Origin: Clostridia bacterium
Lineage (GTDB): Bacteria > Bacillota > Clostridia > UBA1212 > UBA1255
Assembly (NCBI GenBank): GCA_017620915.1
Contig: JAFZSK010000100.1
Location: 1-41,197 of the forward strand
Direction: 5' to 3'
DNA length: 41,197 nucleotides
Position numbers and translations under genes: made by a program
The notes under the pieces: model-generated
Told to the model about the DNA's origin: nothing
The model's input: only the letters and a program-made list of their open reading frames with translations
The model's database searches: none
Part shown: positions 1 to 41,197 of the stretch, piece by piece
How positions within the stretch are numbered: position 1 is the stretch's first letter
How the letters are laid out: the number at the start of each line of letters is the position of its first letter

Positions 1-20
1 CCCGAGGCACCTTTAATACT

Positions 21-136
21 TCCGGTGACGATAACGGAGAGGACACACCTGTTCCCATACCGAACACAGCAGTTAAGCTCTCTTGTGCAGACGATAGTTG
101 GTTGGAGACGACCTGTGAAAATATGTAGTCGCCGGA
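21..136 (+). rRNA. rrf: 5S ribosomal RNA
   Basis: This is a complete 5S rRNA of about 116 nt. The conserved internal block CCCATACCGAACACAGCAG followed by TTAAGCTCTC is present at about 54-82, and the two ends (TCCGGTGACG and GTCGCCGGA) pair as helix I. It is followed at once by a rho-independent terminator, so it is the last gene of its transcript. The 20 nt upstream show no tRNA or 23S end, so whether it closes an rrn operon cannot be seen from this window. Exact ends are set by the helix I pairing and may be off by one or two bases. Confidence 0.95.
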
Positions 137-145
137 TCTTTTTTG

Positions 146-185
146 AAGGCTCTGTGCAAAAAGGCGCAGGGCCTTCTTCTTTTGT
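146..185 (+). terminator. Rho-independent terminator of 5S rRNA
   Basis: A 12-bp stem (AAGGCTCTGTGC with GCGCAGGGCCTT, including two G-U pairs) closes a short A-rich loop and is followed by a T-rich run, about 10 nt after the end of the 5S rRNA. Confidence 0.88.
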
Positions 186-227
186 TTCGAGCGCCGCGGC
201 GTCATCACCCGGTTCGCAGTCCATTGT

Positions 228-254
228 CATTTGCCCCTTGCCATTTGCCGTTTT
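228..254 (-). repeat. Dispersed GGCAAA-type short repeat, copy 1
   Basis: Read on the minus strand this contains GCAAATGGCAAGGGGCAAAT, which also occurs in the spacers near 14650 and 40210. It lies between the 5S terminator and the promoter of the next gene. Confidence 0.7.
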
Positions 255-271
255 CCACGTGCCTTGTGCTA

Positions 272-300
272 TTGATTCCATGGGCGGAAGATGATACAAT
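272..300 (+). promoter_or_regulatory. Sigma-70-type promoter of the anchored surface protein
   Basis: TTGATT (272-277) and TACAAT (295-300) are separated by 17 bp, with a TG dinucleotide just upstream of the -10 (TGATACAAT). The predicted start is about 30 nt before the start codon at 334. Prediction from sequence only. Confidence 0.6.
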
Positions 301-333
301 ATTGACAACAATTATTTTCGGGAGGAACGGGAA

Positions 334-1740
334 ATGAAAAAAATGAGGATCATTTGTTTTGTATTGTGCGCGGTATTGGCGGCGGGGATGTTGACCGTGT
401 TGACCGCGGGGAGTATGCGCGCGAATGCGGCGGAAACAGCAACGGAAGCGCCGGTTGCCGCGGAGAACGAAGAAGGCAAGACGCTGCCGAGCGAGCTGGA
501 GCAGTTTATTGCCGACTGGGGCGAGCCCTCCGAAGGCATCGCGGGGCAGACCGAGTACGTCATCGATTTTGAGGATTACGACGTTGACACCGACTTCTCT
601 CAGCTGGACGATCTGCTGGAAGACTGGCTCATCAACAACGCCACCGGCGACTACATCACCAAAGTCGTGGCGGACAAAGACGGCAACAAATACCTCGAAT
701 TTGCGCCCTTCGGCCAGATGTACCTGAGCGAAGGCATCACAAACAAATACGTTTTTTCCTGCGATGTCAAAGCGCCCGCCAACCAGGGCTTCGGCATATT
801 CATCCGATCTACCGGCGAGACCGGCATCAACCCGTATTTTGAAGACGACCAGAGCGGCCACGACATCATGGGCATCGGCCCGTCCGGCGTGTACGTCATT
901 CCCAACGAAAAATCCATAAAAATTTACATCAAATATTACGACGAGCGCAAATCCTCCGATGCGGGCAAAAAATATCTGAACAACAAAGTCGTCACGATCA
1001 AGTCGCCGGACAGTTTTTCCAGTGATTTTCAGAAGTTGACGTTCGTTGACTACGGAAACGGCGCGAAGATCTTCATCAACGGGGCGCTGGCAGCCACGCT
1101 GGAGTTCTCGGACATCGTTGACGGCTACGACGAGCTGCTCTCCGAGTGCAAGTATTACTCGCACGTGCTGGTCTATGACAACACCGGCAAGCAGAAAGCC
1201 GAAGTCAAAGACGCGCTGGTCTGTGCTGACTACAGCGTGCTCGCCATCGGCATGCGCATCAACAGCGCCGAGGTGGACAATATTGCCGTCACCCAGTACG
1301 AGGACAAGATCGAGAGCATCGAAGTTGACCCCGCGTCCAAGGCAGATTACCTCGTGGGAGACAATTACGCGTCGAACATCAACCTGATCGTTAAATACGA
1401 TACCGGCGCCACCAAAAAGGTCGCGCTGGGCGCCGAAGCGCTGGAAGGTTTTGACACCTCCGCTGCGGGGGACAAGACCGTAAAGATCACCTACAAAGGC
1501 CTCGAGACCGAATTCACGATCCGCGTGAGCGAACCCCCCGAACCCACCGAAGCGCCGCAGCCGACCGATGCGGCCAAACCCACCGAGGCGCCTAAGGCCA
1601 CCGACAATGCCGGCGACGACACGAAACAAAGCGACAGCAACAAAAAGGCGTTGACCGTCGGGCTCATAGCGGGCGGCGTGCTGATCGTTGCCATCGCGGC
1701 CGTCGCGGTGATCCTGTCGCAGAAAAAGAAAAAGGGTTGA
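334..1740 (+). CDS. Secreted membrane-anchored LamG-like / bacterial Ig-like surface protein
   Basis: The 468-residue product is exported and anchored at the cell surface. Residues 1-33 form a signal peptide (MKKMRIIC... hydrophobic core ... ANAAE). Residues about 60-310 look like a concanavalin/LamG-type beta-sandwich, with short strands rich in aromatic and Asp residues; this is by pattern, not by a strict motif. Residues about 326-398 (SIEVDP...DTSAAGDKTVKITYKG) match the bacterial Ig-like group 3 fold. A Pro/Thr/Glu/Ala linker follows, then a membrane helix (about 439-461) and the tail QKKKKG. The start is supported by GGGAGGAAC upstream. The stop overlaps the start region of the next gene, so the two are probably co-transcribed. 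The same helix-plus-KKKKG ending appears in the protein at 30553-32637. It could bind a carbohydrate; no enzymatic residues are evident. Confidence 0.8.
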   Translation: MKKMRIICFVLCAVLAAGMLTVLTAGSMRANAAETATEAPVAAENEEGKTLPSELEQFIADWGEPSEGIAGQTEYVIDFEDYDVDTDFSQLDDLLEDWLINNATGDYITKVVADKDGNKYLEFAPFGQMYLSEGITNKYVFSCDVKAPANQGFGIFIRSTGETGINPYFEDDQSGHDIMGIGPSGVYVIPNEKSIKIYIKYYDERKSSDAGKKYLNNKVVTIKSPDSFSSDFQKLTFVDYGNGAKIFINGALAATLEFSDIVDGYDELLSECKYYSHVLVYDNTGKQKAEVKDALVCADYSVLAIGMRINSAEVDNIAVTQYEDKIESIEVDPASKADYLVGDNYASNINLIVKYDTGATKKVALGAEALEGFDTSAAGDKTVKITYKGLETEFTIRVSEPPEPTEAPQPTDAAKPTEAPKATDNAGDDTKQSDSNKKALTVGLIAGGVLIVAIAAVAVILSQKKKKG

Positions 1741-1745
1741 TCAAT

Positions 1746-2414
1746 ATGCTTAAAAAAGTGTGCAGCGGCATGGCCGCGGGCCTGCTGATATCCATCGGCT
1801 GCGCCGTGTTCCTGGCCTGCGACAACAAATACGTCGGCAGCGTGATGTTCTCCGTTGCCCTCCTGTCCATCTGCCTGTTCGGTGTGGCGCTGTACACCGG
1901 CAAGATCGGACTGATGGTGCAAAGCCATGGCCGTGACGATTTCGCGACGCTGCTGCTGGGGCTGCTGGGCAATACGCTGGGCGTTACCGCCGGCGGATTC
2001 GCGCTGAGCTACGCGCTGCCGAAGCTGAAAGAGGCGGCGGCCGTGTTGTGCGAAGCAAAATTGACCACGCAGGAATGGGGCCAGACGCTGCTGCGCGGAA
2101 TGTTCTGCGGCGTGCTGATGTATGTTGCCGTCAGCATTTTCCGGAACACCAACAAAGTCATCGGCATCCTGTTCTGCATTCCCGTGTTTATTCTGAGCGG
2201 GTTCGAGCATTCCATCGCGGACATTGGCTACTTCGCGTGCGGAAATATCGTCTCCTGGGACGCGTTTTTGTTCATCTGGACGGTGATCCTGGGCAATACG
2301 CTGGGCTCGCTGCTGATCTCCGGACTGATACAGATCGCCGCCGGAAGCGCGAAGGGCAACGCAAAAAGCGGCGCGGGCAACGCGAACAGTGCGAGACCCA
2401 AAAAACGCCGCTGA
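1746..2414 (+). CDS. Formate/nitrite transporter (FNT) family membrane protein
   Basis: The product of about 222 residues is an integral membrane protein with six hydrophobic segments. It resembles the FNT (FocA/NirC) family of pentameric channels for small monovalent anions: a conserved segment CIPVFILSGFEHSIAD appears in the second half, followed by a Gly/Asn loop (VILGNTLGSLL), matching the half-repeat GNTLGV nearer the N-terminus. It is shorter than typical FocA (about 280), mainly in the loops and tails. The ATG at 1746 is preferred; an in-frame TTG at 1737 overlaps the stop of the preceding surface protein gene, so translation is probably coupled. The C-terminus is a basic, Gly/Ala/Asn-rich tail. 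The substrate cannot be told from sequence. Confidence 0.8.
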   Translation: MLKKVCSGMAAGLLISIGCAVFLACDNKYVGSVMFSVALLSICLFGVALYTGKIGLMVQSHGRDDFATLLLGLLGNTLGVTAGGFALSYALPKLKEAAAVLCEAKLTTQEWGQTLLRGMFCGVLMYVAVSIFRNTNKVIGILFCIPVFILSGFEHSIADIGYFACGNIVSWDAFLFIWTVILGNTLGSLLISGLIQIAAGSAKGNAKSGAGNANSARPKKRR

Positions 2415-2439
2415 ATAAGCTTTAAACGCTCTGTATTAA

Positions 2440-4029
2440 TTACTTTTTGGTCTTGATCAGACCGCGCAGGATCGACGACAGGCCGCCGCGCAGGACGGAG
2501 GACAATGCCGACGTTGCCGCCCGCTTCCCGATGGTAGCGGCGTCAGAAGTCTTGCCGCCGAGCAGCGAATTGACCACGTTAGTACTCACCGAGCGCGCGG
2601 CAGACGAAGTGGCGCTGTTCACGGCGCGCTTCGCCAGCGTGCTTCCGGTGGACTTTTTAGAAGAAGAATTTCCTTTAGCCGAGGCTTTCTGCTGCGCTTT
2701 CTGCGCCTGCGCCTCGGCTTTAGCGGCTTCAGCTTCCTGCGCGAGGATGGCGTTGGCCTCGTTTATCAGCTCGTAGGCGGATTCGCGGTCAACATTCTCC
2801 CGATATTTCGCATTGAACGGGTCGCCCGCAATAATATTGTCCACGATATCCGCCTCGGCAGGACCGATCAGGCTCTGCGGCGGCAATATCTTTGCGTTTT
2901 CCACTATTGACGGCACGCCGTTCTCGTCCAGGAAACTCACCAGCGCCTCGCCGGTGCCCAGCGCCATCAGCGCCTCTTCCGTGTTGAACGCGGGGTTGGT
3001 ACGGAACGCCTTGGCCGCCGCGCGTACCGATTTCTGCTCCGCCGGGGTGTACGCCCGCAGCCCGTGCTGCACGCGGTTGGAAAGCTGCGCCAGCACGTCG
3101 TCCGGAATGTCCGACGGCGACTGCGTTACAAAATACACACCGATGCCCTTGGACCGGATCAGCTTCACTATCTGCACGATCTTCTGCACCAGCGCTTTCG
3201 GTGCACCGTCGAACAGCAGATGCGCTTCATCGAAGAAGAATATCATCCGGGGCTTCTGCAGGTCGCCGACCTCGGGCAGTTTTTCGAACAATTCGGACAA
3301 CATCCACAGCAAAAACGTGGCGTACACCGTGGGGCTGTTGATCAGTCGCGCGGAGGACAACACGTTTATGTACCCCCGCCCGTCCGAGTCGCACTTCATC
3401 CAGTCGTAAATGTTGAGCGCGGGCTCGCCGAAAATGATGTTGCCGCCCTGGTCCTCGAACGCGAGCAGCGCGCGCTGGATGGCGCCGATGCTGGCGGAGG
3501 AAACGTTGCCGTATTCGGTGGTGAATTCGGCGCGGTTGTCGCCGACATATTTGACCATCGCGCGCAGGTCCTTCAGGTTCAGCAGCAGAAGCCCCAGGTT
3601 GTCCGCGACCTTAAACACTATGTTGAGCACGCCCGTCTGCACTTCGGTCAGCCCGAACAGCCGCGCCAGTAAGAGCGGCCCCATGTCCGATACCGTGACC
3701 CGGACCGGAACGCCTTTTTCCCCGAAAATGTCCCAAAACCGCGTCGGAAACGCCTTGTACTCCCAGTTTTCGATACCAAACCGCGCGATCCGGTTCTGCA
3801 TGTCCTCGCTGTCGCGGCCGGGCACGGTCATGCCGGTGAGGTCGCCTTTAACATCGCTGAAAAACACGGGCACGCCCAGTTCGGAAAACGATTCGGCCAG
3901 CACTTTCATGGTGACGGTCTTGCCGGTACCGGTGGCGCCGGCAATAAGGCCGTGGCGGTTGGCCATTTTCGGCAGCAGATACAGCCGTTTGTCTGAGCTG
4001 GCGATCCAGATCTTGTTGTCGTCGTACAT
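2440..4029 (-). CDS. HerA-like DUF853 P-loop ATPase (YjgR family)
   Basis: The 529-residue product belongs to the DUF853/YjgR branch of HerA-FtsK ATPases, cytoplasmic proteins whose function is poorly known. Walker A is GATGTGKT (residues 31-38) and Walker B is [12 protein letters not shown]; the glutamine-containing segment [12 protein letters not shown] and the arginine stretch [17 protein letters not shown] follow as in the family. The last 110 residues are a low-complexity Ala/Lys/Gln coiled coil then a Ser/Ala/Gly-rich tail ([12 protein letters not shown]...), typical of this family. The ATG at 4029 follows AGAAAGGGG on the minus strand; an upstream in-frame extension to 4080 lacks such a site. 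It converges on the FNT gene and diverges from the NYN gene. Confidence 0.88.
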
Positions 4030-4079
4030 AATGAGCCCCTTTCTGTCCGGCGCGTTCGGCCGCCGGTGTAGCATGGTCA

Positions 4080-4108
4080 ATTTTACTCAAAAAACGCGTA
4101 TTGTTCAA
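4080..4108 (-). promoter_or_regulatory. Promoter of the HerA-like ATPase gene
   Basis: On the minus strand TTGAAC (4108-4103) and TAAAAT (4085-4080) are separated by 17 bp, about 50 nt before the chosen start codon at 4029. This supports the downstream start, because the longer open frame would begin at the -10 box. Confidence 0.6.
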
Positions 4109-4131
4109 GTGCGGACAACGAAACTTTTCTC

Positions 4132-4160
4132 TTGCAATCCGGCCCATTTTTGTATAGAAT
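4132..4160 (+). promoter_or_regulatory. Promoter of the NYN-domain gene
   Basis: TTGCAA (4132-4137) and TAGAAT (4155-4160, in TGTATAGAAT) are 17 bp apart on the plus strand. The leader to the ATG at 4280 would be about 110 nt and contains an AT-rich stretch with TTGTTTATTGTTTGG just before the ribosome binding site. Confidence 0.5.
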
Positions 4161-4279
4161 AATAATGCGCATTTTCGGCAAATTGACGGAAATGCGCAGT
4201 GATTTGAGCCGCAGATCGCGGCCGAATTGGGTAAATATATACAAAACATTGTTTATTGTTTGGAAAAGGGAGAGTTAGT

Positions 4280-5041
4280 ATGGGACTTTTCGGGAAAAAG
4301 AAAGGAAAAACAGTAGTTTTTGTGGATTTTGACCATTGGTGCGTGGCCATGGACAACGTTTTTAAGCTCCAGCCCGCCATTGGTGCCTTCCAGGAGTGGC
4401 AGAGATCGCAAAATGCGCCGAAAAAAGTGTATTATTTCGGCAATTTCTCAAATCCGCTGCTGGAGAAAGAAAAAGAGGCGATCGACGCGGAGGGGGCGGA
4501 GATCGTTGACACCCGCGACCCGGACAACTACCGCAGCGACCGCACCGATTTCGTCATGCTGGAGTATATCTACCGCTGCCTGATGGAGGAGAAGGACGTT
4601 GACACCTTCATCGTGTTCACCGCGGACAACCGCTTTGTCCCCGTCTTCGCGTACCTGCGCAAAGCGGGCAAAAAGGTGGTGCTGTGCGGCGTGCGCGGCT
4701 GCCTCGGCGGCAAGCTGAAAGCCGAAGCAGATGAAGTGCACGAGGTGCCCGGGGAAGAGGCGGAACGGAACCGCTACTATGACATGATCATCGACAACTT
4801 CCGCTATATTTACCGCCACAAGGAGCGCGGCATCTACCCCACGTTCCTGTCCACCGTGACCACCGTGGCGCGCCTGAACGAGGTGCCCGAGGACGACATC
4901 CGCCAGGCGCTGCAGGAACTGATCGACAAAAAGATCGTTTTCAAAACGGAAGTCGTGATGAACCAGGGCGAAAACACCGTGCGCGTTCTGCGTCTGGACA
5001 AGAGCCGCGCCATCGAGGCCGGCTTATATGTGACGGATTAA
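4280..5041 (+). CDS. NYN-domain (LabA/DUF88-like) protein with C-terminal winged-helix-like domain
   Basis: The 253-residue product has an N-terminal NYN domain, a PIN-like fold found in putative RNases. Its expected acidic residues are present: FVDFDHW (D16, D18), RTDFVM (D90) and FTADNRF (D116, replacing the more common SGDSDF). Residues about 175-253 (TFLSTVTTVARLNEVPEDDIRQALQELIDKK and following) resemble a winged helix, the usual nucleic-acid-binding partner. The ATG at 4280 follows AAAAGGGAGAG; an upstream in-frame GTG/TTG region has no better site. The gene stands alone between a divergent HerA-like ATPase and a strong terminator. An RNase role is family-based inference; the altered third motif makes activity uncertain. 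Confidence 0.82.
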   Translation: MGLFGKKKGKTVVFVDFDHWCVAMDNVFKLQPAIGAFQEWQRSQNAPKKVYYFGNFSNPLLEKEKEAIDAEGAEIVDTRDPDNYRSDRTDFVMLEYIYRCLMEEKDVDTFIVFTADNRFVPVFAYLRKAGKKVVLCGVRGCLGGKLKAEADEVHEVPGEEAERNRYYDMIIDNFRYIYRHKERGIYPTFLSTVTTVARLNEVPEDDIRQALQELIDKKIVFKTEVVMNQGENTVRVLRLDKSRAIEAGLYVTD

Positions 5042-5097
5042 CAACGACCGGCCGGAACGGCCGCCGGAGCAGCTCCGGCTCTATTTCAATAGTCAAT

Positions 5098-5137
5098 AAA
5101 AAGACCGAATCGCACGTCTGAACGATTCGGTCTTTTT
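5098..5137 (+). terminator. Strong, symmetrical rho-independent terminator
   Basis: A perfect 15-bp stem (AAAAAGACCGAATCG with its complement) encloses a 10-nt loop and ends in TTTTTAATT. It lies about 55 nt after the NYN gene. The A-run on the 5' side would also let it act on the minus strand. A second GC-rich dyad (GGCCGGAACGGCCGCCGG) sits just before it at about 5049-5067. Confidence 0.9.
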
Positions 5138-5239
5138 AATTAACTACAGATGTCAACTGAATCTATTGCGTTCTTGACAGCGCCTTATTAGTCGAGGAGT
5201 AATCGAAACGGACGAGAAACACATAATAGGAGGTTTAGT

Positions 5240-5650
5240 ATGTTTGACAATGTAGGCAGAAAATTGCAGACGATCGCTGTGATTACTTTTGTGATCGACC
5301 TGCTCGGATTGGTTATACTCGGAATGATAGCGATTGCGGAGTATGACGAGGTTTTTGGGGGCGTAATAGCAATTCTTGCCGGGGTATTCGTTTCGCCGGT
5401 AATTCTTTATTTGATTTATGGGTTCGGATTATTAGTGGAAAACGCCGAAGAAGAAACTAAAGAGCGCAAAAAAAGACGGGCAAATCAGGAAACCAAAATG
5501 GATTTATTAAAGCCGGCAAACAACAAAATTGACGATAACGAGCATTTCGACACTTTCTGTATAAAATGCGGCAACAGATTAAAAAACACCGATAAGTTCT
5601 GTGTAAAATGTGGGTGGAAAGTTGAATGTTTGAATAAACAGACGAATTAA
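5240..5650 (+). CDS. Small membrane protein with C-terminal zinc ribbon
   Basis: The 136-residue product has two predicted membrane helices (about residues 12-34 and 40-64), a charged, Lys/Glu-rich stretch (EEETKERKKRRAN) and a C-terminal zinc ribbon, CIKCGN...FCVKCGW, of the short DUF-type often attached to membrane proteins. The start is fixed by AGGAGG at 5228-5233. Codon use is clearly AT-richer than in the neighbours, suggesting a recent arrival or low-expression gene. No function can be assigned. It converges on mnmA with only 28 bp between them and no obvious terminator. Confidence 0.8.
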   Translation: MFDNVGRKLQTIAVITFVIDLLGLVILGMIAIAEYDEVFGGVIAILAGVFVSPVILYLIYGFGLLVENAEEETKERKKRRANQETKMDLLKPANNKIDDNEHFDTFCIKCGNRLKNTDKFCVKCGWKVECLNKQTN

Positions 5651-5678
5651 CCCCGCGTAACATGCGGTTGACAGAATA

Positions 5679-6728
5679 TTACAACGCGTCAGATATCGTT
5701 CCGCCCCCCAGCACCACATCGCCGTCGTAGAAGACGGCGGCCTGGCCGGGGGTGATTGCCCGCACGGGGGCGTCGAAGACCATGCGCACGCTGTCCGCGG
5801 AGAGCGGGATAACGGTGCAGGGCTGCTCGGGATGGTGGTAGCGGATCCGGGCCTTGCAGCGCACGGGAGAAGCGGGCAGGGGCGAGGGGATCCAGTTGAC
5901 CGCGGTCACGGTGCATTCGCGGTCGAACATTTCGGCGGCGCGGGCGAGGACGACGCGGTTGGACGCGGCGTCGAGACGGCGCACGTAGAGGGGGGCTTCG
6001 GCGGCAATGCCGAGGCCTTTGCGTTGTCCGACCGTGTAGTGGTGGAGGCCGCGGTGGCGGCCGAGGAGGTTGCCCGCGGTGTCAACGACGTCGCCCGCCG
6101 GGAAGGTATTGCCCGAAAACCGCTCGATAAAGCCCGCATAATCGCCGTCCGGCACGAAACAAATGTCCTGACTTTCGGGTTTTTGTGCGTTTTCGAAGCT
6201 ATTTTCTGTGGCCAGTGCGCGCACATCGGCCTTTTCCATGCCGCCCAGCGGGAACAACACGTGCGCAAGCTGCTCCTGAGTGAGCGAATATAGCACATAG
6301 CTCTGGTCTTTGGCCGGGTCTAGAGCTTTTTTCAGCAAAAAACGGCCGCCGGTTCGCTCGATCCGCGCATAATGGCCGGTGGCAACATACTCGCACCCCA
6401 GCTGTTCCGCCCGCCGCATCAGCGCGCCGAATTTCATGCGCCGGTTGCATACGATGCAGGGGTTGGGCGTGCGGCCGTCAATATAATTCTGCACGAAATC
6501 CGCGATCACGCAGTCCCGGAACTCGTTCTGATAGTTGAACACGCAATACGGAATACCCATCGCGGCGCAAACCGATTCCGCGGCGCGAATGTCCGCATCC
6601 GCATTGTCGCCTCCTTTGTCGAACAGCCGGAGCGTGCAGCCGATGCAGTCGTAGCCTTGCGATTGGAGTATTGCCGCCGCTGCAGAGCTGTCAACGCCCC
6701 CGCTCATTGCCACCAGTACCTTGCTCAT
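5679..6728 (-). CDS. mnmA: tRNA-specific 2-thiouridylase MnmA
   Basis: The 349-residue enzyme puts sulfur on U34 of tRNA-Lys, -Glu and -Gln, using ATP to adenylate the base. The PP-loop SGGVDSS is at residues 9-15. The two catalytic cysteines are in NPCIVCNRRMKFG and ESQDICFVPDG; the tRNA-binding and C-terminal beta-barrel segments (HHYTVGQRKGLGIA, ITPGQAAVFYDGDVVLGGG) are complete and length is normal. The ATG at 6728 overlaps the stop of the upstream glycosyltransferase (ATGA), preceded by GGGAGG, so translation is probably coupled; a longer open frame upstream lies inside the glycosyltransferase gene and is rejected. Co-transcription with GH78 and GT2 genes is unusual for this housekeeping enzyme. 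Confidence 0.96.
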   Translation of the reverse strand: MSKVLVAMSGGVDSSAAAAILQSQGYDCIGCTLRLFDKGGDNADADIRAAESVCAAMGIPYCVFNYQNEFRDCVIADFVQNYIDGRTPNPCIVCNRRMKFGALMRRAEQLGCEYVATGHYARIERTGGRFLLKKALDPAKDQSYVLYSLTQEQLAHVLFPLGGMEKADVRALATENSFENAQKPESQDICFVPDGDYAGFIERFSGNTFPAGDVVDTAGNLLGRHRGLHHYTVGQRKGLGIAAEAPLYVRRLDAASNRVVLARAAEMFDRECTVTAVNWIPSPLPASPVRCKARIRYHHPEQPCTVIPLSADSVRMVFDAPVRAITPGQAAVFYDGDVVLGGGTISDAL

Positions 6729-8011
6729 GTGCGGCCTCCCAGTTCGTCGATATTGACGTCCTTCTTGTGGTAGATCGGCTTCCACTCGACCTTCATAAAC
6801 AGCGCGATGATCATGGAGACGCTGCCGATCTTATCAAAAATCGGGAACATCAGAATGTGCCACAGCGCGCGGTACCATTTGAGTTTCGGCACGTGGCGAT
6901 GCTCGAAGATCATCACGTACAGCGCGGTGAACATGGCGCCGGCCCAGTACGACAGCAGATTCAGCCCGATGCCGCCCAGTATGCCCCACACCGGGCCCCA
7001 CGCGAAACCGGCCAGTACGATCAGCAGGATCCGCAGGATGAACACCAGCAGCTTGCGGAAGAAACTGAACAGTGAGCGCGGGAAGATCGTGAGCAGCATG
7101 TCGTAGGAACAGAAATTCTGCAGGGAATACGGGGGTTTGAAGATGTTGACGAACAGCTTGCCGCCGCTTTCGAAGAATGCCTGGATGTGGCCTTTTGCCC
7201 AGCGGATGCGTTGACGCATGACCTGCCGGAACTGCACGGGCTGCTCATCGTAAAACTCGGCGGTGTTCTGGTAGGAGATGCGGTAACCTTTGACCACCGC
7301 GTCCGCGCTGAACGCCCGGTCTTCGGTGAGGGAGGTGTACGTCCAGCCCTCGTCGGGGAGGGTCTCGGAAGCGAACAGCATGCCGGTGCCCTGCAGGCGC
7401 GTGGTGAGGTGCAGCCACGACGTGCCGCGGTTGGTGGTGCGGATCGTGCGCATCCAGTGGAGCGCGTAGGAGGCGGAGATCCAGTTGTCGTCGAAGTTTT
7501 TAGTGTTGCGGTAGGACGTGACGATCTTTTCGCCCGCGTCGAACGCTTCGTTCATGCGGGTAATGTAATCGGACTTGAGCAAGTTGTCCGCGTCGAACAC
7601 GAAGTAGCCCTCGAACGCGTCGCGGCCGTAGTCGCGCCAGATGCTGTCGAACAGGAACTGCAGCGCGAAGCCTTTGGTGCGGTGCGCGCTGTCAAAACGT
7701 TCGTAGCACACGGCGCCGCAGTTTCGCACGATCTCCGCGGTGTTGTCGGTGCAGTTGTCGGCAACCACGAACGTCGTGACGCTCCCGGGATAATCCTGCT
7801 TTTTGATGCTGTCCAGCAGGTTCGCGATGACCGCGGATTCGTTGCGCGCGGCGATCAGGATGGCGTATTTGTGGTACCTGCCGGCGGGCCTAAATTTGCG
7901 CGTAGTGAAGAAACCCACGATGATGTACAGCGTTTTGGGCAGGTACAGCGCGGATACCACGGTGGCAATAACAGAAAATACTTTTATTATTATATTGATC
8001 GTATCGGTCAA
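6725..8011 (-). CDS. Membrane-bound processive family 2 glycosyltransferase
   Basis: The 428-residue product is an inner-membrane GT2. An N-terminal membrane helix (residues about 7-37) precedes the GT-A domain: AARNESAV, VVADNCTDNTAEI, the metal-binding VFDADN, the catalytic-base motif SLTEDRAF, and QRIRWAKG, the Q-x-x-R-W acceptor/translocation motif of processive synthases such as cellulose and hyaluronan synthase. Three or four membrane segments follow (about 315-395). The start is a TTG at 8011, with GGAGAAG 8 nt upstream on the minus strand; no ATG fits as well. It lies 30 bp after the GH78 gene and overlaps mnmA by 4 bp. The polymer made is unknown. Confidence 0.88.
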   Translation of the reverse strand: MTDTINIIIKVFSVIATVVSALYLPKTLYIIVGFFTTRKFRPAGRYHKYAILIAARNESAVIANLLDSIKKQDYPGSVTTFVVADNCTDNTAEIVRNCGAVCYERFDSAHRTKGFALQFLFDSIWRDYGRDAFEGYFVFDADNLLKSDYITRMNEAFDAGEKIVTSYRNTKNFDDNWISASYALHWMRTIRTTNRGTSWLHLTTRLQGTGMLFASETLPDEGWTYTSLTEDRAFSADAVVKGYRISYQNTAEFYDEQPVQFRQVMRQRIRWAKGHIQAFFESGGKLFVNIFKPPYSLQNFCSYDMLLTIFPRSLFSFFRKLLVFILRILLIVLAGFAWGPVWGILGGIGLNLLSYWAGAMFTALYVMIFEHRHVPKLKWYRALWHILMFPIFDKIGSVSMIIALFMKVEWKPIYHKKDVNIDELGGRT

Positions 8012-8041
8012 TTTAACTTCTCCGATCGTTTAACGCTGCCG

Positions 8042-10318
8042 TCAACCCAGCTCGAACCGGAACTCGTCGCCGTCGCGGCAGTTGTCCCGCTCGAACTTCT
8101 TGCCGTCGGGTAGCGTGACGGTGATCGCGAACTTTTTGGCGTCCGGTTTCGTGCGGCGGAGGGAGATGTTGACCGTGCCGAACGGCGTGGGGACGTTGCC
8201 TTCTGCCCATTCGGTGTTCAGTACGTACAGGTGCGGCTTGACGCGCAGCGTGCGGTAACCGTCCTTTTCGGGATACGCGCCGAGCACCATCGCCGAGAGC
8301 TCGTACGCCGGGGCGGAACTCCAGCCGTGGCACTCGCTGCGGGGACTGTCGGGGTTTTCGCACCAGGTGGTGCAGCGGAAATCCAGCATCTGCTGCCAGC
8401 CCGCGAACAGTTTCGGCGCAAATTCATCGTACAGCCCGGTGAGCTCCAGCGCGCGGAACAGGAACGAGCCCATGGAGAACGTGCAGCGGGCAATTTTCGC
8501 GTCCGGATCCATCGTACGGCGCATCAGCTGCGTCGCGTCTTTGCCGTTGACAATGCCCGCCAGCACCGCCCACAACGACGTATGCTCGCTGAATTCACGG
8601 CGGGTCGGGGTGTTGCGGAACAGCTGGGCGTCGTTGTCGTAGCACTTTTCGCGGATCAGTGCAGTCAACGCCTCCGCCCGCTGCAGATACTCCTTGCTCC
8701 GGGCATTGCGGCCGCAATATTCTGCAATATCCGCGGCGTTTTTCATGGCCGCGACCAGCATCATTGACGCCACGGTCAACGGCTCGCCCTCATATCCGCC
8801 CGGCGTGATGCCCGCCATCCAGCCCGGCACCCAATCCACGAAGGACCAGTACGGGTTTTTGCCCACGAGCCCGGTGGCGTCGCGGAAGATCTCGAAGGAC
8901 TCCAGCGCTTTGTCCACGGTGCCCAGGAACTGCGCCGCCTGCCTGCGCGTGTCGTCCGTCGCCGGCGCGTATCTCAGGTACTCGCGCAGCATGATCACCC
9001 AGAACAGCGTGAAATTCGGTATGATCTGCGTCATTGTGGACGGATAGTTGGCCTGCAGCATGCCGTTGTATATCTGCGAGCGGCCCAGGTCGGTCACGCT
9101 CTTTAAAAGCAGCTTTGTGTCCGCGCTCATGCGCTGCGCGAACCGCATCTCGAGGCAGCTGTCCATGTCGTACTGCTGCTGCTCGAAGTACGGGCAGTCA
9201 ACGAAGATCTCGTGGGCGCAGCAATTGACGGTGTTGACGCTGACCTTCCACATCTCGTTCAGCGCGGGGTCGTTCGACTTGAAACTGCCCTCCGTGGAGA
9301 ATGGGTAGAAGCACGTGCGGTACGTGAGTTCGGGGAATCTGACCGATGGATCGGAGAATTCCAGCCGTATGAAACGGAACGCGCGGTACCAGAAGGGCTC
9401 AAAGGTCAATTCGCCGCTGTCCGGCAGATGGATCACGTCGTATACAAGCGAGATCACATCCGCTTCGGGCAGGTCGTACGCGTCGCGGCGGTCTTTGAAC
9501 AGGTTGCCGTTGCGGTCGCGGATGCCGTAGCATTCGGCGTAATTGATCTTGACCACGGCGCCGGGGGTACCGGTGACGGTGATCCGGGGCAATGCGGTAG
9601 TGTACACGCCCGCGTCCAGTTCGATATAGTCGTCGTCACGGCGGACAATTTCAAACGGCTTGGGCTCCCCGTAGGTTAATTGCGGTATCGGCCGCGGCTC
9701 CAGCGGGTACATGTCCGCGAGGCCGCACAGATTGTAGCCGCCCGGTGTGGGGGGCTGGAGCTGTTCGACGGTCTGGAGCGTTGTCCGGGGGGCGCCCAGA
9801 TGCTCTTCACCGGGAGGCGTAGAGGTGTGGACGCCGGGAAAGTGGCGGAAAGTGACGTTGTCCTCACGCTCGCAGCGCCAGGTGGCGTCGGTGCCGAAGA
9901 GGATCGGCTGGCTGGCCTGATTGGCGTCGGCGGCGCTGTCTGAAGCGGCGGCGTTGTCAACGGGCCGGTCGGGTATGACGGCACCCTCCACCCAGAGCGC
10001 GGGCCGCGAGCCGCGGTATATCGAAATGAACGAGCCCTCCTGCAGGTACAGCACCTTCACCAGGATCTCGTTTTTGCCGGGCTTCAGCAGCGGGAGCAGT
10101 ACGTCGCTCTCGTACGCTTCGAAGTAGCGCGAATATTCGGAGCCCTGGCAGGGGCCTTCGCCCGCGTATTGCCCGTTGATGTACAGGCGGTAACGCGAAT
10201 CGGCGCACATCACGAGCTTGGCGGCTTTGATGGCGGGAGCGTCGATGTCAATGGTTTTGCTGAAATAATAGAAATGCGTGCTGTCCGGCCTTTCGGCGGT
10301 GCGGATCCAGAAACTCAT
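8042..10318 (-). CDS. Alpha-L-rhamnosidase-like glycoside hydrolase (GH78)
   Basis: The product of 758 residues has no signal peptide and is probably cytoplasmic. The first 150 residues form a beta-sandwich (FSKTIDIDAPAIKAAKLVMCADSRYRLYINGQ, typical of the N-terminal domains of GH78), then a second beta domain and an (alpha/alpha)6 barrel. The signature FVDCPYFEQQQYDMD corresponds to the family's DCPxRDE-type motif that carries catalytic acids; the barrel continues through PYWSFVDWVPGW and ECHGWSSAP, and a C-terminal beta domain closes the protein. The ATG at 10318 follows AAAGGAGG. Rhamnosidase activity is the family default; related subgroups act on other deoxysugars. It is the first gene of a GH78-GT2-mnmA unit, behind the noncoding inverted-repeat element. 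Confidence 0.88.
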   Translation of the reverse strand: MSFWIRTAERPDSTHFYYFSKTIDIDAPAIKAAKLVMCADSRYRLYINGQYAGEGPCQGSEYSRYFEAYESDVLLPLLKPGKNEILVKVLYLQEGSFISIYRGSRPALWVEGAVIPDRPVDNAAASDSAADANQASQPILFGTDATWRCEREDNVTFRHFPGVHTSTPPGEEHLGAPRTTLQTVEQLQPPTPGGYNLCGLADMYPLEPRPIPQLTYGEPKPFEIVRRDDDYIELDAGVYTTALPRITVTGTPGAVVKINYAECYGIRDRNGNLFKDRRDAYDLPEADVISLVYDVIHLPDSGELTFEPFWYRAFRFIRLEFSDPSVRFPELTYRTCFYPFSTEGSFKSNDPALNEMWKVSVNTVNCCAHEIFVDCPYFEQQQYDMDSCLEMRFAQRMSADTKLLLKSVTDLGRSQIYNGMLQANYPSTMTQIIPNFTLFWVIMLREYLRYAPATDDTRRQAAQFLGTVDKALESFEIFRDATGLVGKNPYWSFVDWVPGWMAGITPGGYEGEPLTVASMMLVAAMKNAADIAEYCGRNARSKEYLQRAEALTALIREKCYDNDAQLFRNTPTRREFSEHTSLWAVLAGIVNGKDATQLMRRTMDPDAKIARCTFSMGSFLFRALELTGLYDEFAPKLFAGWQQMLDFRCTTWCENPDSPRSECHGWSSAPAYELSAMVLGAYPEKDGYRTLRVKPHLYVLNTEWAEGNVPTPFGTVNISLRRTKPDAKKFAITVTLPDGKKFERDNCRDGDEFRFELG

Positions 10319-10355
10319 ATGGGTGGAGCCTCCTTTGGAATGGATGTCTGGGACA

Positions 10356-10384
10356 ATTATACCAAATTCCGCGGCGGGGGGCAA
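10356..10384 (-). promoter_or_regulatory. Promoter of the GH78-GT2-mnmA unit, overlapping the element end
   Basis: On the minus strand TTGCCC (10384-10379) and TATAAT (10361-10356) are 17 bp apart, with an extended -10 (TGGTATAAT). The upstream hexamer includes the first 4 bases of the inverted repeat that starts at 10381. Confidence 0.6.
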
Positions 10385-10870
10385 GCGGCGCGACCGACGG
10401 CGCTCGCTTGTTCGTCATGACAATACAGTTAGATTCGGACAAAAGTGTTCATTTCTTGTTTTTTATACCATGCGGGGCGCCATCTAGGACGATTTGCGTA
10501 CGCAATTATATTACCAAATCGGACAAAAACATTATTATATGAACATTTAATATCAGATTGGGCGCCTTCTCTCGATTTCCGGCTCTATCAAAGCTTGAGC
10601 GGTTAAGATAAAATGTCTTTTTATTCAATTATTTATACCAACTGAGTTATGAAAGATAGGATTAATATAATTCAGGTAATTGTTTTTATACCATAATTTG
10701 AATTTCGCGCCTTTGAAAATGAGCGAGAGCAAGGAAAAACTGGTATATAATTACGCGAGTTAAGGCTGTTTATACCAAAGGTGGCCCAAAAAATGAAAAT
10801 GAGACAGCCACAATGGAAAAAACAGGCGGACTAGTAAATCTGAGCGAGCGCCGTCGGTCGCGCCGCTTGC
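10381..10870. repeat. 490-bp noncoding element bounded by perfect 28-bp inverted repeats
   Basis: Bases 10381-10408 and 10843-10870 are exact reverse complements over 28 bp, and the match stops at both edges. The 434 bp between the arms are AT-rich, unlike the GC-rich flanks, and hold no credible gene. They contain four copies of TTTATACCA (10462, 10632, 10685, 10769) and one inverted copy (10741, TGGTATATAA), plus GGCGCCTTCTCTCG at 10561, which recurs at 28194. No target-site duplication is visible outside the arms. The layout resembles a non-autonomous (MITE-like) element, but no matching transposase is in the window. The rest of the 10319-10900 gap holds the GH78 promoter on one side and about 30 bp of nothing notable on the other. 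Confidence 0.75.
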
Positions 10871-10900
10871 TCCTCGCTTTGAAATCGGTAGCAGCGCCCG

Positions 10901-11788
10901 CTATTTTCCGCTTTTGGAGAACGAGACTTTGAACAGGCTGGCGCGGTTGCCGCCGTTGGAGGTGACATATACGACGCCGTCAACGATATTGACCGCCTCC
11001 GACTCCACGTCATTTTCGAGATCCAGCGGGATCGACGCGATCAGTTCGCCGTTCCAGTCGTAGATCAGGAATTCCTGGTGGAAGCCGTTTTGGGAGGAAC
11101 GGACGAACCAGACGGCGTTGTCCGCCGCGAACACGCCCTGCGACAGCGTGCCGGACGGCGTCACATCGCGCGCTTTGAGGTGATTCAGCTCGGAATCCCA
11201 GAAGTCCAGCGTGCTGCCGGTCCAGCGTGCCGAGGCAAACTGCTGACGGTCCGGGCAATAGCCCATCGCGAAAAACGGTTGCTCCAGGCGGCCTTTTTCG
11301 ATGATCTTCAGCGCGTCTTTGTCCACGAGCGTGTATCCGTTCCAGCACTCGGTCTTCGTGCCCTGGCAGGACGTCACGTAATATGCATTGCGCAGTGGGA
11401 GGAACGTGATGTTGTTGGCGTGCTCCATGTAAAGCGGGCTGTTGCTGCATTGAACGAAATTGCCCTTCGTGTCGAACTTGCAGAGCAGCGTACACTCTTC
11501 GCCGGTGACATCGAAGCGGTTGAAGGCCACGACCCAATTGTCCCCGTCGAAGCAGCACCCCTGCGCGGTGGTGTAGGCGTTGTCCGGACAGACAAAATCA
11601 AACAGTTTTTGGCCGCTCGCGGTATAGCCGCCCGCCAGGTCGGCGGGGATCCGGTAGTTTTCACGATTGCAGCCGGGCGCGGACAATAACGGCAGCGCGG
11701 CCATGAGGGCGGTCAACGCCATTGCGGCCCTCCGCACGCGCTGAGGCGCAGAATTTGTGCGTTTTTGGTGGTTATATCGTTCTGTCAC
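10901..11788 (-). CDS. Secreted lipoprotein, probable beta-propeller
   Basis: The 295-residue product begins with a basic stretch, a hydrophobic core and the lipobox SAPGC (Cys40), so it should be lipid-anchored outside the membrane. The mature part shows about five or six short beta-rich repeats with recurring Asp/Trp turns (DGDNWVVAFNRFD, CKFDTKGNFVQCS, FWDSELNHLKA, IYDWNGELIA, VDGVVYVTSNGGN), which looks like a propeller that reads an extracellular ligand. No catalytic motif is recognised. The start is GTG at 11788 with AAGGAGG upstream. It has its own strong promoter and is separated from the next gene on the strand by the inverted-repeat element. Confidence 0.75.
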   Translation of the reverse strand: MTERYNHQKRTNSAPQRVRRAAMALTALMAALPLLSAPGCNRENYRIPADLAGGYTASGQKLFDFVCPDNAYTTAQGCCFDGDNWVVAFNRFDVTGEECTLLCKFDTKGNFVQCSNSPLYMEHANNITFLPLRNAYYVTSCQGTKTECWNGYTLVDKDALKIIEKGRLEQPFFAMGYCPDRQQFASARWTGSTLDFWDSELNHLKARDVTPSGTLSQGVFAADNAVWFVRSSQNGFHQEFLIYDWNGELIASIPLDLENDVESEAVNIVDGVVYVTSNGGNRASLFKVSFSKSGK

Positions 11789-11841
11789 GGCGAGGCCTCC
11801 TTATAAAGCAGCAAAAGCGTATTACGTCGGTTTTTAACGTA

Positions 11842-11870
11842 GTTATACCTTTAACTGTGTTGGCTGTCAA
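11842..11870 (-). promoter_or_regulatory. Strong sigma-70-type promoter of the propeller lipoprotein
   Basis: On the minus strand a consensus TTGACA (11870-11865) is followed after 17 bp by TATAAC (11847-11842). The start codon at 11788 is about 50 nt downstream of the -10. It is divergent from the promoter of the SIS operon. Confidence 0.75.
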
Positions 11871-11936
11871 GAGCGGCCTCCGCCTCAACAAGCCCGGCAA
11901 CCTCGTTAACGCGTTGCGTTTTTTCGAAATAATATC

Positions 11937-11966
11937 TTGCGCTTTATCGGCGGTGAATGGTACAAT
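11937..11966 (+). promoter_or_regulatory. Promoter of the SIS-kinase-SIS operon
   Basis: TTGCGC (11937-11942) and TACAAT (11961-11966) are 18 bp apart, about 50 nt before the start codon at 12016. The weak -35 suggests activation or modest expression. Confidence 0.5.
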
Positions 11967-12015
11967 TTCGTTGACCAAAAGCGCACCGGCGCACAGCACG
12001 ACAGGAGACAGCGGG

Positions 12016-12753
12016 ATGAACGGCGGAGATTATATAAAGATCGTAACAGAGACCATTGACGCGGCGTACGGGACGCAGCGGGAAGAATTGACGCAGGCGG
12101 CGGCGGAGATTGCGCAAGCGGTGGAGACGAAGCACAACGTGTTCGTGTTCGGTTGCTCCCACGCCGGTATTCTGGCGGAGGAAGTGTTCTACCGCACGGG
12201 CGGCCTGGCGGTGATCAACCCCATTTTCTTCCCGGGCATGATGCTGAACACGCGGCCGATCACCATGACCAGCGCGCTGGAGCGGCTGCCGGGGCTGGGG
12301 CGGATCATTTTCGAAAAAAACCGCGTTCAGCGCGGCGACGTGCTCATTCTGCACTCGGTGTCAGGCCGCAACGCGGTGCCGGTGGACATGGCGCTGCTGG
12401 CCCGGGAGCGGGGCGTACGCACGATCTGCATCACGAACCTGGCATATTCCGGGGCGGTGACCGCGCGGCATCCGTCCGGCAAGCGGCTGTTTGAGGTGTG
12501 CGATATCGTTGTTGACAACAAGGGCGACGTGGGGGACGCGGCGGTGGCGATAGACGGCCTGCCGGAGCGCATCGGACCGACGTCAACGGCGGTAGGCACG
12601 GCACTGATCAACGCACTGGTCATTGACGCGGTCAATCAAATGATCGCCGACGGCACGGTTCCGCCCGTGCTGATGAGCGCCAACCTGGACGGCGGCGACG
12701 CCCACAACGAGCAGATCTTCCGCGAATACGCGGACAACATTTTTTACATGTAA
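12016..12753 (+). CDS. SIS-domain protein (UPF0309-like), first of two
   Basis: The 245-residue cytoplasmic protein is a single SIS (sugar isomerase) domain of the UPF0309 type. Visible hallmarks are the phosphosugar-loop segments VFVFGCSHAG and LILHSVSGRNAVPVDMAL, the strand VRTICITNLAYSG and the C-terminal acidic NLDGGDAHN. Proteins of this group bind phosphorylated amino sugars and act as isomerases, deaminases or etherases, or as sensors; the exact activity is not evident. The start at 12016 has CAGGAGAC upstream. The kinase gene begins 6 bp after the stop, and a paralogous SIS gene follows it, so substrate phosphorylation and SIS chemistry are probably sequential. Confidence 0.85.
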   Translation: MNGGDYIKIVTETIDAAYGTQREELTQAAAEIAQAVETKHNVFVFGCSHAGILAEEVFYRTGGLAVINPIFFPGMMLNTRPITMTSALERLPGLGRIIFEKNRVQRGDVLILHSVSGRNAVPVDMALLARERGVRTICITNLAYSGAVTARHPSGKRLFEVCDIVVDNKGDVGDAAVAIDGLPERIGPTSTAVGTALINALVIDAVNQMIADGTVPPVLMSANLDGGDAHNEQIFREYADNIFYM

Positions 12754-12759
12754 TTCAGC

Positions 12760-13815
12760 ATGGATACCATCAAAAATCGCAAAAATAATACATTTTTGGC
12801 GCTGGACAGCGGCGGCACGAAGGTGGCGGCGGTGCTGTACGACGGGCGGTTCGAGCCGCTCGCCGCGGCGGTCTGCGGCAGTCTGCGGGCCAATACCACG
12901 CCCGCGGCGCAAGTCGAAGCCAATTTTGAAGAGCTGGTAAAAAAACTCGGACTCGCTCCCGGCAGGCGTATCGACTGCATCGCGGGCACCTTCGAACGCG
13001 CGGTGGGCGAACGGCTGCGGCTGCGGTACGATGTGGGTCTTGACTCCTCCTCGGGGAGAGGCAGTTCCGGCAAAGCGGGCGGCGGTCCGTTCGCGGCGGG
13101 GCTGTTCGGCGAGATGAATATGGGATTGTCCGCGGCGGGGATATTCGGGGACGGATTGCTGGCGTTGTCCGGTACAGGGGCAACGGTATTCGCCCGCATA
13201 GACGGCCGCTGCCTGTCGGCGGGCGGCTACGGCGCGGCGGTGGCGGACGAGGGCTCCGGGTACTGGATCTCGCGGGAGGCAATGATCGCCGCCATCCGCG
13301 GCTACGAAGCGCGCGGAGAGTCCACGCGGCTCACGGATATCGTCGTCAACCATTTCGGCGGTCCGGACTGGGAACGCCGCCGTTTCCGCGAAGCAATTTT
13401 TTCGATCTATACGGGGGACAGACCCCCGGTGGCGCGGGTGGCGGAACTGGTGCCGGAGGTGGTCAACGCCGCGGCGGCAGGAGACCGCGTCTCCGCTCGC
13501 ATCCTGACCGAAGCCGGCCGCCTGCTGGCGGAGCAGCTGCTTTCCCTGATCCGGATGAACGATATCCCGGAGAATGTACCGATCACGATATCCGGCAGCG
13601 TCTGGCGCAAAAACCCGCTGTTTTTCGAGGCGTTTAATACGAAATTGCAGGAACGGTATACAGACCCGCAAACGGCGCCGCGCCTTATGATCCCGCGGTT
13701 CGCGCCGCTGATAGGCGTGCTGATGCGGCAGATGTACGAGGAAAACGGCGCGCTCACGGAGGCGGACTACGCGTTTCTGGAGGCGCGGTACGGACAGTTC
13801 CGGTACGAGATATGA
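12760..13815 (+). CDS. BadF/BadG/NagK-type sugar kinase
   Basis: The 351-residue protein has the ASKHA kinase fold. The phosphate-1 loop is ALDSGGTK (residues 14-21), the adenosine region ALSGTGATVFARIDGR and the glycine-rich GGYGAAVADEGSGYWISREA, which is diagnostic for the BadF/BadG family members that phosphorylate N-acetylglucosamine and related sugars. The C-terminal segment ITISGSVWRKNPLFFEAF completes the second lobe. There is a Gly/Ser insertion at about residues 95-110 (SSGRGSSGKAGGG). No good ribosome binding site precedes the ATG, consistent with translational coupling to the SIS gene ending 6 bp upstream. An amino-sugar substrate is inferred from the flanking SIS genes. Confidence 0.85.
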   Translation: MDTIKNRKNNTFLALDSGGTKVAAVLYDGRFEPLAAAVCGSLRANTTPAAQVEANFEELVKKLGLAPGRRIDCIAGTFERAVGERLRLRYDVGLDSSSGRGSSGKAGGGPFAAGLFGEMNMGLSAAGIFGDGLLALSGTGATVFARIDGRCLSAGGYGAAVADEGSGYWISREAMIAAIRGYEARGESTRLTDIVVNHFGGPDWERRRFREAIFSIYTGDRPPVARVAELVPEVVNAAAAGDRVSARILTEAGRLLAEQLLSLIRMNDIPENVPITISGSVWRKNPLFFEAFNTKLQERYTDPQTAPRLMIPRFAPLIGVLMRQMYEENGALTEADYAFLEARYGQFRYEI

Positions 13816-13872
13816 CCCGGCGCCGCGTTGTGCGCGGGCAAAGCGACAATATAAGAAAAGAGGCGTTTTTAC

Positions 13873-14619
13873 ATGAGCGAAATGCTGCTGGACAGGTATC
13901 ACAAGGCGATCGACGACCTGTTTGCGAAGGTGCGCGCCACGCAGCGCGAGAACATTATCAAGGCGGGGGAGATCGTTGCCGACAGCGTGAAGAACGGCGG
14001 CTGCATCTTTTTGTCCGGTATCTGCCACTCGATGGAGATGGATTCCATCTATCGCGGCGGCGGCCCGATCTTTTACAAGCATTTCAGCTACGATCTGAAA
14101 GTGGAAAGCCCGGCGCGGAAGCGGGACCGGTCCGATCTCGGGTACGAGCGGGAGACGGTGGCGGCGGCGCGGTATGCGTTGACCCAGTCCAACGTGCGGC
14201 CCGGAGACGTGCTGTTCGTGAGTTCGGTGTCGGGCCGGACGGTGCGGGTGGTTGACCTTGCGTACGAGGCGGAGCAGCTCGGAGTCAAAGTGATCGCGTT
14301 CACGTCGATGGAATACGCGCGCCAGGTGGATCCGGTGCATCCGTCGGGCAAAAAGCTGTACGAGATCGCCACGCTCACGCTGGACAACTGCGCGCCGGCG
14401 GCGGAGGCAATGCTCGAAGTTCCCGGCATCGAAGCACGTTTCGGGGCGGCGTCCGGCATCGCGTCCGACTATATCATGTGGAGCGTCACGTCCGTGGCGG
14501 TGGAAAAGCTGCTGGAGGCGGGGCTAACCCCCGGCATCCTGAAGAGCGCCAACTTCCCCGGCGGCAACGATTACAACAAAACCGTCATCGAGCCCCACTA
14601 CGAGCAGTACGGCTGGTAA
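13873..14619 (+). CDS. SIS-domain protein (UPF0309-like), second of two
   Basis: The 248-residue protein is a second SIS-domain protein with the same plan as the one at 12016: GGCIFLSGICHSMEMD, VLFVSSVSGRTVRVVDLA, VIAFTSMEYARQ, HPSGKKLYE and the ending SANFPGGNDYNKTVIE. The shared motifs (SVSGR, HPSGK, the closing GG[ND]-D/N) show the two are paralogues, but they are clearly diverged and so may have different roles, perhaps isomerase and sensor or two steps of one path. AAAAGAGG lies upstream of the ATG. No terminator is seen; a repeat-filled 150-bp spacer follows. Confidence 0.85.
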   Translation: MSEMLLDRYHKAIDDLFAKVRATQRENIIKAGEIVADSVKNGGCIFLSGICHSMEMDSIYRGGGPIFYKHFSYDLKVESPARKRDRSDLGYERETVAAARYALTQSNVRPGDVLFVSSVSGRTVRVVDLAYEAEQLGVKVIAFTSMEYARQVDPVHPSGKKLYEIATLTLDNCAPAAEAMLEVPGIEARFGAASGIASDYIMWSVTSVAVEKLLEAGLTPGILKSANFPGGNDYNKTVIEPHYEQYGW

Positions 14620-14632
14620 AGCGCTTCGCGCA

Positions 14633-14711
14633 GTTGCAAGTGGCAAATTGCAAATGGCAAGGGGCAAATTGCAAATGGCAAGTGCGAAGGGCAAAGGGCA
14701 AGTGGCAAGTG
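14633..14711 (+). repeat. Dispersed GGCAAA-type short repeat, copy 2 (longest)
   Basis: About 80 bp built of 7-mers of the form (T/G)GGCAA(A/G), including GCAAATGGCAAGGGGCAAAT, which is shared with the spacers near 228 (minus strand) and 40210. It ends just before the promoter of the next gene. Confidence 0.75.
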
Positions 14712-14718
14712 CTGAAAC

Positions 14719-14747
14719 TTGCTAAAATGCCGTGAAAATGCTATACT
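14719..14747 (+). promoter_or_regulatory. Promoter of the disordered-protein gene
   Basis: TTGCTA (14719-14724) and TATACT (14742-14747) are 17 bp apart, about 30 nt before the start codon. It probably drives the disordered protein, aldo-keto reductase, holB and ricT together, since the spacing between these is 8 bp or less. Confidence 0.6.
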
Positions 14748-14774
14748 TACACCGTTGTGACAGGAGGGGTCAGT

Positions 14775-15353
14775 TTGGCTAATTCGGACAATAACAACGG
14801 AAATAGAAACAACGACGGCGAACGGGTGAAAGCGTTCGTTGCCCGCGCACAGTCGCAGACCGGCACCGGCAGCGGCGGCGGGGACAACAACGGCGTGAGA
14901 GGGTTCGTTGCCCGCGCGGAATCGTCGATCGCGGAGGCGGGCGGCGAGAACCGGGTCGAAAACCGCGAAAATCGCGGCAGCCGCAACAACCGGCACGGCG
15001 GCAACTTCGGCCGCGGCCCCGTGCGCAAGAACAACCCCGGCGGTCAGGGCCAGAATCGCGGCCCCAGAGATGTGCGCGAGAACCGCGACAACCGCGACCG
15101 GCCCGGCGGCGGTCCCAACGGCTCCCGGCCCGACGGCCAGCCCGGCGACAACCAGAGCAAAAACCAGCGCCACGGCAAACCCGACCGCGGCCCGAAGCCC
15201 GGGCGCGAGAACTTTGACGGCATCGTGAACCGCCGTCCCGCCCGCGGCGCCAAAGAGGAGACGCTGGAGGACATCCGGAAGGATATTGCCGCCATCGAAA
15301 AAGAGATCGAGCTGGAGATCTCCGACATCTCCGTAATGAAGCTCAACGTATAA
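14775..15353 (+). CDS. Intrinsically disordered Arg/Asn/Gly-rich protein with helical tail
   Basis: The product of 192 residues matches no family I recognise. Two short related motifs, VKAFVARAQS and VRGFVARAES, sit near the N-terminus, separated by a Gly/Ser/Asn stretch. Residues about 55-150 are disordered and very rich in Arg, Asn, Gly, Pro and Asp (ENRENRGSRNNRHGG, DVRENRDNRDRPGGG). The end is a charged helix, KEETLEDIRKDIAAIEKEI, able to form a coiled coil. The TTG at 14775 is chosen because AGGAGGGG lies 5 nt upstream; the GTG at 14757 would precede that site. It is the first gene of the unit containing an aldo-keto reductase, holB and ricT. Nucleic-acid or ribonucleoprotein binding is plausible from composition only. 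Confidence 0.7.
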   Translation: MANSDNNNGNRNNDGERVKAFVARAQSQTGTGSGGGDNNGVRGFVARAESSIAEAGGENRVENRENRGSRNNRHGGNFGRGPVRKNNPGGQGQNRGPRDVRENRDNRDRPGGGPNGSRPDGQPGDNQSKNQRHGKPDRGPKPGRENFDGIVNRRPARGAKEETLEDIRKDIAAIEKEIELEISDISVMKLNV

Positions 15354-15361
15354 GCGCGGCC

Positions 15362-16345
15362 ATGCGGTACCGGAAGCTGTTTGAAGAACTACCGCCGTTG
15401 TCCGCCGCCGCGCTGGGCACGGATTACTACGGCAAGACCATACCGGAGCCGGAGGCGCGGGCGCTCATGGATGCGTATCTGGCGGCGGGGGGCAACGTCA
15501 TTGACACCGCCCACGTCTACTCCGACTACCTGCCCGGCGTGAAACACATGAGCGAGAAAGTGATCGGCCGCTGGCTATGGGACAACGACGCACGCAGCCG
15601 CGTCATCCTCTGTACCAAAGGCGGTTTTCCGGTGGTGGGCGACATGCACGCGTCGCGCATCGACCGCGACAGCATCCGCGCGGATCTGTACGAGAGCCTG
15701 GGCTGCCTCGGCGTGGACAACGTCGACATCTACTGGCTCCACCGCGACGACCCCGCCAAACCGGTATCTGAGATCGCCGGCTGGATGGACGAGCTTTACC
15801 GCGAAGGCGTGTTCAAGTACTGGGGAGTATCCAACTGGAATTCCCGCCGGATTGAAGAAATTCGCGCGTACTGTGCGGAAAACGGCCTCGTGCCCCCCGC
15901 ATGTTCGCAGATCAAATGGAGCCTGGCCGTGCCGAAACCGGGCAGCGCCGGCGATGACACACTGCAGGAAATGGATCGCGCGGAGCACGCGTGGTATCTG
16001 AAAAATCCGCTGCCGCTGTTCGCGTATTCGTCCCAGGCCAAGGGGTTTTTCTCCAAACTCAGCGCTACGGGCGGCAAGGATCCGGGCGGCAAAGCGGGCA
16101 AACGCTACTTCACCGCGGGCAACGTCAAACGGTTCCGCACGCTGGAGCGGCTCTCCGGAGAGACCGGTTACAGCCCGGGGCAGCTGGCGATCTGGTGGAT
16201 GACGCGCCCGGGGACGATACCGACGGTGCCGGTGATTGGGCCGCGGAATATTGACCAGCTAACGGACACGCTGACGGGCGTCAACGCCGAAATTGCCCCC
16301 GATATCCTCAAAAAATACGCACTTTTCCGAAAAGATCATGTTTGA
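15362..16345 (+). CDS. Aldo/keto reductase
   Basis: The 327-residue cytoplasmic enzyme is a (beta/alpha)8 aldo-keto reductase using NAD(P)H. The catalytic tetrad is visible: D48 and Y53 (NVIDTAHVYSDY), K86 (LCTKGG) and H127 (YWLHRDD). The cofactor-binding end has PTVPVIGPRN, and the SNWNSRRIEEI segment is typical. The length is standard. The start lies 8 bp after the preceding gene. The last bases overlap the start of holB by 8 bp. The substrate is unknown; an aldehyde or ketose from the surrounding sugar pathways is possible. Confidence 0.9.
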   Translation: MRYRKLFEELPPLSAAALGTDYYGKTIPEPEARALMDAYLAAGGNVIDTAHVYSDYLPGVKHMSEKVIGRWLWDNDARSRVILCTKGGFPVVGDMHASRIDRDSIRADLYESLGCLGVDNVDIYWLHRDDPAKPVSEIAGWMDELYREGVFKYWGVSNWNSRRIEEIRAYCAENGLVPPACSQIKWSLAVPKPGSAGDDTLQEMDRAEHAWYLKNPLPLFAYSSQAKGFFSKLSATGGKDPGGKAGKRYFTAGNVKRFRTLERLSGETGYSPGQLAIWWMTRPGTIPTVPVIGPRNIDQLTDTLTGVNAEIAPDILKKYALFRKDHV

Positions 16346-17366
16346 AACGCTGTTGGGACAGGAATATGTGAAACGTACGCTGACGGACGCGCTGGCGACC
16401 GGCCGCGTTGGCCACGCGTACCTGTTCTGCGGTCCGGCGGGGATCGGGCGGAAGAGTTTTGCCGCCGAATTCGGGCGCGCGGTGATGTGCACGGCGCCGG
16501 GAGCGGACGGAGAGGCCTGCGGACAATGCCTCAGCTGCCGGCTGATGGCGGCGGGCAATAACCCGGACTACAAACTGATCACCGGCGAAGAGGGCAAGAC
16601 CGGAATCGGCGTGGAGACCGTGCGGGCGCTGGAGGAGGATATTGTCACCGCGCAGGCGGCGGGACGGCGGAAGATATATGTAATTGACCGCAGCGAGAAG
16701 CTGACGGTACAGGCGCAGAACGCGTTGCTCAAGACCATCGAAGAACCGCCCGAATATGCGATGCTGATACTGATCTGCGCCAATCCGTCACTGCTCATCG
16801 ACACCGTGCGGTCGCGGGTGACGCGGCTGGACTTTGCGCGCAACACGCGGGAGGAAGTACTCCGGGCGTATAGCGAAAAGGCCGGAAAAAACGGCGCGGA
16901 GCTCACGCCGGAGGAGAAGGATCTGGTGGCGGCGTACGCGGACGGCATCATCGGCCGGGCGCTGCAGTTCACGGATTTCGAGCTGTTCGGGCAGCTGCGG
17001 GAGGAATTGTTCGGGGCGGTCGATCAGTTAAATGCGGGCGGCAGCCGGTTTTTCCAGAGCTTCGTCGACGCCCTCACGGCGGAAAACGCCGCGAAGAACA
17101 AAGAGTTCGTGTTTTTTGAATTGACCTCGTACGTGCGGGACGCGGCAATGCTCGCCCGTTTCGGCGAGACCGCGCCGATGCAGAACAATAAATACCGCGA
17201 TAAACTAGCCGGACTGGCCGGCTGCCTCGGGCGGCACGGCTGCGCGCGGATGCTGGACCGTATTGCCGACGCCTGGCTCTGCGCGGGACAAAATGTAAAC
17301 TACCGTTCCGTGGCGGTCAATCTCGCCGCGGACTTCATCGATACAGCGAAAGGAAAGCAGATATGA
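16338..17366 (+). CDS. holB: DNA polymerase III subunit delta'
   Basis: The 342-residue protein is the delta' subunit of the clamp loader, which opens and loads the sliding clamp. The N-terminus MFETLLGQEYVKRTL is standard. The modified P-loop GPAGIGRKSF, the zinc-binding cysteines C-G-Q-C-L-S-C, and LTVQAQNALLKTIEEPPE with the following RSRV are all present. The start is the ATG at 16338, overlapping the aldo-keto reductase stop by 8 bp; a longer in-frame extension inside that gene is rejected. The stop overlaps the ricT start (ATGA). holB next to ricT is the usual Firmicutes order. Confidence 0.93.
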   Translation: MFETLLGQEYVKRTLTDALATGRVGHAYLFCGPAGIGRKSFAAEFGRAVMCTAPGADGEACGQCLSCRLMAAGNNPDYKLITGEEGKTGIGVETVRALEEDIVTAQAAGRRKIYVIDRSEKLTVQAQNALLKTIEEPPEYAMLILICANPSLLIDTVRSRVTRLDFARNTREEVLRAYSEKAGKNGAELTPEEKDLVAAYADGIIGRALQFTDFELFGQLREELFGAVDQLNAGGSRFFQSFVDALTAENAAKNKEFVFFELTSYVRDAAMLARFGETAPMQNNKYRDKLAGLAGCLGRHGCARMLDRIADAWLCAGQNVNYRSVAVNLAADFIDTAKGKQI

Positions 17367-18256
17367 CAAACGTAGTCAGCATCAGATTCCGCCAGAGCGG
17401 CCGCACGTATTTGTACGACCCGGACGGACAGGAGATAAAGAAGGGCATGCATGTGCTGGCGGAAACGGCCCACGGGCTGGAGTACGGCGAAGCAGTCACG
17501 GGCGTGCGGGAAGTGGACGACTCGGCAATTGTCCCGCCGCTGAAGCCGGTGATCCGGATCGCCACGCCGTCGGACGATGAGACGTACGCGGAGAATTGCC
17601 GCCGGGAGCAGGAAGCGTTCGTGCGCTGCCGCGACGAGGTGGAAAAATTCGGACTGGACATGCGCCTGATCAACGCGGAGTACACCTTTGACAACAGCAA
17701 ACTGCTCATCTATTTCGTGGCGGAAAACCGCATCGACTTCCGCGAACTGGTCAAGGCGCTGGCGTCAATATTCCGCACCCGCATCGAACTGCGGCAGGTG
17801 GGCTCGAGGGATCAGGCGCGCACCGTGGGCGGTCTGGGCATCTGCGGCCGGGTGATCTGCTGCGCGTCGGCAATGAACGATTTCCAGCCGGTCTCCATCA
17901 AAATGGCGAAGACGCAGGGTTTTTCGCTGAGCCCCACTAAAATTTCGGGCACCTGCGGCCGCCTGATGTGCTGCCTCAAATACGAGCAGGACGCGTACGA
18001 AGACGCCATGAAGCGCGTGCCTTCGGAGGGCAGCGTGGTGGATACGCCGCTGGGCAAGGGCGTGGTGACGGAGGCCAATTACCTGCGCGAGACCGTCAAA
18101 GTCAGCCTGGAGGGCAACAGCGAGACCACGGAAGTGGAATTGTTCCCGGCTTCCGATGTCAAAAACATCGGCAAACGCCGCAAGAACGGTACGGTCCAGC
18201 TGGACGTGTCGCCGGAGGAAGAGGCGGAGCTGAAGAAGCTGTCGTCAAAGGATTGA
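17363..18256 (+). CDS. ricT: PSP1-domain regulator RicT (YaaT)
   Basis: The 297-residue protein is RicT/YaaT. In Bacillus the Ric complex (RicA, RicF, RicT) carries iron-sulfur clusters and stimulates RNase Y-dependent mRNA maturation. The PSP1 core is seen in AENRIDFRELVKALASIFRTRIEL and RDQARTVGGLGICGR; the cluster-binding cysteines are in CGRVICCAS and GTCGRLMCCLKYE. The gene overlaps holB by 4 bp (ATGA), with AAAGGAAAG upstream. No ricA or ricF homologue is in the window. The C-terminal 20 residues are charged. Confidence 0.93.
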   Translation: MTNVVSIRFRQSGRTYLYDPDGQEIKKGMHVLAETAHGLEYGEAVTGVREVDDSAIVPPLKPVIRIATPSDDETYAENCRREQEAFVRCRDEVEKFGLDMRLINAEYTFDNSKLLIYFVAENRIDFRELVKALASIFRTRIELRQVGSRDQARTVGGLGICGRVICCASAMNDFQPVSIKMAKTQGFSLSPTKISGTCGRLMCCLKYEQDAYEDAMKRVPSEGSVVDTPLGKGVVTEANYLRETVKVSLEGNSETTEVELFPASDVKNIGKRRKNGTVQLDVSPEEEAELKKLSSKD

Positions 18257-18293
18257 CAACGGGGCTGAAATAAGCACGGAAAGCGTGAACGCC

Positions 18294-20756
18294 ATGGCGG
18301 ACAACAGATACGAACAAACACTTAAGCGGCTCGCCGCGTACGGGCAGGAACACCTGCTGGACGGGTTCCGCACGCTCAGCGAGGCGGAGCGGGAGAGGCT
18401 GCTGGATGATATTGACGACGCGGACCCCGCGCAGATGGCGAAACTGTATCAGAAAGCGCTGCGGCATCAGCAGGGCGGCGAAGTCAGCGCTGCGGAATTG
18501 ACGCCGCTGGCGCCGGTGGACGCCGATAATCTGTCCGCGGAAGAGCGCAAACGGCTGACCGGGCTCGGCCTTGAGCTGATCAAGGCGGGAAAGCTGGCGG
18601 TGTTGACGATGGCGGGCGGCCAGGGCACGCGGCTGGGCCACGACGGGCCCAAAGGAACGTTCGACCTGGGATTGCCCTCGCATAAATCGCTGTTTGAACT
18701 GCACTGCGACCGGCTGCGCCAGGTGTGCGGGCTCGCGGGGGGGTACGTGCCCTGGTATATAATGACCAGTGAACTGAATCACGCCGCAACGGTGGAGTTT
18801 TTCCGCATGAACAACTGGTTCGGCTACCCCGCGGACAAGATCCGCTTCTTTCCCCAGACCATGATCACGCCGCTCACGCCCGACGGCCGGATGCAGCGCG
18901 AGACCCCCTCGAAGCTGCTGAAGAGCCCCAACGGCAACGGCGGCATGTTCGTTTCCCTGAAAAAGCAGGGCTGCCTCGCGGAACTGCAGGCGGAGGGGAT
19001 AGAGTATCTGATGGTCACGGGCGTTGACAACTGCCTCATCAAGATGGCGGACCCGCTCTTTCTCGGCGCGCTGGCGGCGGACAACGGCGCGGAAGCCATT
19101 GCCAAATCCTACCTCAAACGCGGTCCCGGCGAGAAATCCGGCATCTTCTGCTACCGCGGCGGAAGGCCGTGCGTGGTGGAATACACCGAGATCCCGCAGG
19201 AGTGCGCAGAGGCCACGGACGCGGCAGGCAACTACGTCTACGGCGACTGCAACCTCCTCGCCTACGTGTTCCGTATGGACACCGTGGCCAAACTGTGCGA
19301 GACCGGCATGGAATACCACGTGGCAGTCAAAAAACTCAAGTATTACGACCCGGCCACCGGCGCGCAGACCGAGCAGGCGGGCGGGTACAAGTTCGAAATG
19401 TTCCTGTTTGACGCGTTCCGCGCGCTCCGGAGCCTGAAAGTGCTGCGCGTAAAGCGCGAAGACGAATTCGCGCCGGTCAAAAACCTCACCGGCGAAGACA
19501 GTGCCGAACTGGCCAGAAAGATGTATGTGGAGTATATGAAGAAGAACAAGATCCAGATGCGCACGCCCCTCGTGGAGATGGACGGCGACGAGATGACCCG
19601 GGTGATCTGGGCGAAGATAAAGGGGCTGGTGCTGGAGCCGTTCGTTGACCTCAACACCGAATACTACGACTTGTCCGTGCAGAACCGCGACGCCACGGAG
19701 GACCGCGTGACCGTCGAGAGCGCGTTGGCCACCAAAAAATACGGTGTGGCGGTCAAGTGCGCCACCATCACGCCCAACGCCGCCCGCGTTCAGGAGTACA
19801 ACCTGCACAAACAGTGGAAGAGCCCCAACGCCACCATTCGCGCGATCCTGGACGGCACCGTGTTCCGCGCGCCGATCCTGGTGGATGGCATCACGCCGCT
19901 GGTGCCCGGCTGGAAGAAGCCCATTGTGATCGCGCGCCATGCGTACGGCGACGTGTACGCCGCGGTGGACGCGAAGGTGCCCGCGGGCGGCAAGGCGGAA
20001 CTGGTGATCACCGGGCCGGACGGCAGCGAGACGCGCAGCGTGGTCAAGGCGTTCGACGGCGACGGCATCGTGCTGGGCATGCACAACACCGACGCGTCCG
20101 TTGCCAACTTCGCCCGCGCCTGCTTCAACTACGCCCTCGACAAAAAGCTCGATCTGTGGTTTTCGGCGAAAGATACGATCTTGAAAGTTTATGACGGCGA
20201 ATTCCGCAAGATCTTCGCGGATATATACGAAAATGAGTATAAGGCCAAATTCGAGGCGGCGGGGATCAGCTATTTCTACACGCTGGTGGACGACGCCATT
20301 GCCCGCGTGATGAAGTCGGAAGGCGGCTTCCTGTGGGCGTGCAAGAACTATGACGGCGACGTGTTCTCGGATATGCTGGCCACGGCGTTCGGCAGCCTCG
20401 CCATGATGACGTCGGTGCTGGTCTCGCCGGAAGGCTACTACGAATTCGAGGCGGCGCACGGCACGATCCCGCGGCACTACCACAAATATCTGCGCGGCGA
20501 ACCCACCTCCACCAACCCGGTGGCAACGCTCTTCGCCTGGACCGGCGCCCTCGCCAAACGCGGCGAGATGGACGGCAACGCCGAGCTGGTCGATTTCGCG
20601 TTGACCGTAGAGCGCCAGACGCTTGCGCTGATCGCGTCGGGGCGGATGACGGGGGACCTGGCGCTATTGTCAACTCTCGAACACAAAACTGTACTGAATC
20701 TGGACGAATTTTTAAGCGAAGTGGCCGCGTTGACCGCGCGCGAACTGAACAAATAA
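18294..20756 (+). CDS. Fusion: UAP1-like UDP-sugar pyrophosphorylase + NADP isocitrate dehydrogenase
   Basis: The single 820-residue frame encodes two complete enzymes. Residues about 1-412 are a UDPGP-family nucleotidyltransferase closest in motif to eukaryotic-type UDP-N-acetylglucosamine pyrophosphorylase: GGQGTRLG (108-115) then PKGTFDLGLPSHKSLFE, VPWYIMTS, SPNGNGGM, GVDNCLIKMADP, VVEYTEIP, and KREDEFAPVKN. Residues about 415-820 are a full eukaryotic-type (human IDH1-like) NADP isocitrate dehydrogenase: VEMDGDEMTRVIW, KCATITP (488-494), SPNATIRAILDGTVFR, ARHAYGDVY (Arg equals human R132), SAKDTILKVYDG, NYDGDVFSD, and AAHGTIPRHY...STNP. All catalytic positions I can align are kept in both halves. 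The ATG at 18294 is preferred over GTG 18285 by spacing from GGAAAG. A possible internal start at 19536 (GGAG 3-4 nt upstream) is poorly spaced. It follows ricT by about 37 bp. Confidence 0.92.
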   Translation: MADNRYEQTLKRLAAYGQEHLLDGFRTLSEAERERLLDDIDDADPAQMAKLYQKALRHQQGGEVSAAELTPLAPVDADNLSAEERKRLTGLGLELIKAGKLAVLTMAGGQGTRLGHDGPKGTFDLGLPSHKSLFELHCDRLRQVCGLAGGYVPWYIMTSELNHAATVEFFRMNNWFGYPADKIRFFPQTMITPLTPDGRMQRETPSKLLKSPNGNGGMFVSLKKQGCLAELQAEGIEYLMVTGVDNCLIKMADPLFLGALAADNGAEAIAKSYLKRGPGEKSGIFCYRGGRPCVVEYTEIPQECAEATDAAGNYVYGDCNLLAYVFRMDTVAKLCETGMEYHVAVKKLKYYDPATGAQTEQAGGYKFEMFLFDAFRALRSLKVLRVKREDEFAPVKNLTGEDSAELARKMYVEYMKKNKIQMRTPLVEMDGDEMTRVIWAKIKGLVLEPFVDLNTEYYDLSVQNRDATEDRVTVESALATKKYGVAVKCATITPNAARVQEYNLHKQWKSPNATIRAILDGTVFRAPILVDGITPLVPGWKKPIVIARHAYGDVYAAVDAKVPAGGKAELVITGPDGSETRSVVKAFDGDGIVLGMHNTDASVANFARACFNYALDKKLDLWFSAKDTILKVYDGEFRKIFADIYENEYKAKFEAAGISYFYTLVDDAIARVMKSEGGFLWACKNYDGDVFSDMLATAFGSLAMMTSVLVSPEGYYEFEAAHGTIPRHYHKYLRGEPTSTNPVATLFAWTGALAKRGEMDGNAELVDFALTVERQTLALIASGRMTGDLALLSTLEHKTVLNLDEFLSEVAALTARELNK

Positions 20757-20769
20757 AGGAGATGTTTAT

Positions 20770-21498
20770 ATGAAAAAAGTAGGACTGCAATTGTATTCCG
20801 TCGGCGGCGACATGGCCCGCAGCGTGCCGGAGACCCTCAAACGTGTGGCGGAACTCGGGTATTCGCAGGTGGAGTTTGCGGGGTATTTCGGCGTTGACGC
20901 CAAAGAAATGAAGCGCATGCTGGACGAGTACGGACTCGAAGCGGTGAGTTCCCACGCCAACGTGGTGGGCGATCTTGATGCCGAACTCGAATACATGCAC
21001 ACCGTGGGCTCGCACAACATTGCCTGCGCCGGCATCGGCGACTTTAACAGCCGCGACAACGTGCTGCGCATCGCCGAACTGTTCAACCGCATCGGCGCGC
21101 GCTGCGAATCGGAAGGCATCCACTTCAGTTACCACAACCACGCGCACGAATTCGCGCGGGATGAGCAGGGCAAATGGCTGCTGGACGACCTGTACGAGAA
21201 CACCGACCCCGCGCTGGTACACGTGCAGCTGGACGTGTGCTGGGCCACCGTGGGCGGCGCGGATCCGGTGGAGTATCTGCGCAAGTATCAGGCACGCGTG
21301 AAGTCTGTGCACATGAAAGAGGTCAAGACGGTGGCCCCGTACGACGGCACTGCCATCGGCGAGGGTATCGTGGACTTCAAGGGCATTTACGGGCTGTTCG
21401 GGGACAACGCCATCTACATTGTGGAGCAGGAAGGCCTCCGCGATATGGAGACCTGGGAAGGCCTCCGCCGCAGTGTAGAATACCTCAAAAAGCTATGA
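20770..21498 (+). CDS. TIM-barrel sugar phosphate isomerase/epimerase
   Basis: The 242-residue protein is a xylose isomerase-like TIM barrel. Family markers include KKVGLQLYSVG at the first strand, GYSQVEFAGYFG, FSYHNHAHEF (metal-ligand His/Glu region), VQLDVCWATVGG (Asp ligand), VKSVHMKEV and the final glutamate in YIVEQEG. Such enzymes interconvert keto-sugars, inosose or similar compounds using a divalent metal. AAAGGAG precedes the ATG by 8 nt. The stop overlaps the next start (ATGA), so it works with the esterase-like lipoprotein. It follows the fusion gene by 13 bp. Confidence 0.88.
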   Translation: MKKVGLQLYSVGGDMARSVPETLKRVAELGYSQVEFAGYFGVDAKEMKRMLDEYGLEAVSSHANVVGDLDAELEYMHTVGSHNIACAGIGDFNSRDNVLRIAELFNRIGARCESEGIHFSYHNHAHEFARDEQGKWLLDDLYENTDPALVHVQLDVCWATVGGADPVEYLRKYQARVKSVHMKEVKTVAPYDGTAIGEGIVDFKGIYGLFGDNAIYIVEQEGLRDMETWEGLRRSVEYLKKL

Positions 21499-23057
21499 GC
21501 GGCGGGGTTAAGCGCGTCGCGTTAACGGCGCTGGCAATAATAATGGCGTTGACGGCAGTGCTGGCCGCTGGCGGCTGCAAGAAGAAGGCGGAGAAGTATC
21601 CGCGGGTGAACATTGCCCCTCCGGCGCTGACGCCGCAGCCCAAGCCCAACGACGACGGCCGCGAGATCAAGTTCACCGTGAACCACACGCTTTCCTCCAA
21701 CATGGTGGTGCAGCGCAACAGCTACTTTAACGTGTTCGGCACGGCGGAGACCGACGGCGGCGTGATCTACGGCGAGTTCATGGACGAGCAGCGCTACGCG
21801 GTCGTCACCAAAGACGGCACCTGGGCTATGCAGTTCTCTTCTCACGAAGCCACCGCGGAGCCGCAGCAGCTGAAGCTGTACACCACCCACGGCGAAGAGC
21901 AGGAGCTCGCCGACATTCTGGTGGGCGACGTATGGGTGATCTCCGGTCAATCCAATGCCGAGCTCAACCTGGCCGGACCGATCTCCAAGACGCCGGACTA
22001 TGTGAACGAGATCAAGGCGGCGGACAACATCCGCATCTTCCGTCAGACCCGCCAGGCGGTCATGGACGCGCAGGAGGCGGGGACTATTGACGTTACACAG
22101 CCGCAGAACGATGTAACCGATCTGAGCTGGCACTGGGAGCGCACTACAATGCAGTCTACCGCGGCGTTCTCGGCGGTCGGGTATTATTTCGCAAAGGAGC
22201 TGAGCCGGACCGTTGACGTCCCGCTGGGCATCGTGATGGCCGCTTCGGGCGGGTCAACGCTGCACGAACTGATGCCCGTTGACCTGGCGAAGAGCCTCGG
22301 CTTCACGACCGGCGCGGCGGTGCCGATGGGCGGCTTCTACAACACGCTGCTGCACCCGTTCACCCGCAACAGCATCACCGGTATGATATTCTACCAGGGT
22401 GAGAGCGAGAGTGCCGGCGGCCAATACGTCAACTACGCCCGCAACCTGGCCCGCACCGTTGAAGCGTACCGCAAAGTCTGGAAGCTCGAATTCCCGTTCA
22501 TCAACATACAGCTCAGCTCGCATCTGGGTGAAGGCACGCTGTACTGGCCGGAGCTGCCGCGCCTGCGCACCGCGCAGTTCGACGCGTACCGGCAGATACC
22601 GAATTCGTATATCGTCACTTCGATGGATCAGGGCTGGCAGAAGGGCGACCCGGACTGGGCGCATCCGCTCTACAAGTATGAACTGGGCAAGCGCGCCGCG
22701 AAGATCGCCGCGTGCGTGTCGTACGGGCAGGGAAGCGAGGAATACGCGCTGGCGCCGGAGCCTGACAAGATCACGTGGAACGACAACAAGACAGTTACAA
22801 TCAAGTTCAAGCACGTGGGCGACGGGCTGAAGCTGATGACGGGGGACAAGATCAAAGGCCTGACGATCGTGGACGAATACGGCGACCGGCTGGCGACCGA
22901 GGCGGAGTTTATTGACGGGTCAACGATCAAACTGACCACATTCTCCACCGACGCCAAAGCGGTGGCGTACTGTCTCGACCAGAACGGCGCGCCGGACAAC
23001 GCCAACCTGGCCAACAGCGAAGGCATCCCGATGCCGGCGTTCCTGATCTATAGATAA
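21495..23057 (+). CDS. Sialate O-acetylesterase-like lipoprotein (SASA family)
   Basis: The 520-residue product has a signal with a near-lipobox AAGGC (Cys28), so it is probably lipid-anchored outside the membrane. After an N-terminal beta-sandwich (residues about 50-150) comes the SGNH-type hydrolase domain: nucleophile SGQSNAELNL, IVMAASGGSTLHE (oxyanion Gly), FYQGESES and the Asp-His end DQGWQKGDPDWAHP. Together these give a complete Ser/Asp/His set. A C-terminal beta domain (about 430-520) follows. Activity is removal of acetyl groups from sialic acid or xylan; the substrate cannot be fixed. The ATG overlaps the isomerase stop, and a longer frame upstream is an out-of-frame shadow of that gene. 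Confidence 0.88.
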   Translation: MSGGVKRVALTALAIIMALTAVLAAGGCKKKAEKYPRVNIAPPALTPQPKPNDDGREIKFTVNHTLSSNMVVQRNSYFNVFGTAETDGGVIYGEFMDEQRYAVVTKDGTWAMQFSSHEATAEPQQLKLYTTHGEEQELADILVGDVWVISGQSNAELNLAGPISKTPDYVNEIKAADNIRIFRQTRQAVMDAQEAGTIDVTQPQNDVTDLSWHWERTTMQSTAAFSAVGYYFAKELSRTVDVPLGIVMAASGGSTLHELMPVDLAKSLGFTTGAAVPMGGFYNTLLHPFTRNSITGMIFYQGESESAGGQYVNYARNLARTVEAYRKVWKLEFPFINIQLSSHLGEGTLYWPELPRLRTAQFDAYRQIPNSYIVTSMDQGWQKGDPDWAHPLYKYELGKRAAKIAACVSYGQGSEEYALAPEPDKITWNDNKTVTIKFKHVGDGLKLMTGDKIKGLTIVDEYGDRLATEAEFIDGSTIKLTTFSTDAKAVAYCLDQNGAPDNANLANSEGIPMPAFLIYR

Positions 23058-23081
23058 GCGTCGTTTCAACTATTGGACAAT

Positions 23082-23110
23082 AAAAGGGGCTGTTTATACA
23101 GCCCCTTTTT
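23082..23110. terminator. Bidirectional rho-independent terminator
   Basis: An 11-bp stem AAAAGGGGCTG with its complement closes a 6-nt loop and is flanked by A and T runs. It separates the convergent esterase-like genes that end at 23057 and 23133. Confidence 0.9.
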
Positions 23111-23132
23111 AATTTGCCTCGGGCGGTGAAGA

Positions 23133-24290
23133 TCACGTCGGGCAACGCCAGTCGAACGCGAGCTCCGGCGCCTTGAACGGCAGGCGGAAGAAGTGCTCGT
23201 CCAGAGGCGCGCCGGTGCGCTTGTGGTCAATGATATTGACCAGCCGCGCCACGTCGCACACCGCGTGGGCGTGGGTGCCGGGGCGGAAGTACCAGTATAA
23301 ATTGTCCTCCACGCCCAGAAACTTGAACACTTCTTTGGCGGCAACGCTCGTCTGCCACGACCCCACCGGATTCGCCCAGAGATCGCCCGCGGCTTCCGAG
23401 ACGAACAGGATGCGCGGCGCGATCATTGCCTTCAGGAAGTGCGTATCGAAGGGCAGCTCGGCTTCGCGTTTGTCGTACGCGCCGAACTCGGGCCCCATCC
23501 AGAAACTGAACACGCGCCACAGATCTTCCAGCGTTTCGCTGCGGCCTTCCGGACCGCCCTCAAAGCGGCCTTTCATATGGATGCGGTAGCAGCCGCAGGC
23601 GCCGGCGCAGGTCTCGTTGGGATTGACGACTTTCGCGCGCGTGTCCAGCGCACCGGCTAAAGCGGCGGTCTTGCCCCCGCGCGAATGGCCGCTGAACGCG
23701 ATCCAGTTAAAATCGATCGGCAGCCGGAGCTGTTCCAGGGCGTCAACGCACCGCGAATACCCCCACGCCCACGCCGCCAGCGCCCCGAAATCCATGCCGG
23801 GATACGTGCGATAGATCGGACCGTTGCGGCGGCCTTTGTTGTTGATATCGGGCGCCAGTTCGGTGCGGTCAAAAAACACCCAGCCCACGCCCTTGTTCAG
23901 CGCCGCGCCGAGGTATTCCTTGTCCATATGGTATTTCCAGCCCAGGTCGCCGTCCACGATCACCGGCACTTTTTCGCCGGGCCGGTCGGGCAGCAGCACC
24001 TGCATCTTGAACGACAGCGGCGCCTCGCGCGTGCCGGTGTGGATCATGTAGTTTATTATCCCCGCGCCGAAATAGAGCGGCTCCACTTCCACAAATTCGG
24101 GCGCCGGCGGCTGCACGCCGTACTGCAGTTCGATGGCGGTCTTGTATATCTCCGCACGGCGCGCCGGCCAGTCCGCCGGATCGGTGAGGCGGGTGCCGTT
24201 GTCCCGCACGAACGGATCGGGCAGTTTGCCCAGCAGGTTGTATTCGGTGAGCTCGAGTTGGCCTTCGCGGACCGGGTCGTTGAGATTCAT
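23133..24290 (-). CDS. Glucuronoyl esterase-like hydrolase (CE15-type alpha/beta hydrolase)
   Basis: The 385-residue protein has no signal peptide. The nucleophile motif FSGHSRGGKTA resembles the G-C-S-R-x-G-K-x-A of CE15 glucuronoyl esterases, which cut methyl-glucuronate esters joining xylan to lignin, with His in place of the usual Cys. Residues DFGALAAWAWGYSRCVDAL (about helix C) and PRILFVSEAAGDLWANPVGSW, WYFRPGTHAHA (catalytic His) match the family. The ATG at 24290 has AAAGGAG upstream; the longer frame to 24326 lacks one. It is the last gene of the paaK operon and lies 28 bp after the TIM-barrel gene. The absence of an export signal suggests an intracellular ester of an imported oligosaccharide. 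Confidence 0.82.
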   Translation of the reverse strand: MNLNDPVREGQLELTEYNLLGKLPDPFVRDNGTRLTDPADWPARRAEIYKTAIELQYGVQPPAPEFVEVEPLYFGAGIINYMIHTGTREAPLSFKMQVLLPDRPGEKVPVIVDGDLGWKYHMDKEYLGAALNKGVGWVFFDRTELAPDINNKGRRNGPIYRTYPGMDFGALAAWAWGYSRCVDALEQLRLPIDFNWIAFSGHSRGGKTAALAGALDTRAKVVNPNETCAGACGCYRIHMKGRFEGGPEGRSETLEDLWRVFSFWMGPEFGAYDKREAELPFDTHFLKAMIAPRILFVSEAAGDLWANPVGSWQTSVAAKEVFKFLGVEDNLYWYFRPGTHAHAVCDVARLVNIIDHKRTGAPLDEHFFRLPFKAPELAFDWRCPT

Positions 24291-24318
24291 GGCAGGGCTC
24301 CTTTCGTTCGGGCAGAAA

Positions 24319-25092
24319 TCAGTCAAACGCGGCGGCGATCGCAGCGACCGCGGCTTTGGCGGAGTCGTCGGTCAATCCTTTTGCCCAGCTGCATTCCAGC
24401 GACACCCGGCCGCAATATCCGGCGCGTTTGATTGCCGCTGCATACGTGCGCAGAGCGTCAACATCTGCCGAGTCCGGCGCGGCGCGGTCCGGGTTCGGGC
24501 GGGCAATGTGCACATGCCCCAGCTCTCCCGGCTGCAGCAGCGCAAAGTCGTTAATATCCTCGCCGTTCATATAAAAGTGGAACACGTCCACCAGCGGCCG
24601 GACGTTGGCGCGGCCGAGGGTCCGGCAGAACTGCATAGTTTCTTTCAGCGTGTTCAGAATGTTGGATTCGGCGTACCGCAGCGGCTCGACGTAAATATCC
24701 GCGCCGATAGTTGCCGCCTCCGCACCGAGTACGTCGGCGACCTGCAGCAGCCGCTCCGTTGCCCGTTCGCGCTCCATGCCCTGCGGCACCGAGCGGGGAC
24801 CGCCGCTGCCGAACACGAAATAGTTGCCGCCCAGCACCTGCGCGACGGCAACGTTGCCCCGCGCGTACTCCGCGATGCGCTCCAGGCTGTCGTTATACAG
24901 CGAGACGGAGCCGTCGAAGTACCCGTTGTAGCCGTCAATGGTGATGCCCGCCGCGTCCGCTTTGGCCCGCGCGTCCCGGAGCGCCTCCGGAGTAAATGCG
25001 CGCATTGCCGCCGCACTGGGCTCAACGTATCCGAACCCGCAGCGAGCGGCAACTTCAAAATGTCCGGCTCCGACACAGATCCCGTACTTCAT
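24319..25092 (-). CDS. TIM-barrel sugar phosphate isomerase/epimerase, second
   Basis: The 257-residue protein is another xylose isomerase-like barrel, unlike the one at 20770 in detail: KYGICVGAG at strand 1, GADIYVEPLRYAESNILNTL (Glu ligand), VRPLVDVFHFYMNGED (Asp/His ligands), LGHVHIARPNPDRAAP and VSLECSWAKGL (final Glu). The order of metal residues suggests an active epimerase. The ATG at 25092 has AAAGGGATG upstream. It is 42 bp downstream of the GH43-like gene and 28 bp upstream of the esterase. Confidence 0.85.
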   Translation of the reverse strand: MKYGICVGAGHFEVAARCGFGYVEPSAAAMRAFTPEALRDARAKADAAGITIDGYNGYFDGSVSLYNDSLERIAEYARGNVAVAQVLGGNYFVFGSGGPRSVPQGMERERATERLLQVADVLGAEAATIGADIYVEPLRYAESNILNTLKETMQFCRTLGRANVRPLVDVFHFYMNGEDINDFALLQPGELGHVHIARPNPDRAAPDSADVDALRTYAAAIKRAGYCGRVSLECSWAKGLTDDSAKAAVAAIAAAFD

Positions 25093-25134
25093 CAGATCAT
25101 CCCTTTACTCAAATTTGATCTATTCAAATTGATC

Positions 25135-26196
25135 TTACTCAAATTCGTCCAGCGTCCATTCATCCCGCCAGTCCAGGTAGCCCATCTCGCCGTCAAACCG
25201 GAACGGCAGCCACACATAATCCGCCTCCCGCGTGCGGGCCGGGGGAGTGGAGTTGAGAATTTCGATTGCCGCCGCCCGCTCCTCGGCGGTCGCGTCCTCG
25301 CTGAACGCGCCTTCGAACGCGCGGGCGTAGTATTCGTAGGGGACGTCCATTGCCCCCGGCATCCAGCGGTCCGCGCAGGCAATATACAGATCCTTCTTGC
25401 CCGGCACCTTGAACACGCTGGAGATCTGGCTGTGATACGACGTGCGGGACGGATCGCCGGGATGCGGATCGCCCAGCACCCGGTACGGCCCGTGCCATGT
25501 ATCCGCCACCGCCAGTTCGGACGGGTTGGGCAGGTAGCCCGTGGTCCCGGAGGTCACCAGATAATGCTTGCTTTTACGCAGAAAATGCGCCGTGGCCTCC
25601 CGCACGAACGGGGGGCATTTGTGCGGAAAATGCGTGGAATAATAACCCGTCACGTCAGTATAGTCCGCGGTCAGATCCGCGCAGATCGTCTCCGAATGCA
25701 CGCGCTCGAAATAATAGTACGCCTTTCCGTCGGGCGCTACGACCAGGTCGAAGTCGCCGGCGCTCATATTGAGCGGATACAGGTGTTCGCGGACAATTTC
25801 ATACGGCCCGGTCAGCGCGTCGGCGGTCAACACCGTCTCGCTCTGGCTCCCGTCCTTCTCCATTATCTTCAGCCAGCACACGAACTTGCGCGTGCGGCGG
25901 TTGTAGATGATGTGGGGGCGGTCCATCATTGACGACGGGTGGATGCTGGACGACGGATCCTCCGGCCGCGGCGGGATGATCAGTCCCAGATCCTCCCAGT
26001 TGTACAGATCCTGAGAGCGGTAGCAGCGCACGCCCCAGTGCCAGATATTGTCTGCCGGGTCCGTGCGTTCCTTGTTCTCGCCGTACCAGTAGTACGTGCC
26101 GTCCAGAAACATCAGCGAGCCGCCGTGCGCCTGGATGCGTTTGCCTTCGGTGTCCAGCCAGACCTGTCCGGGCCGTATGCTATTGTAGCGCTGCAT
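25135..26196 (-). CDS. GH43-like five-bladed propeller glycosidase (exo-galactanase-like subgroup)
   Basis: The 353-residue protein has no signal peptide. The N-terminal run AHGGSLMFLDGTYYWYGENK is the hallmark of GH43 subfamilies such as 24 and 34, which include exo-beta-1,3-galactanases acting on arabinogalactan. Propeller blades follow: VRCYRSQDLYNWEDLGL, MDRPHIIYNRRTRKFVCW, SAGDFDLVVAPDGKAYYYFE and HSQISSVFKVPGKKDLYIA. Specificity is inferred from the subgroup motif. Start and stop of the preceding ACT gene share a base (TAATG), with AGGAGG upstream, so the two are coupled. Confidence 0.82.
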   Translation of the reverse strand: MQRYNSIRPGQVWLDTEGKRIQAHGGSLMFLDGTYYWYGENKERTDPADNIWHWGVRCYRSQDLYNWEDLGLIIPPRPEDPSSSIHPSSMMDRPHIIYNRRTRKFVCWLKIMEKDGSQSETVLTADALTGPYEIVREHLYPLNMSAGDFDLVVAPDGKAYYYFERVHSETICADLTADYTDVTGYYSTHFPHKCPPFVREATAHFLRKSKHYLVTSGTTGYLPNPSELAVADTWHGPYRVLGDPHPGDPSRTSYHSQISSVFKVPGKKDLYIACADRWMPGAMDVPYEYYARAFEGAFSEDATAEERAAAIEILNSTPPARTREADYVWLPFRFDGEMGYLDWRDEWTLDEFE

Positions 26197-26621
26197 TACA
26201 GTTCCTCCTGCGAGATCGACAACAGCCCCCGCGCCGCCAGCGCCGCTTCCGACGCTTCGGGATCCGCCGTGCGGAAGATCATCACCGCCTCGGAATTGTC
26301 CCGCGCGGACAGGCAGGAGTACATGTATACGATGTTGACGCCGGCGTCGTTGAACACCGCCAGCAGTTTGTTCAGGCCGCCCGCTTCATTGGGTATCGCG
26401 TACGCCAGCACGGGGGTGAGGGTGGCGATCATGCCGGCATCGCGCAGCACGGTCATGGCGGCTACGGTGTCGTCGGCAATGATGCGGGCAATGCCGAAAT
26501 CGTTGGTCTCGGCCAGCGACAACGCGCGCATATTCACGCCCGCCGCCGCCAGCGCATCGGTCAACTGGGCCAGCGTTCCGGGCTTATTTTCAAGAAATAC
26601 GGATATTTGTCTGACGCTCAT
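26196..26621 (-). CDS. ACT-domain amino acid-binding protein
   Basis: The 141-residue protein has two ACT domains (residues about 3-65 and 70-135): VRQISVFLENKPGTLAQLTDALAAAGVNM is the classic first strand-helix, and a second starts at LAYAIPNEAGGLNKLLAVF. ACT pairs sense amino acids and often accompany paaK-like ligases and 2-oxoacid oxidoreductase genes. AGAAGGAGGAG precedes the ATG. It lies 33 bp after paaK and overlaps the GH43 gene by one base. Confidence 0.9.
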   Translation of the reverse strand: MSVRQISVFLENKPGTLAQLTDALAAAGVNMRALSLAETNDFGIARIIADDTVAAMTVLRDAGMIATLTPVLAYAIPNEAGGLNKLLAVFNDAGVNIVYMYSCLSARDNSEAVMIFRTADPEASEAALAARGLLSISQEEL

Positions 26622-26654
26622 AATGCTCCTCCTTCTTTAATGCGGCGCGCCGCC

Positions 26655-27956
26655 TCAGATCTTGCGTTTGTCGATCACGCGCACGGCTTTGCCTTCGCTG
26701 CGGGTGATGGACTTCGGCGCCACCAGCGAGACCTTCGCCTTGATGCCCAGCATTGACAGCAGGCCGCCGGCGAGACGGTTCTGGCGCGCGGTGATGTCGC
26801 CGAGGTTGTCCGTGAACATTTCGGGGGTCATTTCCACCAGAACGTCGAGGGTGTCGGTGTTGTTGACGCGGTCCACCACGATCTGGTAGTTGGGCGCGTA
26901 GCCCTGGTTCAGCAGCACGGTCTCGATCTGGCTGGGGAAAACGTTGACGCCGCGGATGATCAGCATATCGTCGGTGCGGCCCTGCGGTTTGCGCATGCGC
27001 ACGAACGTCCGGCCGCAGGAGCACTTCTCCCGGGTCAGCACGCAGATGTCGCGCGTCCGGTACCGCAGCATCGGGAACGCTTCCTTGTCGAGGCAGGTGA
27101 ACACCAGTTCGCCCGGCGTACCGTCCGGCAGCGGCTCTCCGGTGTCGGGGTCAATTATCTCCGCGTAAAAATGATCTTCGTTTATGTGCATGCCCTGCTG
27201 CGCGGAGCATTCGAAGGCAACGCCCGGGCCGGAGATCTCCGTGAGCCCGTAAATGTCGTACGCCTTGATGCCCAGCGTCTGCTCGATGCTGCGCCGCATC
27301 TCTTCGCTCCACGCTTCGGCGCCGAAAATACCTATCTTCAGCGGGATCTGGTCCGGCGTGAGGCCCATTTCCTTCATTGCCTCGCCGAGGTACGCGGCGT
27401 AGCTGGGCGTGCAGCACAGGATCGTCGCCTGCAGGTCCATAATGAACATGATCTGGCGTTCGGTGTTGCCCGAACTGGTAGGCACGGTCAGGCAGCCGAC
27501 CTTGTGCGAGCCGCCGTTGAGCCCGGGGCCGCCCGTGAACAGCCCGTACCCGTACGATACCTGGCACACGTCTTCGTCGCTCCCGCCGGCGGCAACGATC
27601 GCCCGCGCGCAGCACTCCTCCCAGAGGTCAATGTCATGCTGCGTATAAAACGCCACGACGCGCTTGCCGGTGGTGCCGGAGGTGGATTGAATGCGCACGC
27701 ACTCTTTCAGGGGTTTGGCCAGCAGCCCGTACGGGTAGGATTCCCGCAGGTCGGCCTTGGATAAAAACGGCAGTTTCTTTATGTCGTCGATGCTTTTGAT
27801 GTCATCCGGCGTCACGCCGTGATCCTGCATTTTTTTGCGATAATAAGGGACAGCTTCCCACACCCGTCGTACCTGTTTTACCAGCTTTTCGTTCTGCAGG
27901 GCAATGATCTCCTCGCGGCTCGCGCATTCGATCGCCTGCTGATAATAGTTTTCCAT
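26655..27956 (-). CDS. paaK: Phenylacetate-CoA ligase-like enzyme
   Basis: The 433-residue adenylate-forming enzyme activates aryl acids to CoA thioesters. Recognised segments are IQSTSGTTGKRVVAFYT (phosphate-binding loop), YDIYGLTEISGPGVAFEC, MLRYRTRDICVL, and the hinge and C-terminal lysine region VRVIDKRKI. The length and order are normal for PaaK. Clostridial paaK-ACT pairs usually serve phenylacetate or indoleacetate metabolism after amino acid fermentation. Here the pair leads an operon of sugar enzymes, which is unusual. GGAGTGAGG lies upstream of the ATG at 27956. Confidence 0.93.
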   Translation of the reverse strand: MENYYQQAIECASREEIIALQNEKLVKQVRRVWEAVPYYRKKMQDHGVTPDDIKSIDDIKKLPFLSKADLRESYPYGLLAKPLKECVRIQSTSGTTGKRVVAFYTQHDIDLWEECCARAIVAAGGSDEDVCQVSYGYGLFTGGPGLNGGSHKVGCLTVPTSSGNTERQIMFIMDLQATILCCTPSYAAYLGEAMKEMGLTPDQIPLKIGIFGAEAWSEEMRRSIEQTLGIKAYDIYGLTEISGPGVAFECSAQQGMHINEDHFYAEIIDPDTGEPLPDGTPGELVFTCLDKEAFPMLRYRTRDICVLTREKCSCGRTFVRMRKPQGRTDDMLIIRGVNVFPSQIETVLLNQGYAPNYQIVVDRVNNTDTLDVLVEMTPEMFTDNLGDITARQNRLAGGLLSMLGIKAKVSLVAPKSITRSEGKAVRVIDKRKI

Positions 27957-28003
27957 GCTACCTCACTCCTTCAGGCGGCGTCAATACCGGGCCGCCTGGC
28001 GGA

Positions 28004-28033
28004 ATTATAGCGCATCCGGCGGTATAAATGCAA
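28004..28033 (-). promoter_or_regulatory. Promoter of the paaK-ACT-GH43-isomerase-esterase operon
   Basis: On the minus strand TTGCAT (28033-28028) and consensus TATAAT (28009-28004) are 18 bp apart, about 48 nt before the paaK start codon. Confidence 0.7.
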
Positions 28034-28545
28034 GAATGAACGGTCTTCTGGCGATTATGCTGTTCCGCAGGTCAATATTTCCTGGTAATATGGATATGGT
28101 TTGGATATGCAAATTTGGTCCGGCGGCGGGTTTGAGCGGTTCGGATATGTGATTTTGGATAATTTTAATGAAAATTAGTTTAATTATCCAGCCGGCGCCT
28201 TCTCTCGCTATTTCGATTTTTGCATCGCTCCCGGATTCTGGATAAATTCAATGTTTTATGAGTCATCTTATACCATTTTTGGCTCCTTCTCCTTGTTATT
28301 GGGTTCCGTCTGTGGTCTTGTGGCTGGATATTTTTTTCATTTTCCGGGTGTTTTATACCATGAGAGCAATTTTTCTCCAATTCGATCTGGATAATTATAA
28401 AGGATTTTAACATTTTTATACCATTCGTAAGGACCGACAATCAAAAATGAACGAGAGCCGCGTTGTGAAAATGGCAATTCTGGATAAATTCAGGCAATTT
28501 TCTGCGGTTTTATACCAGAGGCGCCCGAAAAAAATGAGCGAGAAC
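28034..28545. repeat. Noncoding AT-rich tract with TTTATACCA-tagged degenerate repeats
   Basis: This tract, free of credible genes, holds four TATACCA sites (CTTATACCA at 28267; TTTATACCA at 28352, 28415, 28509), two exact copies of ATTCTGGATAAATTCA (28235 and 28477) with further CTGGATAA variants (28324, 28387), GGCGCCTTCTCTCG at 28194 (also at 10561), and AAAATGA(A/G)CGAGA at 28444 and 28531 (also at 10716). The shared words and their order show common descent with the interior of the inverted-repeat element at 10381-10870. No flanking inverted repeat is seen here. With the tandem repeat that follows, it fills the whole 27957-28707 gap. Confidence 0.7.
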
Positions 28546-28559
28546 GCGGAGCGGCCGGC

Positions 28560-28702
28560 GAGATCCGGCCGCGGATCAGGTGAGAAGGAGCGGCCGACCA
28601 CATCGAGCGTGAGATCCGGCCGCGGATCGGGTGAGAAGGAGCGGCCGACCACATCGAGCGTGAGATCCGGCCGCGGATGGAGTTGGAAGGAGCGGCCGAC
28701 CG
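28560..28702. repeat. 51-bp tandem repeat, 2.8 copies
   Basis: Units begin at 28560, 28611 and 28662, exactly 51 bp apart. Copies 1 and 2 differ at one base; copy 3 is partial and more diverged. Each unit contains a dyad GATCCG-GCCG-CGGATC and a second GC-rich word, GAGCGGCCGACC. The array ends 5 bp before the stop codon of the propeller lipoprotein. It could form stem-loops in the transcript end of that gene. Confidence 0.85.
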
Positions 28703-28707
28703 CGCGG

Positions 28708-30546
28708 TCAGCTCAGCGTGATCCGGCTGAACTCCAGCTGACGCGCGTCATACTGGGCGGAAGAGAACCAGTAGCCGTTTACCGTGAGCGGCAGGTCGTT
28801 GGCGCCCCAGTTGCAGTAGAGCGTTGTCCCTGCGTGACCCAGTTCCGTGCCGATAAAGCCCGGATTGTGATTGAGCGGGAGGGAAAGATCCTGAGCGATC
28901 AGGGAATTGTCCGTGAAATCGAAATTCCATTTGATGCCGTCGTTGGAAAATGCCACGCGGATGCCGGCTTTGCAGTCCGCGCCGTATTGACCCGCCTCGG
29001 TGTAAAAGCAGCCGATCCACTTCATCAGTTCCGGAACGTATTTGACTTCCATCGAGGGCATCGTGCGGTCAATGGAGATCGCCTTCCCGAAATGGTAACC
29101 GTCGTCGCTGATCTTCAGCACCAGGCCGCCCGGTTCGTCCGGATAATTGACGTCGTGGGACTGGGAATAGTAGTACATATAAAACTTGCCGTCGTAGTAC
29201 ACGACGCTCGGCGCGCCGGAGCCGTAGCCCAGCGAGCCGCCGTTTTCGGTGTCAACGACCGCGCCGTACGCCGTCCAGTTCAGCCCGTCGGCTGAGGTGG
29301 CCAGCCAGATCTTGTTCCAGTGATGGTACGTGCCGTCGTCCAGATCCCATTCGAGGCCGGAAAAATACATGTAATAAGTGCCGTCGACTTTGACCACGGC
29401 CGGATCGCCGCCGTAACCGATGGGCGAGGAGGAGCCGCGCAGTTTGCCGCTGGCGTCCGTGAGCGAGCCCTTCGTGGAGCCGTCGGTAGTGATCCTGACC
29501 GGTTTGCTCCAGCCGCGCTCCGGGTCTGTCGATTCGATGTAATAAACGTTGTCCGTGGACTGCTGTTCCGGCACGCCCGCGCCGTACCAGACTTTGTATT
29601 TGCCGTCCGAACGGTCGTAAAAGCCTGTGGCGGAGTACGCGCCGCACATGGTGTACAGCATGTTGCCCAGATATTCGCTCGTGACTTTGACGCCGGACAT
29701 CCGGAAGGTCTTTTCCCAAAACACTTTTTCGGCGCCGGCTTCGAGCTTGTACCAGCAGTTCAGGATGCGGTCGTTTCCGGCCATGCCGCGGATGACGTTG
29801 ACAACGGTCAGCGATTCCAGCCGGTCGCGGTGCTCTTTCGCGATCTCGCGGAGGTCAATATCGATCCGCATTTTGCCGCCCCTGCCGCTGTACTCGTACA
29901 CCTTGTACCGCTCGCTGCCGTGATTTTTCAGGTACACCTCGAAACTCACGTCCGCGCCCTGCTCCGACTGCGCGCAGAATATGAACGAAAGGTTATCATA
30001 TTCCGAAAGGTCAAGATAGTTTTCGTACTCCTTGGGGTAAACGCCGTAACTGATCGGCGTGCCTTCGGGGTTCAGGCAGGGGATGTAGAACAGGAATTCT
30101 GACTCCACGCGGCCGTCCGTGCGTGCCGCCGCGGAGGGGTAGATGGCAACGTAGTTGCAGTCGTCGTCCGAACCATCGTCCGACCAGACGCAGTTTGCTT
30201 TGTATTCCAGCGCGCTGCCTTCCGCGTTCGGCGTATAGCTGTATTCGGGAGCAAGCAGCGAAAACGAGCGCGACAGCCAGTAATTCCAACCTTCTTCCGT
30301 CGATTTGGTGTATTTATCGTAGGGTCCCGCCACGCCGTATTTGAAGTCGGCAACCGTTTTCGTGACCGCGTATTCTTTCATTTCGATGGTGCTCCCTTCG
30401 CTGTCTGTGGGCAGGACGATCGCGCCGTCCGCGGGTCCTGCCGGTCCCGGTCTGCCGCCGCAGCTTGCCAGGGGCAACGCCAGCGCCGCCGCCAGTGCCG
30501 CCGCGGTCAATCTGCTTCTTATTTTTCCCCTCTGGATCCGCCGCAT
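28708..30546 (-). CDS. Secreted lipoprotein with GH43/GH32-like beta-propeller
   Basis: The 612-residue product has a signal peptide and lipobox LASC (Cys29). Residues about 50-290 look like a beta-sandwich. Residues about 300-600 form a five-bladed propeller of the GH32/43/68/117 type: GYGGDPAVVKVDGTYYMYFSG, LATSADGLNWTAYGAVV, GSGAPSVVYYDGKFYMYYYS, LKISDDGYHFGKAI and GIRVAFSNDGIKWNF. The D-P-A-V blade motif carries the usual base position. Glycosidase activity is possible but not assured, since the catalytic set cannot be fully placed by eye. It begins 6 bp after the LamG/Fn3 gene, so they form one unit. Confidence 0.8.
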   Translation of the reverse strand: MRRIQRGKIRSRLTAAALAAALALPLASCGGRPGPAGPADGAIVLPTDSEGSTIEMKEYAVTKTVADFKYGVAGPYDKYTKSTEEGWNYWLSRSFSLLAPEYSYTPNAEGSALEYKANCVWSDDGSDDDCNYVAIYPSAAARTDGRVESEFLFYIPCLNPEGTPISYGVYPKEYENYLDLSEYDNLSFIFCAQSEQGADVSFEVYLKNHGSERYKVYEYSGRGGKMRIDIDLREIAKEHRDRLESLTVVNVIRGMAGNDRILNCWYKLEAGAEKVFWEKTFRMSGVKVTSEYLGNMLYTMCGAYSATGFYDRSDGKYKVWYGAGVPEQQSTDNVYYIESTDPERGWSKPVRITTDGSTKGSLTDASGKLRGSSSPIGYGGDPAVVKVDGTYYMYFSGLEWDLDDGTYHHWNKIWLATSADGLNWTAYGAVVDTENGGSLGYGSGAPSVVYYDGKFYMYYYSQSHDVNYPDEPGGLVLKISDDGYHFGKAISIDRTMPSMEVKYVPELMKWIGCFYTEAGQYGADCKAGIRVAFSNDGIKWNFDFTDNSLIAQDLSLPLNHNPGFIGTELGHAGTTLYCNWGANDLPLTVNGYWFSSAQYDARQLEFSRITLS

Positions 30547-30552
30547 ATCCGC

Positions 30553-32637
30553 TCAGCCTTTCTTCTTTTTGGCCGCAATGACGGCGATCACCGCGACTGC
30601 CGCCGCGACGAGCACACCGCCGCCGACGCCCAGTATCACCGGCAGGGCGTTGTGCTTTTTGCCGTCCTTCTGCGCGTTGTCCGTGGCCGCGGGGGTGCCG
30701 GAAACGGAATTGTCCGCCGTGTTCACCGGCGCGTCGGTCGCCGCGGGTCTATCGGTAGCCGGAACGTCGCCTTCTTCCGGCAGCGTGACGGCCCGCACGC
30801 TGTACGAGCAGAGCAGTTCGGTGTATTTGCCGCCGTCGTTCTTAACGGCGAAAACGGTGTAGAAATAGCGTGTATCCGGCGTGAGGCCTTTGTCCTCGCA
30901 ATCCGTGGTCTCCGCGCCGTCAACGTAAAACTCGCCGTCGTCTTCGGTATTGACCATGCCGTTGTCGTCCACGGTGCCCTTGAGCCGCCGGATCAGATAG
31001 CCGTCCGGCTGCCCGAACGCGGCGTCAAAATCCGTTTCGGCGATCTCCGCCTCCGACCAGGAGAGCTTCACCGAATCTTTTGTAGTTGCGTCTGCCGAAA
31101 GCTCCAGTGTTTCCATGACGTCGGCGGCTTCGTTGACGATCTGCTGACCGTTCAGGGACTTCAGTGTGAAGCCGATCAGCCCGTCGTCGCCTTCGTCCCA
31201 GCCGCCCGCGGACCGGTCGGCGTTGGTGCAGCTCACGGTGGTGGAAATGAACTTGGAGGTCATGATGTTGTCAAAATAGTTTGTGAAGGAGGCTTCAGTG
31301 GCGCTGGTGGAAGCGCGCTGGCCGTTCACGTACAGTTTGTAGCAGCCGGCGTCGGGGTCAAAAACGATGCGGAAGGTGAATTCGCGGCCCAGACCGGCCT
31401 CGGTCTTGGGGGCAATGTTGGCCGTGTTGCTGGCGACTACCAGCTTGTCGCTCTGGTTGTCCCACATGATCACTTCCAGCAGTACCGCGCTGGCGCCGTT
31501 GACCTTGTAATCGTCGTAGCGGTACGTAAAGCGCAGGTACAGGCTGCGGGTCTCGGAGAAGTTGACGTTGGCGGATTCACAAATGAACGCGCTGTATTCG
31601 GCGGCTTTATTGCTGTTGGTGCTGTATACTTCCTCCGGCATCAGCAGCGTGAAGCTCAGTTCCGTGCCGTGATCGACCGTGACCGGCGTCTGGCGGGAGA
31701 GGCCTGCGGCAAAGCCGTTGACGTCATTCCGGCCGAATATGGCGAGGCCTTCTTCGTTGACGGAGTAATCCAGCGTGGAGCCTTCGGGCGCGAGGCTGTT
31801 GTAATCGAAACGGGTGAATTCCAGTTTGCCTGTGATGTCGTCGCCGTACACCCCTTCAAATATGTCGGTCGCCGCGCCGCCGATGTCCGCGGAACGGTCT
31901 TCCTGCGTGCCGTGCCTGCTGCCGAAGCGGACAACGCCCCCCGCGTCCTTTATGCTCGCGATCGCGTAGTCGCCGCCGTACGACGACTCGCCGTTTTCCT
32001 GGAAATGCGCCCGGAGACGCAGATACGCGCCGCCGTTTTCGGAGAATTTCCGGAGGAGTTCGGCGTTGGCGCCGGAAAAGCTGTACTCGGTGCCGTTGAC
32101 GGCGAGCTTGAACGTGCCGTTAGCGGAGTAAAGTTTCAGAGAAAGTGAGTAGTCGGCGTTGAAATGCGCGTAATTGTTCCAGCCGCCGTCCGGGCCTGAG
32201 CCGACGATGACCGTGTGTTTGATGTCGTCGTTGTCCGCGCCCAGCGCAAACTGTATCAGCTGGATCAGCACGCCGTCACCGGGCGCCGCGCCGGCCGATG
32301 GCAATATATACAGGTCGAAGCGCGAATGCGTGCCGTTGTCCCGCGTGGTGTCGCTCACGACCGTGTAATCCAGCTCAAAATCGTTGGGATCGATGGGCTT
32401 TTTATAAATATAGTCGAAAATATTGCCCTTGTTCGCGGTCTTGGCGGTGAGCCAGACGCTTTCGTCCTGCAGCGTGATCTTGCTGCTCTCGTTCATGGCC
32501 ACGAACCCGTAGTTGGTGTCGAAACTGTCCTGCGCCGCCTCGACGTATGCGGAAAAGGGGTCTGGTCCGGGTGACAACACGGCAGCCGTTCCCGCCAGCA
32601 GCAGGATCGCCGTCAATACAGCAAGCTTTTTTTTCAT
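30553..32637 (-). CDS. Secreted membrane-anchored LamG-like/Fn3 surface protein
   Basis: The 694-residue product has a signal peptide (residues about 1-35). Two concanavalin/LamG-like beta-sandwiches are suggested at about 40-240 and 260-500, from patterns such as LKLYSANGTFKLAVNGTEYSF and FDPDAGCYKLYVNGQRAS. A fibronectin type III domain lies at about 515-645 (SADATTKDSVKLSWSEAE...YFYTVFAVKND). A Thr/Pro/Ala/Asp linker precedes a membrane helix (about 672-690) and the tail KKKKG, as in the protein at 334-1740. TAAAGGAGG precedes the ATG. It probably presents glycan-binding domains next to the lipoprotein encoded 6 bp downstream. Confidence 0.82.
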   Translation of the reverse strand: MKKKLAVLTAILLLAGTAAVLSPGPDPFSAYVEAAQDSFDTNYGFVAMNESSKITLQDESVWLTAKTANKGNIFDYIYKKPIDPNDFELDYTVVSDTTRDNGTHSRFDLYILPSAGAAPGDGVLIQLIQFALGADNDDIKHTVIVGSGPDGGWNNYAHFNADYSLSLKLYSANGTFKLAVNGTEYSFSGANAELLRKFSENGGAYLRLRAHFQENGESSYGGDYAIASIKDAGGVVRFGSRHGTQEDRSADIGGAATDIFEGVYGDDITGKLEFTRFDYNSLAPEGSTLDYSVNEEGLAIFGRNDVNGFAAGLSRQTPVTVDHGTELSFTLLMPEEVYSTNSNKAAEYSAFICESANVNFSETRSLYLRFTYRYDDYKVNGASAVLLEVIMWDNQSDKLVVASNTANIAPKTEAGLGREFTFRIVFDPDAGCYKLYVNGQRASTSATEASFTNYFDNIMTSKFISTTVSCTNADRSAGGWDEGDDGLIGFTLKSLNGQQIVNEAADVMETLELSADATTKDSVKLSWSEAEIAETDFDAAFGQPDGYLIRRLKGTVDDNGMVNTEDDGEFYVDGAETTDCEDKGLTPDTRYFYTVFAVKNDGGKYTELLCSYSVRAVTLPEEGDVPATDRPAATDAPVNTADNSVSGTPAATDNAQKDGKKHNALPVILGVGGGVLVAAAVAVIAVIAAKKKKG

Positions 32638-32790
32638 GGGGACGCGCCTCCTTTAATACTGTAATATTATCATATCCGGCCCGCAAAAGCGAGCCTGAAT
32701 TTGCTTTTTTCGTGATTTTTGACAAAACAGATGCAGATCCGGCTGATTATCGCCAGGTGCCGGGCAGGGCACGCGGAATGCCGGCTTCTC

Positions 32791-32820
32791 TTGACGCCAA
32801 ATTGCTCTCTGTTTTATAAT
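32791..32820 (+). promoter_or_regulatory. Promoter of the tandem DHH phosphoesterase genes
   Basis: TTGACG (32791-32796) and consensus TATAAT (32815-32820) are 18 bp apart, about 48 nt before the start codon at 32868. Confidence 0.7.
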
Positions 32821-32867
32821 TCAACCGTGCTCCCGGGCGCAAATAAACAGACGAAAGGCAGAGCGGC

Positions 32868-33812
32868 ATGTTTGAAAAGCTCGTTGACGCCATAAAAAAA
32901 TATGATCGGATAATTATTCACCGCCACTCCCATCCGGACGGCGACGCGCTGGGCAGCCAGCTGGGGCTCCGGCAGCTTATAAAAGATAATTATCCGGGGA
33001 AAACGGTGTACGTTGTCGGCGATGCCGCGGGGCGGTACGCGTTCATGGCGGGGTCGGCGATGGACGAGATCCCGGACAGTGCGTACGACGGCGCGCTGGC
33101 GATCGTGCTGGACAGCGCCACGGAGGGGCTGGTATCGGACAAGCGGTTCAAACTGGCGGCGTTGACCGCGCGCATTGACCATCACCTGTATTGCGAGACG
33201 TTTACGGCGCTGGAGGATATTGACACCTCGTACGAAAGCGCGTCCGGCATGGTCGCGCAGCTGGCACGGGAACAGGGCTGGACGGTCAGCCGCGTTGCCG
33301 CCGCCGCGATCTACACGGGCATGGTGACGGATTCCGGACGGTTCCGCTACGATTCCACCAGCGCGCGCACGTTCGAACTGGCGGCAATGCTCGCCGCGGC
33401 CGGCATTGACACCGAAGAGATCTACCGCAATCTGTACGCCCGCGACCTGGAGTCCGTTAAGCGTCAATCCGAATTCATCCGCAAGATCCGCATTTTTGAC
33501 GACAGCTGCGTGGCGTACATATACAACACCGCGGAGGAGGTCCGCGCGACCGGTCTGGAGCCCGAGGCGATCTCCCGGGGCATGGTCAACATAATGTCGG
33601 ACATTAAAGGCGTCGACATCTGGGTCAATTTCACGGAAAAGGACGATTTTGTTCTCTGCGAACTGCGCTCCAGCCGCTACAACATTAATCCGGTGGCGGT
33701 GAAATACGGCGGCGGCGGTCACAAGAAGGCCTCCGGCGCGGATGTGAAAGATTTTGCGATGGCAATGGAAATGCTGGCGGATCTGAAAGCGCTCGCGGCA
33801 ACGGGAGATTAA
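32868..33812 (+). CDS. nrnA: NrnA-like DHH/DHHA1 phosphoesterase
   Basis: The 314-residue protein matches NrnA, which degrades very short RNA (nano-RNA) and pAp with Mn2+. Motif I is HSHPDGDALGS (residues 20-30), motif II VLDSATE, motif III ARIDHHLY (the DHH), then YTGMVTDSGRF, and the DHHA1 glycine loop YGGGGHKKASG near the C-terminus. Length and order are normal. It is followed after 12 bp by a paralogue. Being first and closest to consensus, it is the more likely true NrnA. Confidence 0.9.
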   Translation: MFEKLVDAIKKYDRIIIHRHSHPDGDALGSQLGLRQLIKDNYPGKTVYVVGDAAGRYAFMAGSAMDEIPDSAYDGALAIVLDSATEGLVSDKRFKLAALTARIDHHLYCETFTALEDIDTSYESASGMVAQLAREQGWTVSRVAAAAIYTGMVTDSGRFRYDSTSARTFELAAMLAAAGIDTEEIYRNLYARDLESVKRQSEFIRKIRIFDDSCVAYIYNTAEEVRATGLEPEAISRGMVNIMSDIKGVDIWVNFTEKDDFVLCELRSSRYNINPVAVKYGGGGHKKASGADVKDFAMAMEMLADLKALAATGD

Positions 33813-33824
33813 CGGAGGGGTAAT

Positions 33825-34844
33825 ATGGAGCGGACGGCCGAAGCTCATACCGGGGCGCGGGCAATGCAGGAGATATTTGAACGTATTGCCGCCGCCGACA
33901 CGATAATAATCACGCGCCACAGCCGCCCGGACGGCGACGCGGTGGGGTCAACGCTGGGATTGTCCGCGATCCTTCGCGCCTCGTTCCCGGAAAAACGCGT
34001 GTTCCTGGACAACGACGACCGCGCCGAATACCTCGCGTTTTTAGGGGATGAAGGCCCGCGGCCCGCGCCGGAGGACTACGCGGCGGCAACGCTGATCGTT
34101 CTCGACACCGGCACTCCGGACCGAGTCGCCAATGCCCGGGTGTTCGACGCAAAGTGCGTCATCAAGATCGATCACCACATCTGCCGCGAGCATTACGGCG
34201 ACCTCGCCTGGGTGGAGGAAGAGCGTTCGTCCGTGTGCGAAATGATCGCGGAGTTTTACCGCGCGTTCGCGGACAGATTGACGCTCACGAGATACGCGGC
34301 GGAGTGCCTGTACACGGGCATGGTGACGGATTCGGGGCGGTTCCGGTTCCGCGGCACCAACGGCGACACGCTGCGGCTGGCGGCAATGCTGCTGGACGCG
34401 GGCGTTGACTTCGAACGCATCTTTTCGCAGCTGGGCGGGGAAGATCTGGAGACCGTGCGCTTCGAGGGGTATCTGGCGTCAAAGATCCGCACCACCGAAA
34501 GCGGCGCGGCGTACCTGCGCATCAGCAAGAGACTGCGCCTGAAACACGGCATCTCGCTGGAAGACGCCTGCAACACGGTGTCGCTGATGGAACACATCAA
34601 GGGCAGCCTGATCTGGATCGCGTTCATCGAAAACGACGACGGCAGTGTGCGCGTGCGGCTGCGGTCCAGATTCGTGGAAGTGCAGCAGCTGGCGTCTCGT
34701 TTCGGCGGCGGCGGGCATGCCTGCGCCAGCGGGGCCACGGTCAATTCGCGCGCGGAAGAAGCGCAGCTGCTGGCTGAAGCGGACAAACTGCTTATGGACT
34801 ACAAAGAAAAGGCTTTTGCTAAATCAGGCTTTTGTCCTGAGTAA
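33825..34844 (+). CDS. Second NrnA-like DHH/DHHA1 phosphoesterase (tandem paralogue)
   Basis: The 339-residue protein repeats the NrnA plan: HSRPDGDAVGS, VLDTGTPDR, VIKIDHHICREH, YTGMVTDSGRFRF and FGGGGHACASG. All metal and substrate motifs are intact, so it should be active. It is more diverged in the middle and has a longer N-terminus (13 extra residues before MQEIF) and C-terminus. GGAGGGG supports the start at 33825. The tandem position points to gene duplication with possible split of duties, for example pAp versus nano-RNA or cyclic dinucleotide products. Confidence 0.88.
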   Translation: MERTAEAHTGARAMQEIFERIAAADTIIITRHSRPDGDAVGSTLGLSAILRASFPEKRVFLDNDDRAEYLAFLGDEGPRPAPEDYAAATLIVLDTGTPDRVANARVFDAKCVIKIDHHICREHYGDLAWVEEERSSVCEMIAEFYRAFADRLTLTRYAAECLYTGMVTDSGRFRFRGTNGDTLRLAAMLLDAGVDFERIFSQLGGEDLETVRFEGYLASKIRTTESGAAYLRISKRLRLKHGISLEDACNTVSLMEHIKGSLIWIAFIENDDGSVRVRLRSRFVEVQQLASRFGGGGHACASGATVNSRAEEAQLLAEADKLLMDYKEKAFAKSGFCPE

Positions 34845-34871
34845 ATTAATAGATTAAGCACCGGTATTTTG

Positions 34872-34958
34872 ACTTTAGATTTTCCGGAACATTAACTTTA
34901 GATTTTCCCAACCATTGACTTTAGATTTTCCGTATGCTATACTTTAGAATATCCTAAA
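34872..34958 (+). promoter_or_regulatory. Four direct repeats of ACTTTAGATTTTCC at exactly 23-bp spacing
   Basis: Copies begin at 34872, 34895, 34918 and 34941. The first three are identical over 14 bp; the fourth reads ACTTTAGAATATCC and extends into an inverted repeat, CTTTAG-AATATC-CTAAAG. The third copy covers the -35 and the fourth the -10 of the promoter listed separately. Phasing by about two helical turns suggests a protein binding side by side on one DNA face, which would repress the promoter. No regulator gene lies next to it except the ATPase it drives. Confidence 0.8.
34915..34943 (+). promoter_or_regulatory. Sigma-70-type promoter of the AAA_14 ATPase
   Basis: TTGACT (34915-34920) and TATACT (34938-34943) are 17 bp apart. 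The predicted start lies about 20 nt before the ribosome binding site AAAGGAG. Confidence 0.75.
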
Positions 34959-34970
34959 GGAGTTGGGAGA

Positions 34971-36128
34971 ATGATCAGAAGAACAGCATATGATGCAGCA
35001 ATTAGATTAGCAGGGCAATTTCCGGTCGTAGCTATTACGGGGCCAAGGCAAAGCGGGAAAACTACATTGGCAAAAGCAGTGTTTCCGCAGAAACAGTATA
35101 TTTCTTTAGATGATAAGAACCTGCGTGAACTGGCCGGTTCCAACCCGGGAGATTTTCTGAATGCTTTTCCGAACGGTGTCATAATTGATGAAGCACAAAA
35201 AGTGCCGGAACTGTTTGACGCAATAAAATTGGCTGTAGACAGCAACAAATATGAGCCGGGCAAATATATTCTTACCGGATCCAGTCAATTTCGTCTCAAA
35301 GCCAATATTTCAGACAGCCTTGCGGGGCGGATCGGGATGATCAAGTTGTTGCCCTTTTCGATCGAAGAACTGGACAGAGCCGGGCAATTTTCTCCGGATG
35401 TATACGATCTCGTTTTCAATGGATCATATCCGCCGCTCTATGATAAAGAGAAACACTTTATCAGGGATGACTGGTTTGAAAACTATATTGATACATATTT
35501 GGACCTGGATGTAAAAGATCAGATAAACCCCTCGAACGTAAGCGCCTTTCGAAAACTCATACAGCTCTGCGCTGCAAGAAGCGGTCAATTGATCAATTAT
35601 GAAGATCTTTCCAGAAGCATCGGTGTATCTGCCGTAACGATAAAATCGTGGCTCTCGATACTTGAAGCCTCGTTTATAATACACTTTTTGGAGCCGGATT
35701 CAAACAATCTTGGCAAAAGCGTCGTTAAAACGCCGAAATTGTATTTTGTTGATTCTGGTCTTATGTGTTATCTGCTTCGGCTCGATTCTAAAGAAGAATT
35801 GCTGTTGGACGAACATAAAGGCGCAGCCGTGGAAACGATGGCTGTTTCGGAACTGTTAAAGAAGCGGTTTAACGAAGGAAAAAAGTCAAATTTGACATTT
35901 TACAGAGACAAAAACGGTTTTGAGGTCGACGCGATCGCGGATTGGAAACACACATTTGCAATTGAGGTAAAAAGCAACAGCAGCACGGAGAAAAAACTAT
36001 CTTCAAACGTAAAAAAATACATGGAACTTCGCCCTGAGCGAACTATAGGACGGGTTTTTTATACAGGGGATCTGACGTGTACTGTAAACGGGATCCAGTA
36101 TGTTTCTTGGAAAGATTGGGGGAAATAA
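34971..36128 (+). CDS. AAA_14 / DUF4143 ATPase
   Basis: The 385-residue cytoplasmic protein has an N-terminal AAA_14 domain with Walker A GPRQSGKT (residues 24-31), Walker B VIIDEAQK and sensor-like YILTGSSQF, and a DUF4143 C-terminal part (about 185-380) containing a winged-helix-like segment (INYEDLSRSIGVSAVTIKSWLSIL) and a nuclease-like fold with FEVDAIADWKHTFAIEVKS, resembling the D...ExK core. Proteins of this group are widespread, often mobile, and functionally obscure. Codon use is AT-rich compared with the genes on both sides, suggesting transfer. It has its own promoter and sits between the DHH pair and surE; surE starts directly at the stop (TAA-ATG), so surE is read together with it. 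Confidence 0.9.
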   Translation: MIRRTAYDAAIRLAGQFPVVAITGPRQSGKTTLAKAVFPQKQYISLDDKNLRELAGSNPGDFLNAFPNGVIIDEAQKVPELFDAIKLAVDSNKYEPGKYILTGSSQFRLKANISDSLAGRIGMIKLLPFSIEELDRAGQFSPDVYDLVFNGSYPPLYDKEKHFIRDDWFENYIDTYLDLDVKDQINPSNVSAFRKLIQLCAARSGQLINYEDLSRSIGVSAVTIKSWLSILEASFIIHFLEPDSNNLGKSVVKTPKLYFVDSGLMCYLLRLDSKEELLLDEHKGAAVETMAVSELLKKRFNEGKKSNLTFYRDKNGFEVDAIADWKHTFAIEVKSNSSTEKKLSSNVKKYMELRPERTIGRVFYTGDLTCTVNGIQYVSWKDWGK

Positions 36129-36851
36129 ATGAAAATATTAGTTACTAACGACGACGGGATCAACAGCACCGGGCTCCGGTTTCTGGCGGACTGGTGCCGC
36201 AAACTGGGCGAGGTGACCGTGATCGCGCCGAAATATGAGCAGAGCGGCAGATCGCAGGGCATCGTGATCGACCGGCCGTTTGAAGTTGTCCGCTCGGACG
36301 CGCTCAGCGACCTGGGAGTCCTGGCGTACAGCATTGACGCTGCGCCCGCGGACTGCATACGGTACACGGTCGACCGGATCGGCGACGACTTCGATCTCGT
36401 GTTTTCGGGCATCAACAACGGCATAAACCTCGGCCACGACATCGCGTACTCGGGTACTGTCGGCGCCGCGTTCGAGGCGAATTACGCGGGTCTGCGCGCC
36501 GTGTCGGTCTCCACGGTCTTTCACAACATTCCCCGCGCCGCGGAATGGCTGGACGCGGTCTGGGCGTTCATCAACGACCGCGGGGGTTTCGAATTCGCGT
36601 CGCTGTTCAACGTCAACATACCGCAGGAGCCACGCGGCATCCGCTTCACGGAGCAGGGGACAACGTTCTACCGCGACCATTTCGTTTCGCAGGGGGACAA
36701 TAAATACCGCTCCGAATACTACATCACCCGCGACGTTGACGGCGCGGTCAATTTGGATATCGATATCGACGCAGTCCTCTCCGGCTGGTGCTCCGTGACG
36801 CCGCTCACCACGCGCCGCACCGATTACGCCGCGCTTTCACAGCTGCGTTAA
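36129..36851 (+). CDS. surE: 5'/3'-nucleotidase SurE
   Basis: The 240-residue enzyme removes phosphate from nucleoside monophosphates and short polyphosphates with a divalent metal. MKILVTNDDGINSTG carries the metal-binding D8-D9, and APKYEQSGRSQGI, DLVFSGINNGINLG and AYSGTVGAAFEA complete the active site. Length is normal. GGGGAA lies within the end of the upstream gene, and start and stop adjoin. With the two NrnA-like enzymes it forms a nucleotide-salvage group interrupted by the ATPase. A terminator follows. Confidence 0.94.
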   Translation: MKILVTNDDGINSTGLRFLADWCRKLGEVTVIAPKYEQSGRSQGIVIDRPFEVVRSDALSDLGVLAYSIDAAPADCIRYTVDRIGDDFDLVFSGINNGINLGHDIAYSGTVGAAFEANYAGLRAVSVSTVFHNIPRAAEWLDAVWAFINDRGGFEFASLFNVNIPQEPRGIRFTEQGTTFYRDHFVSQGDNKYRSEYYITRDVDGAVNLDIDIDAVLSGWCSVTPLTTRRTDYAALSQLR

Positions 36852-36904
36852 ACAAGGGGACAGACCCGCGTTTCAAAAATTATGCTTTAAAACAGAATAT
36901 AAAA

Positions 36905-36931
36905 ACCGCCGGGCAGTTGACGTCCGGCGGT
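36905..36931. terminator. Rho-independent terminator between convergent genes
   Basis: An 8-bp GC-rich stem ACCGCCGG/CCGGCGGT closes an 11-nt loop. It is flanked by AAAAA on one side and a T-rich stretch (TCGATTTTATTTATT) on the other, so it may serve surE and, on the other strand, the repeat protein. Confidence 0.8.
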
Positions 36932-36973
36932 CGATTTTATTTATTCAGTTGCGCGCGTGCGGCCGGAAAGACC

Positions 36974-38962
36974 TCACGCCTTTTTTCTGCGCAGCACCAG
37001 CGCGGCGCTCAGGGCAAGCACGAGCAGCGCGGCAAAGGAGGTCACCGCGAGATCGCCCGTCCCCGGCTGCGGCTGCTGAGCTTTGACTACTTTATCCAGC
37101 GAGCAGCCCGCGTCGAATTCGGGGATGTCCGGCTGACCGTCTTTGTGATACTTCTTCAGCAGACCGGAGACCGTGATGGTGTCGCCGACCGCGAGGTCAT
37201 CCGCGCCGTTGCCCTGCAGGCGGTAGCACATGATGGGTTTGTCGGTCATATTGCCCACCACGATCGTGACGGTGACGTTGTTGTAATCCGGATTGAACGG
37301 CGTGTCGATGCTGGTGATCACACCGGTCAGCGTGAAGTTGCCGTTCAGGAAGGCGCCGGGATCCAGGTCGTAGACCGCGTTGACGATCTCTTCGGGCGTG
37401 GTGGGTACGGGTTCTTCGTCGGTCTGCGCTTCACCGCGGGCGTCAATACTAACCAGCTGGCAATCCTTGTCGAACTCTCGAGTGTCATTGTAGCGCTTCA
37501 GTGCACCGGTGACGGTGATCGAATCGCCGACTTTAAGGGTCTCCACGCCTTCGCCCTTCATGCAGTAGCACATTACCGGTTTGTCGGTGAAATTGCCCAC
37601 CACGATAGTGACGGTCACGTCTTTGTACTGCTGATTGTACGGCGTGTTGACCTGGGTGATCACACCGGAGAGCGTGTAGGTGCCTTCCATTTTCTGGCCG
37701 GCTTCCAGCGCGTACAGTGCGGTCAGGATCTCTTCGGGGGTGGACGGCGTAGGCTGAGGTTCGCCGGTGGCGGTCGGCTCGGGATCGGAGGCGGGGACAA
37801 CGCTCTTCAGCTGGCAGCCGGCGTCAAACTCCTTCGTGCCGTGGTAATCTTTAAGTTTGCCTTCGACGGTGATCACGTCGTTGACCTTCAGCTTGTCGGC
37901 GCCTTCGCCGGCAAGGCGGTAGCATTTGACCGGCTTGTCCGGATAGCCGTCGACTACGATGGTGACGGTGATATTATGATGCTGCTCGCTGTACGCGGTG
38001 TCAACGCTGGTGATCGTGCCGGTAAGCGTGTAAGTGCCTTCCAGCGCTTCGTCGGTTCCCAGTCCGTACAGTGCGGTCAGGATCTCTTCGGGGGTGGAGG
38101 GAGTGGGCTGCGGTTCGGTGGATTCTGTAGGCGCGGGGACAACGCTTTTCAGCTCGCACCCTTCGTCAAACTCCGGCGTGCCTTTGTACTTTTTCAGCGC
38201 GCCCTCGACGGTGATAACGTCGTTCACTTTGAGCGCGTCGACGCCGTCGCCTTTCAGGCGGTAGCACTTGACCGGCTTATCGTCGTATCCGTCGACAACG
38301 ATCGTTACCGTGATGTTTTTGAACTGCGCATTGTACGCGGTGTCAACGGAGGTGATCTTGCCGGTGAGCGTGTATTTGCCTTCCAGCGCGTCGTTGTCGC
38401 CCAGCGCGTACAGCGCGTCAAGGATTTCTCCGGGATCGGTGGGCGTCGTGCTGCCGGTGGCTGTGGCTGTAGGCTCAGGTTCGGTATTGCCGCCCTCGCC
38501 GCCGAAGGTCACTTCGATCTTCTGGAAGCGCGCGTTGCCCTTCTGAATGTTGTTGGTCCATACGACCGTATTTGCACTGCCGGTCCAGGTGGCAACGGTG
38601 TCACTCAGCGTGTAGGTGCCGGAATCGGCGGAGAAGTTGCCGACAAAATCCGCGGCGGAATAGGTTACTTTAATAAGAGTGATAGGTGCGCTCGCCGCGA
38701 ATGTTACGGTGTTGCTGCCGTAAACGCGGATCGCGCTGCCTGTGGTATAATATTTGGGGTCGCTGGAGCCGGCGCCTTTATCAAAGGTGATGGTCACGCC
38801 GTCTTTGGAAACGTCCTTTACGTCGTCTGCATTCTCATAGCCCAGATCCGCGGTGACGATCGTCACTGTGGTCGCCTCGGCGTACGAACGGGTGGCCAGC
38901 CCCGCGGTCATCATAGAGATAACGATCGCGATCGCGAGCAGAACTGAAATGTGCTTTCTCAT
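36974..38962 (-). CDS. Secreted protein with four OB-like repeats and a sorting-like C-terminus
   Basis: The 662-residue product has a signal peptide (residues about 1-28) and an N-terminal beta domain (about 30-155) with YYTTGSAIRVYGSNTV and RFQKIEVTF. Four repeats of about 105-120 residues follow, each running from PEEI(L/V)xAxYxL through G(T/N)(Y/F)TLTGxIT, VTIVV, DKPxxCYR and ITVxGxLKxY to the xFDxxC ending; this looks like a secreted OB-fold barrel. Pro/Thr/Glu linkers separate them. The end PGTGD, a membrane helix and RRKK resemble a sortase signal, though not canonical LPxTG. The ATG at 38962 is favoured by GGAGG 11 nt upstream over the overlapping GTG. A paralogue lies at 40352. Function unknown. 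Confidence 0.85.
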   Translation of the reverse strand: MRKHISVLLAIAIVISMMTAGLATRSYAEATTVTIVTADLGYENADDVKDVSKDGVTITFDKGAGSSDPKYYTTGSAIRVYGSNTVTFAASAPITLIKVTYSAADFVGNFSADSGTYTLSDTVATWTGSANTVVWTNNIQKGNARFQKIEVTFGGEGGNTEPEPTATATGSTTPTDPGEILDALYALGDNDALEGKYTLTGKITSVDTAYNAQFKNITVTIVVDGYDDKPVKCYRLKGDGVDALKVNDVITVEGALKKYKGTPEFDEGCELKSVVPAPTESTEPQPTPSTPEEILTALYGLGTDEALEGTYTLTGTITSVDTAYSEQHHNITVTIVVDGYPDKPVKCYRLAGEGADKLKVNDVITVEGKLKDYHGTKEFDAGCQLKSVVPASDPEPTATGEPQPTPSTPEEILTALYALEAGQKMEGTYTLSGVITQVNTPYNQQYKDVTVTIVVGNFTDKPVMCYCMKGEGVETLKVGDSITVTGALKRYNDTREFDKDCQLVSIDARGEAQTDEEPVPTTPEEIVNAVYDLDPGAFLNGNFTLTGVITSIDTPFNPDYNNVTVTIVVGNMTDKPIMCYRLQGNGADDLAVGDTITVSGLLKKYHKDGQPDIPEFDAGCSLDKVVKAQQPQPGTGDLAVTSFAALLVLALSAALVLRRKKA

Positions 38963-39002
38963 AAAATGAGACACCTCCGCATATTGCTTTTTTGCACTAT
39001 CA

Positions 39003-39032
39003 ATTCTATCATAATTTCGGTACGGTTGGCAA
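39003..39032 (-). promoter_or_regulatory. Promoter of the four-repeat protein
   Basis: On the minus strand TTGCCA (39032-39027) and TAGAAT (39008-39003) are 18 bp apart, about 40 nt before the start codon. It lies back to back with the promoter of the lipoprotein on the other strand. Confidence 0.5.
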
Positions 39033-39048
39033 TAGAAAAAGAACGGAT

Positions 39049-39077
39049 TTTACATTTTTACTACACTGCGATATAAT
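39049..39077 (+). promoter_or_regulatory. Promoter of the GH99-like lipoprotein
   Basis: TTTACA (39049-39054) and consensus TATAAT (39072-39077) are 17 bp apart, about 48 nt before the ATG. Confidence 0.7.
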
Positions 39078-39125
39078 GAATACAAAGAAAATGTCAAACG
39101 CTGAAACAGAAAGGCGGAACTGAAT

Positions 39126-40205
39126 ATGAAGAGAAAAATACTTGCGGCAATGCTGGCCGCGATCATGCTGTTCCTGGCGGCAGGCTGCACGGGCGGTAAC
39201 GGTCAGAATAACGGCAGCGAACACGGCGAGGGGGACGTAAACGTGACAGACAAACCGGCAGAAGGCAACCTTATCAAAGTGGAACCCCACGATGCCGACA
39301 TCGGCATCTGGTACAGCGTGTGGTACAAATACGACCCGGAATATCCCAACGACAGTACTAAAAACCTTTGGAAAGACTGGGACATCCGGTACGATCCGAT
39401 ATTGCCCGACGGCACGTACGGCCTGTACGATTCCGGCGACAAAGAAATAATCATGTTCCATTTGAAGGAATTGACCGAAGCGGGCATTGACTTCATCATC
39501 ATGGATCAGACGAACCATATTGACGTCGGCGGCGGCTTCATCAACGACCGTGCGATCGCCGTGGCGCAGTGCATCCAGGAGTGGAACGACGCGGGCAACA
39601 AACCCATCCGCTACTGCTCCGCCATCGGCGCGATCCAGTGGGAACCCGCCGGCAAGACGATCGAGGACGAGGCGGTCCTGCTCAACAACCGCTACCTGCG
39701 CAAAGAGTGGGGCGATTCGTATTATATGGTGGACGGCAAACCGCTGCTGGTCGTGTACGGCGACGGCGGCGAGCAGATCTGGAAGGAGTACAAGGACGGC
39801 GGCGGTCAATCCAAATACTGCGACAAATTCACGCTGCGCTGGGCGGACAACCAGAGCCGCCCCGGCTACTACGGCTGGGCCTACGACAAGGGCACGCAGC
39901 AGGACGAGAACGTTATGGTCGTGATGGCGGGCTGGGACAACCGCAAAGGCCACACCCCCGTGCCCCGCAACCACGGCGAATGGTACCGCAACTCCTGGAA
40001 GCAGGTGTTCACCGCGAAAAAATCTCCGAAGATCATTGTGATCAACTCTTTCAACGAATACGCGGAAAACACCGGCCTGCACACGGCGAAGACGGACTAC
40101 TACGGCAATGACGCGCCGGATCTCTACTGGAACATGACGAAGCAGTACATCGCGCTGTTCCGCAACGGCGGCTGGTTCGATCCGGACAATAACCTGCCGG
40201 ATTAA
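39126..40205 (+). CDS. GH99/DUF5010-like lipoprotein
   Basis: The 359-residue product has a signal peptide with lipobox LAAGC (Cys21) followed by a Gly/Asn linker. The mature domain (about 55-350) resembles the GH71/GH99-like TIM barrels: ADIGIWYSVWYKYD at strand 1, AGIDFIIMDQTNH, VDGKPLLVVYGDG, ENVMVVMAGWDNRKGH, and IIVINSFNEYAENTG, comparable to the W-N-E-W/Y-x-E end of that group, with acid residues in place. A mannan- or alpha-glycan-directed activity is possible. It lies between two paralogous repeat-protein genes on the opposite strand and ends before a terminator. Confidence 0.75.
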   Translation: MKRKILAAMLAAIMLFLAAGCTGGNGQNNGSEHGEGDVNVTDKPAEGNLIKVEPHDADIGIWYSVWYKYDPEYPNDSTKNLWKDWDIRYDPILPDGTYGLYDSGDKEIIMFHLKELTEAGIDFIIMDQTNHIDVGGGFINDRAIAVAQCIQEWNDAGNKPIRYCSAIGAIQWEPAGKTIEDEAVLLNNRYLRKEWGDSYYMVDGKPLLVVYGDGGEQIWKEYKDGGGQSKYCDKFTLRWADNQSRPGYYGWAYDKGTQQDENVMVVMAGWDNRKGHTPVPRNHGEWYRNSWKQVFTAKKSPKIIVINSFNEYAENTGLHTAKTDYYGNDAPDLYWNMTKQYIALFRNGGWFDPDNNLPD

Positions 40206-40208
40206 AAA

Positions 40209-40236
40209 GGCAAATGGCAAGGGGCAAATGGCAAAT
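40209..40236 (+). repeat. Dispersed GGCAAA-type short repeat, copy 3
   Basis: Contains GCAAATGGCAAGGGGCAAAT as in the copies near 228 (minus strand) and 14650, directly after the stop of the lipoprotein gene. Confidence 0.7.
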
Positions 40237-40271
40237 TGAGGAATCGCCGCCGGCGATGATCTTGCATTGAC

Positions 40272-40333
40272 AGATAATTAAGAGGCCGCTTTACTTCCCG
40301 GCAATTCCGGGGTTTAAGCAGCCTCTTTTATCT
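40272..40333. terminator. Terminator between convergent genes
   Basis: AGATAATTAAGAGGC (40272-40286) pairs with GCCTCTTTTATCT (40321-40333) with a small internal mismatch; the intervening 34 nt contain a further CCCGG/CCGGG dyad. It suits both the lipoprotein and the minus-strand repeat protein. Confidence 0.75.
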
Positions 40334-40351
40334 TTGGTTATGGAGATAAGT

Positions 40352-41197
40352 TTAGCTTGCTGTGTAGCTTACCAGCGTGCAGCTCTGATCGAATTCGGGG
40401 ATATCGGGCTGGCCGTCTTTGTGGTATTTCTTCAGTTTGCCGGAGACGGTGATCGTGTCGCCCACTTTGATCACATCGGCGCCCGTGCCCTGCAGGCGGT
40501 AGCAGAGGATGGGTTTGTCGGTCATGTTGTCCACAACGATCGTAACGGAAACGTTCTTGTACTGAGTGCTGAACGCGGTGTCAACTTTGGTGATCACGCC
40601 GGTCAGCGTAAAGGTGCCGTCCAGGAAGGCGCCGGGGTCAAGATTGTAGACCGCGTTGACGATCTCTTCGGGCGTCTTGTACTTATCCGTATCGTCCGAC
40701 TGCGCCTCGCCGCGGGCGTCAATGCGCACCAGCTGGCAGTCCTTGTCGAACTCGCGGTTGTCGTTGTAGCGCTTCAGTTTACCGGTAACGGTGATCGTGT
40801 CGCCCTTCTTAAGAGTATCCACGCCGTCGCCCTTCATCTGGTAGCACATGACCGGTTTGTCGGTGATGTTGTTGACCACGATCGTTACGGTCACGTCTTT
40901 GTACTGGGTGTTGTACGGGGTGTTGACCATGGTGATCACGCCGGTCAGCGTGTAGGTGCCTTCCAGTTCCTGGCCTTTATCCAGCTTGTACAGCGCGTCC
41001 AGGATCTGCTCGGGCGTCTGGGCAGCCGGTTCAGTGGGGCGTGCTGTCGGGGTCGGATCAGCGGGGCGTTCCGTGGGGGTCGGGTCGGCAGGGCGTTCTG
41101 TCGGGACCGGATCGGTGTCAACGCTCAGCAGCGTGCAGCCGGCGTCAAATTCGTACGTGTCGTTGAAGCGTTTGAAATTGCCCTGAACGGTGATGCG
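40352..41197 (-). CDS. Paralogous repeat protein, C-terminal part (cut by window end)
   Basis: The open frame runs without stop to the window edge, so only the last 281 residues are seen. It holds two full repeats and the end of a third, of the same kind as at 36974-38962, with near-identical stretches (FTLTGVIT, VGDTITVSG, KKYHKDGQPDIPEFD, CQLV-IDARGEAQ). A linker with repeated ADPTPT(E/A)RP units lies between the first and second visible repeats. Unlike its paralogue it ends in a short tail, SYTAS, with no membrane helix or sorting-like motif, so it is probably released. Start and N-terminus are outside the window. Confidence 0.88.
   Translation of the reverse strand, partial: RITVQGNFKRFNDTYEFDAGCTLLSVDTDPVPTERPADPTPTERPADPTPTARPTEPAAQTPEQILDALYKLDKGQELEGTYTLTGVITMVNTPYNTQYKDVTVTIVVNNITDKPVMCYQMKGDGVDTLKKGDTITVTGKLKRYNDNREFDKDCQLVRIDARGEAQSDDTDKYKTPEEIVNAVYNLDPGAFLDGTFTLTGVITKVDTAFSTQYKNVSVTIVVDNMTDKPILCYRLQGTGADVIKVGDTITVSGKLKKYHKDGQPDIPEFDQSCTLVSYTAS

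Follow-up and report, generated by a model that had tools for sequence, protein, structure and literature searches.

A new family of dispersed, MITE-like, non-coding elements with helically phased dyads in a Clostridia bacterium

A family of short, dispersed, non-coding sequences in a rumen-type Clostridia genome, two copies of which (W1 and W2) lie in the window, i.e. the whole stretch of 41,197 bp that was analysed, is rated as a new MITE-like variant of unusual architecture. The preferred reading, given about even confidence, is that of a MITE-like, non-coding element, dispersed over the genome, in which about five dyads form a working array at the level of DNA. Compensated pairing, lack of G.U pairs, helical phasing and genomic position point to a structure operating in DNA, rather than to an RNA or to an invertible switch. 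Protein binding is suggested by the first three of these features, while movement is suggested by the dispersed copies, the inverted ends and an empty site.

The copy in the window

An earlier note on this DNA had described perfect inverted arms of 28 bp, enclosing an AT-rich interior devoid of genes. The description was confirmed: positions 10381-10408 and 10843-10870 are exact reverse complements (28/28) and, extended into the flanks, form an inverted repeat of 35 bp with a 94% match; the 434 bp interior has a GC content of 35.5%, compared to 58.7% for the window, and no ORF of at least 100 aa was found inside it. Chance is far from sufficient to explain a perfect 28-bp inverted repeat so spaced, and the arms were accepted as real because the family is multi-copy. 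They had also been taken for the ends of the element. In other copies, an outer inverted repeat, GGCTCTGCTCCCGATTTCG, is located beyond the inner arms, CAAGCCGCGCGACCGACGGCGCTCG; judged by these copies, the arms lie inside the true ends, and the full element would measure about 530 bp.

W1 retains the outer repeat on its right side only, at 10881-10899. On the left, host sequence common to the congeners G004 and G006 extends up to about 10368, where divergence begins, and the left end of W1 is therefore truncated. The shared host sequence includes CAATTATACCAAATT, the -10 region of a rhamnosidase-like gene. The comparison of empty sites, proposed in the earlier note, was informative, since flank comparison revealed that the W1 site is empty in both congeners. 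The same note had rightly reported the absence of a target-site duplication but called it unusual; none is visible because one outer end has been lost, as is expected in such a case. Both W1 arms carry a private variant, GCGGCGCG, at the place of the GCCGCGCG of other copies, which suggests that one arm may have been corrected on the other, rather than youth of the copy. The features detected in the window are as follows.

10369..10899, minus strand (by boxes): copy W1, complete apart from its lost left outer end; same direction as the downstream gene 8042-10324
10381..10408, plus strand: inner terminal inverted repeat, left arm
10843..10870, minus strand: inner terminal inverted repeat, right arm
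10881..10899, minus strand: outer terminal inverted repeat GGGCGCTGCTACCGATTTC, at the right end alone; left partner missing
10433..10471, minus strand: dyad unit 5, GGACAAAA ... TTTTATACCA, imperfect and bulged
10476..10486, minus strand: unit 5 box, GGCGCCATCTA, a variant of GGCGCCTTCTC
10519..10558, minus strand: dyad unit 4, degenerate in W1, CGGACAAAAAC ... TTTAATATCAG
10561..10571, minus strand: unit 4 box, GAGAAGGCGCC
10601..10640, minus strand: dyad unit 3, imperfect, GGTTAAGATAAAA ... TTTATACCA
10652..10693, minus strand: dyad unit 2, imperfect, GATAGGATTAAT ... TTTTTATACCA
10716..10730, minus strand: box GCTCTCGCTCATTTT, between units 2 and 1
10739..10778, minus strand: dyad unit 1, CTGGTATATAA ... 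TTTATACCA
10441..10822, no strand: eleven A/T tracts of at least 4 bases each; centres at 7.5 to 1.0 modulo 10.5 bp, R 0.74
10350..10368, minus strand: extended -10 promoter of the host, TGGTATAAT, belonging to the rhamnosidase-like gene; also conserved in G004 and G006, where the element is absent
28130..28560, minus strand: second copy W2, words TGGATAAATT / TTTTATACCA; orthologue L243 in RUG12823

The word TGGTATAAA of the W1 class (10464-10777, minus strand) resembles an extended -10 promoter element; most of its copies in W1 are directed at the downstream rhamnosidase-like gene, and the other classes have no such word. A 5S rRNA gene (21-137) is located at the window start.

Family size, mobility and genomic position

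The whole genome (G000, 2.57 Mb in 121 contigs) was searched with the 490 bp sequence, and 14 near-full copies were detected, 70-79% identical and aligning nearly gap-free, in addition to fragments. A search for the arm had been suggested in the earlier note, and the arm proved to belong to a multi-copy element; the opposite picture, of a unique arm in a region kept at the same place by relatives, was not found. The proposal of a non-autonomous element of unknown family stands, the copies being multiple, dispersed and without match to known families here, while that of a recent mobilisation found no support, given their low identity. The outer repeat GGCTCTGCTCCCGATTTCG also adjoins elements of very different interior.

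In G000 the box GAGAAGGCGCC was counted 72 times, when its reversed sequence, used as a control, gave 11 matches; in the congener G003 (rumen MAG RUG12823) the two counts are 64 and 8, and in five other congeners the box is found at chance level. A 16-base version of the box, evaluated in 31 genomes of the order, was clearly enriched in G000 and G003 only. As about 11 of the 72 boxes are possibly due to chance, the copy number is about 50-60. About 55 loci were fetched from G000 and 37 from G003, which are both fragmented MAGs; contig ends interrupt many of the copies in G003. Outside the order, the distribution rests on exact patterns and on collections that may exclude near relatives: no match was obtained to three element patterns and one end pattern in viral contigs, by similarity in phages and plasmids, or to one exact core pattern in genome_contigs, a collection which may omit the own or very near genomes, and the pattern of a class-wide scan was too strict to match even the own genome. 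The elements gave no Rfam match at gathering score, so that a known RNA family was discarded, and no described equivalent of the family was found.

Several properties of the elements are those of MITEs: they are short, lack a transposase gene, have inner and outer terminal inverted repeats at both ends of several copies, and are dispersed over some 50-60 loci. The family was not filed as a MITE because searches revealed neither a target duplication nor an autonomous relative. At two-ended copies, which are old, no target-site duplication was detected, L008 displaying only a weak 6/8 match, and, within an incomplete assembly, the end pattern was found only at non-coding copies or fragments, with no autonomous relative having the same ends. 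Two candidate mobilisers were rejected: ISL3 (the ends begin with GGCTCT), as PF01610 is absent from G000 and G003, and RAYT, as no element words occur within 5.8 kb around the RAYT gene of the genome. A RAYT-like Y1 transposase gene (G000:C76:13234-13563, L248) is located amid GGGGACAGACC-type repeats; a tandem block of repeats of this type lies upstream of ruvA in G005:C74 (L294), where G000 has L002.

Complete neighbour pairs, based on the author's simple dicodon gene calls, are divergent for 22 copies, tandem for 19 and convergent for 1 (divergent vs convergent, p 3e-6; the window gaps themselves are 4 divergent and 5 convergent). From the surplus of divergent and tandem pairs, copies are placed upstream of promoters, a position which may reflect target choice rather than function. 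A REP/BIME identity was rejected on the same counts, the preference for 3' ends or convergent pairs being absent. The genes downstream of the copies, such as ruvA, rpsL and sugar genes, look unrelated. A GC-rich tandem repeat (CGATGAGGACGGTCGCTCC...CGGCCGGGAACAACACG) adjoins the elements L210, L182 and L217, including a position upstream of rpsL in both carriers.

Dyad pairing, helical phase and word turnover

The body of the element consists of about five units, each of roughly 84 bp, in which a box (CTCTCGCTCATTTT and/or GAGAAGGMGCCcg) precedes an inverted repeat whose arms measure 9-13 bp and whose loop length peaks at 16 nt. Within most elements, one arm word is common to all repeats. Words by class are TGG(T)ATAAAA (window), ATAAACAAAAA, GTCATAGCAAA, GTCTAGCAAA, CGTCTAACAAAA and TCTATAGAAA, and, for further classes, AGTTCAACGATTTT, TGGATAAATT, GGATAAAA and TTTCTCAAAAA. 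L199 has repeats of differing sequence, each of them fully or almost fully complementary.

Perfect dyads of at least 8 bp number 119, against 7-14 in shuffled sequence. Pairing was evaluated over 12 pairs in 56 distinct dyads with a 16-nt loop, in which 8 or more of the 10 inner pairs match: Watson-Crick cells amount to 88%, against 49% when the 3' letters are re-dealt, percentages that lean upward because the dyads were partly selected for pairing. In the same dyads, double-change cells are 205 and extra pair types 34, against 55 and 17, respectively, in shuffles; the diversity of pair types, as many as four at one position, is a less biased sign of compensation. No G.U (G.T) pair is present among the nine inner pairs, despite about 20 other mismatches, and in imperfect dyads G.T is about as common as A.C. 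An excess of G.U, as a signature of RNA, was thus not found.

Dyad centres are spaced by 73-75, 82-86, 94-95, 147-150, 168 and 210 bp, corresponding to 7, 8, 9, 14, 16 and 20 turns, and of the periods tried 10.5 bp fits best, with a few exceptions at 121-122 and 249 bp. In 68 elements, runs of at least 4 A/T recur in phase with a period of 10.4-10.5 bp, the mean nR2 at 10.5 being 4.2, against 1.0 in the flanks and an expectation of 1; no signal was observed at 9.5, 11 or 12 bp, nor in the flanks. The 84-bp tandem period by itself would favour 12 and 9.3 bp too, which is not seen. In W1, all 11 tracts (11/11) fall within about 4 bp modulo 10.5, across 380 bp. Curvature predicted by a wedge model exceeds that of shuffles in 26 of 26 elements (mean z 2.65); with A-tracts recurring at the helical repeat, the elements are predicted to be intrinsically curved.

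Orthologous sites of G000 and RUG12823 carry the same class in the pairs L182/L217, L183/L228 and W2/L243, while a common flank is associated with different classes in L214/L199, L219/L169, L229/L180, L231/L172, L236/L192 and L293/L002 (ruvA). By estimate, about 10 of the 37 G003 loci share flanks with G000 loci, when 1-2 would be predicted from the fraction of the genome covered; the figure is approximate. Two processes could account for the shared flanks: either the words were replaced in situ, or the same promoter regions received insertions more than once. When W2 is compared with L243, loop and spacer differences are clustered, with zero indels within the dyad array, and stems, boxes and nearby flanks are kept, a pattern such as gene conversion would leave. 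At the ruvA locus, RUG12823 and G005 bear other repeats where G000 has L002, so that this locus did not yield a precise point of insertion. The region upstream of ruvA in RUG12823 (L293, 1080-1300) contains hairpins with the word TTCTTGCAAA and a tandem CCCTGCCGTCAGTGTGCACTTG repeat; in the same genome, tandem ACATTTACCCA-type repeats directly follow the dyad array of L213 (400-600), and a similar repeat is located near L174 in G000.

In the mechanism proposed, the dyads, which lie whole helical turns apart on DNA that phased A/T tracts should curve, would be bound on one face by a DNA-binding protein, either a trans-supplied transposase or a host or phage-type regulator. The bound protein could pair the element ends for movement or influence neighbouring promoters. 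Half-site words would change together because array and binder co-evolve, with units copied from one another. Against this reading count the imperfect dyads of W1 itself and the searches in which no target-site duplication, autonomous relative or ISL3-family transposase was found. A stronger claim, that the family is a new category, defined by a promoter-upstream curved array of about five dyads on one face, wholesale switching of words between classes and between orthologous loci of sister species, and a fast co-evolving DNA-binding system, is put forward tentatively, and we regard it as doubtful.

Some of these data would also be produced by an ordinary MITE with functionless dyads, whose arms stay complementary by template-switch correction of quasi-palindromes at replication, and whose units are made alike by tandem duplication and gene conversion: the private variant on both sides of W1, the adjacent units that are near-copies in L173 and in G003 arrays, and the mosaic change clusters, without indels, of W2 vs its orthologue L243. 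This account is rather unlikely, as it leaves unexplained the 10.5-bp phasing of tracts and spacings, the fixed 16-nt loop and the 22:1 divergent to convergent bias. The strongly compensated stems, and a single-strand folding energy of z -8.9, to which the long end arms contribute most, would suit a structured non-coding RNA family, transcribed as five hairpins. Such an RNA is unlikely: no G.U is found in the nine inner pairs though other mismatches are present, G.T is no commoner than A.C, helical phasing would be hard to interpret in an RNA, and the elements lie upstream of promoters and match no Rfam family.

The sharing of flanks between RUG12823 and G000 loci, often with a different word class, and the promoter-side position favour a host regulatory array, composed of non-mobile operator clusters, each bound to its locus, with words that are replaced in situ; against it stand the terminal inverted repeats of many copies, the seemingly unrelated downstream genes and the empty sites in congeners, which make it unlikely. 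The earlier note had suggested a flipping segment, i.e. an invertible switch recombining between the 28-bp arms, which the perfection of the arms would fit. Symmetric ends are expected of any element with terminal inverted repeats, the arms are ends of a dispersed multi-copy family, and no recombinase family was recognised among the 10 window proteins tested: the switch found no support, and is highly improbable.

Significance and relation to known systems

Bacterial interspersed repeats are usually read as RNA hairpins, terminators or transposon remnants. A sequence that varies freely but preserves pairing, length and helical phase bears the mark expected of selection on DNA shape and protein geometry. 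If the reading of a DNA-level array is true, the family would provide natural experiments on the joint change of specificity of a DNA-binding protein and dozens of its sites, and insight into the rewiring of promoters by mobile DNA in gut bacteria.

REP/BIME sequences, which RAYT (Y1) transposases mobilise, are likewise dispersed palindromes, and a RAYT gene is present in G000, but its surroundings contain the different GGGGACAGACC repeat and no element words. REPs favour 3' or convergent positions, the reverse of the promoter side occupied by the present family. Plant CACTA/Spm transposons have subterminal arrays of element-specific short protein sites within conserved ends; they are eukaryotic and lack phased dyads of the present geometry, so that the likeness is one of analogy only. 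With respect to bacterial MITEs, the present family differs in that neither target duplication nor parent transposon was found.

By analogy of position and of protein binding, the latter presumed for the present family, the nearest known MITEs are the Correia elements of Neisseria, which are short, non-coding and multi-copy, with inverted ends, lie mostly immediately upstream of genes and carry an IHF site (PMC10969869, PMC2649163). The two families are alike in shortness, lack of coding capacity, inverted ends, copy number and pre-gene position; the five-dyad phased body, class words and phased A-tracts found here are not described for Correia elements (PMC10969869, PMC2649163). The conjugation switch of pLS20 is a tested system, in which the RcoLS20 operators are helically phased, at divergent promoters, on DNA with a static A-tract bend (PMC4207663). 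Both systems have repeated protein sites, putative in the present family, in helical phase, together with an A/T-tract bend, here predicted, and divergent promoters, and for the plasmid operators phase and bend are known to matter; RcoLS20 acts as a known regulator at one plasmid locus, whereas the present family comprises dozens of dispersed copies with no known regulator.
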